From Catenuloplanes atrovinosus (GTDB taxonomy: Bacteria > Actinomycetota > Actinomycetes > Mycobacteriales > Micromonosporaceae): 64,000 bases of DNA. Both the position numbers and the translations under genes were made by a program. The notes beneath the pieces were generated by a model. It was not told where the DNA came from, made no database searches, and worked only from the letters and a program-made list of their open reading frames with translations. The stretch is taken from contig NZ_JAVDYB010000001.1 in assembly GCF_031458235.1 (NCBI RefSeq), forward strand, positions 7,382,501 to 7,446,500. The letters run 5' to 3'. Of this stretch, positions 1-64,000 are shown piece after piece (positions within the stretch are counted from its first letter, which is position 1; each line of letters starts with the position of its first letter).

Positions 1-168
1 TGGCCGTGGAAAGCCTGCTCGACCTGCCACGGCACCGGGCGGATCAAAAGCCCGTTCGGCCGCGTGTTCCGGCTGTGCCGACGCTGCGACGGCACCGGCC
101 GCCGCATCCGGATCGGCCGGCACGTGTGGAACGAGTACCGGCGCGTGCACCGGGACGGCACCCGATGA
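1..168 (+). CDS. Partial Cys-rich zinc-ribbon-like small protein (5' end missing)
   Basis: The reading frame is open from the first base of the window to a TGA at 166-168. The visible 55 residues contain two CxxCxGxG motifs (CSTCHGTGRI and CRRCDGTGRR), the pattern of a DnaJ-type zinc ribbon, followed by a basic tail. The stop overlaps the next start (ATGA), so the two genes are translationally coupled. Small proteins of this kind are common cargo of actinomycete integrative elements. The function is unknown; nucleic-acid or protein binding is a guess from the zinc-binding motif. Confidence 0.65.
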   Translation, partial: WPWKACSTCHGTGRIKSPFGRVFRLCRRCDGTGRRIRIGRHVWNEYRRVHRDGTR

Positions 169-449
169 GCGCGCGGACGCCGCACACCGCGTGGTGCGCC
201 GGTGATCACCGGTGCGGGCTCGGAGAGCACCGCTCCGACGACATCGTGATCAACCTGCCCCGGCAGGGCCGGGCCGTCGTCTGCCGTACCCGCACCGACG
301 CCGGGCGGGAGTACGCCGAGGTGCGGCTCTGGGTCGCGCTCGCTCCCCGCGACGTGGCGGCGCGCCGCCAACTGCTGACCATGCTCACCGGTCTGCGTGT
401 CCTGCTCGGCCGGGTGGCGCTGGCGGCGCGACCCGCACCGCATCGCTGA
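165..449 (+). CDS. Small hypothetical protein, DUF6907-like, of the integrative element
   Basis: A 94-residue protein whose ATG overlaps the preceding stop by 4 bases. The N-terminal part carries a conserved-looking Trp-Cys...Asp-His-Arg-Cys...Glu-His-Arg-Ser pattern (residues about 10-26), followed by a predicted beta-rich stretch and a C-terminal helix with Leu/Arg repeats. This resembles the DUF6907 proteins of actinomycete mobile elements, recalled without a search. It lies 32 bp upstream of the DnaB-N/DUF3987 gene and probably shares its transcript. No function is known. Confidence 0.6.
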   Translation: MSARTPHTAWCAGDHRCGLGEHRSDDIVINLPRQGRAVVCRTRTDAGREYAEVRLWVALAPRDVAARRQLLTMLTGLRVLLGRVALAARPAPHR

Positions 450-481
450 TCCATCGCTCAACTTCGGAAGGAGGCCGCATC

Positions 482-2425
482 ATGACCCGACCCGCACACG
501 ACCTGAGCGCGGAACGCGCCGTCATCGGCGCGGCGCTGATCGCGCCGTCGTCGGTCGCTGAGCTTGCGGCCAAGCTCAGCCCCGGCGACTTCTACCGGCC
601 CGCCCACGGCGCGCTGTGGGACGCCATCTGCCGCCTGGACGCGGCCGGCACCCCGGCCGACCCGATCACCCTCGCGGCGCACCTGGCCGAGACCGGGGAT
701 CTGGCGCGGGTGGGTGGCGCGCCGTACCTGCACACGCTGATCTCCGAGGTGCCCAGCGTCGGCAGCGCCGGCTACTACGCGGAGATCGTGGCCGGGCACG
801 CGCGGCGGCGTGAGGTCTCCGAGCTGGGCTTGCGCCTCACCCAGCTCGCCGACTCCGGCAGCGACACGGCCGACCTGCTCGCCACCGGCCGGGCGCTGCT
901 GGAGGACACCAGCGCTGGGGCCGGGTGGTCGCCACCCATCCCGCTGGGCACCGGCCGTCATCTGCCGGTCTTTCCGGCGCATGTGCTGCCGGGGTGGGTG
1001 GCGGACATGGTCAACGCCGTCGCGGAGTTCACGCAGACCCCGGTGGATTTGGCCGGGAGCATCGCGCTCGCGGCCCTGTCGACGGCCGCCGGTGGACGGG
1101 CCGAGGTGGAGGTGCGCGGATCGTGGCGGGAGCCCACGAACCTGTTCACCGTCGTGGTGCTCCCGCCGGGGTCGCGGAAGTCGGCGGTGTTCGCGGCGAT
1201 CACCGGGCCGTTGCTTGCGGCGGAGTCCGCGTTGGGCGAGCGGACCAAGCCCGCGATCATCGAGGCGGAGTTGGCGGCTCGGGTGGCGGGGAAGGCCGCT
1301 GACAAGGCGGCGCACGCTGCGGCGAACGCCGACGCGGCGGCGCGGGACACGCTGCTGGCGGAGGCGACGGCCGCCGCGATGCAGGCGGAGGCGGTCACGG
1401 TGCCGCGTCTGCCTCAGCTTGTCGCCGATGACGTGACCAGCGAGGCGGCGGCGCAGTTGCTCGCGGAGCAGGGCGGCCGGCTGGCGGTGCTGTCGCCGGA
1501 GGGCGGCATCTTCGCCACGATCGCCGGCCGCTACTCCGGCACTCCCAACCTGGAGGTGTTCCTCAAGGGACACGCCGGAGACATGATGCGCGTCGGGCGG
1601 CTGTCCCGCGAGGCACAGCACGTCGCCAAGCCCGCGCTGACCATGGGGCTGGCCGTCCAGCCGGACGTGTTGCGGGATATCGCGTCGATGCCGGGATTCC
1701 GCGGGCTCGGCCTGCTCGCGCGGATCCTGTTCGCGCTGCCGGAGAACACAGTCGGCTTCCGCAAGATCGGAGCCGATCCGGTCCCGGCCGAGGTCGCGGA
1801 GGCATACCGGGAGAACCTAGGCGCGCTGGTGGTGGCGCTGGCGGAGTGGACCGATCCGGCGGTGCTGCCGCTCGCCGAAGCGGCCAACGCGCGCGTGCTC
1901 GACATCGAGCGTGCCGTAGAACCGCGTCTCGCGCCTGGCGGGGCGTGGGGACACATCGTGGACTGGGGCAGCAAGTACACCGGCGCTGTCGTCCGCATGG
2001 CCGGACTGATCCATCTCGCCGAGCATCTGCGCGGCGGGTGGGGACGGCCGGTCGAAGCGGCCACGATCGACCGTGCGGCCCAGCTCGGCGACTACTACGC
2101 CGCACACGCCCTGGCCGCCTTCGACGACATGGGAGCCGACCAGGCCACCCGCAACGCCCGACACATCCTCGCCTGGATCGAACGCACCGGCGCGACCACG
2201 TTCACCAAGCGCGACCTGTTCCGCGCCACCAAGTCGACCACCATCCGCGCCGTCGCGGACCTGGAACCGGCGCTCAGCGTGCTGGACGCCCACGGCTACC
2301 TCCGCCAGGTCGACCCACCCGCCAGACCGCGCACCGGCGGCCGGCCACCGTCCCCGACATTCCTCGTCAACCCGGACGTGCACCAGCCCGCCGCGACCGT
2401 CCACCCGATCCGGCGGACCGCATGA
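482..2425 (+). CDS. DnaB N-terminal domain / DUF3987 (YfjI-like) protein
   Basis: A 647-residue protein starting at ATG 482 behind GGAAGGAGG; the frame is open further upstream but without a better start. Residues about 5-100 look like the N-terminal domain of replicative helicase DnaB (SAERAVIGAAL start, then DFYRPAHGALWDAI). From about residue 150 on it resembles the DUF3987/YfjI family, with a P-loop-like PPGSRKS at about 230 and an Ala-rich coiled segment at about 265-310. The C-terminal 100 residues look like a winged helix followed by a basic Pro-rich tail. In mobile elements such proteins are proposed to act in element replication. Here it occupies the place where RepSA or Prim-Pol proteins sit in other AICEs, so an initiator or helicase-loader role is inferred. 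Confidence 0.8.
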   Translation: MTRPAHDLSAERAVIGAALIAPSSVAELAAKLSPGDFYRPAHGALWDAICRLDAAGTPADPITLAAHLAETGDLARVGGAPYLHTLISEVPSVGSAGYYAEIVAGHARRREVSELGLRLTQLADSGSDTADLLATGRALLEDTSAGAGWSPPIPLGTGRHLPVFPAHVLPGWVADMVNAVAEFTQTPVDLAGSIALAALSTAAGGRAEVEVRGSWREPTNLFTVVVLPPGSRKSAVFAAITGPLLAAESALGERTKPAIIEAELAARVAGKAADKAAHAAANADAAARDTLLAEATAAAMQAEAVTVPRLPQLVADDVTSEAAAQLLAEQGGRLAVLSPEGGIFATIAGRYSGTPNLEVFLKGHAGDMMRVGRLSREAQHVAKPALTMGLAVQPDVLRDIASMPGFRGLGLLARILFALPENTVGFRKIGADPVPAEVAEAYRENLGALVVALAEWTDPAVLPLAEAANARVLDIERAVEPRLAPGGAWGHIVDWGSKYTGAVVRMAGLIHLAEHLRGGWGRPVEAATIDRAAQLGDYYAAHALAAFDDMGADQATRNARHILAWIERTGATTFTKRDLFRATKSTTIRAVADLEPALSVLDAHGYLRQVDPPARPRTGGRPPSPTFLVNPDVHQPAATVHPIRRTA

Positions 2426-2430
2426 CCGCC

Positions 2431-2500
2431 CTGACACAACCGACGCAACTGACACAACCCCCGGACCGCAGGAGTTCTGTCAGTTCTGGCAGTTCTGTCA
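2431..2500 (+). repeat. Iteron-like short direct repeats between the DUF3987 and excisionase genes
   Basis: CTGACACAACC occurs at 2431-2441 and 2449-2459. It is followed by three contiguous 9-bp repeats, GTTCTGTCA (2474-2482), GTTCTGGCA (2483-2491) and GTTCTGTCA (2492-2500). The two sets are roughly inverted relative to each other (TGACAxAAC against GTTxTGTCA). Such clusters next to a replication gene or an excisionase gene are candidate protein-binding sites for an initiator or Xis. Confidence 0.5.
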
Positions 2501-2644
2501 CCGCCATTCCGGGCCGCGCACCACCCCGATGCTGGGCCATCTCCCGTCCGTCATCCCCTCAGCCCTGGAAGGCAAGCAACCGTGCGAACCACCAGCCTGA
2601 ACGCCCGCACCACGACCCTCAGCACCAACCACGGGGAGGACCAC

Positions 2645-2854
2645 GTGCAGCGCATCGCCGATGACCGAGTCGTACTGACCATCGAAGAGGCCGCCCAGCG
2701 ACTCGGCATCGGCCGCACCACCATGTACGCGCTGGTCATGAACGGTGACATCCGATCCGTGACCATCGGCCGCCTCCGTCGCATCCCCGTCCGCTGCCTC
2801 ACCGAGTACGTGAACGCCCTGCTCTCCGACGACACCACCGCGACGGCTGCCTGA
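2645..2854 (+). CDS. Excisionase-like helix-turn-helix protein (MerR/AlpA type)
   Basis: A 69-residue protein with the helix-turn-helix-17 pattern LTIEEAAQRLGIGRTTMYA followed by a beta wing (RRIPVRCLTEYVN), typical of recombination directionality factors in actinomycete integrative elements. GTG 2645 has GGGGAGGA five bases upstream and is preferred over an in-frame GTG at 2582, which would add 21 residues. The integrase gene begins 10 bp after its stop, the usual xis-int pairing. It probably bends DNA at the attachment sites and steers the integrase towards excision. Confidence 0.8.
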   Translation: MQRIADDRVVLTIEEAAQRLGIGRTTMYALVMNGDIRSVTIGRLRRIPVRCLTEYVNALLSDDTTATAA

Positions 2855-2864
2855 GGAGCGACGT

Positions 2865-4112
2865 ATGGGACGACGTAAGCCGAACGGCGCTTCAAGCATC
2901 TACCAGGGCAAGGACGGCTACTGGCACGGGCGGGTGACGGTAGGCGTCAAGGACAACGGGCAACCCGACCGCCGACACGTCCAAGGCAAGACCGAGGCTG
3001 ACGTCACGAAGAAGGTTCGGAAGCTGGAGCGGGAGCGGGAGGCAGGCACCGTCCGCAAGACCGGCCAGCGCTGGACGGTAGAGAAGTGGCTCGTGCACTG
3101 GCTCGACAACATCGCCGCGCCGGTGGTCCGCGTTAACACGTTCGACGGCTACCGCGTCGCTATCCGGAAGCACCTGATTCCGGGAGTCGGCGGGCACCGT
3201 CTCGACCTGTTGCAGCCGGAGCACCTGGAGAAGCTGTACGCGCGAATGCTGGCTAACGGCAGCGCGCCGGCTACCGCCCACCAGTCCCACCGCACGATCC
3301 GGACCGCGCTGAATGAGGCGGTACGCCGGGGCCATCTCGGGCGCAATCCGGCGTCTCTGGCGAAGCCGCCACGTCTGCCGGATAGCGAGGTGGAGCCCTT
3401 CTCCATCGAGGAGGTGCAGACCATTCTTAAGGTCGCGGGAAAGCGGCGGAACAGCGCTCGGTGGGCTGTCGCGCTCGCGCTCGGCCTTCGCCAGGGAGAA
3501 GCGCTCGGCATGAAGTGGCCGGACGTGAATCTGAGTGCGGGCACCCTCACAGTCCGGCGTGCCCTGCTCCGGCCGAAGTGGGGCCACGGATGCGACCCTA
3601 AGTGCGATGCGCGGGTCCCCGGCTTGTGCGCCGACCGGGTGAATCTTCGCCCGGTCTCCGCAGACACCAAGTCGCGCGCCGGCCGCCGCACTATCGGCCT
3701 CCCTGACGCGCTGATCAGGGTGCTCCGTGAGCACCGAAAGGCCCAGGAGGCGGAGCGGGAGAAAGCCGCGCAGCTCTGGCAGGACGAGGACTGGGTGTTC
3801 TCGACGGAGACTGGCCGGCGCATTCACCAGGCGACCGACTACGACGATTGGAAGCGTCTCCTTCGAGAAGCCGGAGTGCGCGACGCCCGGCTGCATGACG
3901 CCCGCCACACGGCCGCGACGGCGCTTCTGGTCCTCGGCGTCTCCGGCCGCGCGGTGATGGGGATCATGGGCTGGTCGAACGCGGCGATGCAGGTCCGCTA
4001 TCAGCACCTCACGGATCAGGTCCGGCGGGACATCGCCGACCGGCTCGGCGGACTGCTCTGGGGCGACGAACCGAACGAGACGGAACCACCCGACGAGGGC
4101 AACCGAGACTGA
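2865..4112 (+). CDS. int: Tyrosine site-specific integrase
   Basis: A 415-residue tyrosine recombinase. The N-terminal arm-binding part (about 1-60) and SAM-like core-binding domain (about 70-165) precede the catalytic domain, with Arg209 (GLRQGEAL), His344-Arg347 (HDARH) and nucleophile Tyr379 (RYQHL) visible. A Cys-containing insertion (CDPKCDARVPGLC, about residues 243-255) is typical of pSAM2-type actinomycete integrases. It should recombine an element attP with attB in the 3' end of the tRNA-Ser(GGA) 83 bp downstream. It follows the excisionase gene closely, with RBS GAGGAG before ATG 2865. All catalytic residues are present, so it appears functional. Confidence 0.95.
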   Translation: MGRRKPNGASSIYQGKDGYWHGRVTVGVKDNGQPDRRHVQGKTEADVTKKVRKLEREREAGTVRKTGQRWTVEKWLVHWLDNIAAPVVRVNTFDGYRVAIRKHLIPGVGGHRLDLLQPEHLEKLYARMLANGSAPATAHQSHRTIRTALNEAVRRGHLGRNPASLAKPPRLPDSEVEPFSIEEVQTILKVAGKRRNSARWAVALALGLRQGEALGMKWPDVNLSAGTLTVRRALLRPKWGHGCDPKCDARVPGLCADRVNLRPVSADTKSRAGRRTIGLPDALIRVLREHRKAQEAEREKAAQLWQDEDWVFSTETGRRIHQATDYDDWKRLLREAGVRDARLHDARHTAATALLVLGVSGRAVMGIMGWSNAAMQVRYQHLTDQVRRDIADRLGGLLWGDEPNETEPPDEGNRD

Positions 4113-4144
4113 AACTGAGACGACGCTCGTCCGTACAGACGAAA

Positions 4145-4173
4145 CCGGACCGGTCCCATCGGGGCCGGTCCGG
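4145..4173 (+). terminator. Strong hairpin terminator after the integrase gene
   Basis: CCGGACCGGTCCC (4145-4157) pairs with GGGGCCGGTCCGG (4161-4173) across a three-base loop, a 13-bp stem with one G-U pair, followed by the T-rich CGTTGTT. It separates int from the tRNA gene on the opposite strand. Confidence 0.75.
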
Positions 4174-4194
4174 CGTTGTTCCTGCTCAGATGAG

Positions 4195-4279
4195 CGGAGG
4201 ATACGAGATTCGAACTCGTGAGGGTGTTAACCCAACACGCTTTCCAAGCGTGCGCCCTAGGCCTCTAGGCGAATCCTCC
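4195..4279 (-). tRNA. serT: tRNA-Ser(GGA)
   Basis: On the minus strand the acceptor arms GGAGGAT (4279-4273) and ATCCTCC (4202-4196) pair perfectly, with discriminator G at 4195 as expected for tRNA-Ser. The anticodon stem CACGC/GCGTG encloses TTGGAAA, giving anticodon GGA (codons UCC/UCU), and a long variable arm is present. CCA is not encoded. The 3' end faces the integrase gene and is the probable insertion target of the element. The gene symbol is provisional. Confidence 0.93.
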
Positions 4280-4404
4280 GCCGCAGACAATACCGTGCCC
4301 GCCGGGCGCGCTGCACCGGGGTTCCCCGGGTCCGGCGGGGGCGTGGGTGAGCAGGCTCTCGCCCCCGATGCGACGTGGGGACGCCGGGCCGGGTAGAGTT
4401 GGCG

Positions 4405-4496
4405 TCGCTCCCCGTGCGGTGTTTACCCCGTGAACCTCCCCAGGGCCGGAAGGCAGCAAGGATAAGCGGGCTCTGGCAGGTGCACGGGGAGCCTTC
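4405..4496 (+). ncRNA. ffs: Signal recognition particle RNA, small bacterial (4.5S) type
   Basis: The closing helix GCTCCCCGTGC (4407-4417) pairs with GCACGGGGAGC (4482-4492). The conserved Ffh-binding core is visible as GTGAACCTCCCCAGGGCCGG, then AAGGCAGCAAGGATAAG, with a GGAA tetraloop. The location just upstream of dnaX is the usual one in actinobacteria. The RNA pairs with Ffh to target nascent membrane and secreted proteins. Exact ends are approximate. Confidence 0.93.
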
Positions 4497-4626
4497 GTGT
4501 CCCCGGCACTCTCGCCGGGTTGACTGAGCAGCCGCGTCGTCGGAAGAGTGTCACACCCGTGCGGGACCCTGTGGTGGTCGCCTGAGTCGGGGCGGCGGAG
4601 AATGGCGCGGTCGAGAGGAGACGACA

Positions 4627-7600
4627 GTGGCGTTGGCCCTCTACCGCAAGTACCGGCCCCGGACGTTCGCCGAGGTCATCGGGCAGGAGCACGTCACCGA
4701 GCCGCTCAGCCAGGCGCTGCGCAGCGGCCGGTTGAACCATGCGTACCTGTTCTCCGGGCCGCGCGGCTGCGGTAAGACGAGTTCGGCGCGGATTCTGGCC
4801 CGCTCGCTCAACTGTGAGCAGGGGCCGACGCCGGAGCCGTGCGGTCAGTGCACGTCCTGCCGCTCCTTGGCGAACGACGGCGCCGGCTCGATCGACGTGA
4901 TCGAGATCGACGCGGCCAGTCACGGTGGTGTCGACGACGCGCGCGAGCTGCGGGAGAAGGCGTTCTTCGCGCCGGCCAACAGCCGCTACAAGATCTACGT
5001 GATCGACGAGGCGCACATGGTCTCGTCGGCGGGCTTCAACGCGCTGCTCAAGCTGGTCGAGGAGCCGCCGGAGTACGTGAAGTTCATCTTCGCGACCACC
5101 GAGCCGGAGAAGGTGCTGGGCACGATCAAGTCCCGCACCCATCACTACCCGTTCCGGCTGATCCCGCCGAGCGTGCTCCGGCCGTACCTGGAGCAGCTCT
5201 GCGAGGCCGAGGGCGTCACTGTCGAGCCGGCGGTGTTCCCGCTGGTCGTCCGCGCCGGCGGCGGCAGCGCGCGGGACACGCTCTCCGTGCTCGACCAGTT
5301 GATCGCCGGCGCCGGCGAGGAGGGCGTCACCTACGCGCGCGCCGTCGCGCTGCTCGGCGTCACCGACTCCGCGCTGATCGACGACATGATCGACTCGCTG
5401 GCCGCCGCGGACGGTGCCGCCGCGTTCGCCGCCATCGACCGCGTCGCCGAGGCCGGCCACGACCCGCGCCGCTTCGCCACCGACCTGCTCGAACGGCTCC
5501 GTGACCTGATCGTCATGCAGCAGGTGCCGGACGCCGCCGCCAAGGGCCTGATCGACGGCCCCGCCGACGAGATCGAGCGGATGACCGCGCAGGCCGGCCG
5601 CTTCGGCACCGCCACGCTCTCCCGCGCCGCCGACATCGTGCACAACGGCCTGGTCGAGATGCGCGGCACCACCGGCCCGCGCCTCCTGCTCGAACTGATC
5701 ACCGCCCGCATGCTGCTGCCCGGCGCGGACGACTCCACCAGCGCGCTGCTGCAGCGCCTGGAGCGGATGGAGCGCCACCTGGCCGCGGGCGGAGGAGCAC
5801 TGCAAACCCCCGCGGGGGTACGGACTCAGCCCGCACCCGCCGTCTCCCCGGCCGCTCCGGGCGCTCTGGCCCCTCTGGCCGCTCCGGCGGAGGCCGGTCA
5901 GGAGCCGCCGCTGGACCCGCGGGCGGCGGCGCGTCAGGCCGCAGCTCGCTCGTCCGGCGGTGGGCAGGCCGCGGCTCGGCAGGCCGCCGCGCAGGCGGCC
6001 GCGCCCGCCCAGGGCCGTCGTCCCGCGACTCCGGCCGCCTCCGCTCCGCCGGCCGGTTCCGTTCCGCCGGCCGCCTCTACTCCGCCGGCCGGTTCCGCCG
6101 TCCCGCCGGGGCCGGTGCAGGCCGGTCAGGCCGAGGGCGGGCCGGCGGGTTCCGAGCCGCAGGGTGGCCCGGCGGGTTCCGAGCCGCAGGGTGGCGCGTC
6201 GGGTTCCGAGCAGCCGCAGGGTGGCCCGGCGCCGGTGCCGGCACCCGCCTCCCAGGAGCCGCAGGCCGCGGTCGCCACCGAGCCGTCCGGCGGCGTCGAC
6301 GTGGCCGAGTTGCGCGGGCGCTGGTGGCCGGAGGCGCACACCTACGTCAACACGCGCAACAAGCGGGCGGGCGCCGCCCTCCGCGCCGCCACGGTCCGCA
6401 CCGTCGAGGGCGACACGTTGGTCCTGTCGTTCCGGCTGCCCAGCCACATCGACATCTTCGCCGGTACGCCCGGGGGCGAGAACCTGCTCCGCGAGGCCTT
6501 CTACGAGCTGCTCGGCGTCCGCTGGCAGATCCGCTGCGTGCCCGCGGGTCCCGAGGGCGAGCCCGACACCGCTCGCACCGCCGGCGGCCGTACCCCCGCC
6601 CCACGCCAGTCGACCGGCCATCCCACACCCCCGTCCGCACCGACGCGCTCGTTATCCGAGTCAGACGCGAGATCGGGGCCGTCACCGGGACCGTCCCCCG
6701 CGTCCACCACGGCGGCCGAGGACGCGGGCTGGCCCACCCCTGCCGCCATCCCCCGTACCGATGTATCTCCACCCGCGGCCTCCCGGCCGGGCGCGGAGGC
6801 GCCGCGGCCTGCCCCGGGCACGCCGTCCTCCGGCACCGGCCAGGCGACCGATGACGGCTGGCCGGCGCCCGCCCGACCCGGGCACACGGCCGGTGCCGCC
6901 GATGCCGCCGCCCCGCCGAGCCCGGCGCGGCCCGGTGACGCGGACGACCAGGCCGACTGGCCGAGTCCCCGACGGCCCGGTGGCGCGGACAGCGCCGGCG
7001 ATCAAGCCGGGGATGCCGGCCGGCCGAGCCCCGCCCGGCCCGAAGCCGCGACGCGGGCGGGCAGTGCAGGCGATCACGACGACTGGCCGGCTCCGGCCCA
7101 GCCAGCCGATGACCCGAGCGAGCAGGGCGGCAGCGCCTCGTGGCCTGGTCCGGCACAGCCGGGCTCGGCCGGATCCGGTGACGCCGGTGGACGATCCGGC
7201 GACAGTGGCTCGCCGAGCCCGGCGCGGCCCGGCGGTAGCGGCGGCTCGGACGACGGCGGTGGCTGGCCCGAGCCGGTGCGTCCGGGAAGCGCGCCGAGCG
7301 CGGCGGACGACAGCGGTTGGCCGGAGCCCGCGCCCGCGGGAGGCGGGTCGGCCTCCGGCGGTGGCTGGCCGGAGCCGGCGGGCGAGCCCGCCGCGGTTCC
7401 GGAGCGGCCGGGCGGGTCGGCTTCGGCTTCGGCGGAGACTGTGCCGTCTCGGCGCGCGGCCTCCGGAGGGCTCGCGGCGGCACGTGCGGCGGCAGCGGGT
7501 GCTCGGGGTAGGCAGTCGACGAACGGTGGTCAGCGCGGTGCCGCGGCCGCCCGGCCGGACGCGGCGGCGCCGGCCGCGCCGGTGACGGCGTCCGCTGTCG

Positions 7601-8340
7601 CCGGACCGCCGGCCGTTCCGGTGGCCACCGGCGGCGGCGCCAGTGCCTGGGACGATTTCCCGGCGGACGAAGAGCCGCCCTACGACCCCGAGTACGACGG
7701 CCCGGCGCCGCCGGACAGTGGGCCGGGCGGTCGCGGGGGCTTCTCGCCGCGCACGTCGGCACGTCCGGCTTCGGCCGCTGGTGGGCAGTCCTCGCCGGGT
7801 GGCGGCCTCGCGTCTACCGGCGGTGGTCCGGCGTTCTCGGCCTCGGGTGCGTCTGCGTCCGGCGCACCCGCCGCGGCGTCGGTGCCGGGCGCTTCAGCGC
7901 CGGTGGCGGCCGGCTCGGCGTCGCCTGTTCCCGCGTCGCCCGCACCCGTGCCGGGGCGGGCGGCGGCTGGTTCGGGTGCGTCGAATCCGGCGATCGCGAG
8001 TGCCAAGGCGGCCGCCAGCCGGGCGGCGGCCAATGCGGTGGCGGCGGCTCAAGGGCGTGCCTCGGCGGCCAAGCCGGCGGCCGCGGCGGAGGCTCCGCGG
8101 CCTACGCAGGGGCGGGCGGCAGCGGCGGTGGCCGCCGCCAACGCGGCTGCGGCGGCGGCAGCGGCCGCTCAGGGCAGTCAGCCGGTGGAGGCGCCGACGT
8201 CGGAGTTCGAGGGCTTCGATCCGGGGGACGAGCCGCTGGACGAGGTCATCGACGAGCAGGCCGCGCGGCAGAGCAGCGAGGAGCAGGCGTTCCTGCTTCT
8301 CAAGCAGGCCTTCGGAGCCGAGAAGATCACTGAGATGTGA
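4627..8340 (+). CDS. dnaX: DNA polymerase III subunit gamma/tau with a very long repetitive linker
   Basis: A 1237-residue clamp-loader ATPase, starting at GTG 4627 behind GAGAGGAG. The N-terminal AAA+ core (about 1-370) has Walker A GPRGCGKTSS, the zinc-binding Cys set CEQGPTPEPCGQCTSC, Walker B VIDEAHM and sensor ATTEPEKV. A second conserved block (about 560-660, WWPEAHTYVNTRNK onward) precedes a huge Ala/Pro/Gly-rich linker. Within it, about ten degenerate copies of GWPxPARPG lie between residues about 700 and 920, followed by an Ala-rich stretch and a conserved acidic tail ending QAFGAEKITEM. The family is usually 600-900 residues. The linker is probably disordered. No separate gamma-producing frameshift site was sought in detail. 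Confidence 0.95.
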   Translation: MALALYRKYRPRTFAEVIGQEHVTEPLSQALRSGRLNHAYLFSGPRGCGKTSSARILARSLNCEQGPTPEPCGQCTSCRSLANDGAGSIDVIEIDAASHGGVDDARELREKAFFAPANSRYKIYVIDEAHMVSSAGFNALLKLVEEPPEYVKFIFATTEPEKVLGTIKSRTHHYPFRLIPPSVLRPYLEQLCEAEGVTVEPAVFPLVVRAGGGSARDTLSVLDQLIAGAGEEGVTYARAVALLGVTDSALIDDMIDSLAAADGAAAFAAIDRVAEAGHDPRRFATDLLERLRDLIVMQQVPDAAAKGLIDGPADEIERMTAQAGRFGTATLSRAADIVHNGLVEMRGTTGPRLLLELITARMLLPGADDSTSALLQRLERMERHLAAGGGALQTPAGVRTQPAPAVSPAAPGALAPLAAPAEAGQEPPLDPRAAARQAAARSSGGGQAAARQAAAQAAAPAQGRRPATPAASAPPAGSVPPAASTPPAGSAVPPGPVQAGQAEGGPAGSEPQGGPAGSEPQGGASGSEQPQGGPAPVPAPASQEPQAAVATEPSGGVDVAELRGRWWPEAHTYVNTRNKRAGAALRAATVRTVEGDTLVLSFRLPSHIDIFAGTPGGENLLREAFYELLGVRWQIRCVPAGPEGEPDTARTAGGRTPAPRQSTGHPTPPSAPTRSLSESDARSGPSPGPSPASTTAAEDAGWPTPAAIPRTDVSPPAASRPGAEAPRPAPGTPSSGTGQATDDGWPAPARPGHTAGAADAAAPPSPARPGDADDQADWPSPRRPGGADSAGDQAGDAGRPSPARPEAATRAGSAGDHDDWPAPAQPADDPSEQGGSASWPGPAQPGSAGSGDAGGRSGDSGSPSPARPGGSGGSDDGGGWPEPVRPGSAPSAADDSGWPEPAPAGGGSASGGGWPEPAGEPAAVPERPGGSASASAETVPSRRAASGGLAAARAAAAGARGRQSTNGGQRGAAAARPDAAAPAAPVTASAVAGPPAVPVATGGGASAWDDFPADEEPPYDPEYDGPAPPDSGPGGRGGFSPRTSARPASAAGGQSSPGGGLASTGGGPAFSASGASASGAPAAASVPGASAPVAAGSASPVPASPAPVPGRAAAGSGASNPAIASAKAAASRAAANAVAAAQGRASAAKPAAAAEAPRPTQGRAAAAVAAANAAAAAAAAAQGSQPVEAPTSEFEGFDPGDEPLDEVIDEQAARQSSEEQAFLLLKQAFGAEKITEM

Positions 8341-8353
8341 CCTCTCGGCCGTT

Positions 8354-8406
8354 ACTGATACGTAGAGCACCTTCTACGGCCGCCATTCCGTGCTTTACGT
8401 ATCAGT
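8354..8406 (+). terminator. Large inverted repeat downstream of dnaX
   Basis: ACTGATACGTAGAGCAC (8354-8370) and GTGCTTTACGTATCAGT (8390-8406) are complementary over 17 bp with one G-U pair, with a 19-base loop, starting 13 bp after the dnaX stop. It is AT-richer than its surroundings. It is probably the dnaX terminator, without a T-tract; a degenerate mobile palindrome is the alternative. Confidence 0.6.
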
Positions 8407-8451
8407 CGTCGCCGCCACCACACACGACACCCGGCTATAACGCGAGATTTC

Positions 8452-8710
8452 GGGCGCGCAGCGCCCGGACCGACCAGGCGAGCGGCGCGGAGGGACCAGC
8501 CGCGCTCGATGACCGGCCCCCAACCGGTGCGCAGCGGCCGGACCGGCAGCAAGCGGCGCGGAGGGACCAGCGGGGCTCGATGACCGGCCCCCAACCGGTG
8601 CGCAGCGGCCGGACCGGCGGCGAGCGGCGTGAGGGGACCACCAGGGCTTGGGTGACCCCGCTGGGACCGGCTCCGATGCGGGGGCCGGAGCGGCGGCGGA
8701 GGGCGCCGCG
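8452..8710 (+). repeat. Decaying tandem repeats of about 71 bp, intergenic
   Basis: The 433-bp gap between the dnaX hairpin and the ybaB/ebfC start is largely repeats. GCTCGATGACCGGCCCCCAA begins at 8504 and again at 8575, a 71-bp period that is nearly identical over the full unit. A partial unit precedes it (about 8461-8503) and a more degenerate one follows (about 8636-8710). The period is not a multiple of three, so this is not a coding repeat. I see no gene here. Confidence 0.7.
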
Positions 8711-8839
8711 AGGTTGGCCCGCGGGAGCATGCGGGACGGGACCGCGCCGGAAGCGGGAAGAAGGTGGGGTGGGGGTGCGGCTACGCTGGGCGGCGGTTCG
8801 GTGGAGCGGCGGAAGCCGCGGAGTGAGAAGGAGCCTGCC

Positions 8840-9172
8840 GTGGTGCGGCCTGGCGGACAGCCCAACATGCAGCAGTTGATGAAGCAGGCGGCGAAGTTGC
8901 AGCAGGCGGCGCAGGCCGCGCAGGCGGAGCTGGCGGAGGCCGAGGTCACCGGGACGGCCGGTGGCGGGCTGGTGACGGTCACCATGGCCGGCACGGGTGA
9001 GGTGCGGGCCGTGAAGATCGATCCGAAGGTGATCGATCCGGAGGACCCGGAGACGCTGGAGGACACCGTGCTGGCGGCGCTGCACAACGCGTCGGAGGCG
9101 GTGCGTGCGCTGACCGAGGAGAAGATGGGGCCGGTCACGGGCGGGCTCGGCGGTCTCGGCATGGGGTTCTGA
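8840..9172 (+). CDS. YbaB/EbfC family nucleoid-associated DNA-binding protein
   Basis: A 110-residue protein with the family signature [19 protein letters not shown] near the start, a central beta segment ([20 protein letters not shown]) and a C-terminal helix ending in a Gly-rich tail. GTG 8840 is chosen because AGAAGGAG lies seven bases upstream; longer in-frame extensions fall in the repeat region. EbfC binds and bridges DNA as a dimer. The arrangement dnaX-ybaB-recR is conserved widely in bacteria, and here recR starts 8 bp after the stop. Confidence 0.93.
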
Positions 9173-9179
9173 GCGCGTC

Positions 9180-9773
9180 ATGTACGAGGGTGCCATTCAG
9201 GATCTGATCGACGAGCTGGGACGCCTGCCCGGCGTGGGTCCGAAGGGCGCCCAGCGGATCGCGTTCCACATTCTGTCCTCGGACACGGCGGACGTGGCGC
9301 GGCTGGCGGCGGCGCTGCGGAAGGTCAAGGAGCAGGTGCGCTTCTGCACGGTCTGTTACAACGTGGCCGAGGAGGAGCAGTGCCGGATCTGCCGTGACCC
9401 GCGCCGGGGCAACGAGGTGCTGTGCGTGGTCGAGGAGCCGAAGGACGTGGTGGCGATCGAGCGGACCGGGGAGTTCCGCGGGCGCTACCACGTGCTCGGC
9501 GGCGCGATCAACCCGCTGGAGGGGATCGGGCCGGACAACCTGAAGATCCGCGAGCTGCTGATCCGGCTGGGGAACGGGGATGTCAAGGAGTTGATCCTGG
9601 CCACGGATCCGAACACGGAGGGCGAGGCGACCGCGACGTACCTGGCGCTGATGGTGAAGCCGATGGGGATCGCGGTGACGCGGCTGGCGAGCGGCCTGCC
9701 GGTCGGCGGTGACCTTGAGTACGCGGACGAGATCACGCTGGGCAGAGCGTTCGAGGGCCGTCGCGCGGTGTAA
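9180..9773 (+). CDS. recR: Recombination mediator RecR
   Basis: A 197-residue protein with all expected parts: helix-hairpin-helix [17 protein letters not shown] (about 13-30), a C4 zinc finger formed by CTVC and CRIC (about 57-72), and a Toprim domain ([26 protein letters not shown], about 80-175). RecR acts with RecO to load RecA at gaps and breaks. It is co-directional with ybaB/ebfC and probably co-transcribed. The length matches the family (about 199). Confidence 0.97.
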
Positions 9774-10171
9774 GCCCGGAAAACTCCCCGAAATCCGCTC
9801 GCAACAGACATGTTTTACCTATGTTCAAAGTTGATTTGCCCCGTTTTTCCGTGCTTGATCCCATTCAGGTCACGCCATCATCACGGCGTGGCCTGAAGTT
9901 GGTTACATGGTCACTCTGAGCGTTGACCGCACCGGTCCCCTCGGTGGACTGTTCATCCCGGCGGCGGCACACCCGTCGCCGTGTCCGCGCTGCCTTGCCA
10001 TCGCCCCAACCTGAGGCCGGCGGCAGGAGCGTGGGCACTCGAGGCTCACGACAATCGACCGGTTGCCGCGCGCCGCGGGTGATCCACCGTACCGACGGGC
10101 GGCCTCGTGTCGTCCGGCCGTCGCTGCGGCGGCGCCTGCGGTCCGACGACCGGAGGAGGACCGAGGCACGG
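9774..10171 (+). promoter_or_regulatory. 398-bp intergenic region before the ABC transporter operon, with a hairpin
   Basis: It begins with an unusually AT-rich 90 bp, a likely promoter zone for the transporter operon, though no confident -35/-10 pair was fixed. TCAGGTCACGCC (9865-9876) and GGCGTGGCCTGA (9885-9896) form a 12-bp stem with one G-U pair and an 8-base loop. This is either the recR terminator or a regulatory stem. The remaining 275 bp up to the start show no convincing gene. Confidence 0.5.
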
Positions 10172-11182
10172 ATGGTCAGTGGACCGGGCGCGTCCCTCTC
10201 GGAGGAGTCGACGCACGACGTCGCCGATCCGGCTGAAGGTGCTGCCAGCACGACCGGCAAGGCCATCGAGGGGCGTTCGCTGCGCCAGATCGCATGGCGG
10301 CGGTTCAAGCGTGACAAGGTCGCGATGGCGGGCGGTGCGTTCGTCATCTTCCTGGTGCTCGTCGCGCTCCTCGCCTCCCCGATCGTGAAGCTCATCGGCC
10401 ACCCGATCGACGAGTTCAACAACGACCTGATCGACCCGACGCTGGGCCTGCCGATCGGCCCGCTCGGCGGCATCAGCGGCGAGCACTGGCTGGGCGTCGA
10501 GCCGACCTCCGGCCGGGACGTCTTCAGCCGGGTCATCTACGGCGCGCAGACCTCGATCTTCGTGGCGTTCCTGGCCGCGCTGGTCTCCACGGTGCTCGGC
10601 GCGATCCTGGGCCTGGCGGCCGGCTTCGTGGGCGGCTGGGTCGACGCGGTGGTCAGCCGCGTGATGGACTTCCTGCTGGCGTTCCCGCAGCTGCTGTTCT
10701 CGATCGCGCTGGTGTCGGTGCTGCCGGACGCGTTCTTCGGCCTGGACGGCCGGGTGTCCCGGATGACCGTGCTGATCGGCGTGATCGGCTTCTTCGGCTG
10801 GCCGTACATCGGGCGCATCGTCCGCGGCCAGGTGCTGTCGCTGCGCGAGCGCGAGTTCATCGAGGCGTCGCGCAGCCTGGGCGCCCGCACCGGCCGCATC
10901 CTGTTCCGGGAGCTGCTGCCGAACCTGGCGGCGCCGATCCTGGTCTACACCACCCTGATCATCCCGACGAACATCATCACCGAGGCGTCGCTCAGCTTCC
11001 TCGGTGTCGGCATCGAGGCGCCCAACCCCTCGTGGGGCGGCATGCTCTACGACGCCAAGAGCTACTACCAGTCGGACCCGATGTACATGATCATCCCCGG
11101 CGTGTGCATCTTCATCACCGTGCTGGCCTTCAACCTGTTCGGCGACGGACTCCGCGATGCCCTGGACCCCAAGGCTCACTGA
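10172..11182 (+). CDS. Peptide/nickel-type ABC transporter permease (DppC/OppC family)
   Basis: A 336-residue inner-membrane permease. The N-terminal cytoplasmic segment ends in WRRFKRDKVAMAGG before the first TM helix, the usual DppC N-terminal region. Several further TM helices follow, with the EAA loop REFIEASRSLGARTGRILF that docks the ATPases. ATG 10172 follows GGAGGAGGA at 11 bases. It is the first gene of a five-gene transporter operon with the order C-A-B-D-F, where A-B-C-D-F is usual. The substrate cannot be deduced from the sequence. Confidence 0.92.
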   Translation: MVSGPGASLSEESTHDVADPAEGAASTTGKAIEGRSLRQIAWRRFKRDKVAMAGGAFVIFLVLVALLASPIVKLIGHPIDEFNNDLIDPTLGLPIGPLGGISGEHWLGVEPTSGRDVFSRVIYGAQTSIFVAFLAALVSTVLGAILGLAAGFVGGWVDAVVSRVMDFLLAFPQLLFSIALVSVLPDAFFGLDGRVSRMTVLIGVIGFFGWPYIGRIVRGQVLSLREREFIEASRSLGARTGRILFRELLPNLAAPILVYTTLIIPTNIITEASLSFLGVGIEAPNPSWGGMLYDAKSYYQSDPMYMIIPGVCIFITVLAFNLFGDGLRDALDPKAH

Positions 11183-11258
11183 CCCGCGCAGCAATCGCAC
11201 CACCGCAGTACGCGCATCCGTCGCGACCCACGGTCGCACGTCAAGGAGGTAGGCAGCA

Positions 11259-13016
11259 GTGTCTAGTAAGAGGAAGGCGTTGGTCGCCGCCACGGCGGCC
11301 GTCGCCCTGGGACTCACCGCGGCATGCGGTAATACCGGCGGGTCCAACTCGTCGAACGGTGGTGCCAAGAACGCGCAGAACGCGGCGCTCACCGAGGTGC
11401 TGAACGTGTCCGACAAGAAGGGCGGCACCCTCGAGCTCTGGAGCTCGCAGGACGTCGACAGCCTCGACCCCGCCCGCGGCTACTACGCGTTCGTGTGGAA
11501 CCTGAACCGGCTCTACACCCGCACGCTGCTCTCCTACGACGCCAAGCCGGGCGCCGACGGCATGAAGCTGGTGCCGGACCTGGCCACGGCCGAGGCCGTG
11601 CTCAGCAACGACGGCAAGACCTACACGTACACGCTGCGTGACGGCCTGAAGTTCGACGACGGTACGCCGATCACGTCGAAGGACATCAAGTACGGCATCG
11701 AGCGCATCTTCGCGCAGGACGTCGTCTCCGGCGGCCCGGTCTACCTGATCGAGCAGCTGGACCAGGGTCAGAAGTACCCGGGCCCGTACAAGGACTCGGA
11801 CCCGAACAAGCTGGGCCTGAAGTCGGTGCAGACGCCGGACGACAAGACCATCGTCTTCAACCTGGCGCAGCCGTACGCGGACTTCCCGTACCTGCTGGCG
11901 ATGCCGGGCGCGGGCCCGGTGCCGGCCGCCCGGGACACCGGCGCGCAGTACGGCACGAAGCCGGCCTCCTCCGGCCCGTACAAGATCGAGTCGTACGAGC
12001 CCGGCAAGGCCATCAAGTGGGTGCGTAACGAGCACTGGGACCAGGCCACGGACCCGCTGCGCAAGGCGCTGCCGGACGCGATCAACATGACGATCACGAC
12101 CAACGCCGACGACATGGACCAGCGTCTGATCGCCGGCACCGCGGACGTCGACGCCGCGCAGACCGGTGTGCAGGCCGCGGCCCGCACCAAGATCCTGCAG
12201 GACGAGACGCTGAAGGCGAACTCGGACACCCCGACCACCGGCTTCATCCGGTACGCCGCGATGTCCACCAGCGTGGCGCCGTTCGACAACGTGGACTGCC
12301 GCAAGGCCGTCATGCTCGCCTCGGACCCGACCTCGCTGCAGACCGCGCGTGGTGGCCCGATCGCGGGTGGCGACATCGGCGTCAACATGCTGCCGCCGAA
12401 CATCCCGGGCGCCGAGCCGGACTACGACCCGTACAACCGCAAGCAGGGCAAGCCGCAGGTCGACGCCGCCAAGCAGGCGCTCGCCGCGTGTGGCCAGCCG
12501 AACGGGTTCTCCACCACGATCGCGGTCCGGAACAACAAGCCGGCCGAGGTCAAGACCGCCGAGGCGCTGCAGGCCGCGCTGAAGGCCGTCAACATCGACG
12601 CCAAGATCGACCAGATCGACGGTGCGCAGGCCAGCTCGATCACCGGCTCGCCGACCGTGGTGAAGCAGAAGGGCTACGGCCTGATCATCTCCGGCTGGGC
12701 GGCGGACTACCCGTCGGGCGCCGGTTACCTGCAGCCGCTGGTCGACAGCCGGTACATCCTGCAGAACGGCAACTTCAACTTCGCCGAGATCAAGGATCCG
12801 TCGATCGACGCGCTGTTCGACCAGGCCAAGACGCTGCCGCCGGACCAGGCCGCCGCGGTCTACACGCAGATCAACCACAAGGTGATGGAGGGCGCGTACA
12901 TCCTGCCCTTCGTCGTGGACAAGGCCCTCAACTACCGCAACCCGCGCCTGACCAACGTCTACATCCACCAGTTCTGGGGCATGTACGACTTCCAGGCGCT
13001 CGGTGTCTCCAGCTGA
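11259..13016 (+). CDS. ABC transporter substrate-binding lipoprotein (DppA/OppA family, SBP_bac_5)
   Basis: A 585-residue protein starting at GTG 11259 with AAGGAGGT eight bases upstream. The signal peptide ends in a lipobox with Cys23 (GLTAACGN), followed by a Ser/Asn/Gly-rich tether. The body has the class C binding-protein start GTLELWSSQDVDSLDPARGY and the YTLRDGLKFDDGTPITSKDI block typical of peptide, nickel or glycoside binders. It should be anchored outside the membrane and deliver substrate to the flanking permeases. An intercistronic hairpin lies downstream. Confidence 0.93.
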   Translation: MSSKRKALVAATAAVALGLTAACGNTGGSNSSNGGAKNAQNAALTEVLNVSDKKGGTLELWSSQDVDSLDPARGYYAFVWNLNRLYTRTLLSYDAKPGADGMKLVPDLATAEAVLSNDGKTYTYTLRDGLKFDDGTPITSKDIKYGIERIFAQDVVSGGPVYLIEQLDQGQKYPGPYKDSDPNKLGLKSVQTPDDKTIVFNLAQPYADFPYLLAMPGAGPVPAARDTGAQYGTKPASSGPYKIESYEPGKAIKWVRNEHWDQATDPLRKALPDAINMTITTNADDMDQRLIAGTADVDAAQTGVQAAARTKILQDETLKANSDTPTTGFIRYAAMSTSVAPFDNVDCRKAVMLASDPTSLQTARGGPIAGGDIGVNMLPPNIPGAEPDYDPYNRKQGKPQVDAAKQALAACGQPNGFSTTIAVRNNKPAEVKTAEALQAALKAVNIDAKIDQIDGAQASSITGSPTVVKQKGYGLIISGWAADYPSGAGYLQPLVDSRYILQNGNFNFAEIKDPSIDALFDQAKTLPPDQAAAVYTQINHKVMEGAYILPFVVDKALNYRNPRLTNVYIHQFWGMYDFQALGVSS

Positions 13017-13053
13017 GGTTCGCGTAGGTAACACCCTTTAGTACGTCCTTGGC

Positions 13054-13086
13054 GGGTGCCCCTTCTCTGATCGGGGAGGGGCACCC
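13054..13086 (+). terminator. Intercistronic hairpin between the binding-protein and DppB-like genes
   Basis: GGGTGCCCC (13054-13062) pairs perfectly with GGGGCACCC (13078-13086) across a 15-base loop that can itself extend the stem. Inside an ABC operon such a stem commonly stabilises or attenuates so that the binding protein is made in excess over the permease. That role is inferred. Confidence 0.6.
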
Positions 13087-13109
13087 GTTGAACCTGGAGG
13101 CCTCGGCTC

Positions 13110-14111
13110 GTGTTCGCTTACGTCGTTCGGCGACTGATCAACGTCGTCATCACGCTGCTGGTCATCACGCTGGTGACCTTCGGCGTCTTCTTCCTGGTCC
13201 CGAAGCTGACCGGCAGTGACCCCGCCCTGCTGTACATCGGCAAGACGGCGGACCCGGCCGCGGTCGAGGGCATCCGTACGAAGCTGGGTCTCGACGACCC
13301 GATCCACGTGCAGTACGGCCGGTTCCTGCAGGGCCTGGTGATGGGCCGGGAGTACGACAACGGCCCGGACGTCACGTACTGCAACGCGCCGTGCTTCGGC
13401 TACTCGTTCAAGACCGACCAGGAGGTGTGGCCGTACCTGGTCGACCGCCTGCCGGTCACGCTCTCGCTGGCGCTGGGCGCCGCGGTCCTCTGGGTGCTCG
13501 GCGGCGTCGGCGCCGGCGTGGTCTCCGCGCTGCGCAAGGGCCGCCCCGCCGACCGGATCGTGATGACGACCGCGCTGGCCGGCGTCTCCCTCCCGATCTA
13601 CTTCACCGGCCTGGTCTCCGCCGCGATCTTCTCCTACTGGCTGGGCTGGCTTCCGCCGCCCGGATACGTCGACTTCGCGGTCAACCCGGCCGAGTGGGCG
13701 CTGAACCTGATCCTCCCGTGGGTCACGCTGGCGTTCCTGTTCGCCGCGACCTACGCGCGTCTCACCCGGGCGAACATGCTGGAGACGCTGAGCGAGGACT
13801 ACATCCGCACCGCGCGCGCCAAGGGCCTGCGCGAGCGCGACGTCGTCGGCAAGCACGGCCTGCGCTCCGGCCTCACGCCGCTGATCACCGTCTTCGGCCT
13901 GGACCTCGGCAGCCTCCTCGGCGGCGCCATCCTGACCGAGACCACGTTCAACCTGCGCGGCCTCGGCGAGGCCACGCTGACCTCGATCCGGCAGAACGAC
14001 CTGCCGATCATCCTGGGCGTCACGCTGTTCGCCGCGTTCTTCATCGTCATCGCCAACCTGGTCGTCGACCTGCTCTACGCCGCCGTCGACCCGCGCGTCC
14101 GGCTGAGCTGA
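13110..14111 (+). CDS. Peptide/nickel-type ABC transporter permease (DppB/OppB family)
   Basis: A 333-residue permease. TM1 (VVRRLINVVITLLVITLVTF) is followed by the DppB extracytoplasmic segment (PGLxxP-like LVPKLTGSDPA) and further TM helices. The cytoplasmic EAA motif is EDYIRTARAKGLRERDVVGK. A short insertion containing a Cys pair (CNAPC, about residues 91-95) lies in the external loop. GTG 13110 follows CTGGAGG. It should pair with the DppC-like permease as a heterodimeric channel. Confidence 0.93.
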   Translation: MFAYVVRRLINVVITLLVITLVTFGVFFLVPKLTGSDPALLYIGKTADPAAVEGIRTKLGLDDPIHVQYGRFLQGLVMGREYDNGPDVTYCNAPCFGYSFKTDQEVWPYLVDRLPVTLSLALGAAVLWVLGGVGAGVVSALRKGRPADRIVMTTALAGVSLPIYFTGLVSAAIFSYWLGWLPPPGYVDFAVNPAEWALNLILPWVTLAFLFAATYARLTRANMLETLSEDYIRTARAKGLRERDVVGKHGLRSGLTPLITVFGLDLGSLLGGAILTETTFNLRGLGEATLTSIRQNDLPIILGVTLFAAFFIVIANLVVDLLYAAVDPRVRLS

Positions 14112-14121
14112 GGGGTAAGTT

Positions 14122-15189
14122 GTGACCACTTCCGTGCCTGTCACCGAGATCGGCCCGGCCGCCATCTCGCCGCCCACGTCCTTCCTCGAGGTGCGCGACC
14201 TGCGCGTGCAGTTCGCGACGGACGACGGCGTCGTCAAGTCCGTGGACGGCGTGTCGTTCGGGCTGGAGCGCGGCAAGACGCTCGGCATCGTCGGCGAGTC
14301 CGGCTCCGGCAAGAGCGTGACCAGCCTGGCGATCCTGGGCCTGCACCGCACGCGCAGCAACGCCACCGTCGGCGGCGAGATCTGGCTCGACGGCGAGGAA
14401 CTCGTCAAGGCCGACAACGAGCGGGTACGCCGGCTCCGCGGCCGCAAGATGTCGATGATCTTCCAGGACCCGCTGTCCGCGATGCACCCGTACTACACGA
14501 TCGGTCAGCAGATCGTGGAGGCGTACCGCATCCACCACGGCGGCAGCAAGAAGGCGGCGAAGCAGCGCGCGATCGACATGCTGGCCCGGGTCGGCATCCC
14601 GCAGCCCACGCGCCGCGTCGACGACTACCCGCACCAGTTCTCCGGCGGCATGCGGCAGCGCGCGATGATCGCGATGGCGCTGGTCAACAACCCGGAGCTG
14701 CTGATCGCGGACGAGCCCACCACCGCGCTGGACGTGACCGTGCAGGCGCAGATCCTGGACCTGATCCGCGACCTCCAGGAGGAGTTCGGCTCCGCGGTCA
14801 TCATGATCACCCACGACCTGGGCGTGGTGGCGGAGCTGGCCGACGACATCCTGGTCATGTACGGCGGGAAGGCGGTCGAGCGCGGGCCGGCCGACGTCGT
14901 CTTCCGCAGCCCGGAGCACCCGTACACCTGGGGTCTGCTCGGCTCGATGCCACGGCTCGACCGCGAGGTGCGGGAACGGCTCAACCCGATCAAGGGTACG
15001 CCGCCGTCGCTGATCAACCTGCCGTCCGGCTGCTCGTTCCACCCGCGCTGCCCGTACGCGGGCCGCAACGGGGACCGCTCGTTCACCGAGCGCCCCGAGC
15101 TGGTCGGCACCACGCACGCGGTCGCCTGCCACATGCCGCCGGAACTGCGCCGCGAGATCTTCACCCAGGAAGTGAGCCCCAACCTGTGA
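14122..15189 (+). CDS. Peptide/nickel-type ABC transporter ATPase (DppD/OppD family)
   Basis: A 355-residue ATPase with Walker A GESGSGKS, signature FSGGMRQR and Walker [13 protein letters not shown]. Its C-terminal oligopeptide-type extension carries the Cys pair HPRCPYAG. It starts at GTG 14122, 10 bp after the permease stop, and overlaps the next ATPase start by 4 bp. It forms a heterodimer with the DppF-like protein and powers transport from the cytoplasmic side. Confidence 0.94.
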
Positions 15190-16256
15190 GCACTCCCCTT
15201 CTCGAAGTTTCCGGCCTGCAGAAGCACTTCCCGATCACCGCGGGACTGCTGCGGCGGCAGGTCGCGGCCGTGCGCGCGGTGGACGGCATCGACCTGACCG
15301 TGCACAAGGGCGAGACGCTCGGCCTGGTCGGCGAGTCCGGCTGCGGCAAGTCCACGGCGGGGCGCCTGATCACCCGAATCCTGGAGCCGACCGGCGGCAC
15401 GGTCACGTTCGACGGGCGGGACATCACCCACATCAAGGGGGGTACGCTCCGCGGCCTGCGCCAGGACGTACAGATGATCTTCCAGGACCCGTACTCGTCG
15501 CTGAACCCGCGGCACACGGTCGGCACGATCGTCGCGGCGCCGCTGCAGATCCAGAAGATCCCGACGCCGCAGGGTGAGAAGAGGGCCGTCCAGGAGCTGC
15601 TGGAGATGGTCGGGCTCAACCCCGAGCACTACAACCGCTACCCGCACGAGTTCTCCGGCGGCCAGCGGCAGCGCATCGGCATCGCCCGCGCGCTGGCGCT
15701 CAAGCCGAAGATGATCGTGGCGGACGAGCCGGTCTCCGCGCTGGACGTCTCCATCCAGGCCCAGGTCGTCAACCTCCTCGACGACCTGCAGCGGGAACTG
15801 GACCTGACGTACCTGTTCATCGCGCACGACCTGTCCGTGGTGCGGCACATCTCGGACCGGGTCGCGGTCATGTACCTCGGCAAGGTGGTCGAGGTGGCGC
15901 CGCGCGACGACCTGTACGCGCACCCGCGGCACCCGTACACGGTCGCGCTCATGTCCGCCGTACCGGTGCCGGACCCGTCCCGGCGGGACAAGGCGCAGCG
16001 CGAGCGGGTGCTGCTCACCGGCGACGTGCCGAGCCCGATCGACCCGCCGTCCGGGTGCCGGTTCCGCACCCGCTGCTGGAAGGCGCAGGACGTGTGCGCC
16101 ACCCAGGAGCCGCCGCTGGCGCTGCTCGCCGACGGCCACCAGGTCGCCTGCCACTTCCCGGTCAGCGACGAGGAGCAGCACGCCACGAACGGCGGCCGGT
16201 CCGCCGCCGCGGCCGCCGCGGCCGCCATCTCCGAGGTCTCTTCCGAGGCGGAGTGA
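15186..16256 (+). CDS. Peptide/nickel-type ABC transporter ATPase (DppF/OppF family)
   Basis: A 356-residue ATPase with Walker [10 protein letters not shown], signature FSGGQRQR, Walker [13 protein letters not shown] and a C-terminal Cys-containing extension ([14 protein letters not shown]). GTG 15186 overlaps the stop of the partner ATPase (GTGA), so translation is coupled. The last 30 residues are an Ala-rich tail (about ten consecutive Ala), not seen in characterised homologues I recall. It is the last gene of the transporter operon. Confidence 0.94.
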
Positions 16257-16261
16257 GAAAA

Positions 16262-16328
16262 CCCGCCCCCTCGGGTGTGTCCTGCCTCATTCTGGGCAGG
16301 GATCAGATCATGACCAGGAGGGGGCGGG
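16262..16328 (+). promoter_or_regulatory. Long-range perfect stem covering the ribosome binding site of the next gene
   Basis: CCCGCCCCCTC (16262-16272) is perfectly complementary to GAGGGGGCGGG (16318-16328). The right arm contains the Shine-Dalgarno AGGAGGGGG for GTG 16330. A smaller hairpin (CCTGCC...GGGCAGG, about 16281-16300) sits inside the loop. It may end transporter transcription, mask translation of the following gene, or both. Confidence 0.55.
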
Positions 16329-16329
16329 C

Positions 16330-17145
16330 GTGACAGAGGAGCTGAACGCGCGGGTACGGGCGGCGGTCGACGCCACCCATGCCGCTGGTACGACCATGTT
16401 CTGCTGGCGGATGCCCGCCGGCCGCGGCGACCTCGGCTCGTGCGAGGGCGCCGTCGACTTCGCCCGGGGCCGGCTGGCGATGCGATCGCGCTTCCAGATC
16501 CCGTCGCTGGCCGAACCGGAGCTGGACTCCGCGCTCGACGATCCCAGCCGGATCGGCGCCGAGTGGACCGTGGAGAACCGGTCGATCGTCACGGACGGCG
16601 CGTTCTACGCGCTCCAGGAGCCGCTCGACCCGGAGTCCACCGGCACCTGGGAGGCATCCCGGATGGGCGCCGAGGGCCTGGCCGCCACGCCGATCGGCAT
16701 GATCAGCTGGCTGCGCGGCGTGACCTCGGCCGAACCCGGCGACTCCCCCGGCATGCTCGCCATCAAGCTCGACCTCCGCCGGGCGGTGGAGTTGGCGCCG
16801 CCGGAGGACCGGTCCGCGCTGAAGGCCGCGCTCGACGCCGGCCGGGTCGGGCCGACCGCCACCGAGGTGACCGGCGAGGTCGAGCTGGACCCGGAGGGAC
16901 GGGTGCGGCGCATGTGGGCGATGGTGCCGCCGGGCGCCTCGCCGTACTTCGCGGTCGAGCCCGGTCAGGACAGCATCGAGCTGCTGATCAACGACCTGGG
17001 CGCGCCGGTCGCGATCCCGGTGCCGGGCGAGTCCTCGCGGATCGCGATCGACGACTTCCTGGCGGTCTTCGAGGGCCAGCCGCAGTGCGGCCCCGCGCTC
17101 GCCGACATGTGGGCGACGTCGTCCGGGGCCTCATCGGGGTCCTAG
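16330..17145 (+). CDS. Hypothetical protein, 271 residues
   Basis: I do not recognise the family. There is no signal peptide or membrane helix. The protein alternates short helices and strands and contains a basic patch (FARGRLAMRSRF) near residues 45-56, a Trp-rich segment (TGTWEASRMG) and an acidic/Pro-rich C-terminus. The layout, with a measure of threshold-like repeated strands, loosely recalls the LppX/LprAFG lipoprotein fold but lacks a lipobox, so this is only a hint. GTG 16330 has a strong SD that is buried in a perfect stem with sequence 50 bp upstream. It follows the transporter operon by 73 bp. Confidence 0.7.
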   Translation: MTEELNARVRAAVDATHAAGTTMFCWRMPAGRGDLGSCEGAVDFARGRLAMRSRFQIPSLAEPELDSALDDPSRIGAEWTVENRSIVTDGAFYALQEPLDPESTGTWEASRMGAEGLAATPIGMISWLRGVTSAEPGDSPGMLAIKLDLRRAVELAPPEDRSALKAALDAGRVGPTATEVTGEVELDPEGRVRRMWAMVPPGASPYFAVEPGQDSIELLINDLGAPVAIPVPGESSRIAIDDFLAVFEGQPQCGPALADMWATSSGASSGS

Positions 17146-17154
17146 AGACCTCGT

Positions 17155-17397
17155 TCAGCCCTCGGGGCGGTGGAGGAGGCCGACCGCGATCGCGTGCACC
17201 GCGTCGAGGTCGGCCGGGTCCTTCAGCGCGGCCCTGCCACCGGTCACCGCGTACCACTCCTCGGCGTCCTTGTACTGCACCCGCAGCACCGCGTGGCCGT
17301 CGACGACCTCGCTGCGCAACGTCAGCTCACCCGTGACCACGCCGACCTCGTCGGTCATCACGCCGCCCGGTCCCGCCACGATGTCCGCGTCAGCCAT
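17155..17397 (-). CDS. Hypothetical protein, 80 residues
   Basis: Unrecognised small acidic protein. ATG 17397 is chosen because GGGGAGG lies a few bases upstream, while a longer in-frame extension to 17520 overlaps the HNH nuclease gene. It begins MADADIVAGPGG and holds a strand-rich middle (VGVVTGELTLRSEV, HAVLRVQYKDAEEWYAVTGG) and a C-terminal helix. It lies 20 bp downstream of the secreted HNH nuclease on the same strand and could share its transcript. A role as immunity or accessory protein is possible but unsupported. Confidence 0.65.
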   Translation of the reverse strand: MADADIVAGPGGVMTDEVGVVTGELTLRSEVVDGHAVLRVQYKDAEEWYAVTGGRAALKDPADLDAVHAIAVGLLHRPEG

Positions 17398-17417
17398 CGC
17401 TTCCGCCCCTCCCCTGT

Positions 17418-18077
17418 TCAGCAGGTCGCCAGCATGTCGCCGAGCGCCTCCTTCTCCGCGCTCGTGACGGACAGCTTCCAGTAGTGCTTCACCGTGATCC
17501 AGTCCTGCGCGTACCGACACCAGTAGTCCTTGACCGTCGGCTTCCAGGTCGATGGATCCTGGTCACCCTTTGCCCGGTTCTGACTCGCCGAAACCGCGAT
17601 GAGCTGCGGTCGCTCATCATCGTTGGCGAAATCCCCGCGTTGCTCGTTCGTCCACCTGCTCGCCCCCGACCGCCACGCGTTCGCCAGCGGCACCATGTGG
17701 TCGATGTCCACCTTGCTCGGGTCGTCATAGGTCTGCCCGTCGTAGACGCTGTACCACCGCCCATCCGTCACGTTGCAGCCACTGAGCTTCACGTCCTCCG
17801 CGTCACGCTGCAGGATCGTGTCCCGCATGTCGCAGTTCTCCCCGGTGTCCCGCCAGTGCGGAAACTTCTCCCGGCTGTAGCCACTCATCGACCCGGCCTT
17901 CGCCACGGTCAACTCCTCGAGCCTCGCCGCGGCATCGGCGGCGCCGGTGCCGGGCTCGGCGGTCGCCCCGGTCCCCTCTTCCCCCGCACCGGTTCCCACC
18001 TCGACCTGGCAGCCGGTCATCCCCACCATCGCCGCGGCAGCAACCGCAGCCATCACAACCTTGAACGTCCGTGTCAC
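17418..18077 (-). CDS. Secreted HNH endonuclease lipoprotein (DUF1524/GmrSD C-terminal type)
   Basis: A 219-residue protein with a signal peptide ending in a lipobox (VGMTGC, Cys23 when started at GTG 18077); a GTG at 18125 would add 16 residues. The nuclease domain shows VDIDHMVPLANAWRSGA (HNH first His in DHMV), NDDERPQLIAVSASQNRAKGD (the Asn) and DPSTWKP, the hallmark order of actinobacterial secreted HNH proteins. A Ser/Gly/Glu-rich linker separates the anchor from the domain. It should hydrolyse extracellular DNA, for nutrition or competition. It is divergent from the XRE regulator 132 bp away. Confidence 0.85.
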   Translation of the reverse strand: MTRTFKVVMAAVAAAAMVGMTGCQVEVGTGAGEEGTGATAEPGTGAADAAARLEELTVAKAGSMSGYSREKFPHWRDTGENCDMRDTILQRDAEDVKLSGCNVTDGRWYSVYDGQTYDDPSKVDIDHMVPLANAWRSGASRWTNEQRGDFANDDERPQLIAVSASQNRAKGDQDPSTWKPTVKDYWCRYAQDWITVKHYWKLSVTSAEKEALGDMLATC

Positions 18078-18209
18078 CCCTACAGCTTGCGACACCGGTA
18101 CGACAATCCGCGACTTGAGATCCACTCACGACCGACGCGATCCATCGCCTACGCTTGGTTTCATCAAGAGCACTGTGGGTTCATCGGCCGTACTACGCCG
18201 GAGGTCGAC

Positions 18210-19121
18210 GTGCCGAGCGGCTCGAGCAGCAGGGGTACAAGCCCGCACATGCAGCGTCAGCGACTCCGGGTGACGCTGCGCGACCTGCGTGAGGAGCGCG
18301 GACTCTCGGAGCGTGAGGTCGCGGCGGCATTGGGCTGGCAACCGTTGTCGAAACTACTACGCATCGAACGCGGCGCCGTGGACATCTCGATCATGGATCT
18401 CTGCGTGCTCCTGCATCACTACGGCATCGAGGACGACGCTCAGGTCCAGGAGCTCATTCGGGTGGCGAGCCAGGCGCATCGACGGCAACAGTTCGAGAGG
18501 TTCCACGACATCCTGCCGTCGGAGTACAGCTACTTCCTCCAGTACGAGAGCGCCGCCTCGATCCTCAGATCCTTCGAGCCGTCGCTTGTGCCAGGGCTGC
18601 TCCAGACCGAGGAGTACGCGCGGGCCCTCTACGAGTCCCGCACGCTCACCAGCGACAGCGAGGAGACCAAGGAGCGACGGGTTCAACTCCGGATGCAGCG
18701 CCAGGAGATCCTTACTCGAACAGAAGACTTCCAGGCATTCTTCATCATGGATGAGGCGGTGCTCCATCACGAGGTCGGAGGGCCGGTCATCATGCTTCGT
18801 CAGCTGCGGCACATACGGACGATGATCGAGAAGCCGAACGTCGACGTTCGGATCGTTCCGTTCCACCGAGGCGCTTACACCGGGCTCTGGGGTGCCTTCG
18901 TGGTTCTGGAATTCCCCTCACCCGACACCAACGAACTTGTGTTCATCGAACATCGGGGTGGTGGGCTGACAATCGATGCGAAGAGTTCCGCACCCGGTTC
19001 CTACGTCGAACTCTTCTGGGTCCTGGAAGATTGCAGCGCGTCAGCACCCGAGACCGGCGACTTGATCGATCGAGCCATCAACCGGCTGGCCGGCGCTCAA
19101 CAAATGTCGGGTTCGCCGTGA
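18210..19121 (+). CDS. XRE-family regulator with DUF5753 (Scr1-like)
   Basis: A 303-residue protein. The N-terminal HTH (LRVTLRDLREERGLSEREVAAALGWQPLSKLLRIERG, written here in two overlapping parts) covers about residues 14-70. The C-terminal DUF5753 region begins about residue 105 with SYFLQYESAASILRSFEP and contains VPGLLQTEEYARAL. GTG 18210 is preferred because CGGAGG precedes it by five bases. Such proteins occur in large numbers in Streptomyces and relatives next to a small DUF397 protein, and some pairs control development or act like toxin-antitoxin modules. Here the DUF397 gene is convergent and overlaps its 3' end. Confidence 0.9.
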   Translation: MPSGSSSRGTSPHMQRQRLRVTLRDLREERGLSEREVAAALGWQPLSKLLRIERGAVDISIMDLCVLLHHYGIEDDAQVQELIRVASQAHRRQQFERFHDILPSEYSYFLQYESAASILRSFEPSLVPGLLQTEEYARALYESRTLTSDSEETKERRVQLRMQRQEILTRTEDFQAFFIMDEAVLHHEVGGPVIMLRQLRHIRTMIEKPNVDVRIVPFHRGAYTGLWGAFVVLEFPSPDTNELVFIEHRGGGLTIDAKSSAPGSYVELFWVLEDCSASAPETGDLIDRAINRLAGAQQMSGSP

Positions 19122-19281
19122 ACGCCCGCCAGGCTGCCGGCGCGAATCGCAGCGTCGGCCCGATGTCCTTGGAATCCCTGACCATAACCGTCCGGTTCGG
19201 GCCCGGTAAGAATTCCACGCAGTTGATATCCGCACTGTATGAACTCTTACGCCACCGAGCCCGTTCTGATCCATCGACCAT
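19078..19281 (-). CDS. DUF397 domain protein
   Basis: A 67-residue protein with the full DUF397 signature: WRKSSYSADINCVEF, then VMVRDSKDIGPTLRFAPAAWRAF. ATG 19281 follows AAGGTGG by five bases; an in-frame GTG at 19290 overlaps that SD. It is convergent with the XRE/DUF5753 gene and their coding ends overlap by 44 bp. In most known pairs the DUF397 gene is downstream on the same strand, so here the partners may be controlled in opposition. It is likely the binding partner or antitoxin-like component. Confidence 0.9.
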   Translation of the reverse strand: MVDGSERARWRKSSYSADINCVEFLPGPNRTVMVRDSKDIGPTLRFAPAAWRAFTANPTFVERRPAG

Positions 19282-19444
19282 GACAGCCACCTTAGCTAGC
19301 AGGGGCGGCTGACGTGGACATGGCGCGCACAGAGAGAGTTCACCGCCTCATCCTCAACATAGACCAGTGAGCACCATTGGACACCGGATTCGCCGAGCGT
19401 GGGCCCGAATTCGTCCGTTCGAGGAACGACGACGCAAGGAGCCG

Positions 19445-20521
19445 TCAGCGAGGCGACGTGGCGGGACCCGTGGTGAACTCCTTGGCCAGCAGTTCCGCGA
19501 CCTGGGCCGTGTTCAGGGCGGCACCCTTGCGCAGGTTGTCGCCCGTGACGAAGAGATCGAGGGCGCGTGGGTCGTCCATGGAGCGGCGGATGCGCCCGAC
19601 CCAGGCGGGATCGGTGCCGACGGCGTCGATGGGCATGGGGAACTCCCCGGAGGCGGGGTCGTCGACGAGGATGACGCCGGGGGCGTTGCGGAGGACCTGG
19701 CGGGCGCCCTCGGCGTCCAATTCTGAGGCGAAGACGGCGTGGACGGCCACGGAGTGGCCGGTCACCACGGGGACGCGGACGCAGGTGGCGGAGACCTTCA
19801 GGTCCGGCAGGCCGAGGATCTTGCGGGTTTCGCTGCGGACCTTCAGCTCCTCGGAGGACCAGCCCAGGTCTTGGAGGGAGCCGGCCCAGGGCACCACGTT
19901 CAGCGCCATGGGGGCGGGGAAGGGGCCGAGGTCGTCGCCGACGGACTGGCGGACGTTGCCGGAGCGGGTGCCGAGGGCTCGGTCGCCGGCGACCTTGCTG
20001 ATCTGGTCGTGGAGGATGTCGACGCCGGCCTGACCGGCGCCGGAGACGGCCTGGTAGGTGGCGAGGACCAGCTCACGGAGACCGTACTCGCGGTGGAGCG
20101 GGGCGAGCATGACGACCATGGTGAGCGTGGTGCAGTTCGCGTTGGCGATGATGCCGCGTGGGCGGTTGCGGGCCTGCTCCGGGTTGATCTCGGGGACGAC
20201 CAGCGGCACGTCGCGGTCCAGGCGGAACGCGCCGGAGTTGTCGACCACGACGGCGCCGCGGGAGACCGCGATCGGCGCCCACTCGGCGGAGACCTCGTCG
20301 GGGACGTCGAACATGGCGACGTCGACGCCGTCGAAGACCTCCGGCGTGATCGCCTGCACCTGCAGCTCCTTGCCGCGGACGGAGAGCGTCCGGCCGGCGG
20401 AGCGGGCGGAGGCGATCAGGCGGATCTCGCCCCAGACGTCCTTGCGGGACGACAGCAGCTCGCACATGACCGTGCCGACGGCGCCGGTGGCGCCGACGAC
20501 CGCGAGGGTGGGCCGTCCCAT
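19445..20521 (-). CDS. asd: Aspartate-semialdehyde dehydrogenase
   Basis: A 358-residue enzyme that reduces aspartyl phosphate to aspartate semialdehyde with NADPH, on the way to lysine/DAP, threonine and methionine. Visible motifs are the Rossmann GATGAVG (about 10-16), SARSAGR, NSGAFR, the catalytic Cys130 in NANCTT, and a C-terminal catalytic His region (TGHSVAVH). ATG 20521 follows GGGAGGT. It lies 6 bp after the aspartokinase stop, so the two enzymes form the lysC-asd operon usual in actinobacteria. Confidence 0.96.
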   Translation of the reverse strand: MGRPTLAVVGATGAVGTVMCELLSSRKDVWGEIRLIASARSAGRTLSVRGKELQVQAITPEVFDGVDVAMFDVPDEVSAEWAPIAVSRGAVVVDNSGAFRLDRDVPLVVPEINPEQARNRPRGIIANANCTTLTMVVMLAPLHREYGLRELVLATYQAVSGAGQAGVDILHDQISKVAGDRALGTRSGNVRQSVGDDLGPFPAPMALNVVPWAGSLQDLGWSSEELKVRSETRKILGLPDLKVSATCVRVPVVTGHSVAVHAVFASELDAEGARQVLRNAPGVILVDDPASGEFPMPIDAVGTDPAWVGRIRRSMDDPRALDLFVTGDNLRKGAALNTAQVAELLAKEFTTGPATSPR

Positions 20522-20527
20522 GACGTC

Positions 20528-21793
20528 TTACCTCCCGGTCCCGGCGTAGACGACGGCCTCCTCGTTGCCGCCGAGGTCGAACGCGTCGTGGATGGAGCGC
20601 ACGGCGGCGTCCAGATCGGTGTCGCGGCAGACGACCGAGACCCGGATCTCCGAAGTGGAGATCATCTCGATGTTCACGCCCGCCTCGCCGAGCGAGGAGA
20701 AGAACTTGGCGGCGATGCCGGGGTGCGAGCGCATGCCGGCGCCGATCAGCGAGACCTTGCCGACGTGGTCGTCGTAGAGCAGGCCCTTGAAGGACACCTG
20801 CTCCTGCACCTTGTTGAGCGCGGCCATCGCGGTCGGGCCGTCGGCCTTGGGGAGCGTGAACGAGATGTCGGTGCGGCCGGTCCCCTCGGTGGAGACGTTC
20901 TGCACGATCATGTCGATGTTGATCTCGGCCTCGGCCACGGTCTCGAAGATCTTCGCGGCGGCGCCGGGCTCGTCCGGTACGGCGACGATGGTGATCTTCG
21001 CTTCGCTGCGGTCGTGGGCGACCCCGGTGATCAGTGCGTGCTCCACAGAAGGGTCCTCCATCGATCCGGTGACCATGGTGCCGTTGTTGTTCGAGTACGA
21101 CGAGCGCACGTGGATGGGGAGGTTCGCCCGGCGCGCGTACTCGACGCTACGCAAATGCAGCACCTTCGCGCCACAGGCGGCGAGCTCCAACATCTCTTCG
21201 TACGTGATCGTCTTGATGTGCCGCGCGTTCGGCACGATCCGCGGGTCCGCGGTGAACACGCCGTCCACGTCCGTGTAGATCTCGCAGACGTCCGCGCCGA
21301 GCGCGGCGGCGAGCGCGACCGCGGTGGTGTCCGACCCGCCGCGGCCCAGCGTGGTGACGTCCTTCGTGTCCTGCGAGACGCCCTGGAAGCCGGCCACGAT
21401 CGCGATCGCGCCCTCGTCCAGCGCGGACTGCAGGCGGCCCGGGGTGACGTCTATGATCCGGGCTCGCCCGTGCACGGACGTGGTCATCACGCCGGCCTGC
21501 GACCCCGTGTACGACCGGGCCTCGAAGCCGAGGTTGTGGATCGCCATCGCCAGCAGCGCCATCGAGATGCGCTCGCCGGCGGTGAGCAGCATGTCCAGCT
21601 CGCGGCCGGGCGGCAGCGGGCTGATCTGGTGCGCCAGGTCGAGCAGTTCGTCCGTGGTGTCGCCCATCGCGGAGACCACGGCGACGACGTCGTTGCCCGC
21701 CTTCCGCGCGGCCACGATCCGCTCGGCGACCCGCTTGATCCGCTCCGCGTTGGCGACGGACGATCCGCCGTACTTCTGCACCACGAGCGCCAC
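20528..21793 (-). CDS. lysC: Aspartokinase
   Basis: A 421-residue enzyme that phosphorylates L-aspartate. The N-terminal kinase domain has [10 protein letters not shown], the catalytic block [14 protein letters not shown] and [11 protein letters not shown]; two ACT domains (about 265-410) give feedback control. GTG 21793 follows TTGGAGGCG. The length equals that of the alpha subunit of Corynebacterium LysC. An internal ATG ([14 protein letters not shown], about residue 247) matches the place where many family members initiate a separate beta subunit. It is the first gene of the lysC-asd operon. Confidence 0.96.
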
Positions 21794-22089
21794 GGGTGTT
21801 ACGCCTCCAACCGAACCGACGACACAGCGGACCCACGAACCGACAACACGGCGGAACGCGCCGACGCCGCCGGGTGAGGACCCGACGGCGGCGAGTAAGC
21901 CACCCCAGGGTACCGACGAGTTCTCGCCCGGGCCGCATGCGATCCCACGATCCGGCGGCAATCCCCGCTCCCACCTGCGACAAGAGGTGCGGAAAGCCGA
22001 AAACGGCCGCAAAAACTGGCATCAACGGCTCGGCGTGTCGTGCACGAATGTTCACGATCAACTGTGCGGGCGGGATCGAGAATGGGCTC

Positions 22090-22866
22090 GTGGAGACCAC
22101 CCGACTGAGCCCGGTCCTGCTCGCGCTGCTCGTCGTCGCCGCCGCGGCCGGGTGCGGCGGTGGTGGGCCTGAAGCGATCGCGGAGACCACGGTGTCCTCC
22201 GCGCCGCCGCAGCAGGAGAACCCGCGTTCCTCCCTGGCCGCCCGCGCGGCCGCCGCCGAGGACTCCGCGGTCGTCGCCACGTACACGCTGACCGAGGGCG
22301 CGACCGCGCCGCGCGCCGTGGTGGTCACGCTGGCGACCGACCGCACCTGGCGGGTGGACATCGCGGGCGGCGCGATGGGTGGCCTGGCGGACGTCTCGGT
22401 GGCGGCCAACGGCGACGGCCTGTTCCAGTGCGCACTGCCGTCGGAGACGCGCCCGGTGCAGCCGGTCTGCATCCGGATCGCCGACCCGGACGGCACGCTG
22501 CCGCGGCACATCGATCCGCGCGTGCAGCACGCGTTCACCGACTGGCGCGCGGTGCTGACCGACCGGCAGGCGCCGCTGTCCGTCTCGTTCGCGAAGCCGG
22601 TGGTCAAGGACGTCGCCGGCCAGTGCTACGCGGTCGAGTCGACCTACGCCTCGCTGGACGCGCCGCTCGACACCGGCATCTACTGCTACGACGAGGCGGG
22701 TGTGCTGACCGCCGCGAAGCTGAGCTTCGGCACGCTCGCGCTGGCGCAGCCGCCGGCCGGCGGACCGGCCACCATCGCGCTGCCGGGCCCGGTGACGGAC
22801 GGCCCGGCGCTGGGCATGGCGACCCCGGAGCCGCGGGCCGGCACGTCCTCCGCGGCGGCGGGATAG
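22090..22866 (+). CDS. Putative secreted lipoprotein, 258 residues
   Basis: The signal peptide with a lipobox (VVAAAAGCGGGG, Cys at about residue 22) is followed by a Ser/Pro linker and a mature domain of beta character. The domain contains two widely spaced Cys pairs (FQCALP...QPVCIR and GQCYAVE...GIYCYDE). GTG 22090 is supported by a -10-like GAGAAT exactly six bases upstream, suggesting a leaderless transcript. I do not recognise the domain; actinobacterial genomes carry many such lipoproteins of unknown role. It sits between lysC (divergent) and the leuA leader. Confidence 0.75.
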   Translation: METTRLSPVLLALLVVAAAAGCGGGGPEAIAETTVSSAPPQQENPRSSLAARAAAAEDSAVVATYTLTEGATAPRAVVVTLATDRTWRVDIAGGAMGGLADVSVAANGDGLFQCALPSETRPVQPVCIRIADPDGTLPRHIDPRVQHAFTDWRAVLTDRQAPLSVSFAKPVVKDVAGQCYAVESTYASLDAPLDTGIYCYDEAGVLTAAKLSFGTLALAQPPAGGPATIALPGPVTDGPALGMATPEPRAGTSSAAAG

Positions 22867-22915
22867 GCCGGCACGCCGTACCCGCGAAGAGTCTTGACAC
22901 GTGGACACGCATTAG

Positions 22916-24871
<1,956 letters not shown>

Positions 24872-24876
24872 CCCGA

Positions 24877-24908
24877 TGGCCGGGTCTCTCCGCGGAGAGA
24901 CCCGGCCA
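24877..24908. terminator. Perfect 32-bp palindrome between leuA and the L,D-transpeptidase gene
   Basis: TGGCCGGGTCTCTCCG (24877-24892) is followed immediately by its exact complement (24893-24908). It lies 5 bp after the leuA stop and 5 bp before the convergent gene's stop, so it can serve as a bidirectional terminator. Confidence 0.8.
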
Positions 24909-24913
24909 CGGAC

Positions 24914-26095
24914 TCACGACAGCGCGCTGCCCGCCTTGAAGTCCTCCCAGGACATGTTCCACGCGGTCCAGCCGTCGCCGACCGGTAGTTGCTCCTCGGT
25001 GCCCTTGATCACGACAGGGTCGCCGACCCTGGTCCAGTCGAAGATCCACTTACCGCCGCCGGTGGAGACGTTCACGCAGCCGTGCGAGACGTTCCGCCGG
25101 CCCTGGTCCGCGTCGGACCACGGCGCGGCGTGGATGAACTGCCCGCTCCAGGTGAGCCGCTCCGCGTACTGCACGTCCGTGCGGTAGCCGTCCGCGGACG
25201 AGGCCGGCACGCCGTACGTCGACGAGTCGAACGTGGTCTTCTCCAGGCGCTCGATGATGACCATGGTCCCGGAGAAGGACGGCGCCTCCTTCTTGCCCAG
25301 GCTCACCGGGTACGTCTGGAGCGTCTTGCCGTCCTCGACCGCGGTCATCTTCTTGGTCGCGTTGTCCACCTGGATCTCGCGGCGCTTGGTGTCGATCGAG
25401 GCGGTGAGGTCGACGTCGACCTTGCCGTACCGGCCGCCGCCCACCGGCAGCCCGCCCAGCCCGAGCCGGACGGTCAGCTTCGTGCCCGGCTGCCAGTACT
25501 TCTCCGGCCGGTACTCGACCTGGATGTCGCTGTCCCAGTGCCAGACGCCGAGCTGTGGCGGGTCGCTCTGCACGAACAGCCGCCGCTCCACCGCGGCCCG
25601 GTCCGCCTCCTTCACGCCGCCCTGCCCGAACTCGACCACGATCGGCATGGCCTGCCCGTACGTCTTGCCGTCGGCCATGAAGATCTGCGCGTCCATCCGG
25701 TTCCCCGGCCGGGACATCGTGGTGAACGTGCTGGTGGCGGCGCGATCGCCGGCGGTCGCGCGCACGGTGTAGGTGGTGTCGTAGGCGAGCGGGTCGGCCG
25801 GGACCCAGGTGCTGCCGTCCGCGCGCAGCCCGCCCTCGACCGTCGCGCCCGCGCCGTCGGTGAGGGTGACCTCGGTCAGCGCCACGCCCTGCTCCTTGAC
25901 GCCGATCTCCGCGGAGACCGGCACGTTCGTCTCCCGGTCCGCCGGCGTGACCGCCAGCGGTGCCGCGGCCGTGCTGGCCGGTGCGGTCGGCGCGCCTCCA
26001 CCGTCCTGTTCGGAGGCGTCGTTCCCGCAGGCCGCGAGCCCGAGGGCCAGCGCCGGGACGAGGGCCAGGCTCAGTGCTCGGGTACGTAGTCGCAT
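24914..26095 (-). CDS. L,D-transpeptidase lipoprotein (YkuD domain, Ig-like N-terminal domains)
   Basis: A 393-residue exported enzyme. The signal peptide ends in a lipobox (Cys23, GLAACGN). Two Ig-like domains (about 55-260) precede a YkuD catalytic domain with the nucleophile Cys in SHGCVNVSTGGG and the upstream His in IHAAPWS. Such proteins form 3-3 cross-links in peptidoglycan and are the dominant cross-linkers in many actinobacteria. ATG 26095 is preceded by a -10-like CACGAT six bases upstream, which favours it over a longer frame to 26173 that would lose the clean signal peptide. Confidence 0.93.
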   Translation of the reverse strand: MRLRTRALSLALVPALALGLAACGNDASEQDGGGAPTAPASTAAAPLAVTPADRETNVPVSAEIGVKEQGVALTEVTLTDGAGATVEGGLRADGSTWVPADPLAYDTTYTVRATAGDRAATSTFTTMSRPGNRMDAQIFMADGKTYGQAMPIVVEFGQGGVKEADRAAVERRLFVQSDPPQLGVWHWDSDIQVEYRPEKYWQPGTKLTVRLGLGGLPVGGGRYGKVDVDLTASIDTKRREIQVDNATKKMTAVEDGKTLQTYPVSLGKKEAPSFSGTMVIIERLEKTTFDSSTYGVPASSADGYRTDVQYAERLTWSGQFIHAAPWSDADQGRRNVSHGCVNVSTGGGKWIFDWTRVGDPVVIKGTEEQLPVGDGWTAWNMSWEDFKAGSALS

Positions 26096-26139
26096 CACCC
26101 CATCGTGCGACGCGCTCACGACACCTGCCACTCGATCGG

Positions 26140-26181
26140 TTGACGTCGTTGCCAAAATGAGAGTTACTGTCAAAAGACAGT
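26140..26181 (+). promoter_or_regulatory. Promoter and operator of the MFS/TetR module
   Basis: TTGACG (26140-26145) with a 17-bp spacer gives a -10 at 26163-26168. A perfect inverted repeat, ACTGTC (26166-26171), AAAA, GACAGT (26176-26181), overlaps the -10 and start site. This is a good candidate binding site for the TetR protein encoded downstream, giving autorepression. Confidence 0.55.
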
Positions 26182-26205
26182 GAAATTCAAAAGATAGGGG
26201 ATGTC

Positions 26206-27717
26206 ATGAAGCGTTGGTGGGCGCTCGCCGCGCTCGCGCTCAGCCTGATCACGATGGGCTTCGACGTCACGATCCTGAACGTCGCGCTGCCCACGCTCGC
26301 CACCGAGCTGGACGCGACCACCGGCGAACTGCAGTGGATGGTGGACGCGTTCGTGCTGGTCTTCGCGGGCCTGCTGCTCCCGATGGGCGCGCTCGGCGAC
26401 CGGTACGGCCGCAAACGCCTGCTGCTGGCCGGGCTCGTCGTCATCGGTCTCGCATCGCTCGCGATGGCCTGGGCCGGCAGCCCGGAGCTGGTCATCGCCG
26501 GCCGTGTGCTGATGGGCGTGGGCGCCGCGCTGATCACACCGATCAGCCTGGCCGTGCTGCCCACGCTGTTCGGGCCGGAGGAGCGGGGCCGGGCCATCGC
26601 GGTGCTGATGGCCGGGATGGGCGTCGGCATCCCGCTCGGGCCGGTGCTCGGCGGCTACCTGCTGGAGCACTACTGGTGGGGCTCGGTCTTCCTGATCAAC
26701 GTGCCGGTCGTGCTGGTCGCGGTGGCCGCGATCGCGGTCCTGCTGCCGGAGTCACGCGATGCGGAGCACCCGGGCGTCGACTACCTCGGCGGCCTGCTGG
26801 CCGTCGCCGGGCTGGTCGCGCTGGTCTGGGGCGTGATCGAGGCGCCGGTCCGCGGCTGGGGCGCGCCGTCCGTGCTGTCCGCGCTCGGCGCCGGCGCCGT
26901 CCTGCTGACCGCGTTCGTGCTCTGGGAGCGGCGGGCCCGCGCGCCGATGATCGACCTGGCGCTGTTCGCGCGGCGCCGGTTCCTGGGCGGCACGATCGCG
27001 GCCGTGTCCGCCAGCTTCGGCCTGTTCGGGCTGCTGTTCCTGGTGCCGCAGTACCTCGGGTTCGTGCTCGGCTTCGACCCGCTGGAGACCGGGCTCGGGC
27101 TGATGCCGGTGGTCGGCGGCGTGGTGCTCGGCTCGCCGCTCGGCGAACGGCTGGCCGCCCGGCTCGGTCACCGGCTTCCGGTCGTGCTCGGCCTGCTCGT
27201 GCTGGGCGGTGGCCTGCTGGCCGGCGCCGCCACCGGCGCGGACGACCGGTACGGCTACGCCGCGGCCTGGTACACGGCGGTCGGCCTCGGCTGCGGCATG
27301 GCGCTGGCGCCCGCGATGGACGCGGTCATCGGCGAGCTGCCGCCGGCCCGGTCCGGGTCCGGCACGTCGATCACCATGACGCTCCGGCAGGTGGCCGGCG
27401 CGTTCGGCGTGGCACTGCTGGGCAGCCTGCTCTCCCGTGGATACGCGGACCGCGTACCCACGGCGGGCCTGCCCCCGGACGCGGCGGCGGCCGTCCGGGA
27501 GTCCCCGGCCGGCGCGCTGGCGGTCGCGGAGCGCCTGGAGACCGGCGGCGCGGCGCTGGCCACCGGCGCACGCGAGGCCTTCCTGCACGGCACCGCGCTC
27601 GCGCTGACCGCCAACGCGGCCGTCGCGCTCGCCGGTGCGATCGTGGCCGGGCTCCTGCTCCGTGCGGCACGGCGGGACACGTCAGAATCGAGGGATGAGC
27701 TCGCCCGGACTCCGTGA
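26206..27717 (+). CDS. MFS drug:H+ antiporter, 14-TM EmrB/QacA (DHA2) family
   Basis: A 503-residue transporter with about 14 membrane helices. Family motifs are visible: the D1 motif GFDVTILNVALPTLATEL in TM1, motif A GALGDRYGRKR between TM2 and TM3, and motif C GVGIPLGPVLGGYL in TM5. It should export drugs or natural products. The TetR gene downstream overlaps its last 23 bp and is probably co-transcribed and self-repressing. ATG 26206 follows AGGGG by about seven bases, within a clear promoter/operator region. Confidence 0.93.
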   Translation: MKRWWALAALALSLITMGFDVTILNVALPTLATELDATTGELQWMVDAFVLVFAGLLLPMGALGDRYGRKRLLLAGLVVIGLASLAMAWAGSPELVIAGRVLMGVGAALITPISLAVLPTLFGPEERGRAIAVLMAGMGVGIPLGPVLGGYLLEHYWWGSVFLINVPVVLVAVAAIAVLLPESRDAEHPGVDYLGGLLAVAGLVALVWGVIEAPVRGWGAPSVLSALGAGAVLLTAFVLWERRARAPMIDLALFARRRFLGGTIAAVSASFGLFGLLFLVPQYLGFVLGFDPLETGLGLMPVVGGVVLGSPLGERLAARLGHRLPVVLGLLVLGGGLLAGAATGADDRYGYAAAWYTAVGLGCGMALAPAMDAVIGELPPARSGSGTSITMTLRQVAGAFGVALLGSLLSRGYADRVPTAGLPPDAAAAVRESPAGALAVAERLETGGAALATGAREAFLHGTALALTANAAVALAGAIVAGLLLRAARRDTSESRDELARTP

Positions 27718-28291
27718 ACGCAAGAAGCAGAAGACCCGCTGGGCGATCCAGGAGCACGCGCTGCGCCTGATCGCCCAGCAGGGCTACGACGCGACCACGG
27801 TCGAGCAGATCGCGGCCGCCGCGGAGATCTCGCCGAGCACGTTCTTCCGGTACTTCCCCACCAAGGAGGACGTGGTGGTCGAGGACCGGTACGACCCGGT
27901 CTTCGTCGAGATCTTCGACGCGCAGCCGGCCGCGCTGGCGCCGCTCGCGGCACTCCGGACCGCGCTGCACGAGCTGATCGACCGCATTCCGGCCGAGGAG
28001 GTCGAGCGTGCCCGCCTGCGCACCTCGCTGGTGATGGGCCACCCGGCGCTGCGGTCGCGGATCTACCAGAACCTGACGCAGACCATGGACCTGGTCGGCA
28101 CGCACGTCGCGGCCCGGGTCGGGATGGACCCGGCCGACCTGCGCATCCGCGCGTTCTCCGGCGCGGTGGTGGGCGCACTGGTCTCGGTGATGACGGTGTG
28201 GATGGACGCGGGCGGCCGGGACGAGCTGCTCGCCCTCAGCGACCAGGCGTTCGACGTGCTGGACCGGGGCCTGGACGCGGCGCTCAGGTGA
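27695..28291 (+). CDS. TetR/AcrR family transcriptional repressor
   Basis: A 198-residue regulator. The N-terminal HTH is evident (VEQIAAAAEISPSTFFRYFPTK, written as TVEQIAAAAEIS then PSTFFRYFPTKED, about residues 30-55), followed by the ligand-binding helices. ATG 27695 has CGAGGG just upstream and lies inside the MFS gene, so translation is likely coupled. It probably binds the inverted repeat over the MFS promoter and is released by a substrate of the pump. Its 3' end overlaps the convergent diguanylate cyclase gene by 8 bp. Confidence 0.92.
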   Translation: MSSPGLRERKKQKTRWAIQEHALRLIAQQGYDATTVEQIAAAAEISPSTFFRYFPTKEDVVVEDRYDPVFVEIFDAQPAALAPLAALRTALHELIDRIPAEEVERARLRTSLVMGHPALRSRIYQNLTQTMDLVGTHVAARVGMDPADLRIRAFSGAVVGALVSVMTVWMDAGGRDELLALSDQAFDVLDRGLDAALR

Positions 28292-29111
28292 CCCGGAGCC
28301 CGTCGCGGCCGGAGCGCTTGGCGGAGTAGAGCGCGGTGTCCGCGCGGCGCAGCGTCGAGGCCGGCTCCTCGCCGGGGCGGGTGATCGCCACGCCGACGCT
28401 GACCGTGCGGCCGATCAGCCGGGCCGCCTCGACCAGGCGCTCCGCGATGCCGGCCGCCTCCTCCGGCGACTGCACCTCCAGCACCGCCACGAACTCGTCG
28501 CCGCCGACCCGGTAGAGCTCGTCGTCGTGGCGCAGCGCGGACTTGAGCGCGCCGGCCAGCTCGACCAGGACCGCGTCGCCGGCCTGATGTCCGTACCGAT
28601 CGTTGATGCTCTTGAACTTGTCGATGTCGATGGCGAGCAGCGCGGTGTGCCCGGGGCGCGCCTCGGCCAGCCGCTCGCCGAACGGGCCGCTGTGCCGCAG
28701 CCCGGTCAGCGGGTCCGAGCCCGCCTCCTCGCGCAGCCGGGCCAGCGTCTCCAGCCGGCCCAGGCACGCGGAGGCCTGCGTGGCGACCAGGCCGAGCAGC
28801 GATCGCGTCCGGTCCGGCAGGTCCTCGCCGTCCAGCACGACCAGCGTGTGCCGGCCCACGGTGAGCCGGCAGCGCTCGCCGGTCAGGCCCTCGCCGAGGT
28901 CGCGGACCGGCTCGGTCAGCGGCGCACCGAGCGTGCGCACCCGCACGCCGCGGCGGCCGGGCGTGAGTGCCAGCGCGGTGCGGGCGCCGGAGACGTCGGT
29001 GACCGCCCGCAGCGCGGCGTCCAGCAGGTCGTCGTAGTCGTCCGCGGCCGTCATCGCGATGGTGTGCCGCAGCAGGGTCTCGGGGTTCGGTTCTCTGTCC
29101 TCGTTAGACAC
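28284..29111 (-). CDS. Diguanylate cyclase (GGDEF) with N-terminal GAF-like domain
   Basis: A 275-residue soluble protein. The C-terminal GGDEF domain (about 115-275) has the DPLTGLRHSGPF start, the metal/ribose segment IDIDKFKSINDRYGHQAGD, an intact RVGGDEF active site (about residue 203) and a canonical RxxD inhibitory site (RHDD) five residues before it. It should therefore make cyclic di-GMP with product inhibition. The N-terminal 110 residues resemble a degenerate GAF domain. In actinobacteria cyclic di-GMP controls development. The gene stands alone between TetR and the LPMO gene. Confidence 0.93.
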   Translation of the reverse strand: MSNEDREPNPETLLRHTIAMTAADDYDDLLDAALRAVTDVSGARTALALTPGRRGVRVRTLGAPLTEPVRDLGEGLTGERCRLTVGRHTLVVLDGEDLPDRTRSLLGLVATQASACLGRLETLARLREEAGSDPLTGLRHSGPFGERLAEARPGHTALLAIDIDKFKSINDRYGHQAGDAVLVELAGALKSALRHDDELYRVGGDEFVAVLEVQSPEEAAGIAERLVEAARLIGRTVSVGVAITRPGEEPASTLRRADTALYSAKRSGRDGLRVT

Positions 29112-29187
29112 GTGAGTTGCTCATCCAGCCTGAGTGTGGGTTGACCACGGTACTCATGGAAACTGGACGACAGCTTGGAGTTGAGAC

Positions 29188-29222
29188 GGGACTCACGGTG
29201 ATCGACGATCTCCGTGAGTCCC
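29188..29222. terminator. Hairpin terminator downstream of the LPMO gene
   Basis: GGGACTCACGG (29188-29198) and CCGTGAGTCCC (29212-29222) form a perfect 11-bp stem with a 13-base loop, 8 bp after the LPMO stop (reading the minus strand). Confidence 0.75.
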
Positions 29223-29230
29223 GCTCCGGC

Positions 29231-30349
29231 TCAGCTCAGCGAACAGGTCACCTGCGGCAGGCCGGTGCCGTTGGCGAGGAAGCCGAACGTGGTGCTGCCC
29301 TCCGGCGCTATCGCGCCGTTCCAGCCCACGTTCCGCACCGTGACGGTACTGCCGCTACCGCTCATCGTCCCGTTCCACAGACTGCTGATCGTGTACGTAC
29401 TGGGCAGCGTCAACGTCGCCGTCCAGCCGCCGGACGTGGCCGTGTTGTGGTTCATGACCTCCACCTGGCCCTGCATGCCACCGCTCCAGGTGCTGACCAC
29501 GCTGTAGATCGCCATGCAGCGGTTGGCGGGCTGACCGCCGGTGCCGGTGCCGGTCGGCGTCGGCGTGGCCGTGGCCGGCGCGGTCGGCGTCGGGCTGACC
29601 GGGCGGGGCGACGCCGTGGTCGGCGCCGGCGTGGGCGTGCCGCTGCCGCCCTTCACGCCGGTGACCTCGCCGTTACCGCCGTCGAAGACCACGTCGGAGC
29701 AGCCGTAGAAGGTCTCCTGGCTGTCCGAACGCGACCACACCGAGTAGATGATGTGGCGCCCGCTCTTGCCGGAGGGCAGGTTGCCGGACCAGTAGTAGTG
29801 GCCGTCGTTCGAGCCGACCGGGCCGTTCTGCGGCGGGTTCGTCACCTGCAGGAACGGCGTGTCCGCCAGGTCGTCCCAGGCCAGCGGCTGGCTCGGGTCC
29901 CAGCCGTCGTTCGTGATGTACATGCTGAACGTGCCCGGGTGGTGCGCCCAGTTGCTGTACCGCCAGCTGAACGCGCCGCCGGAGGTCAGGTGGGTGACCG
30001 GCCAGTCGCCCGGCACGTTGAACCCGGAGAAGCTCGGGTTGCCGCCGGAGCAGAGCTGGCCGTTCGGGATGAAGCCCTCCATCCGGCCGGCCCCGTCGGA
30101 GCGCAGCACGGAGAACCAGTTGTAGAGCACGTTCACGCCGCTGACGTCGGTGGCGGCGCGGCAGGCCGAGTTCTGCGGGATGATCTGCCCGGTCGAGTCG
30201 AGGCCGTCCTGCCAGCAGAGATAGGTACGGGAACCGGGTCTCATCATCGCGCCGTGCGCCTCGGCGGCGGACGGTGCGATCACGGTGACGAGCCCGGCGG
30301 CCAACACGGAGGCGGCGAAATACGCGGCCGCCCTGCGTCGAAGATTCAC
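29231..30349 (-). CDS. Secreted lytic polysaccharide monooxygenase, AA10 with C-terminal CBM2
   Basis: A 372-residue secreted copper enzyme that cleaves chitin or cellulose oxidatively. GTG 30349 follows AGAGGAAG and gives a signal peptide ending AEA, so His32 becomes the mature N-terminus, as the copper-binding histidine brace requires. The second His is in NWAHHPGTF (His136 or His137) and Phe in DVVFDGG is the axial residue. A Pro/Thr linker (about 242-270) joins a CBM2 with the typical WSGGMQGQVEVMNHN and WNGTMSGSG segments. It is divergent from a YcnI-like copper-related gene. Confidence 0.94.
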   Translation of the reverse strand: MNLRRRAAAYFAASVLAAGLVTVIAPSAAEAHGAMMRPGSRTYLCWQDGLDSTGQIIPQNSACRAATDVSGVNVLYNWFSVLRSDGAGRMEGFIPNGQLCSGGNPSFSGFNVPGDWPVTHLTSGGAFSWRYSNWAHHPGTFSMYITNDGWDPSQPLAWDDLADTPFLQVTNPPQNGPVGSNDGHYYWSGNLPSGKSGRHIIYSVWSRSDSQETFYGCSDVVFDGGNGEVTGVKGGSGTPTPAPTTASPRPVSPTPTAPATATPTPTGTGTGGQPANRCMAIYSVVSTWSGGMQGQVEVMNHNTATSGGWTATLTLPSTYTISSLWNGTMSGSGSTVTVRNVGWNGAIAPEGSTTFGFLANGTGLPQVTCSLS

Positions 30350-30512
30350 GAAGCTTCCTCTCGGGGTCTTGCTGTGGAGGTGGGAAGCGCAGCTCCGGCT
30401 CGGTGACGCGTCAGCCCCCGCGGCACCACGGCCATTCTCACAAACAGATCGGCAAAGCTCAATCTTCGCGATGGATTGAACCGAACCGGGGGTCCCATCC
30501 GAACTACCCGTC
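30350..30512. promoter_or_regulatory. Divergent promoter region, LPMO and DUF1775 genes
   Basis: A 163-bp spacer between two start codons facing away from each other, with an AT-richer middle (about 30430-30485). A single regulator could control both genes; no clear operator was fixed. Confidence 0.5.
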
Positions 30513-31406
30513 ATGAGGTGCTGGCTCGGCAAGTCCCTGGCAGGTGCGGCCCTCGCCCTCGCGGCGGGAGCGCTCGCACTCCCCACGCCCGCGTCCGCGG
30601 ACGTGACGGTCGACCCGGACGTGAGCGTCCAGGGCGGCGCTCCCCGGCTGACCTTCACGGTGAGCAACAGCAGCCCGACGGCCACGCTCACCCAGGTCGT
30701 CCTCACCATGCCCGACTCGATGCCGATCGCGGAGACGTACCCGCTGTCGATCGACGACTGGGCCCCGACGATCAACTGGAAGCCGCTCGCGCAGCCGCTG
30801 CCCGGCGTGCACGGCAGCAACGTCACCGAGGCCGTGACGGACATCACCTGGTTCGCGATGCCCGGTAAGGGCGTCAAGCCCGGCCAGTCCGCGGACCTGC
30901 TGGTCACGCTCGGCCCGCTGCCCGTCGCCGACCAGGTGGTCTTCAAGATCACCGAGAAGTACGACGACGGCAGCTCCGTGGTGAACGACGCGGTGCCCGC
31001 GGCCGGCGCCACCGCGCCGCGCGCCGCGGCCGTGCTGCGGCTCATCCCGGACACGGTCAGCGACGCCCAGGGCGGTCACCACGGCGGCACCGCGACGGAG
31101 ACCGAGACGGTCGCGTCCGTCACCGACGAGGGCTCGGACACCGGGCTCTGGGTGGGCATCATCGGGCTCGCGGCCGGCCTGGTCGGCGGCGGCGCGATCA
31201 TGTGGCTGTTCGCCTCGCGGCGGCGGCCGGAGCCGGCCGGTGGCGCCGAGCTCAGCCTGGACGAGCTGACCGCACCGCGGCAGGCGGACGAGTCCGACAC
31301 ACCGGACTCGGCGTGGCGGTATCGCGGCGACTCCCCGGAGGAGGAGTCCTCCGCCGAGGAGGACGCGCCGCCCAAGATCAGAGCTGCCGCCGGGAAGACG
31401 TCCTGA
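30513..31406 (+). CDS. YcnI-like DUF1775 membrane-anchored protein with altered N-terminal residue
   Basis: A 297-residue protein: a signal peptide (cleavage after ASA29), an extracytoplasmic DUF1775 domain (about 30-165, with FTVSNSS, LTMPDS and the conserved Trp in DITWF), then one TM helix (about 211-234) and a charged cytoplasmic tail. In YcnI the mature N-terminal His forms a copper site together with a Glu and a Trp. Here the equivalent position after cleavage is Asp30 (ASA|DVTV instead of AHVTV), so copper binding of that type is doubtful. Divergence from an LPMO gene suggests a linked copper role. Confidence 0.85.
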   Translation: MRCWLGKSLAGAALALAAGALALPTPASADVTVDPDVSVQGGAPRLTFTVSNSSPTATLTQVVLTMPDSMPIAETYPLSIDDWAPTINWKPLAQPLPGVHGSNVTEAVTDITWFAMPGKGVKPGQSADLLVTLGPLPVADQVVFKITEKYDDGSSVVNDAVPAAGATAPRAAAVLRLIPDTVSDAQGGHHGGTATETETVASVTDEGSDTGLWVGIIGLAAGLVGGGAIMWLFASRRRPEPAGGAELSLDELTAPRQADESDTPDSAWRYRGDSPEEESSAEEDAPPKIRAAAGKTS

Positions 31407-31425
31407 TCGGTTCGACAGGGCTGTA

Positions 31426-31463
31426 GGGGTGGCCGCCGTCCGCACCCGGACGGCGGCCACCCC
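31426..31463. terminator. Very strong bidirectional hairpin terminator
   Basis: GGGGTGGCCGCCGTCCG (31426-31442) pairs perfectly over 17 bp with 31447-31463 across a four-base loop (CACC), followed by CGTTTCT. It sits between convergent gene ends. Confidence 0.85.
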
Positions 31464-31469
31464 CGTTTC

Positions 31470-32342
31470 TCACCTGGTCAGCAGCTCGCGCAGCTCCTTG
31501 ACCACCACCGCGGGCGCCTCCTCCGCCATGAAGTGCCCGCAGGAGACCGTGCGGTGCCGCAGATCGGCCGCCCACCGCTCCCACAGCGCCACCGCGTCGA
31601 AGCCGAGCGCCGCGCCCCAGTCCTGCTGCAGCACGGTGACCGGCATCGACAGGCGGTTGCCCGCCGCCAGGTCCGCCCGGTCGTGCGCGATGTCGACGCC
31701 GGCCGTGGCCCGGTAGTCCGCCACGATCGACGGCACCGCCTCCCGCGACGCGCGCAGGTACTCCGCGCGGACCGGCGCCGGAATCGCCTCCGGGTCGTTG
31801 CTCCACAGGTCCAGGAAGTAGCCGAAGAAGTCGTCCGCGGTCGCCGAGATCATCTTCTCCGGCAGGCCGGGCGGCTGCGCCATCAGGAACAGGTGGAAGC
31901 CGACCGCCGCGGACGCGCCCCGCAGCACGTCCCACGAGTCGAGCGTCGGCAGCACGTCCAGCGAGGCCAGGTGCGTGATCGTGGCCGGGTGGTCCAGACC
32001 GGCGCGGATCGCCACCAGCGCGCCCCGGTCGTGGCCGGCCAGCGCGAACCGGTCGTGCCCGAGCGCCGCGGCCAGCGCCACCACGTCCGCCGCCATGGTC
32101 CGCTTCGCGTAGACGTCCGGCCCGGTCTCGGCCGGCTTGTCGCTGTCGCCGTACCCGCGCAGGTCCGGCACGATCACGGTGTGGTCGGCGGCCAGGTCCG
32201 CGGCCACGTGCCGCCACATCAGGTGCGTCTGCGGGAAGCCGTGCAGCAGCACGATCGGGCTCCCCGACCCGGCCACCGCCGCGTTCAGCGCCACCCCGTC
32301 CGCCACGGTCACCCGCTCGTACGCGAATCCGTTGATCCTCAT
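31470..32342 (-). CDS. Alpha/beta hydrolase, haloacetate dehalogenase-like
   Basis: A 290-residue hydrolase. It has the oxyanion motif HGFPQTHLMWR, PDLRGYGDSDKP, the nucleophile elbow GHDRGA with Asp as nucleophile, and a C-terminal catalytic His in CGHFMAEE. Asp in GHDRGA is characteristic of fluoroacetate/haloacetate dehalogenases and some epoxide hydrolases, so either activity is possible. ATG 32342 follows AGGGGATGACG; two upstream ATG codons exist. It is divergent from the AfsR-like regulator (95 bp between starts), which may control it. Confidence 0.88.
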   Translation of the reverse strand: MRINGFAYERVTVADGVALNAAVAGSGSPIVLLHGFPQTHLMWRHVAADLAADHTVIVPDLRGYGDSDKPAETGPDVYAKRTMAADVVALAAALGHDRFALAGHDRGALVAIRAGLDHPATITHLASLDVLPTLDSWDVLRGASAAVGFHLFLMAQPPGLPEKMISATADDFFGYFLDLWSNDPEAIPAPVRAEYLRASREAVPSIVADYRATAGVDIAHDRADLAAGNRLSMPVTVLQQDWGAALGFDAVALWERWAADLRHRTVSCGHFMAEEAPAVVVKELRELLTR

Positions 32343-32437
32343 CGTCATCCCCTGACATGTTCGTTCCGACGCCACCGACGATGGCGCGCGCCGATGAGCG
32401 GCGAATCAGCAGCGGACAAGTGCTCTAGATTGGGCGG

Positions 32438-35400
32438 GTGACGGTGACGTTCGGTGTGCTCGGGCCGCTGTCGGCCGAGACCGCCGCCGGTCCCGTCGCG
32501 CTGCGTGGCAACCGGCAGCGCGCCGTGCTCGCCCGGCTGCTGGTCGCGCACGGCCGGGTCGTACCCGTGGACACGCTCGTCGACGATCTCTGGCCGGACC
32601 CGCCGGACCGCGCGGTCGCCTCGATCCGCACGTTCGTCGCCGACCTGCGCCGCGCGCTCGAACCGGACCGCCCGCCGCGCCGCCCGTCCGAGCTGCTGCG
32701 CACCGCGCCGCCCGGCTACGCGCTGCACGCCGACTCGATCGACGCGGTCCGCTTCGCCGACGCGGTCCGGGCCGCCGCGGACCTGCCGCCCGCCGCGGCG
32801 CTGGCCGGCCTGGACGACGCGCTGGCGCTGTGGCGCGGTCCCGCCTACGCGGAGTTCGCGGCCGAGGGCTGGGCCCGCGCGGAGATCGACCGACTGGACG
32901 AACTGCGCGCGCTCGCCGTCGAGCGCCGCGCCGCCGCGCTGCTCGACCTGGGCCGGCCCGCCGACGCCGTACCGTCGCTGCGCTCCCACACCGCGGCGCA
33001 CCCGCTGCGCGAGGAGGCCTGGCACCTGCTGGCCACCGCGCTCTACCGCACCGGCCGGCAGGGCGACGCGCTGGCCGCGCTCCGCCACGCCCGCACCACG
33101 CTCGCCGACCAGCTGGGCGTGGATCCGGGGCCGCGGCTGCGCGCGCTCGAGTCCGACATCCTGTCCCAGGCGCCGGCTCTAGATCAAAATCCTTCAGCGG
33201 TACGGACGCCCGTGCGCGACCTCCCCACCGGGAGTCCCCGGGCCACCACCCCCTTCGTCGGCCGAGCGGAGGAACGCGGCCTGCTCGACGACGCCGCCCG
33301 CACCGCCGTCCGCGCACGCCGCCCGATGCTGGCGCTGATCTCCGGAGACGCCGGCGCGGGCAAGACCGCGCTGGCCGAGGCGCTCACCGCGGCGCTCGCC
33401 GAGACCGGCTGGACCACGGTCTGGGGCCGCTGCCCGGAATACGAGGACGCGCCCACCGCCTGGCCCTGGCTGCAGGTCGCCGAGGCCCTGTCCGGCGGCC
33501 CCACGGCCGATCAGCCCGGCGAGAGCGGGTTCCGGCTGCGGCGCGCCACGTCGGCGCTGGTGACCGGTGCGGCGGAGCGGGCGCCGACGCTGATCGTGCT
33601 GGACGACCTGCACTGGGCGGACGAGGGCACGCTCGACCTGCTGGCCGGGTTGTTCACCGGGCCGGACGCGATCACCGGCCCGGTCCTGGTGGTCGGCACC
33701 TACCGGGCCACGGAGATCACGCCGGAGCTGGGCGCGGCGCTGGCCCGGTTCGCGCGCGCCGAGCCGGTCCGGATCTACCTGGGCGGGCTGTCCGTGACCG
33801 CGATCGGCGAGCTGGCCGCGTCCGTCACCGGGGACGAGGTCGCGCCGGACGTGGCGGAGCGGCTGCACCGGCGTACCGGCGGGAATCCGTTCTTCGCCCG
33901 GGAACTGGCCCGGGTGCTGGCCGCCGAGGGCCTGGACGCGCTGGACGGCGTGCCGGCCGGCGTCCGCGACGTGATCCGGCACCGGCTCGCCCGGCTGCCC
34001 GAGCGCACCCGGTCGGTGCTCCGGCGCGCCGCCGTGCTCGGCCGCGACGTCGACCCGGACGTGCTGGCCGCGCTGACCGATGTGGACGGTGACGGCCTGC
34101 TGGACGCGCTGGACCGCGCGGTCGCCGCCGGGCTGCTGACCGAGACCGGCGGGCGGCTGCGGTTCACCCACATCCTGGTGCGGGACACCGTCTACCGGGA
34201 CCTGTCCGCGCTGCGCCGGACCCGCTGGCACGCCGCCGCCGGCGCCACGCTGGAGCGGCTGCGCCCGGACGACCCCGGCCCGCTGGCACACCACTTCGCG
34301 CTGGCCGGCCCGGACGGCGCACCCCGCGCGGCCCGCTACGCCCGCGCCGCCGCCGAGCAGGCGGAACGCCGCGGCAACCCGCACGAGGCCGCACGCATGT
34401 GGCACCGCGCGCTGGACGCGCTCGGCGCCGCCGGTGACCTGCGGGAACGTCTGACCGCCCGGATGGGACTGGGCCGGGCGCTCGCGGTGGTGGGCCGGCT
34501 GGCGGAGGCGCGCCGGCACCGCGCGGACGCGATCGAGGCGGCGGAGGCACTCGGCGATCCGGAGGCGGCCGCGATCGCGCTGACCTCGTTCGGCGTGCCC
34601 GCGGTCTGGCCACGCAACGACGACGAGGACCTGTCCGCGCGGATCGTGGCCGCGGCGGAACGGACACTCGCGGCGCTGACCTCGTCCGACCTCCGGCTGC
34701 GCGGCAAGCTCCTCAGCACGATGGCGCTGGAACTGCGTGGCGCCCCCGACCCGCGCGGCGACACGGCCGCCCGGGAGGCGGAACGGCTGGCCCGGCGGCT
34801 CGACGAGCCCGAACTGCTGGCGTTCGCGCTGAACGCGCGGTTCATGCACTGCTTCGGCCGGGCCGGGCTCTCCGCCGAGCGGGCCGCGATCGGCGCGGAA
34901 CTGGTGTCGCTGGCCGCCCGGCACCGCCTGGTCACCTACGAGGTGCTGGGCCACCTCATCCTGCTGCAATCCGCCTGCGCCCGCGGCGACACGGACGCCG
35001 CCGACCACCACGCGGGGAACGCGGACCGGCTCGCCACCCGCCACGACCTGCCCATGGTCGGCGTCTTCACCGGCTGGTACGCGGGCCTGCGCCACGCCCT
35101 GCACGGCGATCCCACCGCCGCCGAGGCCGCCTACCGCGCCGCCGCCGCCCGGATGGCCGGCAGCGGCATGCCGGGCGTGGAGGACGGCCTGCTCCCCCTG
35201 GCCCTGCTCTCCCTGGACCCGCACGCCGACGTGGCCGACACCGGCCCGTACGAGCCCTGGGTCCGCCCGCTGCGGCTGCTGGTTCGAGGCCGCCCCGAGC
35301 AGGCCGCCGCCGCGCTGCGCGAGGTGCCGGAGTCGCCGCGGGACCTGCTGCTGGAGGCCCGGCTGTGGCTGCTGGCGCGCGCGGCCGACGCGCTCGGCGC

Positions 35401-35533
35401 GACGGACGTGCTCGCCCGGGCGCGCGACGCGCTGCGGCCGGCCGAGGGCGAGCTGGCCGGCGGCGCCAGCGGCATCCTCAGCTTCGGCCGGATCTCCGTG
35501 ACGCCGGCCGCGTCAGGCCGCCGGCTGGAGTGA
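32438..35533 (+). CDS. SARP/AfsR-like transcriptional regulator with ATPase and C-terminal helical repeats
   Basis: A 1031-residue regulator. The N-terminal OmpR-type winged helix (about 1-95, RGNRQRAVLARLL and SIRTFVADLRRALEP) and BTAD domain (about 100-245) define the SARP family. A STAND-type ATPase follows with Walker A SGDAGAGKTAL (about 301-311) and LIVLDDLHWADE, then TPR-like repeats to the end. GTG 32438 lies six bases after a TAGATT -10-like hexamer, suggesting a leaderless message. AfsR-type proteins activate secondary-metabolite genes when ATP-bound. No biosynthetic cluster is visible here, so the nearest target candidate is the divergent hydrolase gene. Confidence 0.92.
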   Translation: MTVTFGVLGPLSAETAAGPVALRGNRQRAVLARLLVAHGRVVPVDTLVDDLWPDPPDRAVASIRTFVADLRRALEPDRPPRRPSELLRTAPPGYALHADSIDAVRFADAVRAAADLPPAAALAGLDDALALWRGPAYAEFAAEGWARAEIDRLDELRALAVERRAAALLDLGRPADAVPSLRSHTAAHPLREEAWHLLATALYRTGRQGDALAALRHARTTLADQLGVDPGPRLRALESDILSQAPALDQNPSAVRTPVRDLPTGSPRATTPFVGRAEERGLLDDAARTAVRARRPMLALISGDAGAGKTALAEALTAALAETGWTTVWGRCPEYEDAPTAWPWLQVAEALSGGPTADQPGESGFRLRRATSALVTGAAERAPTLIVLDDLHWADEGTLDLLAGLFTGPDAITGPVLVVGTYRATEITPELGAALARFARAEPVRIYLGGLSVTAIGELAASVTGDEVAPDVAERLHRRTGGNPFFARELARVLAAEGLDALDGVPAGVRDVIRHRLARLPERTRSVLRRAAVLGRDVDPDVLAALTDVDGDGLLDALDRAVAAGLLTETGGRLRFTHILVRDTVYRDLSALRRTRWHAAAGATLERLRPDDPGPLAHHFALAGPDGAPRAARYARAAAEQAERRGNPHEAARMWHRALDALGAAGDLRERLTARMGLGRALAVVGRLAEARRHRADAIEAAEALGDPEAAAIALTSFGVPAVWPRNDDEDLSARIVAAAERTLAALTSSDLRLRGKLLSTMALELRGAPDPRGDTAAREAERLARRLDEPELLAFALNARFMHCFGRAGLSAERAAIGAELVSLAARHRLVTYEVLGHLILLQSACARGDTDAADHHAGNADRLATRHDLPMVGVFTGWYAGLRHALHGDPTAAEAAYRAAAARMAGSGMPGVEDGLLPLALLSLDPHADVADTGPYEPWVRPLRLLVRGRPEQAAAALREVPESPRDLLLEARLWLLARAADALGATDVLARARDALRPAEGELAGGASGILSFGRISVTPAASGRRLE

Positions 35534-36616
35534 CCAGCGCGCCTCGATCCACCGGCGTTCGCCCTCGGTGTGTGCGGTGATCTCGACCCCGGGACGGTGG
35601 GCGATCGGGGCGTCGGGCATGTCGCCGATGACGCTGACCACGACCTCGTCGCCGGAGCCGACCACGGTGACACGGGCCCAGGTGGCGGCGTTGCTGAGCG
35701 CCTCTATCGGGGCCTCGGAGAGTGCGCGGCAGGTCTCCACGGACAAATCCGGCAGCGTGCCGACGCGGACCAGGGACACCTCCACGCCGCGGCGTTCGGC
35801 GACGTCGGCACCGGCCCGCAGGCCGTGCAGCAGCGGGTCTGGGACGTCGTCGGTCTCGGCGAGCAGGCGGCGCAGGCGGGCGGCGCCGGCCCGGCAGCGC
35901 TGCTGGACCAGCGGGTCGCCCGGATCGGCGCCGTCGGCCAGCTCGGTGAGCAGGCCGCGGATGTCGTCGCGGATGTCCTCGTAGCGGGCGACCCGGGCCG
36001 CGTGCACCGCCTCCGCGACCGCGCGCCGGTCCGCGACCTCCGCGCGCGCGATCGCGCTCCGGGTGACGGACGCGGCGATGGTGCGGACGCCACCGGCCGT
36101 GAACGCGAAGCCGAGCTGCAACGCCGAACTGCCGATCAGCACCATGCCCAGCCGGGCCAGCGTGATCCGGTCGAGCTGGTCACCGATCGCCAGGCCGATC
36201 ACCACGATCGCGGTGTTGGCCAGCAGGAACCCGACGAGGTGGCTGATCGGCCGCCGCCAGCAGATGATCACGCCGAGCCAGCCGATCGCGCCCCAGGCCC
36301 AGTCGTACGACCGGAGGATCTCCTCGGGCGGGCACATGGCCAGCACGATCGCGACCACGCTCAGCGCCGCGGCCGTCAACGGCCAGAACAGGTGCGGGCG
36401 CGCCCGGCCGAAGATGTCGAGCGCGCCGGTCACGCCGATCGCCAGGTACGCCACCCAGCACACCGCCACCACCCACGGCCAGCGGTACACGGACCAGCCG
36501 AGCACGGTCATCGTGCCGTCGTAGAGCAGGTGCCAGCAGATCGGGATGGCCAGCGCGGCGATCGCGGTGCCGCGCACGTAGCGGCGGGCGACCAGCATGG
36601 CGGTGCTCTCGATCAC
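35513..36616 (-). CDS. Membrane sensor protein with degenerate histidine-kinase ATPase domain
   Basis: A 367-residue protein beginning at GTG 36616, which overlaps the stop of the upstream kinase (GTGA). Five to six TM helices occupy about residues 1-170, followed by a helical region (about 185-265) and a C-terminal part resembling HATPase_c (EALSNAATWARVTVVGSGDEVVVSVIGD). No phosphoacceptor His is visible where the DHp helix should be (ARYEDIRDDIRGLL), and the G-box residues are poor. It is probably a pseudokinase partner of the upstream kinase. Its end overlaps the convergent AfsR-like gene by 21 bp. Confidence 0.8.
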   Translation of the reverse strand: MIESTAMLVARRYVRGTAIAALAIPICWHLLYDGTMTVLGWSVYRWPWVVAVCWVAYLAIGVTGALDIFGRARPHLFWPLTAAALSVVAIVLAMCPPEEILRSYDWAWGAIGWLGVIICWRRPISHLVGFLLANTAIVVIGLAIGDQLDRITLARLGMVLIGSSALQLGFAFTAGGVRTIAASVTRSAIARAEVADRRAVAEAVHAARVARYEDIRDDIRGLLTELADGADPGDPLVQQRCRAGAARLRRLLAETDDVPDPLLHGLRAGADVAERRGVEVSLVRVGTLPDLSVETCRALSEAPIEALSNAATWARVTVVGSGDEVVVSVIGDMPDAPIAHRPGVEITAHTEGERRWIEARWSLQPAA

Positions 36617-37848
36617 GGCCACCACCGCAGCGTGACCGTGGTGCCGCCGCCGGGCGCGGAGTCCACGTCGGCCAGGCCGCCGACCGTCTGCATCCGCCCG
36701 ATGATCGCCTCGCGCACGCCGTACCGATGGAAGGGTGTGCTCTTCGGGTCGAACCCGCGACCGCGGTCCCGGATCTCCACCTGGACGGCCCCGTTGTCGC
36801 TGGTCAGGCTGATCCGCACGCGGCTGGTGCCGGCGTGCCGCCGCACGTTGCTGACCGCCTCCGCGGTCGCGCCGGCGATCGCCTCCGCCACCGGTGCCGG
36901 CACCTCGACCGGCGTCAGCGCGAGTGCCACGTCCAGATCCTCCCGCAGCGCGATCTCGCGAAGCCGGTCGTCGAGACCCTTCGGCGGTACGTCGGGGACC
37001 GGCGCGTCCGGATTCGACAGCCGGTCGAGGACCAGGATGTCCGCCGCCGCGCGCCGCCGCAGCTGCGCCGACGGGCCCTGGATGCCGGCCGTGCCCACCA
37101 TGGTCAGCGTGGACAGCACGGTGTCGTGCAGGTCCCGCCGCTGCTCCCGCTCGTCCCCGCGGCGAGCCCGCTCGATCAGCTCGGCCCGCTGGTCGCGCAG
37201 CACGGCCGCGAGCTCCGCGTCCGCGTACCCCGCGGACTGCCGCACCACCCGCATCAGCACCGTCAGCGCGATCACCTGAATGACGTGGATCAGCGCCGCT
37301 ATCACGCCGTCGTCCGCCGGGCGGATGCCGACCAGGTGCGACGCGGTCAGCACCAGCGACGCCGAAACCGCCCACCGGACCGGCAGCCCCATCGCGGCCA
37401 CCAGCATCGCCATCGTGACCAGCCCGCCGATCCAACTGGCGCCGCCGGGCAGCGCCGCCGGCACGGTCACGTTCTGCTGGATCAGGCACAGCCCGGACAC
37501 GAGAGCCACGTCGCCCGCGGCCAGCCACCAGGTCAGCCCCCGCACCCGGGCGATCGCGACGAACACCACCGACCAGATCAGGTTCGCCGCGAGGGCGCCG
37601 ACCACCAGCGCGTTCGCCTCCGGCGCGGTCATCACGCCGGCGACCGTGGCCGCCAGCCCGACGAACCCACGCAGCAGTACGACGGAACGTATCGCGTACC
37701 GCAGCAGCGCCTGCTCGGCCGGACGTTCACCGGCTGTGGTCATGCCACCGGACGCCACCGGTCGGTCCACTGTCTCCACCGGCCGTTCCGGCCGCTCCGC
37801 CACCACGGTCGCCGGAAGCCACTCGGATCGCGATGCCATCGTCTCCAT
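36613..37848 (-). CDS. Membrane sensor histidine kinase (NarL/DesK-type)
   Basis: A roughly 411-residue kinase. Six TM helices (about 45-200) are followed by a HisKA_3-type dimerisation helix with phosphoacceptor His in RRDLHDTVLSTLTMV, then an HATPase domain with N-box EAVSNVRRHAG and G-box RDRGRGFD. It should autophosphorylate and signal to a NarL-type response regulator, but none is encoded nearby. The start is uncertain: GTG 37872, ATG 37848 and ATG 37839 are all in frame and none has an ideal SD. The pseudokinase gene is translationally coupled downstream. Confidence 0.88.
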   Translation of the reverse strand: METMASRSEWLPATVVAERPERPVETVDRPVASGGMTTAGERPAEQALLRYAIRSVVLLRGFVGLAATVAGVMTAPEANALVVGALAANLIWSVVFVAIARVRGLTWWLAAGDVALVSGLCLIQQNVTVPAALPGGASWIGGLVTMAMLVAAMGLPVRWAVSASLVLTASHLVGIRPADDGVIAALIHVIQVIALTVLMRVVRQSAGYADAELAAVLRDQRAELIERARRGDEREQRRDLHDTVLSTLTMVGTAGIQGPSAQLRRRAAADILVLDRLSNPDAPVPDVPPKGLDDRLREIALREDLDVALALTPVEVPAPVAEAIAGATAEAVSNVRRHAGTSRVRISLTSDNGAVQVEIRDRGRGFDPKSTPFHRYGVREAIIGRMQTVGGLADVDSAPGGGTTVTLRWWP

Positions 37849-38016
37849 CCGGTCTCGGCTCTCGCGCCCCACCTTTCCACGCTTCCGTACGCCCCGTCAT
37901 CCCCCGCTCGCCCACTGAAGCCCGGCAACCGTCCGGTCCATTCCGCGGGTCCGGCGACCGGTCGGCTAGACGTATACACGTCCCGGTGTCCGTACGGCGG
38001 TGCCTAGCGTGTCCGC

Positions 38017-38751
38017 ATGATCGCGCCAGATCGCCGGGGTGCCGCCTACCGGCAGCTCGCCGGTGTCCTCCGCGATCGCATCACGCGGGGAAGCCTCCCA
38101 CCGGGCCACCGGCTGCCGTCCGAGAAGGACCTCCACGACGAGTTCGGCCTGGCCCGGGAGACCGTCCGGCGGGCACTCGCCGTGCTGCGGCAGGAGGGCC
38201 TGATCGAGGTGCGCCACGGCCACGGCACGTTCGTGGCCGCTCCGCCGCCGACCGTCACGGTCCACCCCGGCGACAGCGTGACCTCGCCCGCCGCCACCAC
38301 CGTGACCCGCGCCTCCGGCGAGGTGGAGACCTACCCGACCGGCACCAGGCTCACGGTCGCCGCACGCCCCACCGTCGCCGCCGCCGTCATCGTCACCGAC
38401 GGCCGGGTGCTCATGATCCGCCGGAGGGTCGCGGAAGGCCCGCTCTCCTGGCAGTTCCCGGCCGGCGAGATCGAACCCGGAGAAACCCCCGGCCAGGCCG
38501 CCGCCCGCGAAACCCACGAGGAGACCGGCATGACGGTCCGGCCGGCCCGCTTACTCGGCGACCGCGTACACCCGGCCACCGGCCGTCACATCGTCTACGT
38601 GCTGTGCGAGGCCATCGGCGGCACCGCCCACGTCGCCGACGCCGAGGAGGTGGCGGAGGTCGCCTGGTGCGACCGGGCAACCCTCGCATCCCACGTCCCC
38701 TACCCACTCTTCGCCCCGGTCCGCCAGCACCTCGACACCGTGCTGCGCTGA
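38017..38751 (+). CDS. GntR-type winged-helix / Nudix hydrolase fusion
   Basis: A 244-residue protein. Residues about 8-76 are a GntR winged helix (YRQLAGVLRDRITRG, LPSEKDLHDEFGLARETVRRAL, GLIEVRHGHGTFV). After a Thr/Pro/Val linker, residues about 108-240 form a Nudix domain with a complete Nudix box starting at Gly150 (GEIEPGETPGQAAARETHEE, then TGM). ATG 38017 lies six bases after TAGCGT, so it is probably leaderless. The fusion suggests a regulator whose effector is a nucleotide-linked metabolite, or a mutator-clearing enzyme with DNA binding. Both ideas are inference. Confidence 0.9.
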   Translation: MIAPDRRGAAYRQLAGVLRDRITRGSLPPGHRLPSEKDLHDEFGLARETVRRALAVLRQEGLIEVRHGHGTFVAAPPPTVTVHPGDSVTSPAATTVTRASGEVETYPTGTRLTVAARPTVAAAVIVTDGRVLMIRRRVAEGPLSWQFPAGEIEPGETPGQAAARETHEETGMTVRPARLLGDRVHPATGRHIVYVLCEAIGGTAHVADAEEVAEVAWCDRATLASHVPYPLFAPVRQHLDTVLR

Positions 38752-38775
38752 CGCCCCGACCATCACACGAGAGAC

Positions 38776-38810
38776 GCCCGGCACCCGCATGCGCGGCTGC
38801 CGGGCTTCTT
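38776..38810 (+). terminator. Hairpin terminator after the GntR-Nudix gene
   Basis: GCCCGGCA (38776-38783) pairs with TGCCGGGC (38798-38805), followed by TTCTTCC. Confidence 0.7.
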
Positions 38811-38820
38811 CCCTGCTCAA

Positions 38821-38910
38821 TGGCGGTGGCGGCGGGATTTGAACCCGCGGAGGGCGTAAACCCTCACACGCTTTCGAGGCGTGCTCCTTAGGCCACTCGG
38901 ACACACCACC
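38821..38910 (-). tRNA. serU: tRNA-Ser(CGA)
   Basis: On the minus strand the acceptor arms GGTGGTG (38910-38904) and CGCCACC (38831-38825) pair with one G-U. The discriminator is G and the CCA end is encoded (38823-38821). The anticodon loop CTCGAAA gives anticodon CGA (codon UCG), and a long variable arm is present. It lies upstream of deoD on the other strand. The gene symbol is provisional. Confidence 0.93.
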
Positions 38911-39008
38911 GGTAGGTACGTTACCGGACGCCTGATCGCCGTCGCGCGCGGGGCGTGGGGTTGCGGAGCGGGGGCGCGGGCGGCCGCGGGCCTGGCATGA
39001 TCGGCGGC

Positions 39009-39719
39009 ATGAGTGTGCACATCGGCGCCAATCCGGGCGAGATCGCCCCGCGGGTCCTCATGCCCGGGGATCCGCTGCGGGCGAAGTGGATCGCGGAGAC
39101 GTTCCTGCAGGATGCGAAGTGCTACTCGACCGTGCGGGGCATGCTGGGGTTCACCGGCACGTACCGTGGGGTCGAGGTGTCGGTCCAGGGCTCCGGCATG
39201 GGCATGCCGTCCGCGACCATCTACGCCCACGAGCTGATCAACGAGTACGGCGTGACGACGCTGATCCGCGTCGGCACCTGCGGCGCGATCGTGGACGACC
39301 TGCAGTTGCGGGACGTGATCGCGGTCAACGGCGCGTCCACCGACTCCAGCATGAACCGGCAGCGCTTCGACGGCCTGATCGACTACGCCCCGGTCGCCGA
39401 CTTCGGCCTGCTCCGCACCGCGGTGACCACGGCCGAGGAGCGCGACATCCCGGTGCGGGTCGGCCCCATCCTGGCCGCCGACCTGTTCTACACGGACCGG
39501 ATGGACCTCTACGACCGCCTCGCCGACTACGGCGTCCTGGCCGTCGAGATGGAGTCCGCCGCCCTCTTCACCACCGCCGCCCGCTACCGCGCCAAGGCCC
39601 TCACCCTCCTCACCGTCAGCGACCACATCAAGCGCGGCGAGAAGACCACCTCCCAGGAACGCGAACAGACCTTCTCCGCCATGATCGAGATCGCCCTCGA
39701 CACCGCCATCACCGCCTGA
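39009..39719 (+). CDS. deoD: Purine-nucleoside phosphorylase, DeoD type
   Basis: A 236-residue enzyme of the hexameric NP-I family, which cleaves (deoxy)purine nucleosides with phosphate for salvage. Motifs: [11 protein letters not shown] at the N-terminus, [31 protein letters not shown] (phosphate and purine pocket), and AVEMESAAL with the conserved Glu-Met-Glu. A C-terminal catalytic Asp is in SDHI. ATG 39009 is chosen by family length and by a -10-like CATGAT seven bases upstream. Confidence 0.96.
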
Positions 39720-39753
39720 CCCCCCACCCCCCACCCCCACCCCCGACCCGCGC

Positions 39754-39808
39754 GATCTAGGGGGAGTCTCGTGAGGTGATCACCAATCACGGGACTTCGC
39801 CCTAGATC
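39754..39808. repeat. GATCTAGGG-type palindromic element, copy A
   Basis: A 55-bp imperfect palindrome with ends GATCTAGGG (39754-39762) and CCCTAGATC (39800-39808). The inner arms GGAGTCTCGTGA and TCACGGGACTTC also pair almost fully, giving a long hairpin. It lies between convergent genes and overlaps the last codons of the AbiEi/DUF559-like gene. The right half is shared with copies B and C (see findings). Confidence 0.85.
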
Positions 39809-40706
39809 GGCGGCGGGCGATCAGTCGGAGGAGCGAGGTCACGAACGGCGCGGGGGCGCGGTACAGGTCGTGTGCGGTGGCGTAGCGCATCGCCCAGCCC
39901 CGGTCGGACAGCCGGTTGTGACGCCACCGGTCCGCCCGCAAGCGGCTCCGGTCGAGATGCGATGCCCCGTCGTATTCGACTCCGATACGCAGTTCCGGGT
40001 TGCCCAGGTCCATCCGATAGTCGAACACCGTGAGCTGCGGCTGGAAACCCTCGATGCCGAGGTCGTGAAAGAGCAGGCGGAGTTCACTCTCCTGCCGGCA
40101 CTCCGCGCGACCGTCGGCGATCCCGACGATCTCCCGCGCCTGTCGAACTCCGCGCAGCCCGTCATGCAGCCGCACCTCGTCGCGCAACTGCTCCACGGAA
40201 CACGCACCGGCGAACAGCGCCGCGTCCACGATCGGGAGGGCTTCGGCTCGCGGCGTCAACCGGGCTAGATCGACAGCCACCCGCGAGGCCGGCGCACAGG
40301 GCACGCCGAAGATCGTCACCGGGTCACCGATCGGCAGTGTGACCTGGTGAGACGCGATCCCTCGCCGTTGCGGGAAGGCGTTCCCCGCCGGGACCATGAG
40401 GTGGACCCGGTCCTCCTCCACCACACCGAAGCCGTACAGCAGCGCAGCGGTGTGAAACCCGACGACCGCCTCGGGCGGCGCCACCGCCAGCGCCGAACGC
40501 ACCTTCTCGAGTACCGTGGGCGGCTCCGCACCGGGCAGGTAGAGCCCATGCTGTGGGCGCTGAATCCGTCCTCTACCCGCCGCCCAATAAGTGGCGCGCT
40601 TGCTGATGCCCGTGGCGCGCCACCCGTCATAGCTGACCGGCACCCTCCCGTCCTCCAACAGGAATGGCACACGCGTCGCATCCCGATACAGATCCATGGC
40701 GCACAC
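39780..40706 (-). CDS. AbiEi-like antitoxin domain / DUF559 (Vsr-like nuclease fold) protein
   Basis: A 308-residue protein. The N-terminal part (WRATGISKRATYWAAGRGRIQRPQHGLYLPG) resembles the winged-helix AbiEi antitoxin domain; the middle (VGFHTAALLYGFG, GIASHQVTLP) is of the same type. The C-terminal DUF559 region has PELRIGVEYDGASH, a PD-(D/E)xK-like nuclease core related to very-short-patch repair endonucleases. GTG 40706 is eight bases after GGAGG; ATG 40712 is an alternative too close to the SD. Such proteins are frequent in actinobacteria and their function is not established. The gene is bracketed by two copies of the GATCTAGGG element. Confidence 0.78.
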   Translation of the reverse strand: MCAMDLYRDATRVPFLLEDGRVPVSYDGWRATGISKRATYWAAGRGRIQRPQHGLYLPGAEPPTVLEKVRSALAVAPPEAVVGFHTAALLYGFGVVEEDRVHLMVPAGNAFPQRRGIASHQVTLPIGDPVTIFGVPCAPASRVAVDLARLTPRAEALPIVDAALFAGACSVEQLRDEVRLHDGLRGVRQAREIVGIADGRAECRQESELRLLFHDLGIEGFQPQLTVFDYRMDLGNPELRIGVEYDGASHLDRSRLRADRWRHNRLSDRGWAMRYATAHDLYRAPAPFVTSLLRLIARRRSRAKSRDW

Positions 40707-40792
40707 ACTCATCGCCTCCACACACCACCCCCACCCCCTGTGGACGACACGCCCCCCATCCACACCCTCCCCTCCCTCCCGACCTCCCCCGC

Positions 40793-40848
40793 GATCTAGG
40801 GCAAAGGCCCGCTTTTGAAGATCAGACAGCAGGAGTACGTCCTAGATC
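40793..40848. repeat. GATCTAGGG-type element, copy B
   Basis: A 56-bp element with ends GATCTAGGG (40793-40801) and TCCTAGATC (40840-40848). It is less self-complementary inside than copies A and C, and is in the opposite orientation to A when the conserved half is aligned. It lies 87 bp upstream of the AbiEi/DUF559-like start and immediately before the GC-rich tandem repeats. Confidence 0.8.
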
Positions 40849-40864
40849 GGCGCGGAGAGGGCGG

Positions 40865-41082
40865 GGCGGCGCGGGGCGCGGGCGGCGCGGGGCGCGGGCG
40901 GCGCGGGGCGCGGGCGGCGCGGGGCGCGGGCGGCGCGGGGCGCGGCGCGGATGCGGAGCGGGGCGCGGATGCGGAGCGGGGCGCGGGTGCGGCGCGGATG
41001 CGGAGCGGGGCGCGGCGCGGATGCGGAGCGGGGTGCGGCGCGGATGCGGAGCGGGGCGCGGGTGCGCGGATGCGGAGCGGGG
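40865..41082. repeat. GC-only tandem repeats (VNTR-like) downstream of tadA
   Basis: Five contiguous copies of a 16-bp unit GGCGGCGCGGGGCGCG (40865-40944) are followed by six copies of GCGGATGCGGAGCGGGG, beginning at 40947, 40965, 40994, 41017, 41040 and 41066. The composition is almost entirely G and C and strongly strand-skewed (G on the plus strand). All frames are open, but no real gene is evident. It is a candidate hypervariable or structure-forming locus. Confidence 0.85.
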
Positions 41083-41136
41083 CGCGGGTGCGGCGCGGAT
41101 CGCGGGGAGCAGGGCCAACGGCGCGCCGGCGGTTCG

Positions 41137-41595
41137 TCAGGCGAAGAACGTGCGGAGGAGCGCGGCGCAATCCGCCTCCAGGACCCCCGCGTAGACCTCG
41201 GGCCGGTGGTTGAGGCGACGATCACGGACCACGTCCCACAGCGACCCGACCGCCCCCGTCTTCGGCTCCCACGCGCCGAAGACCAGCGTCTCCACCCGGG
41301 CCAGCACCAGCGCGCCCGCGCACATCGTGCACGGCTCCAGCGTGACCACCAGCGTGCACCCGCCGAGCCGCCACTCACCGCCGCCGCCGGCGGCGGCTGC
41401 GGCCCGGCGAAGGGCGAGGATCTCGGCGTGGGCGGTCGGGTCGCCGGTCAGCTCGCGTTCGTTGCGGGCCGCCGCCAGTTCGGTGCCGTCCGGGCCGAAG
41501 ATGACTGCTCCGACGGGTACGTCGTCGGCTGCGTCCGCGGCCACCGTGAGGGCCCGCCGCATCCACCGTTCGTGCCGCTCGCGCCGTGTCTCCAC
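41137..41595 (-). CDS. tadA: tRNA adenosine(34) deaminase
   Basis: A 152-residue cytidine-deaminase-fold enzyme that converts A34 to inosine in tRNA-Arg(ACG). Zinc and catalytic residues are intact: HAE (about 56-58) and PCTMC (about 87-91). The N-terminus has MRRALTVAADA and the GAVIFGPDG strand. GTG 41595 lies six bases after a -10-like GACAAT, so it is probably leaderless. The tRNA deaminase-associated gene lies directly upstream on the same strand, a conserved actinobacterial pairing. Confidence 0.95.
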   Translation of the reverse strand: METRRERHERWMRRALTVAADAADDVPVGAVIFGPDGTELAAARNERELTGDPTAHAEILALRRAAAAAGGGGEWRLGGCTLVVTLEPCTMCAGALVLARVETLVFGAWEPKTGAVGSLWDVVRDRRLNHRPEVYAGVLEADCAALLRTFFA

Positions 41596-41646
41596 CCGCG
41601 CATTGTCCCCGGCCCGCGGTCAGGGCCGCGCACCGGGAACGCGTGA

Positions 41647-42195
41647 TCAGTGGCGTAGCGCGTGCTCGCGCAGTTCGTCCACGACCTCGGCGCTGCCGAT
41701 GATGTGCTCGCAGAGTTCGTGGGTGACGTCGGACGGGTGCACGCCCTCCCGGCCGCACATCAGCAGCAGGTCGTGTGAGGAGATGCCCAGGTCGGCCAGG
41801 AGATCGGGGTCGCCGATCGGGTCGATCTCGGGATCGTCGGGTGCGGTGGACGTCGTGGCCGAGCCCTCCTCGACGCCCTCGGTGACCTCGTCGATCTCGT
41901 TGTGGATCTCGATCGCGGGCATCTCGACGTCGCTCAGCAGCATGGCGCCCAGCCGGGACTCCTCGGCGAAGATCGAGTCGGAGCCGAAGACGCGCGGGTC
42001 CTCGCCCTCGTCGAGTCGCATGATCACCAGGTACGAGTCGTCGGACTCGACGAAGAGCAGGCTGAGGTCGGCGTCGTGGTCGACGTCGCGCAGGCGGTCG
42101 GCGATGTCCTCGGTGTCCGCGGCGCCGGTGAGCGGCAGGTCGGAAGCGAACCAACCACTCGGGCCCCGGACCAGGGCGGCAGCGAAGTACGACAT
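41647..42195 (-). CDS. tRNA adenosine deaminase-associated protein
   Basis: A 182-residue acidic protein found next to tadA across actinobacteria. It starts MSYFAAALVRGPSGWFASD (ATG 42195), has a strand-rich first half (LSLLFVESDDSYLVIMRLDEG) and a C-terminal helical part (LGISSHDLLLMCGREGVHPSDV). No catalytic motif is visible; the association with TadA is by conserved neighbourhood only. A longer frame to 42264 is disfavoured because it overlaps the promoter region of the divergent TetR gene. Confidence 0.85.
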   Translation of the reverse strand: MSYFAAALVRGPSGWFASDLPLTGAADTEDIADRLRDVDHDADLSLLFVESDDSYLVIMRLDEGEDPRVFGSDSIFAEESRLGAMLLSDVEMPAIEIHNEIDEVTEGVEEGSATTSTAPDDPEIDPIGDPDLLADLGISSHDLLLMCGREGVHPSDVTHELCEHIIGSAEVVDELREHALRH

Positions 42196-42296
42196 TGGGT
42201 CCCCCCGGAGTCCAGCCGTCGATACGCGTGACGGTAGTCGGTGCAAGGGCCGCAGATAGGGCATTCCGCAAGCCTGAAGAGACGGGGAGGAAATTC

Positions 42297-42325
42297 TTTA
42301 CGACCGGTCGGTCTTTTTGTAGGGT
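42297..42325 (+). promoter_or_regulatory. Promoter with operator in the spacer, TetR/thioesterase operon
   Basis: The -35 TTTACG (42297-42302), a 17-bp spacer and the -10 TAGGGT (42320-42325) place the transcript start at or next to the GTG at 42333. The palindromic GACCGGTCGGTC (42302-42313) lies in the spacer and is a likely TetR operator. Confidence 0.65.
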
Positions 42326-42332
42326 CGTATCC

Positions 42333-42962
42333 GTGGCTCGCGACGGACGACTCGCGCGCGGCGACCGCACCCGGGCCGCCGTGCTGGACACGGCCGTCGC
42401 GCTGGCCACCCGGGACGGGCTGGACGGCCTGTCGCTCGCGCAGGTGGCGGAGGAGCTGGGCATCAGCAAGTCCGCGCTGTTCGCGCACTGGCGCAGCAAG
42501 GAGGATCTCCAGCTCGCCACCATCGAGCACGCGCGGGAGCAGTGGCTGGAGCGGGTGATCAGCCCGGCGCTGCGGGAGCCGCGCGGCGTGCGCCGGCTGA
42601 GGGCCCTGCACGAGCGGCGGATCGCGTTCTACGCGGAGTCCGTACTGCCCGGTGGCTGTTTCTTCGGAAACGTGCAGTTCGAGTTCAACGTCCGGGAAGG
42701 CCCGATCAGGGCGCGGCTCGCCGAGATCTTCACGGACTGGCTCGCGATGCTGGAACGCCTGGCCCGGGAGGCGATCGAGCTCGGCGAGCTGGTCCCGGAC
42801 ACCGACCCGGCGCTGCTGGCGTACGAGTCGGAGGCGTTCGGCCTGGCCGCGGTCATGCAGTCCCGGCTGCTCGGCACCGCGGCCGCCTACGACCTCGCAC
42901 TGCGGTCCATGCGGGCCCGCCTGCGAGCACTGAGCACCGACCCAGAGGAGCACGACGAATGA
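42333..42962 (+). CDS. TetR family transcriptional regulator
   Basis: A 209-residue regulator. The N-terminal HTH reads TRAAVLDTAVALATRDGLDG then LSLAQVAEELGISKSALFAHW, typical of TetR. The C-terminal domain has the CFFGNVQFEFN segment seen in the TetR_C group near lipid/acyl-CoA genes. GTG 42333 lies 7 nt after the -10, so the mRNA is probably leaderless. The thioesterase gene overlaps its stop (ATGA), so it likely controls acyl-CoA hydrolysis and itself through the operator in its own promoter. Confidence 0.92.
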   Translation: MARDGRLARGDRTRAAVLDTAVALATRDGLDGLSLAQVAEELGISKSALFAHWRSKEDLQLATIEHAREQWLERVISPALREPRGVRRLRALHERRIAFYAESVLPGGCFFGNVQFEFNVREGPIRARLAEIFTDWLAMLERLAREAIELGELVPDTDPALLAYESEAFGLAAVMQSRLLGTAAAYDLALRSMRARLRALSTDPEEHDE

Positions 42963-43396
42963 CCACCCCCACCATCGAGTACGGCGCCATCGCCCCGGTC
43001 ACGATCCACTTCGACGATCTCGACGCGCTCGGGGTCGTGCACAACGCCCGGTACGCGGTGCTGGTCGAGCGCGCGATCATCGAGTGGTGGGCCGCGCGCG
43101 GCTGGTCGTTCTCCGGCGGCCGCCCGACCAAGCCGGACGCGTTCAACGTCATCCGGGAGTACACGATCACGTTCCACGTGCCGATCATCGGCACCGGCCG
43201 GGTCGCCGTGCACTTCTGGCTGGAGAAGCTCGGCAACACCAGCGCGGACTACCGCTTCCGGTTCGTCTCCGAGGACGGCTCCGCGGTCTACGCGGAGGGC
43301 CGGCGGATCAACGTGTGCCTCGACCCGGCCACGATGCGCCCGAGCTCGTGGACGGAGGAGGCCCGCGCGGTGGCCAAGGAGATCACCAAGGGGTAG
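42959..43396 (+). CDS. Acyl-CoA thioesterase, hotdog fold (4HBT/YbgC type)
   Basis: A 145-residue hotdog protein. The active-site segment HFDDLDALGVVHNARYAVLVE contains the Asp-(x)n-His/Asn pattern of the 4-hydroxybenzoyl-CoA thioesterase family, followed by the helix and strands (YTITFHVPIIGTGRVAVHFW). ATG 42959 overlaps the TetR stop by 4 bp. It should hydrolyse an acyl-CoA thioester in the cytoplasm; the chain length is unknown. Confidence 0.92.
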   Translation: MTTPTIEYGAIAPVTIHFDDLDALGVVHNARYAVLVERAIIEWWAARGWSFSGGRPTKPDAFNVIREYTITFHVPIIGTGRVAVHFWLEKLGNTSADYRFRFVSEDGSAVYAEGRRINVCLDPATMRPSSWTEEARAVAKEITKG

Positions 43397-43846
43397 TCAC
43401 CAGAGCGGCCAGTCCATCGTCTGGGCCCAGCGGGTCGCCACCGCGTACGCCGCGATCGCCCAGGCGACGCCCACACTGATCGAGATGCCGGCCGCGGCCC
43501 CCCGGTCTCCCGCGCGGGAGAGCACGGCCGCGGCCAGCCAGGCGACGCCGCCCGCGATCAGCGTCCACCACACGTACCCGGCGAAACTCGTCCCGAGCAG
43601 CGGCAGGAGCACCATCCAGAACACGCCGCCGCCCAGCCCGGCCATGAACCAGGACGCGCGCACCGGGTGCGGCTCGCGGTAGGTCGGCCGCAACGGCGCC
43701 GGCGGTGGATAGTCCATCGGCGGGCCGAACCGGTGCGCCTCCCGGGCCGCCACGATCGCGGGCGGCCCGGCGAAGCGATCGTCGCCCGGCTCGAACGGCG
43801 GCGGGGCCGTGAAGGCGGGATCGCCGTAACCGGGCTGTTGCGCCAC
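43397..43846 (-). CDS. Small membrane protein with Pro-rich N-terminus
   Basis: A 149-residue protein. GTG 43846 follows AGGAG by about nine bases. The first 70 residues are Pro/Ala/Gly-rich and cytoplasmic; three hydrophobic segments follow (FMAGLGGGVFWMVLLPLLG, VWWTLIAGGVAWLAAAVLS, ISISVGVAWAIAAYAVAT). The family is not recognised; such proteins are common in Micromonosporaceae. It abuts the thioesterase stop on the opposite strand with no gap. Confidence 0.75.
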   Translation of the reverse strand: MAQQPGYGDPAFTAPPPFEPGDDRFAGPPAIVAAREAHRFGPPMDYPPPAPLRPTYREPHPVRASWFMAGLGGGVFWMVLLPLLGTSFAGYVWWTLIAGGVAWLAAAVLSRAGDRGAAAGISISVGVAWAIAAYAVATRWAQTMDWPLW

Positions 43847-43947
43847 GTGGCCACGCTCCTGGGATGCTCGCGGTTGCCGTCCTTCGAGCCTACTGCCGAA
43901 CGGCGGCCGGACCGCGCACCGCGGCGCCGATCTGCCAAGATGGCCCC

Positions 43948-44733
43948 ATGCAACGGGGAGGAAACCGGGTCTCATCGATGGCCGGCGTCGCGATGACGCT
44001 GGCCGCGACGCTCATGGCAAGCGGCTGCGCCACCGGGCCGGAGCCGGCTGCGCCGGTCTGGCAGGCCGGTTCGCCCGGTTCGTCCGCCATCGCGCCGCCG
44101 TCACCGTCACCGTCCGTGACCGCGTCCCCCACACCGTCGTCGTCGCCGTCAGCCTCTCCGTCCGCGTCCGCCTCCGCGTCGAAGCCCGCGCCGTCGAAAT
44201 CCGCGAAGCCCGCGACGTATACGTACGTGTTCCCGGTCCCCGGCAGCCCGGTCTCGTACCATCCGACGCACTCCGCCTATCCGGCCACCGACATCTTCGC
44301 GAACTGCGGAAACCCGGTGCTGGCCGTCACCGACGGCACGGTCGTCGAGGTCAGCCGCAAGGACGAGTTCGTCAAGGGCAGGCCCGACGGCCCGCTCAAC
44401 GGCGGCTTCTTCGTCTCCCTGGTCGGCGACGACGGCGTCCGCTACTACGGCTCGCACATGTCGCTGGTCGACTCCGGCATCGAGCCGGGCGTCCGGGTCC
44501 GCGCCGGCCAGCGCCTCGGCAACGTCGGCAAGACCGGCAACGCCAACAACGTCTGCCACCTCCACTTCGGCATCTCCCCGGCCTGCGCCGAGGCCGGCGA
44601 CTGGTGGATCCGCCGCGGCGCCGTCTGGCCGGCCCCGTTCCTCGACTCCTGGCGCGAACAGGGCGGCGCCTCCCCGGTCGCCAAGGTCGCGGAGTACACC
44701 CAGGCGAACGGTTGCCCGAAGGCGCCGTACTAA
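43948..44733 (+). CDS. Secreted M23 (LytM) family peptidase-like lipoprotein
   Basis: A 261-residue exported protein. The signal peptide has a lipobox (MASGC), followed by a Ser/Pro/Ala-rich linker (about 50-90) and an M23 domain with ligand motifs HSAYPATD and HLHFG. These are the two conserved zinc motifs (HxxxxxxD and HxH). It should cut peptidoglycan cross-links or act as an EnvC-like activator. ATG 43948 is supported by the -10-like CAAGAT exactly six bases upstream (leaderless); an ATG at 43978 is an alternative. Confidence 0.88.
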   Translation: MQRGGNRVSSMAGVAMTLAATLMASGCATGPEPAAPVWQAGSPGSSAIAPPSPSPSVTASPTPSSSPSASPSASASASKPAPSKSAKPATYTYVFPVPGSPVSYHPTHSAYPATDIFANCGNPVLAVTDGTVVEVSRKDEFVKGRPDGPLNGGFFVSLVGDDGVRYYGSHMSLVDSGIEPGVRVRAGQRLGNVGKTGNANNVCHLHFGISPACAEAGDWWIRRGAVWPAPFLDSWREQGGASPVAKVAEYTQANGCPKAPY

Positions 44734-44980
44734 CGGCACAGATCAGGATTTTCCCGCTTCCGGCGGGGGCACGATCCGCATGCTCCCGCGGGCAAACCGC
44801 GCGGTGTCCTCCGACTCCGCTGGCGCTCCGCTCCGGTCACCGCGCCGGAGCCGGTCCCGCCGCTGGTCCCGGAGAACCCCGCGATCCGGTCACGGCTCCG
44901 GCCGGTGCCGCGAGCTGCGGCGCATCCGCCCACACCGCGCCGCCGTTCCACCGTGGTCCCGCCACGCGGCCGGCCGGCCG
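44734..44980. other. Intergenic region with a hairpin, no gene seen
   Basis: The space between two convergent genes. CCCGC (44755-44759) and GCGGG can form a short stem with loop near the M23 stop, a weak terminator. I see no coding frame with a plausible start and codon pattern. Confidence 0.5.
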
Positions 44981-46108
44981 TTACAGGGCCCACTGGGCGA
45001 AGCGCTTCCGGGACGTACCGTTGATGGTGGTGAAAGCGCCGCCGGCGGCGACCTTGCCGAGAGCGGGACTGGACGCCATCGCGAGCACGCCGAGCACGCC
45101 GTTGCCGTCCGCGATCCACGGGCCCAGCCGGCCGTCGGACGGGTTCGCGGCGGCGAGCTTGACCCGCTTCGTCTGGCCGTCCCGGCAACTGCCCTGGCTG
45201 CCGGTGGCCGCGCTGGCGCAGATGTTGTCGAAGTGGCCGCCGATGTAGAGCGTGCCGGCCAGCAGCGCGAGCGCCTGCGGGTTGCCGTCCATGGTCATGG
45301 TCCAGCGGGTGGTGCCGTCCAGCCCGTACCCGATGACCTTGCCGCCCTGACCGCCGTGCGCGGCGTAGACGCCGGTGGGACTGACCGCGATGCCGTACAC
45401 GATGACCGTGGCCCTGGTGGTGAAGCCGGGGTCCGGCGCGCCGGTGGACGGGCTGAGGGCCGCGATGCGCGGCGCGCCGCCGATGCCGTTGATCTTCTTA
45501 AACCGGCCGCCGACGTAGATCCGGCCGCCGCCGGACGCGAGCGCCTGCACCTGGTCGTCGGCCCTCGGCTGCCAGGCCGGGTCGAGCTTGCCGCTGCCCA
45601 GGCTGAACGCGGCCAGCATGCCCCGGCTCTCGCCGTTGACGTCGGTGAGGTTGCCGCCGGCGTAGAGCCGGTTGCCCTCGATGAGCAGCGCGTACGGCTG
45701 GCCGGTCAGCGTGTGGTTCAGCATCGCGCTGACCGCGCCCGTGGCGCCGTCCAGCTTGGCCAGGCCGTCCCGCCTGGTCGCGCCGATCCGGCCGAACGCG
45801 CCGCCGACGTAGACCGCGCCGCCGCCGGTGGCGATCGCGCGCACGGTGCCGTCCGCGGCGGGCGCCCAGTCGAGCAGCCGGCCGGTCCGCGCGTCGATCG
45901 CGGCGAGGCGGCCGCGCGCGACCTGCGCGCCGTCGACCACCGCGGCCGTGAAGTCGCCGCCGACGTAGATGGTGTCGCCCGCGTACGCCGTGGCCCAGAC
46001 CGTGCCGTTGAACCCGGGCATGCCGGCCGGCGTGGACCCGACCGCGTGCGCGGGCGATCCGGCTCCCACGATCCCGGCCGCGATCATCGTCACGATGATT
46101 CGAGGCAT
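44981..46108 (-). CDS. Secreted beta-propeller-like repeat protein (DUF5122-type)
   Basis: A 375-residue exported protein. ATG 46108 follows AGGA by six bases; the signal peptide ends about SPAHA. The rest is a series of repeats around the pattern IYVGGxF, with IYVGGDFTAAV, VYVGGAFGRIG, LYAGGNLTDVN, IYVGGRFKKIN, LYIGGHFDNIC and VAAGGAFTTIN, spaced about 40-60 residues, as in the delta-60/DUF5122 propellers. A Cys pair (ICASAATGSQGSC) may form a disulphide. A binding or structural role outside the cell is inferred; no enzymatic motif is visible. Confidence 0.82.
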   Translation of the reverse strand: MPRIIVTMIAAGIVGAGSPAHAVGSTPAGMPGFNGTVWATAYAGDTIYVGGDFTAAVVDGAQVARGRLAAIDARTGRLLDWAPAADGTVRAIATGGGAVYVGGAFGRIGATRRDGLAKLDGATGAVSAMLNHTLTGQPYALLIEGNRLYAGGNLTDVNGESRGMLAAFSLGSGKLDPAWQPRADDQVQALASGGGRIYVGGRFKKINGIGGAPRIAALSPSTGAPDPGFTTRATVIVYGIAVSPTGVYAAHGGQGGKVIGYGLDGTTRWTMTMDGNPQALALLAGTLYIGGHFDNICASAATGSQGSCRDGQTKRVKLAAANPSDGRLGPWIADGNGVLGVLAMASSPALGKVAAGGAFTTINGTSRKRFAQWAL

Positions 46109-46271
46109 TATGTTCCTAAAAATCATTTCATAACCGTACGGCGAATGACGGCGTCGTCCGGCGAACGAAAAGGGTGAAAAGCCGCAGAGCTTCGGCGGAG
46201 GCCGCCACGGGCCGAACCGGTGACCCGGAGCCGCGCGTCCGGCTCGGACGGTGTTGTGACACAGTCACCGC

Positions 46272-47258
46272 GTGCGCGTCGCCGTGATCGGAATGGGTCT
46301 CATCGGGGGTTCCGTGCTGCGGGCCCTCGCCGCCGCCGGCCACCGGGTGATCGGCTTCGACGCCGACCCGGCCACCCGCGGCACCGCCCGCACCGCGGCC
46401 GCGGAGGCACCGCCGAGCGCCCGGTGGCAGATCGCGCCGTCCGTCTCCGCCGCGGTCGCGGACGCGGAGCTGTGCGTCATCGCGGTCCCGCTGCCCGCGC
46501 TGGAGATCGTGCTCGATGAGATCACCGGGCGCGGCTACCGCGGCCTGATCACGGACGTCACCTCGGTCAAGATGCCGGTGCTGGACCTGGTCGAGCGCTA
46601 CCTGGAGGGCGGCTCACAGCGCCTGGCCGGCTTCGTCGGCGGGCACCCGATGGCCGGCCGCGAGACGTCCGGCTTCACCGCCGCCGACCCGCGCCTATTC
46701 GACGGCTGCGCCTGGGTGCTCGGCCTGGAGCCCGGCCGCACCATGCTCGGCGACTGGCTGGACCTCGCCGCCCTGGTCACCGAGCTGGGCGCGCGCGCCG
46801 TACCGGCCACCGCCGCCGAGCATGACCGGGCCGTCGCCACGATCAGTCACGTACCGCACCTGGTCGCGTCCGCCGTCGCGGAACAGGCCGCGGACCCGCT
46901 CGCCGCCGCACTCGGCGCCGGCTCGTTCCGCGACGGCACCCGCGTCGCCGCCACCCGCCCCGACCTGGTCGCCGCCATGTGCGGCGGCAACGCCGACGCC
47001 GTGCGCCCGGTGCTCGACGCCGTGATCGAGTCCCTCACCGCCGCCCGCGCCGCACTCGACGCCCGCGACCCGATCGCCGCGCTGCGCCCCTGGCTCGTCC
47101 CCGGCCACCGCACCCGCTCCACCTGGCCCGCCACCGCCGGCGAGCCCCTCCCCATGCGCCCCTCCATCCCCGCCCTGCTCGACCTCGGCCGCGCCGGCGG
47201 CTGGATCACCTCCGTCTCCACGGACCGCACCACCGTCACCGCCGTCCGCCCCGAGTAA
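46272..47258 (+). CDS. tyrA: Prephenate dehydrogenase
   Basis: A 328-residue enzyme of tyrosine synthesis. The Rossmann start VIGMGLIGGSVLRAL is followed by the acidic cofactor residue region (GFDADP), PLPALE, the HPMAGRETSG block with conserved His, and a C-terminal dimerisation helix domain. It oxidatively decarboxylates prephenate to 4-hydroxyphenylpyruvate. GTG 46272 lies six bases after a -10-like CACAGT, so it is probably leaderless. It stands alone, convergent with the M48 peptidase gene. Confidence 0.92.
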   Translation: MRVAVIGMGLIGGSVLRALAAAGHRVIGFDADPATRGTARTAAAEAPPSARWQIAPSVSAAVADAELCVIAVPLPALEIVLDEITGRGYRGLITDVTSVKMPVLDLVERYLEGGSQRLAGFVGGHPMAGRETSGFTAADPRLFDGCAWVLGLEPGRTMLGDWLDLAALVTELGARAVPATAAEHDRAVATISHVPHLVASAVAEQAADPLAAALGAGSFRDGTRVAATRPDLVAAMCGGNADAVRPVLDAVIESLTAARAALDARDPIAALRPWLVPGHRTRSTWPATAGEPLPMRPSIPALLDLGRAGGWITSVSTDRTTVTAVRPE

Positions 47259-47269
47259 CCCAAGCCGCC

Positions 47270-47325
47270 GATCTAGGGCGGATTCGCGCGATTGGAGATC
47301 GCAGCGCCGGAATCGTCCCTAGATC
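47270..47325. repeat. GATCTAGGG-type palindromic element, copy C
   Basis: A 56-bp element between convergent gene ends. The ends GATCTAGGG (47270-47278) and CCCTAGATC (47317-47325) and the inner arms (GCGCGAT...ATCGC, GGATTC...GAATC) make a long hairpin. It overlaps the stop codon of the M48 peptidase gene. Reverse-complemented, its right part matches copy A over about 37 bp with few differences. Confidence 0.85.
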
Positions 47326-49108
47326 AGCGCGGGGTGGTCGGGCGGGAGGCGAGGGTGGCGTCGGCGAGGGCGGACCAGCCGGGGCCGAGTTCCTCGGTGT
47401 CGCCGCCGGCGCGGATCTTGAGGGCGGCGCCGTCGTACAGCGTTATCTCGTAGGTCTTCGGGACGCGACGGGCCAGGCGCGCGTCGGCGAACTCGGTGTA
47501 CGCGACGAACCGGTGGCCGGGCTCGGCGGCGAGCCGCTCGGGCGGGATCGAGGTCAGCATGGCGTGCATGCGCGGGCGCACCTCCCGCTGCCGCAGGCGG
47601 GGGACGCCGGGCACGACGATCAGGCCCGTGTTCAGCAGGACCACGTCGGAGCGCTCGCCGTTGACGATCACGTTCATCAGGCCGGCCACCGCGCCCGCGC
47701 CGGCGGCGCCGGACCGGGGCGTCAGCGGCGGGGCGGAGCCGGCGTCGATGCCGAGGTCGACGAGGTGCTTGCGGGCCTGGTCCACGGTGCTCTCACTCAG
47801 CGCCAGCGACGCGATCTCGCCGAGCTTGAGCGGGCTGCCGTCGCGGCCGATCAGGCGGGGTGGCGCGGACCAGCTGTGCCGCCACCCGGCCACGCCGGCG
47901 TGGATCGCGGCGAGCAGCAGCAGCGACTCGACCTGGCCACGGGTGAACCGGCCGGTGGCGGCCACGTCCAGCGCCTCGGACAGCCCGGCGTCGTCGCGGC
48001 CCAGCGTACGGCCGGTCTCGCGCAGCACCTGGTCGGCGTCCCGGCGCAGCGTGGCGGTACCGGCGGCCGCGGTGAACTCGGGCCACGCCAGCGGGCGCCG
48101 TCCCTCCGCGACGGTGGCGTCCTGCAACGCCCGTGCCGCACCCGCGGGGTCCGTGATCAGCACGGTGGCCGGCGCCGGCGGCTCCTCGGCGCCGGGCGGG
48201 GGATCGGAGCCGGCCGGGAGTCCGCCCAGCGCGGCCACCCGCTCGGTCACCGGCGCATGCGTGTCCCAGCGGTCCGTGTCCGCCGCCTGGCTCCGCAGGT
48301 CGTCCAGTTCGTCCGCCCGGGCGTGCACGAAGTCCGCGAACCCGCCGTAGAGATCATCGGGAACGTATCCGTGCTCCCAGCCCGGCCGTACGTACCGGCG
48401 GAAGAAGAATGACCACGCCGCCTCCAGCACCGGCCGGTCCCGCAACGCCGCGATCGCGGCACCTCGCCCCGCGACCGTGACCGCGAGCCGGTCGGCCGCG
48501 GCCTCCTGCGCGCGCGTCGCGCCGGCGTCGGCCGCCAGGTACAGGTACGCGTACCAGCGCAGGAGGATCGGCATCCGCGGCAACGCGGCGGTGACCGCGA
48601 GCCGCCCCCGGTAGGCGACGCCGCCGGGCGGCGAGAAGTGGCCCAGCTCGTGCGCCAGCATCGCGCGCGCCCGGTCCACCGTCATGATCTGCAGCAGCGG
48701 CAGTCCGACGTAGAGCGTGCGCACGCCGCCGCGCAGGCCCAGCAGGCGCACGTCCTCCGCGACCCGCACGGTGGCGTCCGGCAGCAGCCGGATGTGGTCG
48801 GGCGCGCGCGTGCCGGCGTGGTCCGCGATCTCCCGGACCACGCGCCACAGCTCGGGCGCGCGCTCCGGCGCGACCGGGATGCCGTGCGGGCGGGAGCGGC
48901 GGTACGCCAGGCCGCGCCCCAGCGCCAGCGCGGCGACACCGACGCCGAGAGTGATGAGGGGCAGCGCGAGCTTGACCGCGCCCTGCCCGGCGACCCACAT
49001 GCTCGCGACGAGGAGCAGGACCGCGACGAGAGCGAGCTGCGCCAGCGCGACCAGGTAGAACCCGGCGAGCAACACCACCGAGAGGGCGGCCCGTAGCGTG
49101 GCGGTCAT
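47324..49108 (-). CDS. Membrane-bound M48 family metallopeptidase
   Basis: A 594-residue protein. Two N-terminal TM segments (about 8-35 and 45-65) are followed by the M48 domain with the zinc motif HELGHF (His153-His157, Glu154) and a distal Glu in EAAADRLAV. The C-terminal 300 residues are soluble and Pro/Ala-rich. ATG 49108 follows GGGGAGGATC. It resembles HtpX/Ste24-type proteases that process membrane proteins, but the substrate is unknown. Its stop overlaps repeat copy C. Confidence 0.88.
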   Translation of the reverse strand: MTATLRAALSVVLLAGFYLVALAQLALVAVLLLVASMWVAGQGAVKLALPLITLGVGVAALALGRGLAYRRSRPHGIPVAPERAPELWRVVREIADHAGTRAPDHIRLLPDATVRVAEDVRLLGLRGGVRTLYVGLPLLQIMTVDRARAMLAHELGHFSPPGGVAYRGRLAVTAALPRMPILLRWYAYLYLAADAGATRAQEAAADRLAVTVAGRGAAIAALRDRPVLEAAWSFFFRRYVRPGWEHGYVPDDLYGGFADFVHARADELDDLRSQAADTDRWDTHAPVTERVAALGGLPAGSDPPPGAEEPPAPATVLITDPAGAARALQDATVAEGRRPLAWPEFTAAAGTATLRRDADQVLRETGRTLGRDDAGLSEALDVAATGRFTRGQVESLLLLAAIHAGVAGWRHSWSAPPRLIGRDGSPLKLGEIASLALSESTVDQARKHLVDLGIDAGSAPPLTPRSGAAGAGAVAGLMNVIVNGERSDVVLLNTGLIVVPGVPRLRQREVRPRMHAMLTSIPPERLAAEPGHRFVAYTEFADARLARRVPKTYEITLYDGAALKIRAGGDTEELGPGWSALADATLASRPTTPR

Positions 49109-49196
49109 CGTCGATCCTCCCCGTACGCCGGGCGTACGTGTGCCGGACAGTACCCATGTCGCGCGGGAGGCGACAACCCCGCGTTAGGTTGACGAC

Positions 49197-50249
49197 ATGG
49201 CTTCTCGTGATCCCGTCGCCGATCTGCGGCGCATCGCGTTCCTGCTGGAGGCGGCGCACGAGGCGACGTTCCGGGTCAAGGCGTTCCGGTCCGCCGCGAA
49301 CGCGCTGGGTGCGCTCGACGCGGACGAGGTACGGCAGCGCGCCGAGAACGGCACGCTGGGCGACCTCAAGGGCGTGGGCGACGTGACCGCGCGCTGCGTG
49401 GCCGAGTCGCTGGCCGGTGAGGAGCCGGTGTATCTGCGCCGGCTGCTCGCCACCGAGCAGGACGACCTGCCGGTGACCGCGGTCAACCTGCGGAACGCGC
49501 TGCGCGGCGACTGCCACAGCCACTCCGACTGGTCCGACGGCGGCTCGCCGATCGAGGAGATGGCGCTGGCCGCGGTCGAGGTCGGCCACGAGTACCTGGT
49601 GCTGACCGACCACTCACCGCGGCTGAAGGTGGCGCGCGGGCTGACCCCGGCGCGGCTGCGCCGCCAGCTCGACCACCTGGAGAAGCTGAACGCGCAGCTG
49701 CCGGAGGGGTTCCGGATGCTGACCGGGATCGAGGTGGACATCAACCCGGACGGCAGCCTGGACCAGGAGGACGAGCTGCTGGCCCGGCTGGACGTGGTGG
49801 TCGGCTCCGTGCACAGCGAGCTGCGCGCGGACGAGGCCGCGATGACTCGCCGCATGCTGAAGGCGATCGCCAACCCGCACCTGGACATCCTCGGCCACTG
49901 CACCGGCCGGCGGCTGCCCACCAAGAACAACGACCGCGCGCACGCCAGGACCAGCAGCCGCCCGCCGAGCGACTTCGACGCGAAGCGCGTCTTCGCCGCG
50001 GCGGCGGAGCACGGCAAGGCCGTCGAGATCAACTGCCGGCCGGACCGGCTGGACCCGCCGAAGCGCCTGCTCCGGCTCGCGGTCGAGGCCGGGTGCCTGT
50101 TCGCGATCGACACGGACGCGCACGCGCCCGGCCAGCTGGACTGGCAGCGGTACGGCTGCGAGCGGGCCGCGCTCTGCGGCGTGCCCGCGGACCGCGTGGT
50201 GAACACGTGGTCCGCGGACGAGCTCATCGAGTGGACGGGCGCACGCTGA
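49197..50249 (+). CDS. PHP-domain phosphoesterase with N-terminal helix-hairpin-helix (PolX C-terminal-like)
   Basis: A 350-residue protein. Residues about 1-90 form a POLX-type HhH domain (LKGVGDVTARCVAESLAG), and residues about 95-345 a PHP domain with metal-ligand motifs DCHSHSDWSDGG (about residue 105), TDHS, GIEVDI, GSVHSE, GHCTGR and DTDAHAPG. It corresponds to the C-terminal half of bacterial PolX without the polymerase. It should bind DNA and hydrolyse phosphoesters, perhaps in repair. ATG 49197 lies six bases after TAGGTT (leaderless candidate). Confidence 0.9.
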   Translation: MASRDPVADLRRIAFLLEAAHEATFRVKAFRSAANALGALDADEVRQRAENGTLGDLKGVGDVTARCVAESLAGEEPVYLRRLLATEQDDLPVTAVNLRNALRGDCHSHSDWSDGGSPIEEMALAAVEVGHEYLVLTDHSPRLKVARGLTPARLRRQLDHLEKLNAQLPEGFRMLTGIEVDINPDGSLDQEDELLARLDVVVGSVHSELRADEAAMTRRMLKAIANPHLDILGHCTGRRLPTKNNDRAHARTSSRPPSDFDAKRVFAAAAEHGKAVEINCRPDRLDPPKRLLRLAVEAGCLFAIDTDAHAPGQLDWQRYGCERAALCGVPADRVVNTWSADELIEWTGAR

Positions 50250-51120
50250 GCGTGCTGATCGCCACGCCGGCCAGCACGATCACCGCGCCGGCCGGCTGGT
50301 GCCAGGAGATGTGCTCGTCCAGCACCAGCACGCCGAGCAGCACCGCGAACAGCGGGATCAGGTACGTCACGGACGCGGCCGCGCTGGCCCCCATCACCCG
50401 GATGTTCCGCATGTTGACCAGGAACGCCAGGCCGGTGCCGAACACGCCGAGCGCGAGCACGCTGCCGATCACCTCCGGCGACAGGCCGAGCGGCGACGGC
50501 GGCGCACCGGCCAGCAGCGGCGCCGCGACCAGCAGTTGGACGGTGGCCATCAGCAGCTGGCCGGCGGCCAGCGACGCGGACGAGTCGGGCCGGTGCCCGA
50601 GGAACCGCTTCTGGTACGGGATCGCGAAGCCGTAGCAGGCCGCCGCGCCCAGGCACATGAGCTGCCCGGACAGCTGCGCGCCGCCGACGCCGTCCCAGAC
50701 GCCGAGCACCACCAGCACGCCGAGGAACCCGACGCCGACCCCGGCGACCCGGCGCGCGGTCAGCGTCTCGGTGCGCAGCACCAGCGCCGCGATCGGCAGC
50801 GTGAGCAGCGGGGTGGTCGCGTTCCAGATGCCGGCCAGACCGGACGAGACGCGCTGCTCGCCGTAGCCGAACAGGGTGAACGGAATCGTCACGCCGAACA
50901 CGCCGATGACGAACAGGTGCCCCCAGGCGACCGGATCGCGGGGCAGCCGGTCGCGGCTGAGCAACAGGACGACGGCCAGCGTCAGCGCGCCGGCCACGAC
51001 CCGGAAGAGCGTCACGTAGACCGGGTGCAGCTCGCGCACGCCGATGCCGATGAACAGGAAACTCGCTCCCCAGACGGCGGCGAGCGCCAGATATCCGGGC
51101 AGCCAGGAGCGGGTGGTCAC
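50224..51120 (-). CDS. EamA/DMT family transporter, 10 TM
   Basis: A 298-residue transporter with ten predicted TM helices in two EamA repeats. The first starts WGASFLFIGIGVREL, typical of the family. GTG 51120 lies six bases after a -10-like GAGTGT. EamA proteins export amino acids, metabolites or drugs; the substrate is unknown. Its coding end overlaps the convergent PHP gene by 26 bp. Confidence 0.9.
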   Translation of the reverse strand: MTTRSWLPGYLALAAVWGASFLFIGIGVRELHPVYVTLFRVVAGALTLAVVLLLSRDRLPRDPVAWGHLFVIGVFGVTIPFTLFGYGEQRVSSGLAGIWNATTPLLTLPIAALVLRTETLTARRVAGVGVGFLGVLVVLGVWDGVGGAQLSGQLMCLGAAACYGFAIPYQKRFLGHRPDSSASLAAGQLLMATVQLLVAAPLLAGAPPSPLGLSPEVIGSVLALGVFGTGLAFLVNMRNIRVMGASAAASVTYLIPLFAVLLGVLVLDEHISWHQPAGAVIVLAGVAISTLSVRPSTR

Positions 51121-51160
51121 AGCGAGACACTCTGCCCCAGGGGTATGACAACATCACCGG

Positions 51161-52834
51161 GTGGGACACATCGACGACCTCGCCGAACGGTACGTCGAGG
51201 AATGGGCACCGCTGAACCCGATCGGCGCCACGCACCTCGGTATCGACGGCTATGACGACCAATTCGACGACCTCACCCCGGACGGGTACGCCGCGCAGGC
51301 GGACCTCGACCGCCGTACGCTGGCCGCGCTGCACGCCACGCCGGCCGGCTCGCCGGACGAGGAGGTCGGCCGCGAGGCCATGATCGAGCGGCTGGAGCTG
51401 AACCTCGCCCGGTACGAGGCCGGCGAGAGCACCAGCCAGCTCAACGTGATCACGAGCGCGCTGCACGAGGTGCGCGGCGCCTTCGACCTGATGCCGACCG
51501 AGGGCGAGCGCGCGATCGCGAACATCGCGGCCCGGCTGAACAAGGTGCCGCAGGCGCTGGAGCAGATCAGGACGACGCTGCTGGACGCGGCCGCCCGCGG
51601 TCACGTCAGCCCGCGCGAGCAGATCGCCGAGGTCGCCAAGCAGTGCGACATCTGGACCGACCCGGCCCAGGACGACGTGTACCGCACGCTGGTCCGGTCG
51701 CTGACCGCCCGCGGCACCGGCCTGACCGCGGACCTGGAGCGCGGTGCCGCCGCGGCCACCCGCGCGACCGCGGAGTTCGGCCAGTTCCTGCGCCGCGAGC
51801 TGGCGCCGCACGGCCGGGAGAAGCAGGCCGCCGGCCTGGAGCGGTACGCGCTGGCCTCCCGCTACTTCGTCGGCGCGGAGCTGGACCTGCTGGAGACATA
51901 CGCCTGGGGCTTCGACGAACTGGCCCGGCTCGAGGACGAGATGCGCCTGGTCGCGAGCCGGATCGTCGGCCCCGGCGCGAGCATCGACGAGGCGGTCGCC
52001 GCGCTCGACGCGGACCCGGCCCGGACCATCCACGGCAAGGAGGCGTTCCGCGACTGGATGCAGGCGCTCGCCGACAAGGCCGTGGAGGAGCTGAACGGCA
52101 CCCACTTCGACATCCCCGAGCAGGTGCTGCGCCTGGAGTGCTGCCTGGCGCCGACCAGCGACGGCGGCATCTATTACACCGGGCCGAGCGAGGACTTCAG
52201 CCGCCCGGGCCGGATGTGGTGGGCGGTGCCCGGCACGATCACGGACTTCTCCACCTGGCACGAGGTGACCACGGTCTACCACGAGGGCGTGCCCGGCCAT
52301 CACCTCCAGGTCGGCCAGACCACGGTCCGCGCGGACCTGCTCAACCGCTGGCGCCGGCTGATGGGCTGGACCTCCGGGTACGGCGAGGGCTGGGCGCTCT
52401 ACGCGGAGCGGCTGATGGACGAGCTCGGCTACCTCGACGACCCGGGCGACAAGCTGGGCATGCTGGATGGCCAGGCGCTCCGGGCCGCGCGCGTGATCGT
52501 GGACATCGGCATGCACCTGGAGCTGGAGATCCCGGCCGACAACCCGTTCGGCTTCGCGCCGGGCGAGCGGTGGACGCCCGCGCACGGCTGGGAGTTCCTG
52601 CGCGGCCACTGCCGGCTGCCGGACGAGAACCTGCGCTTCGAGTTGTACCGCTACCTGGGGTGGCCGGGGCAGGCGCCGTCGTACAAGGTCGGCGAGCGGT
52701 TCTGGCTCCAGGCGCGGGAGGACGCCCGGGCGCGCAAGGGCGCGGACTTCGACCTGCGCGCGTTCCACCAGGCCGGGCTCAACCTCGGCTCGATCGGCCT
52801 GGACCCGTTCCGCCGCGCGATGGCCCGCTACTGA
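51161..52834 (+). CDS. DUF885 family putative metallopeptidase
   Basis: A 557-residue cytoplasmic protein. The diagnostic motif YHEGVPGHHLQ (about residue 374) gives a HExxxHH-type zinc site, with a further conserved Glu in GWALYAERLMDELG. N-terminal helices match the family. GTG 51161 has a -10-like CAACAT six bases upstream. DUF885 proteins are thought to be M3/M32-like peptidases; the substrate is unknown. Confidence 0.9.
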   Translation: MGHIDDLAERYVEEWAPLNPIGATHLGIDGYDDQFDDLTPDGYAAQADLDRRTLAALHATPAGSPDEEVGREAMIERLELNLARYEAGESTSQLNVITSALHEVRGAFDLMPTEGERAIANIAARLNKVPQALEQIRTTLLDAAARGHVSPREQIAEVAKQCDIWTDPAQDDVYRTLVRSLTARGTGLTADLERGAAAATRATAEFGQFLRRELAPHGREKQAAGLERYALASRYFVGAELDLLETYAWGFDELARLEDEMRLVASRIVGPGASIDEAVAALDADPARTIHGKEAFRDWMQALADKAVEELNGTHFDIPEQVLRLECCLAPTSDGGIYYTGPSEDFSRPGRMWWAVPGTITDFSTWHEVTTVYHEGVPGHHLQVGQTTVRADLLNRWRRLMGWTSGYGEGWALYAERLMDELGYLDDPGDKLGMLDGQALRAARVIVDIGMHLELEIPADNPFGFAPGERWTPAHGWEFLRGHCRLPDENLRFELYRYLGWPGQAPSYKVGERFWLQAREDARARKGADFDLRAFHQAGLNLGSIGLDPFRRAMARY

Positions 52835-52862
52835 CCGCCGGTGCCCCGGCCTCGCGGGACGG

Positions 52863-54371
52863 TCACACCACGTCCACGAGGTCGGGGCCGGTGAGCGTGT
52901 CGCAGGTGGCGAGCAGCAGCTCCATCGACGGGTCCTGGAACGCGATGTAGGGCAGCGCGATCGGGATTCCGTCCGGCGGGATCGGCGACTCCGGCGTCAG
53001 CGTGATCGGGATGCCGAGCAGCGACCCGGTGAACCTCGTGGCGTAGAACCTGACGTCGCCCTCGACGCCCAGCTTGGAGCTGGTGATCGGCGACAGCTCC
53101 TGGTGGCGCGGCGTCTGGAGCGTGAAGTCGTGGGTGTACGCCCTGGTCATCGAGAACTGCAACGCCTTGATCGTGGTGCCGTCCACGCGCGGCATGTCCA
53201 CGATGCCGTCCATGCCCAGGTTCCACATCTCCACCTTGCTGCCGGTCAGCAGCGACGGCCGCATCGCCACCGGCGGCACCCCCTCCGGCACGCCCAACTG
53301 CTTCACCTCCTCCCGCGGCTCCTCACCCGCGGGCTCCTCCCCCGGCTGAACGGGGCTGCCGGGCGCCCCGGTGTCTCCGGGGCGGCCGGGATCGCCGGGG
53401 TCATCCGGCTGCCCGGGACCGGCACCGGGCGGCTCCGGGCCGCCGCACTCCTCCTCCGCGTCACCGGACGCGGACGGGCTCGGCGACGGACTCCTCTTCC
53501 CACCGAGGCCGAGCAGCTCGCCGATCCCGCCGGCGATGTCCCCGATCAGTCCGTCGATCGGCCCCGGCGACCGGCTCGCCGACGGCGACGCGCTCGGCGA
53601 CGCCGTCGGGCATGCCGCCGCATGCGCCGCTCCGGCACCCGGCAACACCGCCCCACCCGCCGCGACGATCAAAATCCACACCGAGAACCAGCGGGTACGC
53701 CCCCGCGAGCGCGGCGAGGGTGCGGCATCCGGTGCCACGGCCGGTCGCAGCGCGGGAGTCTCGCCGTACCGTCGTGGCCGCTCTTGATCGGCGGTTCCGG
53801 CCCCGGGCGCCGGGCCGGTGTCGTCGGGGCCGCCGTCCCCGTCAGCTTTTGGGCCGGTCGGCTCCACGGCGCCGTCGTCCCCGGCCGCCGGTCCGCCGTC
53901 CCCGATCCGCGCGGTGTCACCGACGCCGGCGGTTTCGTCACCGGATCCGACGGCCTCATCGTCAGCGTGGCCGTCGCCGGCCGCGGGAGTCGCCGGCCCC
54001 GGTGGCGCCCAGCCGAAGGCCAGCGCCGAGCCCAACCCGCCCAGCACCAGCCCGACGAAGAAGCCGCCCAGGTTGATCGCCATCAGTGAGAAGACCGACG
54101 TGATCGCGCCGATGACGGCGTAGAACATGTGCTGCGCCGGCGTGAACCAGATCAGCAGCCCGCAGGTGGCCAGCACCCCGGGGATCAGCCAGCTCAGATA
54201 GCCGCTCGGCCCCACGTGCACGGACAGGCCGTTGATGCCGCCGCCCTGGGTCGAGCCGAACATCTCCAGCCCGGCCAGGATCAGCAGCAGCCCACCCCAG
54301 AACGGCCTGGTCCCGCGCCAGCGGCCGAAGGCGCGCCACCCTCTGGCGGCGCGGGCGGCCAGGTCTCCCAT
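52863..54371 (-). CDS. DUF6114 membrane protein with long Pro/Ser/acidic linker
   Basis: A 502-residue protein. Four N-terminal TM helices (about 20-120) form the DUF6114 part. An acidic Gly/Asp-rich linker (about 130-215), a further TM segment (about 228-250, FSVWILIVAAGGAVLPGAG) and a second Ser/Pro-rich linker (about 255-360) follow. The C-terminal globular domain (about 365-502) contains LGMDGIVDMP and FTLQTPRHQ. It pairs with the DUF6230 gene just upstream, a conserved neighbour pair in actinomycetes; the role is unknown. Confidence 0.82.
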   Translation of the reverse strand: MGDLAARAARGWRAFGRWRGTRPFWGGLLLILAGLEMFGSTQGGGINGLSVHVGPSGYLSWLIPGVLATCGLLIWFTPAQHMFYAVIGAITSVFSLMAINLGGFFVGLVLGGLGSALAFGWAPPGPATPAAGDGHADDEAVGSGDETAGVGDTARIGDGGPAAGDDGAVEPTGPKADGDGGPDDTGPAPGAGTADQERPRRYGETPALRPAVAPDAAPSPRSRGRTRWFSVWILIVAAGGAVLPGAGAAHAAACPTASPSASPSASRSPGPIDGLIGDIAGGIGELLGLGGKRSPSPSPSASGDAEEECGGPEPPGAGPGQPDDPGDPGRPGDTGAPGSPVQPGEEPAGEEPREEVKQLGVPEGVPPVAMRPSLLTGSKVEMWNLGMDGIVDMPRVDGTTIKALQFSMTRAYTHDFTLQTPRHQELSPITSSKLGVEGDVRFYATRFTGSLLGIPITLTPESPIPPDGIPIALPYIAFQDPSMELLLATCDTLTGPDLVDVV

Positions 54372-54429
54372 CTCCGCTCCCTCTGGTGCGTGCCCTCCGG
54401 TCCGCGCGGGGCGGGCCGGAGGGCGCCGG

Positions 54430-55047
54430 TCAGAAGCACTCCTTGGCGTCGTCGCCGACGTTGACCTTGAGCCGCAGGCCGGTGAGCGCGAACGTGCCGG
54501 CCGTGGTGGTCCACGCGACCTGCCGGAGGTTGTTGATCGTGACGTGGTCGGCCTGCTGGCCGAACAGCCCCGGCTGGCCCTTCGCGCCGTCGCCGCCCTT
54601 GTTCAGCGTGGACGCGTCCCGGCCGATCTCGATGTTGGTGAACGTGGCGTCGCCCTCGAGCTCGTCCACGTCGAGGACCAGGTTGCTGGCCGTGGCCGGG
54701 TTGTCGCCGCCGCCCGCGTTGATGGTCAGGATCACGCGGCCGACCAGCGGGTTCGACGCGTTGACGGACTGGCACAGGTTGTACAGCTCGGCCTCGCGGA
54801 TCGCGGAGACCGCGGTCGGGTGCCGCTCGCCGCCCTGCTCGGTCGCGATGCCGCCGTACTGGGCGAACCCGTCGCCCTCCAGCCGGTCCGCGGCCACCTT
54901 GAAGGTGCTGCCGGAGACCGAGAACGACGCCGCGATCGCGCCGTTGGACATGCCGAAGACCATGAATCCGGTGGCGATCACCGTGGGTACGCCGAGGATC
55001 GCGGCCCGGCGCCAGCGCACGTGTCCTTTCGCCTGTCTCTCCTGCAC
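54430..55047 (-). CDS. DUF6230 exported protein
   Basis: A 205-residue protein with a signal peptide (WRRAAILGVPTVIATGFMVF, then SNGAIAA) and a beta-rich mature domain (FSVSGSTFKVAADRLEGDGF, LVLDVDELEGDATFTNIEIG, TGTFALTGLRLKVNV). GTG 55047 follows GAGGAGGAACC. Some databases label relatives as cholesterol esterases, but no catalytic Ser motif is visible. It lies 58 bp upstream of the DUF6114 gene and is probably its co-expressed partner. Confidence 0.82.
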   Translation of the reverse strand: MQERQAKGHVRWRRAAILGVPTVIATGFMVFGMSNGAIAASFSVSGSTFKVAADRLEGDGFAQYGGIATEQGGERHPTAVSAIREAELYNLCQSVNASNPLVGRVILTINAGGGDNPATASNLVLDVDELEGDATFTNIEIGRDASTLNKGGDGAKGQPGLFGQQADHVTINNLRQVAWTTTAGTFALTGLRLKVNVGDDAKECF

Positions 55048-55373
55048 GGTTCCTCCTCACGACGGGGGATACGCCTATCGCGGCGGGACTCGTGGCGTAG
55101 GCGTCTGGTGAGGCGTTTCGGCCGTCCGCGGGCCCTTACCGGCCGGTAACGAAGCGCGGAGCCAATGATTGTGCGAAGCGACGTGGCTCACAACCCCACG
55201 GCTACCCACGGGTAACCAGCGCGCGACGCGCTCGGCTACGCCGCGTGCAATGATTGCCGACCGGTTAACCGGACAAAGCAGGCCAAGCTACCGCCTACGG
55301 CTCACCAGCCGTAAGCGATCTCCATCGATAATTACGATTGGATAACGGCCACCGGAGAGATCGCTGTGGATCT
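55048..55373. promoter_or_regulatory. 326-bp intergenic region with several palindromes
   Basis: Holds TACCCACGGGTA (55203-55214), the perfect CCGGTTAACCGG (55261-55272), a hairpin TACGGC...GCCGTA (55296-55301/55308-55313) that could end the CNNM gene, and two copies of CAATGATTG (55163-55171, 55248-55256), which is itself palindromic around one base. It probably contains the DUF6230/DUF6114 promoter and operators. No gene seen. Confidence 0.5.
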
Positions 55374-56693
55374 CTAGCGCGCCTCGGCCGGCTGCTCCTC
55401 GCCCTCGGCGAGCGCGCCGTCCGGCAGCCTCCGCAGGCTCACGCCGGTGATCGCGTGGTGGTCCACCGACGTCACGCCCGCCTCCCAGCCGTCGACCGTG
55501 ACCGTCTCGCCCGCCACGGTCGGGATGTGGCCCAGCAGCGTCAGCATCATGCCGGCCACGGTCGTGTAGTCGCCGGGCGGCCGCTCGTCCAGCTCCACGC
55601 CGATGTCCGGCAGGTCGTGCACCGGGAACGTGCCGGGCAGCGACAGTGTGCCGTCCGGCTCGGTCCGCACCGACTGCACGTCCCGGTCCGTCTCGTCGTA
55701 GATCTCGCCGACGATCTCCTCGAGCACGTCCTCCAGCGTGACGATCCCGTCGATCGCGCCGCGCTCGTCCACCACCAGCGCTATGTGCTGCCGCTCCGCC
55801 TTGAACTGGCGTAGCGCGTCGGAGATCAGCAGCGAGTCGGGCAGCAGCATCGGCGGGCGCGCGCAGTCGTCGACCGTGCGCTCGTCCGGCACGCCGATCA
55901 GGTCCCGCAGGTGCACCACGCCGACCACGTCGTCGAGCATGCTGTGCCGGACCACCGGCGCGCGCGAGTGGCCGGAGGCGGCCAGCACCAGGCGCGCGGC
56001 CTCCGCCGTGGTGCCCGAGTCGAGCGTGAAGACCCGCAGCCGCGGCACCAGCACCGCGCGCAACTGCCGCTCCGCGATCTCCACCGCACCGCTGATGATG
56101 GTCTGCTGCTCGACCGTGAACCCGCGGTGACCGGCGACGATGTCGCGCAACTCGTCCGGGCTGATCTCCTCGCGCTCCTCGGACGGGTCGATGCCGAACG
56201 CGCGCACCACCAGGTCCGTGGTGGCACCGAGCGCCCACACGGCGGGCCGGGAGACCGAGGCGAGCAGGTTCAGCGGGCGGGCGACCGCGAGCGCCCAGCC
56301 CTCCGCGCGCTGCATCGCGATCCGCTTCGGCGCCAGCTCGCCGAAGACGAGCGTGACGAACGTGAGCGCCAGCGTGACCAGCACGATCGACACCGGCTCG
56401 GCCGCGCCGCCGAGCGGGCTGAGCAGCGGCACCAGCGGCTGGGCCAGCGACACCGCCGCGGCCGCGGACGCGAGGAAGCCGGCCAGCGTGATGCCGATCT
56501 GGATGGTGGCGAGGAACCGGTTCGGATCCTTCGACAGCCGGGCCAGCACCCGGCCGGCGGCGCCACCCTCCCGCTCCAGCCGCTGCACCTGGCTCTCCCG
56601 CAGGGAGACCAGCGCCATCTCGCTTCCCGCGAACGCCGCGTTGAGCACGACCAGCACGCCGACCAGCGCGAGCTGTGTCCATAGCTCCTGCAC
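55374..56693 (-). CDS. CNNM/CorC (HlyC) family integral membrane protein with CBS pair
   Basis: A 439-residue protein: a DUF21/CNNM membrane domain (about 1-190, with LNAAFAGSEMALVSL and ELAPKRIA), a CBS pair (about 200-320, VVGVVHLRDLIG and IDGIVTLEDVLEEIVGEIYDE) and a C-terminal transporter-associated CorC_HlyC domain (about 335-425). Homologues move or sense Mg2+/Co2+. GTG 56693 follows GAGGAG. It lies downstream of the conservon on the same strand after a small ORF. Confidence 0.93.
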   Translation of the reverse strand: MQELWTQLALVGVLVVLNAAFAGSEMALVSLRESQVQRLEREGGAAGRVLARLSKDPNRFLATIQIGITLAGFLASAAAAVSLAQPLVPLLSPLGGAAEPVSIVLVTLALTFVTLVFGELAPKRIAMQRAEGWALAVARPLNLLASVSRPAVWALGATTDLVVRAFGIDPSEEREEISPDELRDIVAGHRGFTVEQQTIISGAVEIAERQLRAVLVPRLRVFTLDSGTTAEAARLVLAASGHSRAPVVRHSMLDDVVGVVHLRDLIGVPDERTVDDCARPPMLLPDSLLISDALRQFKAERQHIALVVDERGAIDGIVTLEDVLEEIVGEIYDETDRDVQSVRTEPDGTLSLPGTFPVHDLPDIGVELDERPPGDYTTVAGMMLTLLGHIPTVAGETVTVDGWEAGVTSVDHHAITGVSLRRLPDGALAEGEEQPAEAR

Positions 56694-56776
56694 CGCAGGC
56701 TCCTCACCGCCGGTGAACCTCAGTCCTCCGGGCTCTTTCCCCCCGGTGGGCGGGATGAACCCTCGGCGCGCTCAGG

Positions 56777-56956
56777 TCACGCGGCGCGGCGGTGCACGCC
56801 CCGGTAGGTGCCGAAGCGCAGGCCCAGCCGCACCGGCGGGCTCGGCGGCTCGGCCTGCTCGGGCACCTGGCGGCGCACCGTGGTCACGCCCTCGGCGGGC
56901 ACCTCGCCGCCGATCAGGCGCCGGATCCGCCGAAGTTTGATCCCCCGCTTGCTCAT
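56777..56956 (-). CDS. Small hypothetical protein (59 residues) after the conservon
   Basis: A 59-residue, basic open frame starting MSKRGIKLRRIRRLIGGEVP with GGGGGAG seven bases upstream of ATG 56956, and ending in RGVHRRAA. Strong SD, good third-position GC and placement between DUF742 and the CNNM gene support it as real. It occupies the position where a conservon GTPase gene would be expected. No family recognised. Confidence 0.6.
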   Translation of the reverse strand: MSKRGIKLRRIRRLIGGEVPAEGVTTVRRQVPEQAEPPSPPVRLGLRFGTYRGVHRRAA

Positions 56957-57015
56957 GCCCTGCTCCCCCTGTGTCGACGTCTCTGCGCCAGACCCTATGG
57001 CGGGGGTACGACATT

Positions 57016-57444
57016 TCAGAGCGAGCGCAGGCCGTCCGCCACCCTGGTCATGGTCTCCTCGGTCGGCCCGTCCGGCTCCCCGGTCTCGTGCACGGCCAGG
57101 TGCCCGGCCGCGGCCAGGTCACCGACCAGCACCATGGTCACGCCGAGGTGCAGCCCGAGCCGCGCGCTCAGCTCGACCACGGACAGCGACTCCACGCAGA
57201 GCCGGACGATCTCCCGCTCCTCCGGGGAGAGCGCGTCCGTCGGCTCGCCCCAGCGCGCCACCACGTGCGTCTCCAGCCCGATGTCCGCGGCGTCGCCGGC
57301 CGCGCGGACCCGCCCGGCGGTCAGCACGAACGGCCGGAACCCGGTGGACGTGTTCCAGGACGGTCCCGACGCGGGCGCGGCGCGCAGGTACGGCCGGATC
57401 CGCGGCAGCCCCGCGGACCCGTCGTCGTGCTGCGGCCCGGTCAC
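57016..57444 (-). CDS. DUF742 family protein (CvnC-like)
   Basis: A 142-residue protein with the characteristic IRPYLRAAP, RPFVLTAGR and LSPEEREIVRLCVESLSVVELSARLGLHLGVTMVLVGDL (given in parts: SVVELSARLGLHLGV) regions; the last is a winged-helix-like DUF742 core. GTG 57444 overlaps the roadblock-gene stop (GTGA). In Streptomyces conservons, CvnC links roadblock CvnB to the membrane kinase and GTPase. It is the last recognisable conservon gene here. Confidence 0.92.
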   Translation of the reverse strand: MTGPQHDDGSAGLPRIRPYLRAAPASGPSWNTSTGFRPFVLTAGRVRAAGDAADIGLETHVVARWGEPTDALSPEEREIVRLCVESLSVVELSARLGLHLGVTMVLVGDLAAAGHLAVHETGEPDGPTEETMTRVADGLRSL

Positions 57445-57863
57445 GTCCGAACGTGACTCTTCAGCTCGTTGATCAGCTTCGGCGTGAGCGCGTCGCCCGC
57501 CTTGTTGGCGAACAGCGTCATCTCGTAGGCGAGCGTGCCCAGGTTCGCGGAGCGCTCGGCGATCACGCCGAGCACCGAGCCCTCGCTGATCGACGTCACC
57601 AGCAGGTATCCCTCGTCCATGTCCAGGATGACCCGGTTCAGCCCGCCGAGCGGGTAGCAGCTCGCCGCACCCGCGGCCAGGCTGGTCAGCCCGGCGACGA
57701 CGGCGGCCAGCCGCTCGGACGCCGCCCGGTCCTGGGCGCTGGTCATGGCCATCAGCAGGCCGTCGGAGGACACGGCGATCGCCTGGATCACGCCCGCGGT
57801 GCCGGAGGCGAACGTGTCCAGCAGCCAGTTGAAGGTCTTTGCCTCGGTGCTCATGGCGCTCAT
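57441..57863 (-). CDS. Roadblock/LC7 domain protein (CvnB-like)
   Basis: A 140-residue protein with the roadblock fold: NWLLDTFASGTAGVIQAIAV, SSDGLLMAMT, the SEGSVLGVIA strand. It is the usual regulatory partner of a Ras-like GTPase. Its start overlaps the kinase stop by 4 bp and its own stop overlaps the DUF742 start, so the three are strictly coupled. Confidence 0.93.
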   Translation of the reverse strand: MSAMSTEAKTFNWLLDTFASGTAGVIQAIAVSSDGLLMAMTSAQDRAASERLAAVVAGLTSLAAGAASCYPLGGLNRVILDMDEGYLLVTSISEGSVLGVIAERSANLGTLAYEMTLFANKAGDALTPKLINELKSHVRT

Positions 57864-60388
57864 CGAGTGGTTCCCTCGTCGGTGTGCTCGTCGGATCGGG
57901 CGGCACGCAGGCCTCGGGCGACGCCCGACTCGAACTGCCGCATCAGCTCACGTACCTTCTCCGGGTCCTGGCGGACCGGCGCGGTTCCCGGCCGGACGAT
58001 CCTGGGTGGCACGAGCGGAACGTCCTGGCTGCCGAGCGTGGCGCCCGGCACCCGCTTCCGCAGTCCGATACCCAGGTCGGCCGGGTCGACAACCGTGATC
58101 TCGGTGGTCGGTGAGGTGTCCTCGGCCGCCTGGAGCACGTGCGGTGGCGGATCGTCGACCACCTCGACACGCGACGCGACCGCCGGCACGATCAGCGGCC
58201 GCGGGACCTCCACCGTGTCCGCCGTCCGGCCGTCCGCGTCCACCACGATCAGCGGGCTGGACGGCGGCCGGGGCCCGGGCAGTGCCAGCGGCGCGGCCGG
58301 CGCCGCGCGGTACTCCACCACGGGCCGCACCCGCAGCGGCGTCGTCACCGGCGCGGGCGCGTCCGGCACCGGCGGCGGGTCCGCCGCGGTGGCCGAGATG
58401 GCGAACGCGTTCCACGACGGGCCCGCCTCCAGGCTCCGGCTCGCCCGGTCCAGCAGCGCGGCCTCGACGCCCGGCACGGAGTCGGCGTCCTCCACCCGTA
58501 CCGCCGGAAGGTCCTGAGGCTCCTCCGGCTCCGGCAGGATCAGCTGGCGGCGGCCGAGCAGCACCGTGGCCGTGACCCCGCCGCCGGGCGTCTCGGAGAG
58601 CGTGACCGGCATGCCCTGCCGGCGGGACAGGCGGCCCACCACGAGCAGCCCGAGCACCTCGGTGGGCGCCAGGTCGAGCCGCTCGCGGCGGGCCAGCCGC
58701 GTGTTCTCCCACTCCAGCCGCTCCGGCGGCAGGCCAAGGCCGTGATCGGTGATGATCAGGCGTACGCCGTTGCGCGCCGGCGCGGCCGTGACCGTGACGC
58801 GCGTATCCGGCGGCGAGAACGTGCAGGCGTTCTCCATCAGCTCCGCGATCACCAGCGTGAGGTCCGCGATCGCGGGCGGCAGCACGTCGATGGTGTCCGG
58901 CACGTCCACGTCCACCCGCGGGTAGCCCTCGATCTGGCCGAGCGCGAGCCGGACCACGTGCAGCAGCGGCATGGGCTCGCTGTGCTGGCCCGCGTCGGTG
59001 CCGCCGCCGGAGAGCGCGACCAGGCTGCTGGCGTTGCGGCGCAGCCGGCTCGCCATGTGGTCGAGCCGGTAGAGGTTCTCCAGCCGGGCCGGGTCGGTCT
59101 CCTCGCGCTCCAGCGCGTCGATCAGCGACAGCTGGCGGTCGACCAGGTTCTCCGTGCGGCGCCCGATGTGGCCGAACATCTGCGCCACGTTCCGCCGGCC
59201 GGCGACCTGCCGCTCGACCAGCCGGGCCGCGGTGCTCTGCACCCGGTTGAACGCGTGCGCGAGGTCGCTGACCTCGTCGTCGCCGCGCACCCGGAGCGGG
59301 TCGAGCCGGACCGGTGAGGTCGACTCGGCCTCGTCGTCCGCGACCCGGGTCAGCTCCTCCTCGGTGAGCCGGGCGACCCGGTCCGCGGTCTCGGTGAGCC
59401 GCAGCAGCGGCCGGGTCACCCGGCGCGCGGTGATCAGCGCGGCGGCTCCCACGGCCGCGGTGAGCAGCAGGGTCAGCGTCAGCACCAGGTACGCCGTGGT
59501 GGTCGCGGCCCGCCGGTCGGCCACCACCAGGTCACCCACGTCGCGGGCGATCTGGTCCTCGATGAACCGGCCGTTGACCAGCACCGACTGGATGAACGGC
59601 AGCATCCGCGCGGCGTCCAGCGCGTCGGCGGTGCCGGCCGGGTCGGCGGCGAACCGCGCGAAGAAGTCGTCGCCGGTCGCGAGCCGCAGCTGGGCCAGCA
59701 CCGACTCGTACGCCGCGGTCTGCTCCGCGTCGGCGAAGCCGCGGAAGCGCGCGATCTCCCGGTCCAGCGCCGCGAACCGCCCGGCGGCCCGCGCGACGGC
59801 GGTGGCGTTCGGCCCGGCCGCGAGGTCGAGCAGCACGTACGCCGCGGCGCTGGCCTCCTCGTCGACGCGCAGCGCCGCGTCCAGCGCCAGCACGCGACGC
59901 CCCGGCGCGGTGCCGCCGTCCGCCACCTCGGTCAGCCGCAGCCCGTCGATGAACCGCGTGATGACCTGCCCGAACCCGGCGCCGATCGCGTCGGTGCCGG
60001 CGGTCCGGTCCAGCACCTCGCGCCGCACGCCGGCCAGCTCGCCGACCGCGTCGGCCGCCGAGGTCAGCTCCGGCGTGAGCGCGCCCTCGCGGCGCAGGTC
60101 GGCGGTCCAGTCGGTGACGCGGGCGGTCTGCAGTTCGAGGCGGGAGCGGTCGGTGAGGCCGCGGACGTAGGCGACGGAGAGCAGCCGCTCCTGTTGCAGC
60201 GCCTGCACCACCGCGCCGACGCGGCCGGCCTGGATGACCCGTTCCGCGGTGCCGGACGCGCGCGACGCCTCCTGCATGCGGTCGACCACCACCGGCACCG
60301 CGAGCGTGATCAGCCCGAGCAGCGGCACCGCCATGACCAGGGCGAGCCGGCCCTGGACGCGCAGCGCGGGAAACTCAACGCGTCGCAC
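57860..60388 (-). CDS. Nitrate/nitrite-sensing-type histidine kinase-like protein (CvnA-like)
   Basis: An 842-residue membrane sensor. An N-terminal TM helix (about 15-36), an extracytoplasmic NIT-type domain (about 50-280), a second TM (about 300-322) and HAMP (about 323-400) precede DHMASRLRRNASSLVALSG, the conservon-kinase signature, and an HATPase domain (about 480-625, ELMENACTFSPPD, DHGLGLP). A Pro/Val-rich tail follows. The usual phosphoacceptor His is not at the canonical place. Its start overlaps the upstream accessory gene by 14 bp. Confidence 0.92.
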   Translation of the reverse strand: MRRVEFPALRVQGRLALVMAVPLLGLITLAVPVVVDRMQEASRASGTAERVIQAGRVGAVVQALQQERLLSVAYVRGLTDRSRLELQTARVTDWTADLRREGALTPELTSAADAVGELAGVRREVLDRTAGTDAIGAGFGQVITRFIDGLRLTEVADGGTAPGRRVLALDAALRVDEEASAAAYVLLDLAAGPNATAVARAAGRFAALDREIARFRGFADAEQTAAYESVLAQLRLATGDDFFARFAADPAGTADALDAARMLPFIQSVLVNGRFIEDQIARDVGDLVVADRRAATTTAYLVLTLTLLLTAAVGAAALITARRVTRPLLRLTETADRVARLTEEELTRVADDEAESTSPVRLDPLRVRGDDEVSDLAHAFNRVQSTAARLVERQVAGRRNVAQMFGHIGRRTENLVDRQLSLIDALEREETDPARLENLYRLDHMASRLRRNASSLVALSGGGTDAGQHSEPMPLLHVVRLALGQIEGYPRVDVDVPDTIDVLPPAIADLTLVIAELMENACTFSPPDTRVTVTAAPARNGVRLIITDHGLGLPPERLEWENTRLARRERLDLAPTEVLGLLVVGRLSRRQGMPVTLSETPGGGVTATVLLGRRQLILPEPEEPQDLPAVRVEDADSVPGVEAALLDRASRSLEAGPSWNAFAISATAADPPPVPDAPAPVTTPLRVRPVVEYRAAPAAPLALPGPRPPSSPLIVVDADGRTADTVEVPRPLIVPAVASRVEVVDDPPPHVLQAAEDTSPTTEITVVDPADLGIGLRKRVPGATLGSQDVPLVPPRIVRPGTAPVRQDPEKVRELMRQFESGVARGLRAARSDEHTDEGTTR

Positions 60389-61481
60389 CGGCCCGCCTCC
60401 GTCTCGGCGACCAGACGTCCTCCCCGGCCGGCGTCTCCTCGGCGTGCCGCGGTAACGGCTCCACGCGCGCGTCCTGAGGCGCGGGGCGCGCCCGGTTCAC
60501 CACCAGCGGCAGCGCGAACGGCACGGCCGCGATCAGCAGGGCCAGCACCAGCATCACCACCGCGGTGGTGCGCCGCGCGCCCAACTCCCCGGCGCGCTCG
60601 CGCAGCAACGTGTCCAGCTCGGTGAGCACGGTGGTCATCAGCTCGGCCTGGGCGCGCTGCGCCTCGGTGCGCGCGGGGGAGAGCTGCGCTGCCGTCGCGG
60701 CGTCGGTCTGTGCGCCGTCCGCCACCACGTAGAGCTTGTCCACGCCCTGCCGGAACCGGTTGAGGCCGGTCAGCAGCTTGGTGCTGAGCGTGTCGCTCTC
60801 CGTCTCGTCCAGCGAGGCCTGGAGGTTGTCGGTGAGGTCCGCGACGCGGCCGTCGACGAGCGTGCGGGTGGCGAGCAGCCGGCCGAGCAGCGCGGGCCGG
60901 TCCGCGGGCGCGGCGCCGACGGCCAGGTCGGCCAGGTCCGCGAGGCGCCCGGTGCCGACGATCAGCGCGGGCAGTTCCGCGGCGCCGGCTTCCTGGAGGT
61001 GGAACGTGTCGCCGCGCGGGTCCCGGCTGAGGTCCGCGTTGTCGCGGACCTCCTCGTGCAGCGCGAGCAGCAGGTCGGTGATCGCGGCGTAGGCCTCGTA
61101 GACCGCGGTGGTGCTGCCGGTGACGCCGCCCAGCGCCTCGATCTTGGCGCGCGCGTCGGTCCAGCGCGCCGTGGTGCCGAGCGTCGCGCCGAGCCGGGCG
61201 TCCACACCGTCCACGGCCGCCACCGCGCCGTTGACCGGATCGAGCGACGGGCTCTGGTGCAGCGCGGCCGATTGCGCCTCGGCCATCACGCGGGTGAGTT
61301 CGCCGAGCGCGATCGCGTATTCGACGCCGTCACGCTCGCGGCCGACGGATTCCAATCGCTCGCTCGTGCCGTTCCAGCTCTGTCCGAAAAGTATCGCGAC
61401 CGGCACGAGGATCAGCACGATCGCGAGGAGACCCGGCGCGGAACGCGACCATAGACGCGCACGCCGCACTGGCATGATCAC
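60375..61481 (-). CDS. Membrane sensor accessory protein upstream of the conservon kinase
   Basis: A 368-residue protein: one N-terminal TM (about 12-33), a long helical extracytoplasmic domain (about 40-300) resembling the four-helix NIT/4HB sensor modules, a second TM (about 305-328) and a short basic tail. There is no kinase or HAMP domain. GTG 61481 follows AGGGG. It is translationally coupled with the NIT kinase. It looks like a duplicated sensor half that could modulate the kinase. Confidence 0.82.
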   Translation of the reverse strand: MIMPVRRARLWSRSAPGLLAIVLILVPVAILFGQSWNGTSERLESVGRERDGVEYAIALGELTRVMAEAQSAALHQSPSLDPVNGAVAAVDGVDARLGATLGTTARWTDARAKIEALGGVTGSTTAVYEAYAAITDLLLALHEEVRDNADLSRDPRGDTFHLQEAGAAELPALIVGTGRLADLADLAVGAAPADRPALLGRLLATRTLVDGRVADLTDNLQASLDETESDTLSTKLLTGLNRFRQGVDKLYVVADGAQTDAATAAQLSPARTEAQRAQAELMTTVLTELDTLLRERAGELGARRTTAVVMLVLALLIAAVPFALPLVVNRARPAPQDARVEPLPRHAEETPAGEDVWSPRRRRAGATR

Positions 61482-61794
61482 AATGCACCCCTAGCCCACT
61501 GCCGCCCGTATCGCCGCCCACGGCACGCGGTAGCCGCGGTGATCGCCCCGTGCGAACCGGACGTCGCCAACGGGTAGGAAAGTAGCGGAAGTTGGCCGCC
61601 TAATGGGATTTTCGATTAGAGAGAAATTCTCCTGATTCTCTGCTACCGCACGACCCCTTACTGAGCGCAAAACCGCTCGCCACGCACAGCAATCGCGGCG
61701 GTTCCCGGACCGATCCGTATGGATATGGTCATTCCGGGCGAACCATCTCGGGCGAAACCGAATAATGGGGACCATCCGGCCCGTTGGAGGCTCG

Positions 61795-63111
61795 ATGTCC
61801 TCGACCGACGCCCGCCCTGCCCGACGCAGGCCCCACCTCTTCCTGCGCGCCTCCGGCGTGGACCCCGGTGAGGCGATCTTCTGGGGGGAGGCCGGCCGCT
61901 ACCGGGTCTTCGGCGCGCTGGTGCTGTTCACCACGCTGATGGCCACCGCCACCGTGTTCTGGGCGGTCACCATCGCCACCGACGCGCCCTGGCAGGTCGC
62001 GGTCGCGGTGGCGCTGATCTGGGGCTTCGGCATCTTCCAGATCGACCGCTGGCTGATCTCCGCGCACGTCGAGCGGGACGGCGTGCTCCACCGGCTCTGG
62101 CTGCTGGTGCCGCGACTGGCGATCGCCGTACCGATGGGGCTGCTGATCGCCTGGTTCGCGATGCTCGGCGTCGGCGCCAAGGAGATCCGGCAGGAACTGG
62201 ACGTGGACCGGCTGCGCGACGCGTCCGCGATCTCCGCCCAGGTCCGCGATTCCTCCGAGCTGGCCAGCCAGCGGGACACGCTGCTGGCGGAGAAGGCGGC
62301 GCTGCAGACCGCGTACGACCGGGCCGCCGCCGCGATCCCGGCGCTGCAACGCGCGTTCGACGAGGAGTGCAACGGCACCGGCGGTACGCGCACGCCCGGC
62401 TGCGGCCCGATCGCGCAGGTCAAGCTCGGCGACCTGAACGCCGGCAAGGCGGCCCGGGACGCCGCGCAGCGCCGCCTGGCCGCCCGCGGCGCGGAGATCG
62501 ACGCGGCCGTGCAGCAGCTGGACCGGCGCATCGCGGCCAGCGCGGACGCGGCCAGCGTCTCCACCGCGCACAACGACGGCGTCTTCGCCCGCCGCGCCGC
62601 GCTGGCCCGGGTGCTGGCCGTCGACCCGGAGGCGCGGCGGCTCTATCACCTGCTGGAGGTGGTCTTCGTCGTGGTCGACCTGGTCCCGGCCGTGGCGAAG
62701 GTGTTCTCCCCGGTCAGCATGGTGGACATCGCGCGACGGCAGCGCCGCGCGCGGGCGCGGGAGGAACTGGAGGCCGCGACCGCGGCCGAGCGCGAGTCGC
62801 CGGACGTGCACGCGGCGCTGGTCTACGCGGCGGCGCAGCGCGCGGAGAGCCTGCGCGAGCAGGCGGACGCACGGCGCGCGCTGGACAACGCCTACCTGAC
62901 CGACCGGGAGTTCCTGCACCGCGAGGCCGAGCACCGGGTCGCGCAGCACGAGGCGGCGCTGCGGGCGGAGCGCGCGCCGCACCGGGAGATGCCACACGCG
63001 CGGCCCGGCCGCCGGGCCTTCTCCGGACGGGCTCGGCGCCGTCGCCGGGTCGCGCGCACGCCGTCGCCCTTACCTCATTCCTCCGTTAGATCGAGTAAAG
63101 AGCACGACTGA
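61795..63111 (+). CDS. DUF4407 family membrane protein
   Basis: A 438-residue protein. ATG 61795 has TTGGAGG four bases upstream; an in-frame ATG at 61765 is less likely. Two TM pairs (about 38-80 and 100-125) open the protein, a long coiled-coil (about 130-260, EKAALQTAYDRAAAAIPAL and LAARGAEIDAAVQQLDRRI) follows, then another TM (about 285-305) and a charged Arg-rich tail. The layout matches DUF4407, of unknown function. It is divergent from the conservon. Confidence 0.85.
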   Translation: MSSTDARPARRRPHLFLRASGVDPGEAIFWGEAGRYRVFGALVLFTTLMATATVFWAVTIATDAPWQVAVAVALIWGFGIFQIDRWLISAHVERDGVLHRLWLLVPRLAIAVPMGLLIAWFAMLGVGAKEIRQELDVDRLRDASAISAQVRDSSELASQRDTLLAEKAALQTAYDRAAAAIPALQRAFDEECNGTGGTRTPGCGPIAQVKLGDLNAGKAARDAAQRRLAARGAEIDAAVQQLDRRIAASADAASVSTAHNDGVFARRAALARVLAVDPEARRLYHLLEVVFVVVDLVPAVAKVFSPVSMVDIARRQRRARAREELEAATAAERESPDVHAALVYAAAQRAESLREQADARRALDNAYLTDREFLHREAEHRVAQHEAALRAERAPHREMPHARPGRRAFSGRARRRRRVARTPSPLPHSSVRSSKEHD

Positions 63112-63419
63112 ATCCCGACCGAAGCGGGACGGTTGACCGTCCGGTGCCGCAAACTTGGCCCAGTTGTGACCCCGATGCGGCGACCGAATGCGGGTCGGCC
63201 TGCCGAAAATCCGAGAAACTAACGATCGGTGATTCCGGCTGTCACGCACGCGCGGAGCGAAGGCCCGATTTTTCCGCTCCAGCCCGAGATGACTCACCTT
63301 TGAGAGTCTGCATATGCACGTGCATCTGCACTTGCCATCGCCGCGTGCGGACGCGCATCATTGCCGGAGCGCCTCGCGCCATGCCCCGCACCGCCCCAGC
63401 GAGTCGAGCGAGGACCCCC
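63112..63419 (+). promoter_or_regulatory. 308-bp intergenic region with a 22-bp palindrome
   Basis: TGCATATGCAC (63309-63319) is followed by GTGCATCTGCA (63320-63330), a 22-bp palindrome with one mismatch per arm and a perfect ATGCACGTGCAT core. It lies 90 bp upstream of the next start and is a strong operator candidate. No gene seen. Confidence 0.55.
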
Positions 63420-64000
63420 ATGCCCGAACCGCCCCCGCTGCCGCCGAACCGCCGCTGGATCGTCGATCGCCTGCTGCCGCGCTTCCTGGAGCCGGAGTTC
63501 ACCGACGCCGGCGACCTGGTCCCGACCGAGCAACCGATCATGCTGTTCTGGGCCGCCCGCGGCGACCGCGGCAGCGACGTGCTCGCCCATGTCCGCGCCG
63601 AGGCCCAGGGCAACCGGCCGTGCGTGCGGATCGACCTCGGCGCCTGCGGCTGGCTGGAGCCGCACGAGTTGCTCGCCCGGGTCATGTTCGGGCTGGCCAC
63701 CCAGGTGAAGGGGTTCGGCCGGCTCACGCTTCCCCGGTTCGCGCTGGGCCTGGTCGCGCTGCGGGTGTCGTTCGAGGACGACAACAGCCGGCACGTCACC
63801 GACCAGGTGCTCCGCGACCTGCTGGCCAACCGGCACCGGCTCAAGGCCACCACGCGCGAGGTCATGCTGAAGCTCGGCCGCGACCTCGCCGCCGCCGGTC
63901 TCAAGCCCGGCCCGGCCGAGGTCAGCTACCTGGGCGCGATCGACGCCACCGCCGCCTCGCTCGGCCGCCGCGCCCACGAGAGCCTGTCGTGGTTCCGGCA
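63420..64000 (+). CDS. Hypothetical protein, 5' part only (runs off the window)
   Basis: The frame is open from ATG 63420 (AGGA seven bases upstream) to the window end, 193 residues seen. It starts MPEPPPLPPNRRWIVDRLLP and contains VRIDLGACGWLEPHELLARV and HVTDQVLRDLLANRH. No P-loop or membrane segment is visible in the part shown. The family is not recognised; its promoter region holds a striking 22-bp palindrome. Confidence 0.7.
   Translation, partial: MPEPPPLPPNRRWIVDRLLPRFLEPEFTDAGDLVPTEQPIMLFWAARGDRGSDVLAHVRAEAQGNRPCVRIDLGACGWLEPHELLARVMFGLATQVKGFGRLTLPRFALGLVALRVSFEDDNSRHVTDQVLRDLLANRHRLKATTREVMLKLGRDLAAAGLKPGPAEVSYLGAIDATAASLGRRAHESLSWFR

What the first reader, a model, noticed from the sequence alone, without database searches (positions are those of the whole stretch)
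39754..47325. A repeated ~56-bp imperfect palindrome family with GATCTAGGG ... CCCTAGATC ends
Three copies (39754-39808, 40793-40848, 47270-47325) share near-identical ends and, once aligned in the same orientation (B and C reversed), a common half: GATC, then xyCAA, then about CGxG, ending TTxGCCCTAGATCG. Two copies sit exactly between convergent genes and overlap stop codons, and two fold into long hairpins. They are too similar and too structured for chance, and I know of no named family with these ends. They could be a mobile palindrome (MITE/REP-like), bidirectional terminators or protein-binding sites.
Basis: partly seen in the sequence, partly recalled or inferred. Interest (0 to 1): 0.72.

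Follow-up and report, generated by a model that had tools for sequence, protein, structure and literature searches.

The report
Genome-wide palindromes with a partner nuclease
Short mirror-image DNA repeats scattered through soil bacteria appear to belong to an uncharacterised gene that looks like a DNA-cutting enzyme and sits between two copies of the repeat; relatives of the gene are paired with other repeats, which suggests an undescribed kind of repeat-spreading or repeat-maintaining system.

Summary
The genome (8.9 Mb, Micromonosporaceae by inference) holds 47 copies with both 8-bp ends exact plus 3 with one change; 33 of 47 lie between convergent genes by my own gene calls. Ends are almost invariant (0.4% departures), the inner 40 bp vary (16%).

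The key result is a partner. Copies 1 and 2 flank a 305-aa gene (window 39780-40697, minus strand): an AbiEi-like part fused to a Vsr/EDxHD-like nuclease. Its close homologues (11 of 300 family genomes) have such palindromes on both sides in 10 of 11 loci, and all 11 genomes hold 18-580 palindromes, against 14 of 289 others with 18 or more (p about 1e-13). Eight of ten of those others searched have a distant paralogue between two copies of another palindrome, in five shown to be the genome's dispersed one. Two predicted cognate families proved multi-copy. Four same-genus genomes lack this gene and these palindromes; the matching gaps that were read hold none.

It works like a RAYT/REP system (REPtron) but with an unrelated enzyme. 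My searches found no description. Binding, cutting and mobilisation are inferred.

The parts
39754..39808 (.). Palindrome copy 1 (55 bp), 3' flank of the nuclease gene; contains its stop codon
40793..40848 (.). Palindrome copy 2 (56 bp), 5' flank of the nuclease gene (95 bases upstream of its ATG); central asymmetry opposite to copy 1
47270..47325 (.). Palindrome copy 3 (56 bp), dispersed copy between a prephenate dehydrogenase gene (+) and a gene with no Pfam hit (-)
39780..40697 (-). Partner gene, 305 aa: AbiEi-like N-terminal part (about residues 13-181) plus Vsr/EDxHD-like nuclease domain (about 217-291); motif residues E203, D230, E241, H247, D256
   Evidence: start codon chosen from homologues
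39721..39749 (.). C-rich tandem repeat next to copy 1
40848..41106 (.). G-rich tandem repeat (about 250 bp) abutting copy 2
8354..8406 (.). Copy of a second palindrome family (GATACGTAGAGCAC...) of the same genome, whose own nuclease paralogue lies outside the window (contig position 601983-602756)

Best explanation
A nuclease-palindrome system that works like a REPtron. The gene at 39780-40697 encodes a protein with an AbiEi-like DNA-binding part and a Vsr/EDxHD-type nuclease. The 56-bp palindrome (about 64 bp with CGYC/GRCG) is its cognate site, probably bound by a dimer, one subunit per half: the nearly invariant outer 12 bp and the central GGAGATC are the contacts, and the inner arms are lineage-specific. 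The gene is kept between two (mostly inverted) copies of its site. Over evolutionary time its activity spreads and maintains copies across the genome, which survive mainly between convergent genes where they do least harm and can double as terminators. SHOWN here by computation: linkage, co-occurrence, matching palindrome/nuclease types, multi-copy status of predicted cognate sites, palindrome-free gaps in relatives, invariant catalytic-type residues. INFERRED: binding, cutting, and break-repair copying as the way of spreading.
For: (1) Linkage: of 11 close-homologue loci, 9 have palindromes within about 350 bp on both sides, L179 has both but the upstream one about 750 bp away, L210 shows one about 725 bp upstream and is cut off by a contig end on the other side. 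(2) Co-occurrence: 11 of 11 genomes with the close homologue have >=18 palindromes, 14 of 289 without it (p=1.2e-13; cut-offs chosen after seeing the lists). (3) Prediction test: of 10 genomes with many palindromes but no close homologue, 8 have a paralogue (29-36% identity) between two palindromes of the GATCAAGG-ended kind; in 5 of the 8 (G195, G286, G327, G012, G052) the dispersed copies listed are of that same type, in G248, G274 and G011 I saw only the copies at the gene; G292 has a different palindrome there and G044 no gene found. (4) Two further predicted cognate palindromes are multi-copy: half-sites forward/reverse 45/44 in G003, 21/28 in G002, 5/8 in G001, 9/10 in G004, 0/0 in the own genome; GATACGTRGAGCAC 10/9 in the own genome, 4/6 in G003, 0 in three others. 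(5) A quick tree of 33 nucleases largely groups palindrome types. (6) E203, R207, D230, E241, H247, D256 are invariant in 33 sequences, 24-55% identical to the window's. (7) Palindrome-free orthologous gaps in G001-G004. (8) AbiEi binds an imperfect inverted repeat of about 49 bp with perfect outer 11 bp (passages of PMC3985639); the EDxHD enzyme I-Bth0305I dimerises on nearly 60 bp (passages of PMC3943268): a similar size.
Against: No binding, cutting or movement was observed; no target-site duplication or exact insertion boundary was found. The close homologue sits next to deoD in 8 of 11 genomes, so the gene itself looks vertically inherited rather than hopping. Among 76 non-redundant nuclease loci of all subfamilies (partial matches included) 23 have no scored palindrome on either side (the score misses weak ones, including the window's own). 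G041 has 34-35 palindromes but only a 32% paralogue was found (fragmented assembly), and G044 has 21 with none found. In the tree L179, with the 57-bp type, falls outside the 56-bp group. Near-invariant ends with diverse interiors fit selection on sites as well as ongoing spreading. In G003 the palindrome sits inside a larger repeat of about 200 bp, so the mobile unit there may be longer.
Confidence: 0.68

Rival explanations
1. The palindromes are chromosomal binding sites, not mobile elements: the protein is a regulator or chromosome-organising factor (AbiEi-like) whose sites are kept by selection, for example as bidirectional gene-end insulators or as decoys that titrate a dangerous nuclease.
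For: Ends depart from consensus in 0.4% of positions against 16% inside over 49 copies; 33 of 47 between convergent genes against 37 of 218 gaps without a copy; AbiEi is a DNA-binding repressor of its own promoter.
Against: Catalytic-type residues of the nuclease are invariant. Positions turn over: of 32 G002 copies of a related family, 3 had both flanks matching a G003 copy site (one of them the nuclease locus itself), 4 had one flank, 25 none; own copies are missing at the gaps read in four same-genus genomes.
Confidence: 0.2
2. The palindromes are bidirectional terminators (intrinsic or Rho-assisted), and the link with the nuclease gene is incidental.
For: Convergent placement, strong hairpins on both strands of the window's three copies, and C-rich flanks upstream of the hairpin on both strands. 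Relatives have other hairpins at several of the same sites.
Against: No T-tract noticed beside the copies printed; little arm covariation within the genome; fixed length and near-invariant ends are not needed for a terminator; the skew is also seen at the tandem- and divergent-gene copies that I looked at by eye; it cannot explain the nuclease linkage and co-occurrence.
Confidence: 0.06
3. MITE or solo-end remnants of a conventional insertion sequence, with the nuclease a passenger.
For: Dispersed, lineage-specific, short, inverted-repeat structure; a larger repeat of about 200 bp surrounds the copies in G003.
Against: No target-site duplication seen; decay of ends is nearly absent; the gene found between copies in many subfamilies is this nuclease. 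I did not search the genomes for transposases with matching ends.
Confidence: 0.06

Closest known systems
REP sequences and RAYT / TnpA-REP (REPtron)
   Same: Gene flanked by copies of its own dispersed palindrome, mostly inverted here; palindromes intergenic and often between convergent genes; enzyme and palindrome types go together. PMC3733652 (abstract, part 1 of 8 and passages seen) and PMC8266576 (abstract and outline seen).
   Different: Partner has no Y1/HUH transposase match; it is an AbiEi-like plus Vsr/EDxHD-like nuclease. The palindromes are about 47-69 bp (longer with their flanking arms), not 20-40 bp, and lack the GTAG motif.
CGTC-tagged REPs (Di Nocera et al. 2013, PMC3733652)
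   Same: Palindrome edge reads CGYC, often CGTC; dispersed, intergenic.
   Different: Theirs are short stem-loops with CGTC unpaired at one end, reported from other phyla ('Actinobacteria' has 0 occurrences in the text) and without a dedicated enzyme. Here CGYC pairs with GRCG at both ends. The shared letters may be coincidence.
AbiEi antitoxins (type IV AbiE system)
   Same: N-terminal part matches AbiEi models (PADLOC 2.1e-14); the known AbiEi binding site is an imperfect palindrome of about 49 bp.
   Different: Carries a nuclease domain; the window neighbours are deoD and a cytidine-deaminase-like (tadA) gene, no AbiEii toxin; sites are dispersed, not only in its own promoter.
EDxHD (Vsr-fold) homing endonucleases such as I-Bth0305I
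   Same: Profile match to 3hrl (8e-7) and weakly to 3r3p, I-Bth0305I (0.035); E, D, E-x-D-G, H, D residues; that enzyme dimerises on a target of nearly 60 bp.
   Different: No intron seen; the gene is flanked by, rather than splitting, its presumed site; the presumed site is dispersed in tens to hundreds of copies.

Membership tests
REPtron (RAYT/TnpA-REP with REPs) | Gene flanked by copies of the dispersed palindrome | tested here: met
   Both sides in 10 of 11 close-homologue loci, one of these with the upstream copy about 750 bp away; own locus
REPtron (RAYT/TnpA-REP with REPs) | Partner is a HUH Y1 transposase of the IS200/IS605 kind | tested here: not met
   Pfam scan of 10 partner proteins: no Y1 transposase hit, only AbiEi, MTES_1575, DUF559 and weak others
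REPtron (RAYT/TnpA-REP with REPs) | GTAG tetranucleotide at one end | tested here: not met
   Conserved edges are CGYC/GRCG with GATCTAGG/CCTAGATC
MITE | Target-site duplication at both ends | tested here: inconclusive
   Flanks of 47 copies show CGYC/GRCG, complementary not direct; no direct duplication noticed by eye; exact boundaries unknown
AbiE type IV toxin-antitoxin | Adjacent AbiEii nucleotidyltransferase toxin | tested here: not met
   The two neighbours in the window are deoD and a deaminase gene; other loci not checked for it
EDxHD homing endonuclease | EDxHD catalytic residues on a Vsr fold | tested here: inconclusive
   Invariant E203, D230, E241, H247, D256 and profile match to 3hrl/3r3p; AlphaFold model poor (mean pLDDT 52), its best PDB matches being AbiEi 6y8q (E 1.3e-3) and, at rank 19 and E 2.8, 3r3p
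EDxHD homing endonuclease | Cuts an allele lacking the element and copies itself into it | not testable with these tools
   Needs enzyme assays and crosses
Known RNA family | Match to an Rfam model | tested here: not met
   0 matches at gathering score, window 39000-48000

The most novel reading that the evidence does not exclude
The AbiEi-DUF559/MTES_1575 proteins of these actinobacteria are in general the enzymes of a distinct class of selfish or semi-domesticated nuclease-palindrome elements: each paralogue recognises its own palindrome of about 50-80 bp, spreads it by cutting and break repair through non-coding DNA, and leaves skewed tandem-repeat scars around the sites. Orphan 'AbiEi antitoxin' labels on such proteins would then be wrong.
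Probability: 0.45. Interest if true: 0.93.

Novelty: categorically new. Interest (0 to 1): 0.85.

Why it matters
It gives a testable role to a family of uncharacterised nuclease genes found in many of the genomes searched, explains an unnamed class of dispersed palindromes (up to 580 copies in one genome), and would be a second, independent solution to the problem that REP/RAYT systems pose: how a single resident enzyme and a short palindrome come to populate a genome. If the enzymes bind palindromes of 50-80 bp with paralogue-specific sequence, they are also a source of long-site DNA-binding proteins.

Tried and rejected
Decaying MITE: set aside because end bases are nearly invariant. RNA hairpin under base-pair selection: within the own genome 46 copies show little arm covariation and several fixed mismatches, so pairing of the inner arms is not what is kept; flank pairs -2, -5 and -7 to -9, and inner pairs 12 and 13, show modest excess over shuffles. 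Plain conservation of positions across genera: flanking genes of own copies and of copies in 85 other loci are hardly shared (5 flank-flank blastp pairs in all; the only one above 40% identity was the nuclease itself, which is how it was found). Known RNA: none. Viral relatives of the protein: none. PDB by single sequence: none. NCBIfam: only weak sub-cutoff hits. AlphaFold with three sequences gave a poor model (pLDDT 52), so the fold search is only weak support. RAYT or other transposase genes in the own genome were not searched for. Literature: ten searches gave no description of this pairing; only open PMC papers are held, so it may be in print elsewhere. For PMC3733652 I saw the abstract, part 1 of 8 and passages; for PMC3710099, PMC3985639 and PMC3943268 passages; for PMC8266576 abstract and outline; other papers only as search listings.

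Limits of the counts: gene calls are from a simple codon-score script of my own, not a gene finder; at least one 'gap without copy' (L173) is probably a copy-bearing gap split by a false small gene. The >=18-copy and E<=1e-84 cut-offs were chosen after seeing the lists. In one search only up to 7 candidates per genome were scored. The pattern finds only families with GATCWAGG ends. Of the 14 exceptional genomes I searched 10 again; G040, G041, G162 and G311 were not in that call (G041 had been searched; G040, G162 and G311 have matches of E<=1e-58). In one search, 46 G003 and 32 G002 places were used; the list they came from was cut off by the tool. The 76 loci include partial matches. Orientation of flanking copies and absence of target duplications were judged by eye.
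Full report
OBSERVATION. The three palindromes are real and exactly placed. Their six 8-bp ends are the only GATCTAGG in the window, against 0.53 expected. The host genome is a single 8,906,892-bp contig; the window is bases 7382501-7446500. Pattern GATCTAGG-N25..55-CCTAGATC occurs 47 times, 46 of them exactly 56 bp, with none for the reversed control. With up to 3 mismatches in the ends at fixed 56 bp there are 59: 46 exact, 3 with one change, and 10 more against a control of 7. Over the 49 copies with at most one change the 16 end positions depart from consensus in 0.4% of cells and the inner 40 in 16%; mean pairwise inner identity is 76%. The conserved block runs outward as CGYC before and GRCG after.

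PLACEMENT. With a simple codon-score gene caller, 33 of 47 copies lie between convergent genes, 6 and 4 between tandem genes, 4 between divergent genes, none inside a called gene; gaps without a copy in the same stretches are convergent in 37 of 218 cases (p=2e-12). Convergent gaps with a copy are long (median 390 bp, n=28), hold tandem repeats in 25 of 28 cases, and are C-rich on the left and G-rich on the right; convergent gaps without a copy (n=17) have a median of 65 bp, hold repeats in 2 of 17 and have no skew. The same left-C/right-G skew is visible by eye at the tandem- and divergent-gene copies that I looked at (flanks, placements), so it seems to belong to the palindrome rather than to transcription. 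In the window a tandem array of about 250 bp abuts copy 2.

RELATIVES. Of 101 genomes searched (own included) 14 carry the exact pattern; own 47, G050 92, G030 68, G041 35, G013 22, G034 18, eight others 1 to 8; the four same-genus genomes G001-G004 none. Inner arms differ from genome to genome while the ends and, in the 56-bp type, mostly the centre GGAGATC stay. Named loci with structured copies come from Micromonospora, Asanoa, Hamadaea, Phytohabitans, Planosporangium and uncultured Micromonosporaceae, from which I infer the family of the window; 35 of the 120 stretches came from other phyla and were mostly unstructured chance matches.

THE PARTNER GENE. Looking for genes shared between neighbours of copies in different genomes gave one clear pair: the gene between copies 1 and 2, and a homologue in L067 that also lies between two copies. 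The window protein matches MTES_1575 (a Vsr-like nuclease family; sub-cutoff, 30.9 of 38.2 bits), DUF559 and AbiEi_4 (both sub-cutoff) in Pfam, and AbiEi models in PADLOC (2.1e-14). In an alignment of 33 homologues E203, R207, D230, E241, G244, H247, D256 and R259 are among the invariant residues. A profile finds 3hrl (8e-7) and weakly 3r3p, the EDxHD homing endonuclease I-Bth0305I (0.035). The AlphaFold model is poor (pLDDT 52), but its best PDB match is an AbiEi antitoxin (6y8q, 1.3e-3) and 3r3p appears at rank 19.

LINKAGE. In 300 genomes of the family the protein gives a close group (E<=1e-84; 50-57% identity to the window, the window's own aside) in 11 genomes. At these 11 loci, palindromes with GATCTAGG or GATCAAGG ends are within about 350 bp on both sides in 9; L179 has both, the upstream one about 750 bp off; L210 shows one, about 725 bp upstream, and its other side is cut by a contig end. 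By reading the centres, the two flanking copies point in opposite directions in 8 of the 9 loci; L178 is the exception. The same 11 genomes hold 18, 21, 23, 37, 41, 49, 65, 92, 123, 414 and 580 palindromes; of the other 289 only 14 hold 18 or more (p=1.2e-13).

THE EXCEPTIONS TEST THE IDEA. I searched 10 of those 14 for distant paralogues. In G195, G248, G274, G286 and G327 a paralogue of 33-36% identity sits between two GATCAAGGAGTTTG- or AGTTCG-type palindromes (in G274 and G286 one of the two has an end base changed); in G012 (29%) between two GATCAAGGGAAGACTC-type; in G052 (30%) between two GATCAAGGGA-type; in G011 (31%) between two GATCAAGGGAACGG/GGGATGG-type palindromes. For G195, G286, G327, G012 and G052 the dispersed copies listed are of the same type; for G248, G274 and G011 I saw only the copies at the gene. 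G292 has an unrelated palindrome at its paralogue and G044 has no gene found. Many, not all, of the more distant paralogues (about 30%) in other genomes also sit beside long palindromes of various sequence. Over 76 non-redundant nuclease loci, strong palindromes are on both sides in 21, one side in 32, none in 23, at a background density of 0.14 per kb; the score misses the window's own locus, so this is an underestimate. A quick tree of 33 nucleases largely groups rows by palindrome type, for example eight 56-bp GATCWAGGG rows and five GAGTTG/CAGTTG rows; the 57-bp L179 falls outside the first.

PREDICTIONS. If the palindrome beside a distant paralogue is its cognate element it should be multi-copy. 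It is: GATCATTGACCG/GATCAATCAGTGG-type half-sites number 5/8, 21/28, 45/44 and 9/10 (forward/reverse) in G001-G004 and 0 in the own genome. GATACGTRGAGCAC, next to a second paralogue of the own genome, occurs 10/9 times there, including window 8354-8406, and 4/6 times in G003, 0 in the other three.

TURNOVER. G001-G004 share the surrounding genes at about 81-94% DNA identity. The aligned pieces of deoD and the deaminase gene lie 39, 42, 138 and 95 bases apart there, while the own genome has about 1.4 kb, the palindrome-nuclease-palindrome block. At the gap of the third window copy no palindrome is seen in G001, G002 and G003; in G004 the two genes are no longer adjacent. G001 there reads GATCAAGATCTAGATCTAGATC, which could be a collapsed remnant of two ends or chance. 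Three further own copies are absent at the matching gaps read: all four relatives at the first, G001 and G002 at the second (the only ones fetched there), and G001, G002, G004 and the part read of G003 at the third. Ordinary short hairpins stand at several of these sites. Degenerate remnants in G001-G004 were not searched for genome-wide. Of 32 G002 copies of the 69-bp palindrome, both flanks match a G003 copy site in 3 (one being the nuclease locus), one flank in 4, none in 25. Yet the close-group gene lies next to deoD in 8 of 11 genomes: the gene tends to stay or be lost, and the copies move.

MECHANISM. AbiEi represses its own promoter by binding inverted repeats with a perfect 11-bp outer part that extend to 23 bp each with 3 bp between (passages of PMC3985639). 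I-Bth0305I dimerises on nearly 60 bp (passages of PMC3943268). The 56-64 bp palindromes with near-invariant outer ends are what a dimer of a fused AbiEi/EDxHD protein might be expected to bind. I infer binding, cleavage in or beside the site, and copying by break repair; the tandem repeats around the sites could be repair scars. None of these steps is shown. A pure binding-site role, without movement, remains the main rival.

COMPARISON. The arrangement works like a REPtron, but the enzyme has no Y1-transposase match and the palindromes lack GTAG and are longer, so it is not filed there. It is not an AbiE toxin-antitoxin pair (no AbiEii beside the window gene) and not a standard homing endonuclease (gene flanked by its presumed site). 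Ten literature searches found no description (listed under tried and rejected). I rate it categorically new because no known repeat family I could find has this kind of partner, while its way of working has a close analogue.

Noticed in passing
window 44744-44884: A stretch of about 120 bp between convergent genes matches a repeat listed at more than 100 places in G001-G004 (roughly 75-93% identity); it does not resemble the palindromes. Its copy number in the own genome was not tested.
   Followed up: no
window 8354-8406: One copy of a second palindrome family (GATACGTAGAGCAC) of the own genome, whose nuclease paralogue is at contig position 601983-602756.
   Followed up: partly
L287-L326, L359-L364 (G003): Many 69-bp palindromes are identical or nearly so and sit in the middle of a larger repeat of about 200 bp with GAAATWTC-like and TTTATC-like ends, suggesting recent spread of a longer unit.
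   Followed up: partly
own genome, contig 1509011/1509156, 2918850/2919000, 3733828/3734033, 5852918/5853051: Four pairs of palindromes have starts 133-205 bp apart in one gap, with near-identical left flanks in one pair, as if duplicated in tandem.
   Followed up: no
L242 (G003), deoD-deaminase gap: A different long inverted repeat (about TAGAGCCTGTATCGACGTG...CACGTCGATACAAGCTCTA) sits at this gap in G003, possibly another palindrome family.
   Followed up: no
L240 (G001), gap of the third window copy: The gap reads GATCAAGATCTAGATCTAGATC, which could be a collapsed remnant of two palindrome ends or chance.
   Followed up: no
G042 and G054; named loci L016, L034, L043, L079, L126, L132: Shorter 48-bp palindromes with the same GATCTAGG ends but other arms (Hamadaea and Asanoa among the named loci); their partner gene was not identified.
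   Followed up: no
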